This document shows positions 1 to 12,741 of a stretch of 12,741 nt of DNA, piece after piece; position 1 is the first letter of the stretch; the number at the start of each line of letters is the position of its first letter. The notes beneath the pieces were generated by a model. The model saw only the letters and a list, made by a program, of their open reading frames with translations. It was not told where the DNA came from and did not search any database. A program made the translations under genes and the position numbers. Source of the DNA: Legionella longbeachae (GTDB lineage: Bacteria > Pseudomonadota > Gammaproteobacteria > Legionellales > Legionellaceae); contig JACPOX010000058.1 of assembly GCA_016191305.1 (NCBI GenBank), positions 1-12,741 on the forward strand, given 5' to 3'.

Positions 1-1160
1 ATTGTGTCGATACTTTGAAATTTTTGTTTGAAAAGCACAACGTAAAACTTACAGATTATGAAGCAGTACGTTTGGCAATTTTATGGAATCGATTAGCTAT
101 TCTCCAATTATTTGAAGAAAAATTTAATATTATCGAAAAGTACTTTAAGGAAAGTACTCTAGAGGCAGTAGAATATTTGATAGAGAAGGCAAATCCTGAA
201 GTTTGTTCTTATTTATTACAAAATACTGAAGTAAAAAAACAATTATTGCTCAATAAACATCGCCTGATGTATCATCTTATTTATCATGAACGCTTTGAAA
301 TTATCCCCACTTTACTTTCACATGAGGTTATTGATCTCAATATAAAAATACACCCAAGTTGTAATCTCAATATAATTTCTAGGCACGAAGTCGCTTGGAT
401 GCATCCCCTACCCAGGACTCCATTTATTGTCCGTGAGCCACAAGATAAGTATAGTATTTGGGGTTTTAATGGGATCTGTTGGCAATTTACTCCACTCAAG
501 CATCTTACTCCTACATGGTGGGATGGCTATAGGAAGGATACATGGATAACACCTTTCAACTTAGGCGAAGATTTATTTAATGAAATACATCAAGGCCATG
601 TTGTCCCTATGCGTTCTTTAGTTTACATACTCACACAACACATGCTCACTTCTTTTGAAGCACGCAAAGCATTAATATTTTGTTTAATGAGAGGAGGAAC
701 TAATATCCATTCAAATAGTCTTGAAATACCTCATTTGGAAGAGTTCAATGAGCATTTTGAAGACTCTACTCAGCGTATCTCTATGTTAAATAAGAAATTT
801 GATAAGGAAGAAAACCCTTCCAAAGTTAAATTTTCTTATTGTCTCCAAAGATTAGGTCAATTTTCCGAAAAAATGTTGCAAAAAAATTTATCTCAGCAAC
901 TTAAAGAGCAGGTAGAGCTTGCATTATGTTCGAATGAACCATTGAAAAAAATCATTGAACGTTCAGAACAAACAAAACTGAATGCCTTGGGTTTTTTCTC
1001 CTCTTTGTTCCGTTTAGATAAAAACGATCAACACATGAAAATACCCTCTTACCTTAAAAAAATAATATTCTTAAAGAGCATAGGCATTACGAGTGATTCT
1101 AGTGCTGCTGCAGAAGTTTTAGATAATGATTCAGTAGAAAGGATACTAATGAAACTTTAG
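1..1160 (+). CDS. Effector-like protein, 3' part; tandem paralog of the next gene (partial)
   Basis: The frame is open from base 3 and reads CVDTLKFLFEKHN before any start codon. This matches residues 335-347 (CIDTLKFLFEQHN) of the downstream paralog, so the gene begins outside the window and the TTG at 15 is not its start. The visible part is about 385 residues, collinear with residues 335-722 of the paralog and roughly three-quarters identical by eye. The paralog has about 5 extra residues near its residue 595. Conserved parts are helical ankyrin-like sequence, a Trp-rich stretch around TPFIVRE and YSIWGFNG, and a near-identical C-terminal tail ending SVERILMKL. No catalytic motif or membrane segment was recognised. 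By paralogy it probably carries ankyrin repeats upstream of the window. A Dot/Icm-type secreted effector is plausible in Legionella but is inference. A hairpin with a T-tract follows the stop. Confidence 0.85.
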   Translation, partial: CVDTLKFLFEKHNVKLTDYEAVRLAILWNRLAILQLFEEKFNIIEKYFKESTLEAVEYLIEKANPEVCSYLLQNTEVKKQLLLNKHRLMYHLIYHERFEIIPTLLSHEVIDLNIKIHPSCNLNIISRHEVAWMHPLPRTPFIVREPQDKYSIWGFNGICWQFTPLKHLTPTWWDGYRKDTWITPFNLGEDLFNEIHQGHVVPMRSLVYILTQHMLTSFEARKALIFCLMRGGTNIHSNSLEIPHLEEFNEHFEDSTQRISMLNKKFDKEENPSKVKFSYCLQRLGQFSEKMLQKNLSQQLKEQVELALCSNEPLKKIIERSEQTKLNALGFFSSLFRLDKNDQHMKIPSYLKKIIFLKSIGITSDSSAAAEVLDNDSVERILMKL

Positions 1161-1164
1161 AGGG

Positions 1165-1195
1165 AGCAAGCTACGCTTGCTAATGCATTTTTTTT
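1165..1195 (+). terminator. Putative intrinsic terminator after the first paralog
   Basis: A perfect 7-bp stem, AGCAAGC (1165-1171) and GCTTGCT (1175-1181) around a 3-nt loop, lies 5 bases after the stop codon. Eight T residues follow at 1188-1195. The 6-nt gap between stem and T-tract is longer than usual, which lowers confidence. The downstream paralog lacks this structure because similarity ends at base 1166/3404. Confidence 0.5.
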
Positions 1196-1207
1196 CAGGA
1201 ATGCTAT

Positions 1208-1213
1208 TATAAT
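1208..1213 (+). promoter_or_regulatory. Possible -10 element for the second paralog
   Basis: A consensus TATAAT lies 16 bases before the first possible start codon of the next gene, just after the putative terminator. No convincing -35 box is seen at 16-18 bp upstream (the region is mostly T), so this may be a chance match in AT-rich DNA. Confidence 0.3.
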
Positions 1214-1229
1214 TTTTCATTGCTTTAAA

Positions 1230-3398
1230 ATGGACGTTCTTATGCAAAATATCACCACTCAAAACCTGATTCAACTGTCAGAAATAGACTTTCAAAATTT
1301 TGAAGAAGCTTTACAAGTTCAAAAAGCTATTTTGCCCGATAATTTCCTGCAATGGGATAAAGAGACCTGGGAAAAGGCGATATTAATGTTCTTTCCCTTC
1401 TTCAATAAAAATTTTATGAAAGAAGGGGTAGCGGAACTTCGTAAAAACACTCTCTTTGGTTGGCATGATGATTTCTTAAACTTTGAGATGGTATTGGGTC
1501 AAGTTGGATTGTTTTTTCAACTCAAGCAATGTTATTTCGATCGACTGAGTCCTATAGGAAAAAAATTATGGTTTGATATTATCACAGCTGATGTTAATGC
1601 ACTTATTTCATCGTCTATAGCACCTAGTCAATTGTTTTCATGGCGCGATAAAGATCCATTCGAAGTCTTAGACGACTTGGAATCCTCTCCATGTGAATTT
1701 GTCAATACAAATAGTACCTTGTCAAGGGCATTATTCCAAAACATCCAGAACACCTTTGAAAAAAATCTCTCTAAAGAGAGTGATCTTAGGCAAGATGAGC
1801 AAGGAAGAACGTTGCTTCACTATGCAGCTGCACTGGGTATCACTGATATTTGCTTATCTTTTAGTAGTCAAGATTATCTAAAGAAAGATTATAAAGGGCG
1901 GACGCCTATTGAATATGCTATATGCTTTAAACAACAAGAATGTGTTCTAAAAATATTATCATCCCAAAAAATATCAGAGCCTGTAATAGAAAGCAGTGGA
2001 GTGAATTTAACAAAACTTGCAATACATTTTCATTTATTTGACGTGGTTGCTGTCTTGATAGAGCAAGAGTCGGTACTGAAAGAAATTACTACAAATAATA
2101 ATGCAATTTTCACAGAGATTGCACGTGCAGGTCAGCATCTACTTCTTAAAAAACTCAGAAATCATCCTGAGATTCTCAATCTCATCAAAATATCAGGGGA
2201 TGAAACTCTTCAAGCACTTGTCGTAGGTGCCTGTATCGACACTTTAAAATTTTTGTTTGAACAGCACAACATAATTCCAGATTATAATGCAGTGCGCTTG
2301 GCAATTTTTCATAATCAATCAGCTATTCTCCAATTATTTGAAGAAAAATTTAATAGTATCGAAGCGTACTTTAAGGAATGTACGCTAGAGGCATTAGATT
2401 GCTTGATATCCAGAGCAACTCCTGAAGTTTCTTCTTATTTATTACAAAATGAGGAAGTAAAAAAACAATTAGTGTTCAATAAAAGTCGTTTGATGTATCA
2501 ACTTCTTGATGATGAACGATTTGATATTTTGCCCACGCTGATATCACATGGGGTTATTGATCTCAATATAAAAATACCCCCACCTCATGAGCTCGATATC
2601 GTTCCTAGGCACTTAGTCGATAATGAGTGGCATCCTCTATCCGATACTCCATTTATTGTACGTGAGGAACAAAATAAGTATAGTATTTGGGGCTTTAATG
2701 GAACTTGTTGGCAATTCACTTCACTCAAGCATCCTGCTCCTGTTTGGTGGGGTCGCAATAATGACACATTGATATCACCAATCAACTTAGGTGACAATTT
2801 ATTTAATGAAATACATCAAAGCCATGTTTTTCCTGTGCATTTTTTGGTTTACATACTCACACAACACATGCTCACTTCTTTTGAAGCACGAAAAGCCCTA
2901 ATATTTTGTTTGATGAGAGGGGGAGCTAATATTCATTCAAACAGCCTTGAACTACCCCATTTGGAAGAGTTCAAAGAGCATTTTGAAACCTCTAGCCAGA
3001 GTATCTTTTTATTGCAAGCCCTCTTAAACAAAAAATCTGATGAAAAAGAAAACCTTTCCAAAGTTAAATTTTCTTATTGTCTCCAAAGATTAGGGCAATT
3101 TTCCGAAAAAACTTCACAACATGGTTTATCTCAGCAACTTAAAGATCAGGTAGATCTTGCATTATGTTCGAATGAACCATTGAAAAAAATCATTGCAAAT
3201 TCAGAGCAAACAAAAGAGAAAGCTTTTAGCTTTTTCTCGTCTATGTTCTGTTTAGGTAAAAACAATCAACACATGAAAATACCATCTTACCTAAAAAAAA
3301 TAATATTCTTAAAGAGCATAGGCATTACGAGTGATTCTAGTACTGCTGCAGAAGTTTTAGATAATGATTCAGTGGAAAGGATACTAATGAAACTTTAG
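1230..3398 (+). CDS. Ankyrin-repeat effector-like protein (complete paralog)
   Basis: 722 residues. Two ankyrin-type repeats are recognisable at about 191-245: GRTLLHYAAALG, then KGRTPIEYAICFKQQECVLKIL. Degenerate helical repeats probably follow to about 380. Residues 467-507 form a Trp-rich segment (W467, W487, W494, W506, W507) shared with the upstream paralog. No signal peptide, membrane segment or enzyme motif is visible. The start is uncertain: the ATG at 1230 has no Shine-Dalgarno, while the in-frame ATG at 1242 (MQNITTQN) has GGACG 5 nt upstream and may be the real start. The C-terminus, SVERILMKL, is hydrophobic/charged as in many Dot/Icm substrates, but that is weak evidence. Ankyrin repeats mediate protein binding, so a host-targeted effector is plausible and unproven. 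The last 15 bases overlap the convergent transporter gene. Confidence 0.88.
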   Translation: MDVLMQNITTQNLIQLSEIDFQNFEEALQVQKAILPDNFLQWDKETWEKAILMFFPFFNKNFMKEGVAELRKNTLFGWHDDFLNFEMVLGQVGLFFQLKQCYFDRLSPIGKKLWFDIITADVNALISSSIAPSQLFSWRDKDPFEVLDDLESSPCEFVNTNSTLSRALFQNIQNTFEKNLSKESDLRQDEQGRTLLHYAAALGITDICLSFSSQDYLKKDYKGRTPIEYAICFKQQECVLKILSSQKISEPVIESSGVNLTKLAIHFHLFDVVAVLIEQESVLKEITTNNNAIFTEIARAGQHLLLKKLRNHPEILNLIKISGDETLQALVVGACIDTLKFLFEQHNIIPDYNAVRLAIFHNQSAILQLFEEKFNSIEAYFKECTLEALDCLISRATPEVSSYLLQNEEVKKQLVFNKSRLMYQLLDDERFDILPTLISHGVIDLNIKIPPPHELDIVPRHLVDNEWHPLSDTPFIVREEQNKYSIWGFNGTCWQFTSLKHPAPVWWGRNNDTLISPINLGDNLFNEIHQSHVFPVHFLVYILTQHMLTSFEARKALIFCLMRGGANIHSNSLELPHLEEFKEHFETSSQSIFLLQALLNKKSDEKENLSKVKFSYCLQRLGQFSEKTSQHGLSQQLKDQVDLALCSNEPLKKIIANSEQTKEKAFSFFSSMFCLGKNNQHMKIPSYLKKIIFLKSIGITSDSSTAAEVLDNDSVERILMKL

Positions 3399-3404
3399 AG
3401 GGAG
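2230..3404 (+). repeat. Second copy of a >1.1-kb tandem gene duplication
   Basis: This stretch aligns end to end with bases 1-1166 and the left limit lies outside the window. Identity is moderate through most of the length. It becomes near-perfect in the last ~110 bases and continues 6 bases past both stop codons (AGGGAG) before stopping abruptly. Downstream of that point copy 1 has a terminator hairpin and copy 2 has the intergenic repeat described at 3404. Confidence 0.85.
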
Positions 3405-4712
3405 TAGGTTGGGCCTCTTGCCCAACATGAACATCGGCCTGACATATAGCCCTTTGTTGGCAATGCCTTTGGTATTTAACAATTGTGAGAGTACCGTTTC
3501 TTTTTTTTCAGGCCAGGGATAATGCAAGATAAGAGTAGAGACATAGACATTAGGTTTCATCGAAACAGAAACAATTAGCCATATTACGCATAATACGGCA
3601 TTTGTTATAAAAATACCCTGACTGCCACTCCATTGAAATAAAAGACCTGCAAGAGCTCCACCAGTAAAAAGTCCAAGAAATTGGCTGGTAGAATAAATTC
3701 CCATTGCAGTACCTTTGCTATTGGGGGTTGCTTGTTTGGATACGAGTGATGGTAATGATGCTTCAAGTATATTAAAGGCAATAAAATAGACCAACATAAC
3801 TATGCACAAGATGAACCAATTTTGGAATGTATAAGCTAGTAATAATTGAGCGGCGGCTGTAACGAGTACAGATGAAACAAAGATACTCTTCATTCTTTTT
3901 TTCTTCTCAGCGAGCAAAATGAACGGGATCATGAGAATGAATGAAAAAAGCATAATAGGTAAATAAAAATGCCATTGCTGTGATAAATGCCCTTGTATCA
4001 CTTGTTTATTTAAGATAAAGGGAATAGCAAAAAATGTTGATGTTAGAATGAAATGCTGGCAAAAAATACCAAGATTAAGTCGTAACAGGTGTCGATTAGA
4101 TATAACTTGTTTGAATAAGGCAGGATTTGTTTCACTGTCGACATGAAAGCGTTCGCTTACTGGTTTGGGGATTAACAAATGAAGTAAGAGGATGCCTAAT
4201 ATGGCTAAAATAGTGGTTAGATAAAAAATACCTGCCAAACCAAATCGGTGGGTTACGGCTGGACTAATAACCATAGCTAAGCTAAATGAAGTGCCTATAG
4301 TCATGCCGATAACCGCCATAGCTTTAGTGCGCTGTTCATCCGGTGTTAAATCAGCAAGCAATGCAATTAACACACTACCAATTGCTCCGGTGCCTTGCAG
4401 GGCTCTGGCACCTATCATTCCATAAATAGAATCAGTCAATGCGCCAAGCAAACTTCCACAAGCAAACAGGATTAAACCTAAAGTAATCATTGGTTTTCTG
4501 CCCAGTTTATCGGAAAGCATGCCAAAAGGCATTTGCAAAAGGCCTTGAGCGAGACCATAAACTCCTAAAGCGAAACCTACCAGTGCCGGTGTTGCATAAT
4601 GTAAGTTTTCTGCATAAAAGCTAAAAACGGGTATGAGTAAAAATAAACCCAACATGCGAAAAGAAAAAATTGCAGCAATAGGAAAGACTGTCTTAGACCA
4701 GGAATACTTCAT
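3384..4712 (-). CDS. yajR: YajR-family MFS transporter with replaced C-terminal tail
   Basis: 442 residues with the 12-helix major facilitator pattern. Motif A, GMLSDKLGRK, is at 64-73. R103 lies in GARALQGTGAIGSV (motif B), and TM5 reads GMTIGTSFSLAMVISP (136-151). Segments such as FSFRMLGLFLLIPVF, ALQGTGAIGSV, NILEASLPSLVSK and GTAMGIYSTSQFLGL agree with E. coli YajR as I remember it. YajR ends in a cytoplasmic ferredoxin-like YAM domain. Here that domain starts at about 387 (YVSTLILHYPW) but is recognisable only to about NTKGI (417). Residues 418-437 come from the intergenic repeat at 3404-3460, and the final PLKFH is antisense to the end of the ankyrin-type gene. The predicted product is an inner-membrane proton-driven exporter of unknown substrate with a damaged or altered YAM domain. 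The Shine-Dalgarno before the ATG is weak. Confidence 0.9.
   Translation of the reverse strand: MKYSWSKTVFPIAAIFSFRMLGLFLLIPVFSFYAENLHYATPALVGFALGVYGLAQGLLQMPFGMLSDKLGRKPMITLGLILFACGSLLGALTDSIYGMIGARALQGTGAIGSVLIALLADLTPDEQRTKAMAVIGMTIGTSFSLAMVISPAVTHRFGLAGIFYLTTILAILGILLLHLLIPKPVSERFHVDSETNPALFKQVISNRHLLRLNLGIFCQHFILTSTFFAIPFILNKQVIQGHLSQQWHFYLPIMLFSFILMIPFILLAEKKKRMKSIFVSSVLVTAAAQLLLAYTFQNWFILCIVMLVYFIAFNILEASLPSLVSKQATPNSKGTAMGIYSTSQFLGLFTGGALAGLLFQWSGSQGIFITNAVLCVIWLIVSVSMKPNVYVSTLILHYPWPEKKETVLSQLLNTKGIANKGLYVRPMFMLGKRPNLLPLKFH
3404..3460. repeat. Intergenic repeat, copy A (right end missing)
   Basis: 57 bases that match 6313-6369 without gaps at 47 of 57 positions. It starts GTAGGTTGGG and ends TTGTTGG. 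It contains a perfect 7-bp stem, GTTGGGC (3408-3414) and GCCCAAC (3420-3426), with a 5-nt loop. Unlike copy B it lacks the closing CCAACCTACA end. Read on the minus strand it supplies about 19-20 C-terminal codons of the yajR-like gene. Confidence 0.8.
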
Positions 4713-4744
4713 TCATTAATATATCGTTATCTTTGCGTGTGCTG

Positions 4745-4773
4745 ATAGTACAAACTTAGCACTCTAGAAACAA
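4745..4773 (-). promoter_or_regulatory. Possible promoter of the yajR-like gene
   Basis: On the minus strand TTGTTT (4768-4773) and TACTAT (4745-4750) are separated by 17 bp. This would give a leader of about 25 nt before the ATG at 4712. The boxes match the sigma-70 consensus at 3 of 6 and 4 of 6 positions, so this is only a candidate. Confidence 0.3.
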
Positions 4774-4822
4774 GATATTTAAAAATTTAATGCCCTAATC
4801 ATTGCTTTATAGGGGAATAAAA

Positions 4823-4963
4823 ATGAAAATAGACCTTTTAGGGGCTGTTGACAACTCAGATTCGACATCCCACGACGTGTTGCGGGATCCGGTTTCGATC
4901 TTCCTGAAATCAAAATGCTTCATTTTTAACTATATACATGGATTTCGCGAACCTCGGAGTTGA
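4823..4963 (+). CDS. Possible 46-residue small ORF, mostly inside the MITE-like element (doubtful)
   Basis: An ATG with AGGGG 7 nt upstream opens a 46-codon frame beginning MKIDLLGAVDN and ending HGFREPRS. Codons 7 onward lie within the inverted-repeat element at 4841-4987, so the frame may be a by-product of that element. No family is recognised and there is no membrane segment. It is listed because of the good ribosome binding site. Confidence 0.15.
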   Translation: MKIDLLGAVDNSDSTSHDVLRDPVSIFLKSKCFIFNYIHGFREPRS

Positions 4964-4987
4964 AATTTATAAATTGTTAACACGCCC
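4841..4987. mobile_element. MITE-like element, 147 bp, TA-flanked
   Basis: The left end GGGGCTGTTGACAACT and the reverse complement of the right end, GGGCGTGTTAACAATT, match at 12 of 16 positions. A second inverted pair lies inside: CAACTC (4852-4857) and GAGTTG (4957-4962), with a similar TTCG continuation. The element is flanked on both sides by TA (4839-4840 and 4988-4989), consistent with TA target duplication as made by IS630/Tc1 and some IS5-family elements. It has no transposase gene and is visibly richer in GC than its flanks in the centre. It occupies most of the 324-bp gap between the divergent yajR-like and fabL genes. Which transposase could mobilise it is unknown. Confidence 0.6.
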
Positions 4988-5007
4988 TAATGTAGTTTTT
5001 TTATTCT
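4977..5007 (+). promoter_or_regulatory. Possible fabL promoter starting in the MITE-like right end
   Basis: TTAACA (4977-4982, five of six to the -35 consensus) lies inside the right terminal inverted repeat. TATTCT (5002-5007) could be the -10. The spacer of 19 bp is long, so this is a weak candidate. If correct, the element supplies part of the promoter of the reductase gene. Confidence 0.2.
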
Positions 5008-5036
5008 AGTGACTTGCAGTTGATGAGGAATGTTCC

Positions 5037-5792
5037 ATGAGTTTGGTTTTTGCAAATAAAGTAGGGTTAATTACTGGTGGTGCACGCGGTATTGGTAAGG
5101 CGACTGCATTAAAATTAGCTCAGTCAGGTAGTGATATTGCAGTAATTTATTACAACAGTTCTGATGAAGCTCAGGCTTTAGTGGCAGAAATACAGGCTAT
5201 GGGCCGCAAAGCAATCGCTTTACAAGCTAATGTTGCAGATCATCAGTCCGTAAAGGAAATGTTCGCAGAATTTAGAAAGCACTTTACCCATCTTGACTTC
5301 TTGATTAGCAATGCTGCCAGTGGTGTATTAAAACCAGCCTTGAAAATGACCACCAAACATTGGCGTTGGTGTTTGGAGACTAATGCTTTAGCCTTAAATC
5401 ATTTGGCTTCAGAAGGTCGAACCTTAATGCCTAAAGGCAGTCGAGTTATTGCCTTATCTAGTCTTGGTGCTCATCGTGCTATTCCCAATTATGCATTTAT
5501 AGGTGCATCTAAAGCTGCTCTGGAAGCTTTAGTGCGCTCGCTGAGTCTTGAACTTGCAGTCGATGGTATTACGGTGAACACTGTTTCTGCAGGTGTGGTT
5601 GATACAGATGCACTAAAGCATTTTCCTAATAGAGAGCACTTGTTAGCTGAGTATCAAGCTCACTCTTTGGCTGATAGACCTTTGACACCTGAAGACGTTG
5701 CTAATACCATTTATTTACTGTGCTTGCCCGAAGCCTCTATGATTAATGGGCATACCTTATTTGTTGATGCAGGGTATAGCCAGATTGGTTAA
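5037..5792 (+). CDS. fabL: FabL-type enoyl-ACP reductase (SDR family)
   Basis: 251 residues, a full-length classical SDR. The nucleotide-binding TGGARGIG is at 13-20, NAASG at 92-96, SS at 141-142 and the catalytic pair is Y152 and K159. The spacing Y-x6-K is that of enoyl-ACP reductases (FabL, FabI) and not the Y-x3-K of ketoacyl reductase FabG. NAASGVLKP, the SSLG motif, SKAALEALVRSL and DTDALKHFPNRE closely resemble Bacillus subtilis FabL, an NADPH-dependent, triclosan-tolerant enoyl-ACP reductase. It would carry out the last reduction of each elongation round in the cytoplasm. The ATG has GAGGAA (5025-5030) 6 nt upstream. It lies 88 bp before the ACP gene on the same strand and probably serves the same pathway, though a separate promoter follows. 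A ketoreductase role is possible but less likely from the motif. Confidence 0.88.
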   Translation: MSLVFANKVGLITGGARGIGKATALKLAQSGSDIAVIYYNSSDEAQALVAEIQAMGRKAIALQANVADHQSVKEMFAEFRKHFTHLDFLISNAASGVLKPALKMTTKHWRWCLETNALALNHLASEGRTLMPKGSRVIALSSLGAHRAIPNYAFIGASKAALEALVRSLSLELAVDGITVNTVSAGVVDTDALKHFPNREHLLAEYQAHSLADRPLTPEDVANTIYLLCLPEASMINGHTLFVDAGYSQIG

Positions 5793-5832
5793 AACTCTTT
5801 CACGCTTAATTTTATGCCTTTAAAAAAATCTA

Positions 5833-5841
5833 TGATATAAT
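5833..5841 (+). promoter_or_regulatory. Extended -10 promoter of the acp operon
   Basis: TGATATAAT is a perfect extended -10 (TGnTATAAT) 39 bases before the ACP start codon. No good -35 is seen, which an extended -10 can tolerate. A GC-rich discriminator, CGGGC (5844-5848), follows at once. That composition is typical of promoters under stringent (ppGpp) control, but this regulatory reading is inference. Confidence 0.55.
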
Positions 5842-5880
5842 TTCGGGCTTTGTAAATTAGCTGATTTCTGAGGAACAAAT

Positions 5881-6294
5881 ATGAATATAGCCGACGTTTA
5901 TCCTAAAGTTAGGGAAATTGTTGCTGACGTGCTAGTGATTAATACAGACGAAATTTCTCTCAATAGTCGTTTGATAGCAGATCTGGGCGCTGAATCGATT
6001 GATTTTCTTGATTTAGTTTTCCAATTGGAAAAAGAATTCAAAATTAAAATTCCTCGCGGTCAATTGGAGAAAAATGCACGCGGTAATTTGGCAGAAGAGG
6101 AATTTGAGAAAGGTGGTGTATTAACTCCTCAAGGGTTAAATGCTTTGCAAAACTATTTAACTGAAGTTCCTGCGGAGCAATTCAAGCCCAATATGAAGGT
6201 TAACGAAATACCGATGCTGTTTACGATTGAAACTTTTTGTAAGTTAGTTGTTAGTGCTGTGACAGCACAACAAGCTGTTGCATCTGAAGCGTAG
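5881..6294 (+). CDS. Long, AcpXL-like acyl carrier protein
   Basis: 137 residues against about 78 for the housekeeping ACP. The four-helix ACP core occupies about 1-75. The phosphopantetheine attachment site is S39 in DLGAESID (34-41), followed by FLDLVFQLEKEFKIKIP, the pattern seen in specialised ACPs such as rhizobial AcpXL. Residues ~75-137 form an extra C-terminal region (LTPQGLNALQNYL, then IPMLFTIETFCKLVV) absent from the primary-metabolism ACP. It is likely loaded by a 4'-phosphopantetheinyl transferase encoded elsewhere and holds the growing acyl chain for the downstream dehydratase and ketoacyl synthases. The ATG has GAGGAA 5 nt upstream. It is the first gene of the operon. The ACP assignment is firm; the very-long-chain role is inferred from context. 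Confidence 0.92.
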   Translation: MNIADVYPKVREIVADVLVINTDEISLNSRLIADLGAESIDFLDLVFQLEKEFKIKIPRGQLEKNARGNLAEEEFEKGGVLTPQGLNALQNYLTEVPAEQFKPNMKVNEIPMLFTIETFCKLVVSAVTAQQAVASEA

Positions 6295-6311
6295 GAAATT
6301 TAGCTTTAAAA

Positions 6312-6388
6312 TGTAGGTTGGGTCCCAGTCCCAACATGAATACCAGCCTAACATATGGCCCTTTGTTGGGCCAGGGCGCCAACCTACA
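6312..6388. repeat. Intergenic repeat, copy B (complete, inverted-repeat ends)
   Basis: A 77-bp unit bounded by perfect 10-bp inverted repeats, TGTAGGTTGG (6312-6321) and CCAACCTACA (6379-6388). Internal hairpins are possible at GTTGGG/CCCAAC (6317-6322, 6330-6335) and near 6365-6383. Bases 6313-6369 match copy A at 3404-3460 at 47 of 57 positions. It fills most of the 153-bp gap between the ACP and dehydratase genes, so it would be transcribed in the operon mRNA as a stable fold. No transposase is present. Confidence 0.8.
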
Positions 6389-6447
6389 AAACTGGAACCG
6401 TGGATTAGTACGAAAATTTTGGTACTCAAGAGGCGTAATAGATACTG

Positions 6448-7344
6448 ATGAGATTCTTATTTGTTGATCGTATAGTGGAGTCATCTCCTGGTCAGTTGAT
6501 TCGGGGAGTGAAACATATTACTTCAGATGATACGTTCCTCACAGTTGACGATGAGGAACGTCCTTGTTTTATCCCTTCTTTGATTGGTGAAACTCTGGGA
6601 CAATTGGCTGCATGGAATGTAATGCAGTTCCTGGATTTTACTCGCAGACCTGTTGCAGGTATTGTTGCTAGTGCGTCTTTGCATCGTCCTGCCTATGTAG
6701 GTGAGACTTTATTACTTCAGTCGTTAATTAATCATTTAGATGATTCGGTAATGCAATATCATAGTGAGGCAAGGGTAGGTGATGAACTTGTTTTCAAGTT
6801 AGAAGGAGCCATAGGCCCTTTATTGCCTATGGATGATTTTATTGATTTGGATGAGGTAAAACAGCAATTTACTGAAATTAATCATCCTGGCGATTGGTCG
6901 CTTATGCGTATGAACAGTTCGGCATCATTGAATGACGATCGGATTATGAACTTGGATTTGCCTAGATTTTCAATGACCTTTGATAAGATATGCTCCAGTC
7001 AACCAGGTGTTAGTTTAATTGCTGAAAAAAAAATCACCCGTGCAGCTCCTTATTTTCCGGATCATTTTCCCAAGAAACCTGTGTTGCCTTTAACTGTGCT
7101 GTTAGAATGCAAGTTGAATTTGGCACGTGAATTTATTGCCCGTGCTGAATATCCTGTAAATTATAAGGTTAGTGAGTTTCGCAAAATAAAAATGAATGAA
7201 TTTGTTCATCCGGGAGAAGTTCTCGAATGTTTTGTAATGGTCAAAAAACAAACAGAAGAAGAGTTGGTCTTAGCTTTTCGGAGCGAAGTAGCAGGTAAAA
7301 GAGTTTGTGTTGTGGATGTAGTGCTTATTCCCCGAGGTAAATAA
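6448..7344 (+). CDS. Tandem-hotdog 3-hydroxyacyl-ACP dehydratase (FabZ/FabA-like)
   Basis: 298 residues, about twice a FabZ monomer, readable as two hotdog domains (about 1-125 and 165-298). The C-terminal half keeps the FabZ active site: H206 in DHFPKKPVLPLTVLLE and E220, the 14-residue His-to-Glu spacing of FabZ. The N-terminal half keeps the matching Glu (E48 in IGETLGQLAA) but has Asp34 where His is expected, so it is probably structural or substrate-binding. The expected reaction is dehydration of 3-hydroxyacyl-ACP to trans-2-enoyl-ACP. The start is set by an in-frame stop at 6439-6441. The nearest purine-rich stretch, AAGAGG (6428-6433), is 14 nt away, so translation initiation looks weak. 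The next gene starts 1 nt after its stop codon. Confidence 0.85.
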   Translation: MRFLFVDRIVESSPGQLIRGVKHITSDDTFLTVDDEERPCFIPSLIGETLGQLAAWNVMQFLDFTRRPVAGIVASASLHRPAYVGETLLLQSLINHLDDSVMQYHSEARVGDELVFKLEGAIGPLLPMDDFIDLDEVKQQFTEINHPGDWSLMRMNSSASLNDDRIMNLDLPRFSMTFDKICSSQPGVSLIAEKKITRAAPYFPDHFPKKPVLPLTVLLECKLNLAREFIARAEYPVNYKVSEFRKIKMNEFVHPGEVLECFVMVKKQTEEELVLAFRSEVAGKRVCVVDVVLIPRGK

Positions 7345-7345
7345 A

Positions 7346-8644
7346 TTGAAAAAAAAACGAGTGGCTATTACAGGTTTGGGAGCAGTTTCACCAATTGGTC
7401 TTGATGTTCAGTCTACGTGGTCCAACTTGCTGTTAGGACAGTCTGGAATAGCTGAAATCAAGCAATTCGATGCCAGTAATTTTCCAACTTATATTGCAGC
7501 TGAAGTAAAAGACTTTAGGCTTAATCCCGCACTACTTTCAAAGCGTACGCGTTTTTCTTTATCATTTACCCAATATGCTCTTGAAGCGGCACAACAAGCC
7601 TTTGATGATGCAGGTATTTTACCGAATGAGCAGACGGCATCGCATTGGGGAGCTGTTACAGGTAGCGGTATGATGACGGCCGAATTTGATTATCTGTCCC
7701 GATTCCAACAAATTTGTGCCCTGGACGGTGAAGTAGATTGGGGGCGTTTGCAAGCGAACGCTCAAGATTTTTATAAACTCTCTGATTTTGGTAAAACAAC
7801 CCCTAATTCAGGCTTGTCTTTATTGACCCAACAGTTTGGAATCAGAGGTTATGCTTCTTCAGTACATACAGCCTGTGCTTCAGGCGGTCAGGCTTTGGGA
7901 TTGGCGATGCAAGTGATTCGTCGTGGAGAAGCTGATTTTATGCTCGCTGGAGGCTTTGATTCAATGATAAGTCCTTTTGGTTTATCCAGCTTTTGTTTGC
8001 TAGGTGCTTTGTCTACTTATAACAGTACTCCAGAGACTGCCAGTCGACCTTTTGATGGGACACGGAATGGTTTTGTTTTGGGAGAAGGAGCTGCGTTTTT
8101 AATTCTAGAAGAGTGGGATAAGGCAAAAGCACGAGGTGCCCGTATTTATGCTGAGTTGGCTGGTGAGGTAAATTCTTTAAGTTCTTATCGTATTACTGAC
8201 TCCCATCCAAATGGGGACGGTGCAATTCAAGCAATAGAGCGCGCTCTTCAAGATGCTGGAGTGCGTGCTTCCGATGTGGATTACATTAATGCACATGGTA
8301 CCTCAACCAAAATGAATGATTTAAGTGAAACCAATGCAATTAAAGCAGTTTTTGCTGACCAGATTGCGCACTTACCTGTAAGCTCAACTAAAGGTCAAAC
8401 AGGACATCTTATTGCTGCAGCAGGCGCATTAGAGGCTGTACTGGCAGTTAAATCTATAGAAATGGCTCAAATACCTAAAACAGCTAATTTAACTACTCCT
8501 GATCCTGAATGTAATTTGGATTATGTAGTTGATGGGCCACGTGAACGTTCTTTAGGTGTAGTCTTGTCCAATTCTTTTGGATTTGGTGGCTCCAATAGTT
8601 GCTTGCTATTTAAGCACCCTGAATTCGAAGGAGCAGGTCGATGA
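7346..8644 (+). CDS. fabF: 3-oxoacyl-ACP synthase (FabF/KASII type), catalytic subunit
   Basis: 432 residues, a full-length condensing enzyme. The active-site triad is complete: C177 in TACASGG, H317 in AHGTST and H354 in GQTGHLIAAAG, with K349 and the GFGGSNS loop at 412-418. It condenses malonyl-ACP with an acyl chain. The start is TTG, supported by GAGG (7334-7337) 8 nt upstream and by the typical N-terminus KKKRVAITGLGAVSPIG. The start lies 1 nt after the dehydratase stop, and its stop overlaps the next ATG by 4 nt, so it is translationally coupled to both neighbours. Tight coupling to a second KS-fold protein lacking Cys suggests a KS/chain-length-factor heterodimer, not the housekeeping FabF homodimer. 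Confidence 0.93.
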   Translation: MKKKRVAITGLGAVSPIGLDVQSTWSNLLLGQSGIAEIKQFDASNFPTYIAAEVKDFRLNPALLSKRTRFSLSFTQYALEAAQQAFDDAGILPNEQTASHWGAVTGSGMMTAEFDYLSRFQQICALDGEVDWGRLQANAQDFYKLSDFGKTTPNSGLSLLTQQFGIRGYASSVHTACASGGQALGLAMQVIRRGEADFMLAGGFDSMISPFGLSSFCLLGALSTYNSTPETASRPFDGTRNGFVLGEGAAFLILEEWDKAKARGARIYAELAGEVNSLSSYRITDSHPNGDGAIQAIERALQDAGVRASDVDYINAHGTSTKMNDLSETNAIKAVFADQIAHLPVSSTKGQTGHLIAAAGALEAVLAVKSIEMAQIPKTANLTTPDPECNLDYVVDGPRERSLGVVLSNSFGFGGSNSCLLFKHPEFEGAGR

Positions 8645-9915
8645 GCCAGAACAATAGAGTATTTATTACAGGTCGAAGTGCATTAACCGCAACCGGCGCT
8701 ACTTCTGATGCGACTTGGGATGCTATTCTTACTGGTAAAAGTGGGATTGCTGAAATAACTCAATGGGATTTATCACAATGGTCTCATCGTTTGGGGGGAG
8801 AATTAAAAGATTTTCAACCTGCCAAAATGTTGCCTGACCGTAAATTATTCAAAGTCATTTCGCGTCAGGATGTACTAGGTATTAATGCCGCAGTCCAAGC
8901 AATAGAACACAGTCAAATGATTGCTTATCGTGATATGCTGGAGGATGGCAATGCGTTCAATGAACAAACAGCAGTTTTTATAGGATCACCTGGGAATAAA
9001 TATTTTCAACAATACGATTTCTTGCCCTTGCTTGCGAAAACTCAAGGAAATATGCACGATTTTGCGCAAAACTTATTTGAAGTGGTTCATCCAATGTGGT
9101 TGTTACGAATTTTGCCCAACAACGTTCTTGCATATACGGGTATTACTTACGGATTTAAAGGACCCAATCATAATATAACTAATCATGCAGTAGGTGGCAC
9201 TCAAGCCATACTCGAAGCCTATCATGCAATAAGTTCTGGTCAAGCAGATCGTGCTGTAGTGGTGGCCTATGATGTGGCTCTTGAACCACAGTCATTATTT
9301 TATTATGAACAATTAGGTGTATTGAGTGATCGTCATTTAAAACCTTTCGATGAGGATAGTGATGGTACTATTTTGGCTGAAGGGGCTGCTGCTCTGGTAT
9401 TAGAAAGTGAAGCCAGTGTTCGTGCACGCTCAGCAACTTGTTATGGTGAAATTATAGGGGGGTTGTCTACTACTGAAGCTCAAGGATTATTTTCTCTCGA
9501 TACCAGTGGTGAGCAATTGACAAAGTTAGTTCAGCGTACTTTAGATAGAGTGCAATTAAAGCCTCAAGATGTGGGTTTTGTTGTTGCTCATGGTAATGGT
9601 AATAGCAAATCAGATTATACTGAGTCTTATGCAATACAAAATGTTTTTACTGAACAAAAAATACCTGTTACCGCATTTAAGTGGTCTATGGGACATACTA
9701 TTTGTGCTTCTGGGCTGATTGATACGGTAATGGCGACTTATGCGCTTACATCAAAATGCGTACCCGGAATTGCTAATTTTCAACGTATTTCATCCAGTTG
9801 TGAAGGCTTGTCAGTGAGTGCAGATCATCAGCCTGTAAAAGCTCCGTACGCATTGACGATTAGCAGAGGATTTGCCAGTATAAACGCATGTTTGGTGGTT
9901 AAAGCTTGTGACTGA
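8641..9915 (+). CDS. Ketoacyl-synthase-fold protein without active-site Cys (chain-length-factor-like)
   Basis: 424 residues with the thiolase/KS fold along its whole length. The nucleophile Cys is missing: ungapped alignment with the upstream KS places A183 (NHAVGG, 181-186) at C177 (TACASG). Both His are kept (H317 in AHGNGNSK; H352 in SMGHTICASG) and so is K347, though the surrounding motifs are altered. Loss of Cys with retained fold is typical of chain-length factors (KS-beta) of type II polyketide synthases, which pair with a catalytic KS and set product length. Its ATG overlaps the KS stop (ATGA), favouring equal expression. It should be unable to condense on its own; a decarboxylase-like activity cannot be excluded. 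Rhizobial VLCFA clusters also carry two adjacent FabF genes. Confidence 0.85.
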   Translation: MSQNNRVFITGRSALTATGATSDATWDAILTGKSGIAEITQWDLSQWSHRLGGELKDFQPAKMLPDRKLFKVISRQDVLGINAAVQAIEHSQMIAYRDMLEDGNAFNEQTAVFIGSPGNKYFQQYDFLPLLAKTQGNMHDFAQNLFEVVHPMWLLRILPNNVLAYTGITYGFKGPNHNITNHAVGGTQAILEAYHAISSGQADRAVVVAYDVALEPQSLFYYEQLGVLSDRHLKPFDEDSDGTILAEGAAALVLESEASVRARSATCYGEIIGGLSTTEAQGLFSLDTSGEQLTKLVQRTLDRVQLKPQDVGFVVAHGNGNSKSDYTESYAIQNVFTEQKIPVTAFKWSMGHTICASGLIDTVMATYALTSKCVPGIANFQRISSSCEGLSVSADHQPVKAPYALTISRGFASINACLVVKACD

Positions 9916-10711
9916 TTTAGAGCGAAAAATCGATGAGTTGCCTATAAGCTTGTTAGGTCGAGTAATTTATAAGTTTTTACCCTATAAGCGGCAGGTGATT
10001 ATGGCCAATATTGATCGTGTTTACGGCAATCAATTAAATGCCGCGCAAAAAAAACGACTCGCTACATCTTATTATTCTCATTTACTCACATCATTTAAAG
10101 AAGCAATCCATTTACGTTTTATGTCTGAAGAGACTTTACGTAAAAAAGTAGAGGTTCGTGGTCATAAGAATATGTTGGACGTTGTGGCGCAACAAAAAGG
10201 AGTTTTAGTTCTTACAGGGCATTTTGGTAACTGGGAAGTGGCTCCCATTGGTGGAGTTTTAAATTTTAAAGAATTTCAAGGACAGTTTCATTTTATCCGC
10301 CGGACCTTGTCCATTAAATCTATTGAGCGCAGTTTATTTAAGCAATATTACCAGGCAGGTTTAAATGTTATTCAAAAAAAGAACTCTCTGGACAAAGTTT
10401 GCTCTGCATTAGAAAAAAATCACGCCGTAATCTTTGTTCTTGATCAACATGCCTCTTTGGCTAATCGCGATGGTATTGCTGTAGAGTCTCGTTATACTGG
10501 AGTGCCAGTAATTCCTGCAGCCGGTTACAGATTGCCAAATGGAAAACATGTTTTAGAATTTTATGATCCTATACCATGGAAAGATTATGGCAATACCACA
10601 GAATCTCTTTATCGTAATACGTTAGAGTATAACCAAGCGTTGGAGCGGATTATTTTGTCTCATCCTGAACAATGGAACTGGATGCATAAACGTTGGAAAC
10701 TTAAGTTGTAA
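9908..10711 (+). CDS. LpxL/HtrB-family lipid A acyltransferase, short form
   Basis: 267 residues; the family is usually about 290-310. It has the catalytic H-x4-E motif (H105 to E110, GHFGNWE), FIRR (129-132), DQ (179-180) and the C-terminal PEQWNWMHKRWK (253-264) typical of lauroyl/myristoyl transferases. It lacks most of the N-terminal hydrophobic anchor. About 17 residues that normally carry the FFG...A.T block also appear absent between E193 and S194: DGIAVE runs straight into SRYTGVPVIP. The GTG start overlaps the previous stop by 8 nt, has GGTGG 9 nt upstream, and no earlier in-frame start exists. The likely role is moving the long acyl chain from its ACP to lipid A at the inner membrane. 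The internal gap could impair activity or reflect a different acyl pocket. Confidence 0.85.
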   Translation: MTDLERKIDELPISLLGRVIYKFLPYKRQVIMANIDRVYGNQLNAAQKKRLATSYYSHLLTSFKEAIHLRFMSEETLRKKVEVRGHKNMLDVVAQQKGVLVLTGHFGNWEVAPIGGVLNFKEFQGQFHFIRRTLSIKSIERSLFKQYYQAGLNVIQKKNSLDKVCSALEKNHAVIFVLDQHASLANRDGIAVESRYTGVPVIPAAGYRLPNGKHVLEFYDPIPWKDYGNTTESLYRNTLEYNQALERIILSHPEQWNWMHKRWKLKL

Positions 10712-10732
10712 CACCTTAAGTGTTCATTTTTT
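10699..10732 (+). terminator. Putative terminator of the acp-acyltransferase operon
   Basis: Two alternative hairpins overlap the end of the acyltransferase gene. One is ACTTAAG (10699-10705) with CTTAAGT (10715-10721); the other is AACAC (10710-10714) with GTGTT (10720-10724). Six T residues follow at 10727-10732. The stems are AT-rich, so strength is uncertain. The 4-bp gap to the convergent gene leaves little other room for a terminator. Confidence 0.4.
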
Positions 10733-12741
10733 GATGAAAAGAATCAATATGTTCCACTATAAATCCATCTTCATCCTCTTTATGATTTATTTTGGCAAAT
10801 AATCCGCTTGCAAAACCTTTAGTCCAAATCTTTGCATTATTTACAAATTCACTAGCTCCACTAACGCATTCTGAGAGGATCTTAGATGTATTGACTACGA
10901 AATCAGTTGGAGTTTTGTCTTTTTCAGATATAGGAGTTTCCCCGCCCCTCAGTTCAGGCATCATACAATTTAATTCATCCGATACATATTTCAATTGATC
11001 TGAGTCTTGATTTACTTGCTCCATAAATCCCTGCACTTCACGGTATGATTTTTCTTTGAATGCTAATTCTAAAAGATGAAACTGATTTAGCACAAATGGA
11101 TTTTGATTTTCTTGTAACCAACGATAAAGTTCTCCATTTTTATTAGTATTTATTGCATGATGATACAAATTATGGATTTGCTGTCTTATAGTAAATTCAT
11201 TTTTAGGCATAGCTTGTAGCGAATATAAATCTAATGCTTTAATCAGGTCTGCATATTGTTCCTGTGTTGATAGAGGTTCCGTTTTGTTTAATAAAGTGGA
11301 AAGATCATTTTCTGGCTCCTGAGTAAGTAAGTTATTTTTTAATCTATTTTTTACTTTTGATAATTTCAAATTATTTTTTTCTAGTGTTAGTGATTCGGAG
11401 ACAACATACTCAGGTGAATTGGGTTTAAAAAATCCTCTCCATCCATAAATCCAGCACCTTCTTATGAATTTGATCAGATTAGAAAAGAAACCTTGTTTTC
11501 TGGTAAAACTTAATTCAAGTTTTGCCTCAAATAAAGCTTTTTGGGCAACTTGGATCAAGTCTTGATTTTTATCAGAATGAAGTTTCCGCAGTGCTACAGT
11601 ACATAAATCGATAACTCTTTGATAATTTTTTTCTCCTCCTTTTAAACCAAAATAACGAAGAATTCTTTTTGCATCAAATAAAAACAATTGATAACTGATT
11701 TGTTCATCAAAAAAAAAGGGATGTTGCAAAAAAGAGGTGAATATTGCTTCTTTAACTAGAGTATTCATTTCAGATCGTGTAAGCATAAAACTAATGTGAT
11801 GCATTAGTTTCGTACGATTCTTGCTATTTTCGGGTTGCTCATAATATGCCATGTATTCATCAAGTATCCTTGTGATTAACTCGGAGCTGCCTTGGTAGTG
11901 AAGTAAAAAATACTCAAAACAATTAATGGATCTGTTATATTTCATTAATTCTTCTGTAAAGGAATGTTCCTCTGAGGTAATTAACTGTTTTTGAGGTTTT
12001 ATTGGAGTGTTTCTTATATTTAAAAGTGTTTGTAGGAGCCCAGATTCTTTTTCAGTCTCTAAAACAACGGGATTTAATTGAATATTCTGCGCCATTCTTT
12101 GCGTATTTATCCTATTATTTTCATAGAATATCGCAATTTCAATAATATTGCTAATTATCAAGTCTTTTTGATAAGAGTCCATTTTGATCAATTCATCAAC
12201 TATATTAGTTCCAGCACATTTCATTAAATGTGCTAAGAGATTGTGGGCATTAGGCATCAAAGCAAAATGATATATCCAGTATGCAATAAATTCATGTTTG
12301 GGGTATCTTGTAATTAAGGCTTCTGTTTGTTCTCTAGTTAATTGATGGAAATGAGGAACGGAGCAAAGAATACTCACCGCTGCTTCTGGCTCTAATTGCT
12401 CAATCATGCTGGTCGTAAGTGTTTTTAAATCGAGTTGATGTACTAATGCATTGAGACGTGAAGGAATATGATTTTCCTTTGCATTCAGTCTATTTAAGAA
12501 TGAATTACCTTTTAAATTTGTAACGTATTCTTTTTTTCTCAATAAGTAAATGATTAACAAAGATTGTACTTCTTGGTTTTTAACAATTTGAATTGATTCT
12601 AGAATATCTGGAAGAGACAAATTCCTCTGATCGATAGTCATTAAAAAGTTTGCTTGGCACGATTTATCTTTAGTGATTTCTGTTAGATACTCTGGGTTTC
12701 CAATAGCTGCTTTGAATAGCTCAAAACTCTGTATTTTGCTT
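10716..12741 (-). CDS. Large effector-like protein of unknown function (5' end outside window)
   Basis: The first Met (12639-12641) would give 641 residues, but 33 further sense codons run without a stop to the right edge (reading ...FKAAIGNPEYLTEIT...NFLMTIDQ). That Met also has no Shine-Dalgarno, so the true start probably lies beyond the window. The protein is mostly predicted helix and rich in Leu, Asn and Lys, with no signal peptide or clear membrane span. A basic-aromatic patch at 380-407 (KQGFFSNLIKFIRRCWIYG) could bind membrane. The C-terminus has an acidic block, KEDEDGFIVE (621-630), resembling the Glu-rich signal of some Dot/Icm substrates. I recognise no domain. I recall uncharacterised Dot/Icm substrates at the comparable L. 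pneumophila locus but cannot confirm it. Base composition is more AT-rich than the adjacent biosynthetic genes. Confidence 0.8.
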   Translation of the reverse strand, partial: SKIQSFELFKAAIGNPEYLTEITKDKSCQANFLMTIDQRNLSLPDILESIQIVKNQEVQSLLIIYLLRKKEYVTNLKGNSFLNRLNAKENHIPSRLNALVHQLDLKTLTTSMIEQLEPEAAVSILCSVPHFHQLTREQTEALITRYPKHEFIAYWIYHFALMPNAHNLLAHLMKCAGTNIVDELIKMDSYQKDLIISNIIEIAIFYENNRINTQRMAQNIQLNPVVLETEKESGLLQTLLNIRNTPIKPQKQLITSEEHSFTEELMKYNRSINCFEYFLLHYQGSSELITRILDEYMAYYEQPENSKNRTKLMHHISFMLTRSEMNTLVKEAIFTSFLQHPFFFDEQISYQLFLFDAKRILRYFGLKGGEKNYQRVIDLCTVALRKLHSDKNQDLIQVAQKALFEAKLELSFTRKQGFFSNLIKFIRRCWIYGWRGFFKPNSPEYVVSESLTLEKNNLKLSKVKNRLKNNLLTQEPENDLSTLLNKTEPLSTQEQYADLIKALDLYSLQAMPKNEFTIRQQIHNLYHHAINTNKNGELYRWLQENQNPFVLNQFHLLELAFKEKSYREVQGFMEQVNQDSDQLKYVSDELNCMMPELRGGETPISEKDKTPTDFVVNTSKILSECVSGASEFVNNAKIWTKGFASGLFAKINHKEDEDGFIVEHIDSFHQKMNT

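What the first reader, a model, noticed from the sequence alone, without database searches (positions are those of the whole stretch)
5037..10711. Dedicated very-long-chain acyl assembly line, probably for lipid A
One strand carries enoyl reductase, long ACP, tandem-hotdog dehydratase, catalytic KS, Cys-less KS and LpxL-type acyltransferase, the last four with 1-nt gaps or overlaps. The order parallels the rhizobial acpXL-lpxXL cluster, which makes 27-hydroxyoctacosanoate for lipid A, and Legionella lipid A is known to carry 27-oxo-C28 and C27-dioic acids. The set differs from the rhizobial one by having a FabL-type reductase in place of the alcohol-dehydrogenase-like gene, a doubled dehydratase and a long ACP. 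No ketoreductase and no (omega-1) oxidase lies in the window, so those steps must be borrowed from elsewhere. The link to lipid A is inference.
Basis: partly seen in the sequence, partly recalled or inferred. Interest (0 to 1): 0.75.

Follow-up and report, generated by a model that had tools for sequence, protein, structure and literature searches.

The report
Legionella long-chain lipid A assembly line
Six neighbouring genes, kept together in most Legionella relatives examined, look like a dedicated production line for the unusually long fatty acids of their outer membrane, and their closest kin found so far are not the well-known rhizobial genes, though a remote shared origin is not excluded.

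Summary
In detail: 5037-10711 carries, on one strand, a FabL-type enoyl reductase, long ACP, double-hotdog dehydratase, catalytic KS, Cys-less KS and LpxL-type acyltransferase, the last four coupled. The Cys-less KS is in 57 of 57 Legionellaceae genomes searched; in 31 of 53 the cluster's acyltransferase is the only PF03279 protein found. With the published C27-C30 acids of Legionella lipid A, a very-long-chain lipid A line is the best reading; no product was measured. Descent from the rhizobial cluster is not supported: reductase, ACP, dehydratase, KS order and acyltransferase differ, and both KSs group with Streptomyces clusters; but AU tests do not exclude the rhizobial link. New here: versions with a ketoreductase in seven other genomes; an AcpS-LpxL fusion in four of four such proteins tested; a dehydratase whose Glu and His lie in different halves. 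The window's own acyltransferase lacks 15 residues that relatives have.

The parts
5037..5792 (+). FabL-type enoyl-ACP reductase (ER), 251 aa
   Evidence: NF005975 383.8 bits over cut-off 328; 3oic B. subtilis FabL 208.7 bits
5881..6294 (+). long specialised acyl carrier protein, 137 aa, extra helices after helix II
   Evidence: PF00550; insert shared with Burkholderiales-type and Streptomyces ACPs; model aligns with AcpXL 2kw2/3lmo over 132-133 columns
6313..6369 (.). dispersed repeat unit inside the ACP-DH gap, second copy at 3404-3460
   Evidence: 18 matches in the held genome at up to 3 mismatches, 0 for the reversed-pattern control
6448..7344 (+). double-hotdog 3-hydroxyacyl-ACP dehydratase (DH), 298 aa; Glu48 in the first hotdog, His206 in the second
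7346..8644 (+). catalytic beta-ketoacyl synthase (KS), 432 aa, Cys177/His317/His354
8641..9915 (+). Cys-less KS partner (chain-length-factor-like, CLF), 424 aa, Ala at the Cys position, both active-site His and Lys kept
9908..10711 (+). LpxL-type acyltransferase, 267 aa, H-X4-E motif; 15 residues shorter inside than relatives
   Evidence: PF03279 96.4 bits
3384..4712 (-). divergent MFS transporter, usual upstream neighbour (found in 40 of 56 named loci); part in the pathway unknown

Best explanation
A dedicated very-long-chain acyl assembly line for lipid A. The long ACP carries the chain. The KS/Cys-less-KS pair condenses malonyl units onto an acyl primer and probably sets the length; a FabG from elsewhere reduces the keto group; the fused dehydratase removes water with one active site made of Glu from its first hotdog and His from its second; the FabL-type enzyme saturates the bond; the LpxL-type enzyme then moves the finished C26-C30 chain from the long ACP to lipid A. 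(omega-1) oxidation happens elsewhere. Shown: the genes, their conservation, domain identities, catalytic residues, and a ketoreductase in the fuller relatives. Inferred: heterodimers, chain length, acceptor, use of another FabG. Kinship: the nearest relatives found are lines in Burkholderiales-type and Chromatiales-type genomes and, further off, Streptomyces type II clusters.
For: CLF orthologue in 57 of 57 Legionellaceae genomes and in 3 of the 35 other genomes. ACP, DH, KS, CLF and LpxL all hit in 49 of 56 named loci, ER within 302 nt of ACP in 36 of these 49. In 31 of 53 Legionellaceae genomes the cluster's LpxL is the only PF03279 match (places compared). [quoted passage not shown] Seven other genomes (L127, L129, L190-L194) hold the same line with a FabG-like KR between ER and ACP (two of the KRs checked). 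In 4 of 4 tested Burkholderiales-order proteins an AcpS domain is fused to the LpxL domain. KS Cys in 52 of 52 rows; CLF without it in 56 of 57, the exception being a truncated locus where the KS was picked. DH Glu/His split in 12 of 12 compared.
Against: No product, acceptor or activity was measured in anything I read. 22 of 53 Legionellaceae genomes have more than one PF03279 match (17 of them three, one five; G002, G011 and G030 two, in G011 because the gene is split), so the job may be shared there. A late acyltransferase outside PF03279 was not looked for. In the window the LpxL lacks 15 residues of a conserved stretch, so this copy may be broken or misassembled; the genome is 82% complete, so its single PF03279 match proves little by itself. 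No KR and no (omega-1) oxidase in the cluster. The seven genomes with the KR-bearing line all have further PF03279 matches and I know of no lipid A data for them.
Confidence: 0.75

Rival explanations
1. It is the rhizobial acpXL-lpxXL system, inherited or transferred: same genes, same origin.
For: Same functions in one cluster, both with a Cys-less second KS; all Cys-less KSs fall on one side of a branch, 97/95; AU tests do not reject Legionella KS with F1XL (p 0.352) or CLF with F2XL (p 0.413); the ACP model aligns with AcpXL structures over its length.
Against: AcpXL model 49.0 of 83 bits; the ACP insert is shared with Streptomyces and absent from the five AcpXL rows aligned; KS with Streptomyces KS1 at 100/96, CLF with KS2 at 91/81; different reductase family; single against double-hotdog dehydratase; LpxXL apart.
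Confidence: 0.15
2. It makes a polyketide or polyene-type secondary product that is anchored or released by an LpxL-like transferase, unrelated to lipid A.
For: In the plasmid collection the nearest KS, CLF, ACP and DH relatives found lie in Streptomyces type II clusters with FabD, KASIII and oxidoreductases.
Against: A FabL enoyl reductase would saturate the chain; no tailoring genes in the window's cluster; an orthologue in each of 57 Legionellaceae genomes searched, as a housekeeping trait would have; the acyltransferase is the only PF03279 match in 31 of 53 genomes.
Confidence: 0.07
3. The line makes the ordinary or branched C14-C20 secondary chains of Legionella lipid A, and the C27-C30 acids come from another elongase.
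For: Lipid A also carries eight non-hydroxylated C14-C20 acids; chain length cannot be read from sequence.
Against: Other FabF/FabB-type synthases exist in Legionella genomes; a second, specialised ACP, DH and ER for chains the basic system makes would be odd; the split DH and the KS-CLF pair resemble long-chain or polyketide machines.
Confidence: 0.08

Closest known systems
Rhizobial acpXL-fabZXL-fabF2XL-fabF1XL-adhlA2XL-lpxXL cluster (order from PMC11901934, passages)
   Same: dedicated ACP, dehydratase, catalytic KS plus Cys-less KS, LpxL-family acyltransferase in one run; very-long-chain lipid A
   Different: FabL instead of an MDR reductase; double split-site dehydratase; KS order reversed; ACP below the AcpXL cut-off with a further insert; LpxXL on a separate long branch
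KS-CLF type II polyketide synthases (highly reducing kind, e.g. ishigamide; PMC7949117, passages) and the Streptomyces plasmid clusters L163/L170
   Same: coupled KS and full-length Cys-less KS; long ACP with the same insert; two dehydratases matching the two halves of the fused one
   Different: here an enoyl reductase and a lipid A type transferase, no FabD, KASIII or tailoring genes; ishigamide sequences themselves were not in the tree
Aryl polyene clusters (ApeO-ApeC)
   Same: KS with a second KS-like partner, FAS-like set
   [quoted passage not shown] the two E. coli CFT073 KSs of that cluster do not group with either protein (long branches)
Bacillus subtilis FabL (3oic)
   Same: ER is a clear FabL by curated model and sequence
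   Different: sits in an acyl assembly cluster of a gammaproteobacterium
L. pneumophila lpg0359 (ACP) and lpg0361/lpg0362 (called FabB in PMC13200437, passages)
   Same: probably the orthologues: an L. pneumophila ACP (P0101) is 80% identical to the window's
   Different: the passages seen assign no long-chain or lipid A role; the link of lpg numbers to P0101 was not tested

Membership tests
rhizobial acpXL-lpxXL cluster | AcpXL (NF005079 over 83 bits) | tested here: not met
   49.0 bits, the best of the listed matches below the cut-off; 27 of 299 genomes pass
rhizobial acpXL-lpxXL cluster | FabF1XL / FabF2XL clades | tested here: inconclusive
   best tree puts both elsewhere; AU p 0.352 and 0.413 do not reject
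rhizobial acpXL-lpxXL cluster | second KS without the Cys | tested here: met
   Ala or Val here, Glu in 8 of 8 FabF2XL
rhizobial acpXL-lpxXL cluster | single-hotdog FabZXL with His and Glu in one chain | tested here: not met
   double hotdog, His and Glu split; three FabZXL rows for comparison
rhizobial acpXL-lpxXL cluster | LpxXL clade | tested here: not met
   7 LpxXL on one branch of length 2.47, 100/100, without the Legionella rows
rhizobial acpXL-lpxXL cluster | very-long-chain acid on lipid A as product | not testable with these tools
   needs chemistry; published for the genus
type II PKS KS-CLF pair | adjacent KS and Cys-less KS homologue, full length | tested here: met
type II PKS KS-CLF pair | heterodimer that sets chain length | not testable with these tools
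   no complex modelled or measured
aryl polyene KS-CLF | half-size CLF | tested here: not met
   424 aa with both Pfam KS halves; half size read in PMC8358021 passages
FabL enoyl-ACP reductase | NF005975 over 328 bits | tested here: met
   383.8 bits
LpxL/LpxM lipid A acyltransferases (PF03279) | gathering score and H-X4-D/E motif | tested here: met
   96.4 against 22.3 bits; motif read in the alignment (motif definition recalled)
LpxL/LpxM lipid A acyltransferases (PF03279) | transfer to a lipid A precursor | not testable with these tools
   no assay

The most novel reading that the evidence does not exclude
A second, separately evolved family of very-long-chain lipid A assembly lines exists: built from a KS-CLF pair, a split-site fused dehydratase, a FabL reductase and an LpxL transferase (with its own holo-ACP synthase fused on in Burkholderiales-type bacteria), kin to Streptomyces type II clusters; Legionellaceae fixed it and dropped its ketoreductase, and convergence, not descent, explains the likeness to rhizobia.
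Probability: 0.5. Interest if true: 0.68.

Novelty: new variant of a known kind. Interest (0 to 1): 0.55.

Why it matters
Legionella lipid A has long been known for its C27-C30 acids, a marker of the genus, but I found no paper that names the genes. That rests on the searches, in open-licence papers only, and I opened passages of few of the papers listed. [quoted passage not shown] the genes here suggest that another lineage does the work in Legionella. It also predicts very-long-chain lipid A in Burkholderiales-type and Chromatiales-type bacteria, for which I know of no lipid A data.

Tried and rejected
Aryl polyene origin: the two E. coli CFT073 KSs of that cluster do not group with these genes, but their branches are long. 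A ketoreductase hidden near the ACP in Legionellaceae: 36 of 49 loci have at most 302 nt between ER and ACP; in the seven with a wider gap (L058, L064, L067, L073, L075, L076, L081), in L069 (gap between MFS and ER) and upstream of the ACP in L063, L068, L074, L082, L083 and L084 I read the printed ORFs by eye and saw no SDR (not a family search). Cys replaced by His in the CLF: my first reading of the TNH motif; the gapless alignments put Ala at the Cys position and His one before it. Rfam: no match in the window at gathering thresholds. Promoter-like sites: 16 against 17.1 expected; terminator-like 11 against 5.0, spread over coding DNA; not used. Plasmid searches served to find relatives. 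Papers of Ardissone 2011 and Brown 2011 are not held. Searches gave no paper on this cluster. The cluster's LpxLs did not form one clade in the LpxL tree: L129/L131 and the Burkholderiales-type rows stand apart from the Legionella rows, with weak support.

Rows used and dropped. KS tree: window, 7 of the 56 named loci and 4 other loci on the Legionella side; L173 left out. ACP alignment for the model: 31 of the 119 other listed homologues and 12 loci; L073, L075, L077 dropped. DH alignment: 41 of 50 full-length loci rows; three over 310 aa and six near-copies dropped. LpxL tree: 7 of the named loci. Over-long ORFs were cut at their start before the trees.

Full report
What is there. The window is a whole contig (G000:C55) of a Legionella-type genome of 2.48 Mb in 323 contigs, 82% complete. 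Six genes run on the + strand: FabL-type reductase 5037-5792, long ACP 5881-6294, double-hotdog dehydratase 6448-7344, KS 7346-8644, Cys-less KS 8641-9915, LpxL-type acyltransferase 9908-10711.

Conservation. At the threshold, 85 of 92 genomes have some KS match. A clear orthologue of the Cys-less KS (E 1.2e-130 or better, 49-100% identity) is in 57 of 57 Legionellaceae genomes; of the 35 other genomes only G071, G080 and G085 have one (41-53% identity), the rest at most ordinary KSs at about 30%. In 56 named loci the order MFS(-), ER, ACP, DH, KS, CLF, LpxL recurs: 49 of 56 give ORF hits for all of ACP, DH, KS, CLF and LpxL (L052 in pieces); ER lies within 302 nt of ACP in 36 of these 49, 1.4-2.4 kb away in 7, and was not found in the held DNA in 6. 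Class-wide, 8 of 369 genomes match an alignment of the CLFs at E 1e-60, 4 of them Legionellaceae.

Link to lipid A. PF03279 was sought in 85 genomes; among the 53 Legionellaceae, 31 have exactly one match and in each it lies at the cluster (places compared; G000 is one of the 31 but incomplete). The other 22 have two to five, often a tandem pair elsewhere; such paralogues group beside the cluster's enzyme and far from E. coli LpxL/LpxM. [quoted passage not shown] A genome with one such late acyltransferase, sitting in an acyl assembly operon, and a lipid A with such acids make the link likely. It remains inference; acyltransferases outside PF03279 were not sought.

Fuller relatives. A search with the G071 protein (itself deposited as a Chromatiales bacterium) gave 2789 proteins, 120 listed; the few with names come from Casimicrobiaceae, most are unnamed metagenome proteins. 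Five of 399 genomes of a Burkholderiales-type order have it (the order's name is my inference from genome sizes and the Casimicrobiaceae names). These five, G071 and G085 carry ER, a FabG-like ketoreductase (42-44% to E. coli FabG), ACP, DH, KS, CLF, LpxL (NCBIfam of two of the seven KRs). G080 and G054 show no KR there, nor do the Legionellaceae loci as far as looked at. So the missing step was probably part of the ancestral line and is now served by another FabG in Legionella. In four of four proteins tested (L190, L191, L193, L194) the LpxL carries an N-terminal AcpS-type holo-ACP synthase (PF01648, 30.8-40 bits, cut-off 25); L192 and L127 were not tested, and L129 is too short for it. All seven genomes also have other PF03279 matches.

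Not rhizobial by descent, as far as tested. 27 of 299 genomes have AcpXL over the cut-off; the window's ACP scores 49.0 of 83. In a tree of 58 KS rows, Legionella KS goes with Streptomyces KS1 (100/96) and CLF with Streptomyces KS2, also Cys-less (91/81); FabF1XL and FabF2XL are elsewhere. Against this: AU tests do not reject Legionella KS with F1XL (p 0.352), CLF with F2XL (p 0.413) or CLF with aromatic CLFs (p 0.418); and all Cys-less rows fall on one side of a branch, 97/95. FabF2XL is Cys-less too, Glu in 8 of 8. Of the eight alphaproteobacterial loci, six show the MDR reductase (L119, L120, L122, L123, L125, L126), and L124 and L126 a FabG-like SDR; no FabL was found in the two SDRs tested. 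So: works like the rhizobial line, not shown to be a member of it; a remote shared ancestor is possible.

What is known. UniRef already names several of these ACPs AcpXL. A 2009 paper lists lpg0359 as an ACP and lpg0361/lpg0362 as FabB in a cerulenin experiment (PMC13200437, passages). No paper found ties the genes to the long acids (only open-licence papers are held, and most of those listed were seen as listings only).

A caution on this copy. The window's LpxL is 267 aa; relatives at the cluster are mostly 280-294 aa, and the difference is one 15-residue internal gap in a conserved stretch. Its PF03279 score is correspondingly low (90.5 bits; about 124-159 in the other 30 single-copy genomes). 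It may be a broken gene or an assembly fault; the explanation above rests on the family, not on this copy.

Noticed in passing
window 9908-10711: The LpxL-type gene lacks 15 residues, in frame, in a stretch that its relatives keep; either a broken copy or an assembly fault. Intact copies exist in relatives.
   Followed up: partly
window 3404-3460 and 6313-6369: A 57-nt repeat unit, 82% alike, one copy at the 3' end of the MFS gene and one widening the ACP-DH gap to 153 nt (45-50 nt in the eleven loci L033-L043); 18 matches in the held genome at up to 3 mismatches, 0 for the control.
   Followed up: partly
window 3-1160 and 1230-3398: Two neighbouring stretches, 82-88% alike in DNA over most of the first, coding for a large protein; the complete one has ankyrin repeats and a weak match to the AnkX model, so it looks like a Dot/Icm-type effector.
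   Followed up: no
window 10716-12641, minus strand: A 641-aa protein without a Pfam or NCBIfam match at E 0.001; a relative lies downstream of the cluster in many Legionella loci.
   Followed up: no
L190:10907-12151, L191:5917-7161, L193:7682-8944, L194:8418-9659: AcpS-type holo-ACP synthase fused to an LpxL-type acyltransferase at the end of the gene run.
   Followed up: partly
L124:4335-5114 and L126:4272-4997: Some alphaproteobacterial acpXL loci carry a FabG-like reductase, in L126 beside the MDR reductase.
   Followed up: no
G011:C1:553482-554326 and L052: In G011 the cluster's LpxL is in two overlapping frames, and in L. norrlandica L052 DH, KS and LpxL are recovered only in part; not examined further.
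   Followed up: no
L119-L126, FabF2XL: Rhizobial FabF2XL also lacks the active-site Cys (Glu in 8 of 8) and the first active-site His (8 of 8), so the rhizobial line too may use a KS with a non-condensing partner.
   Followed up: partly
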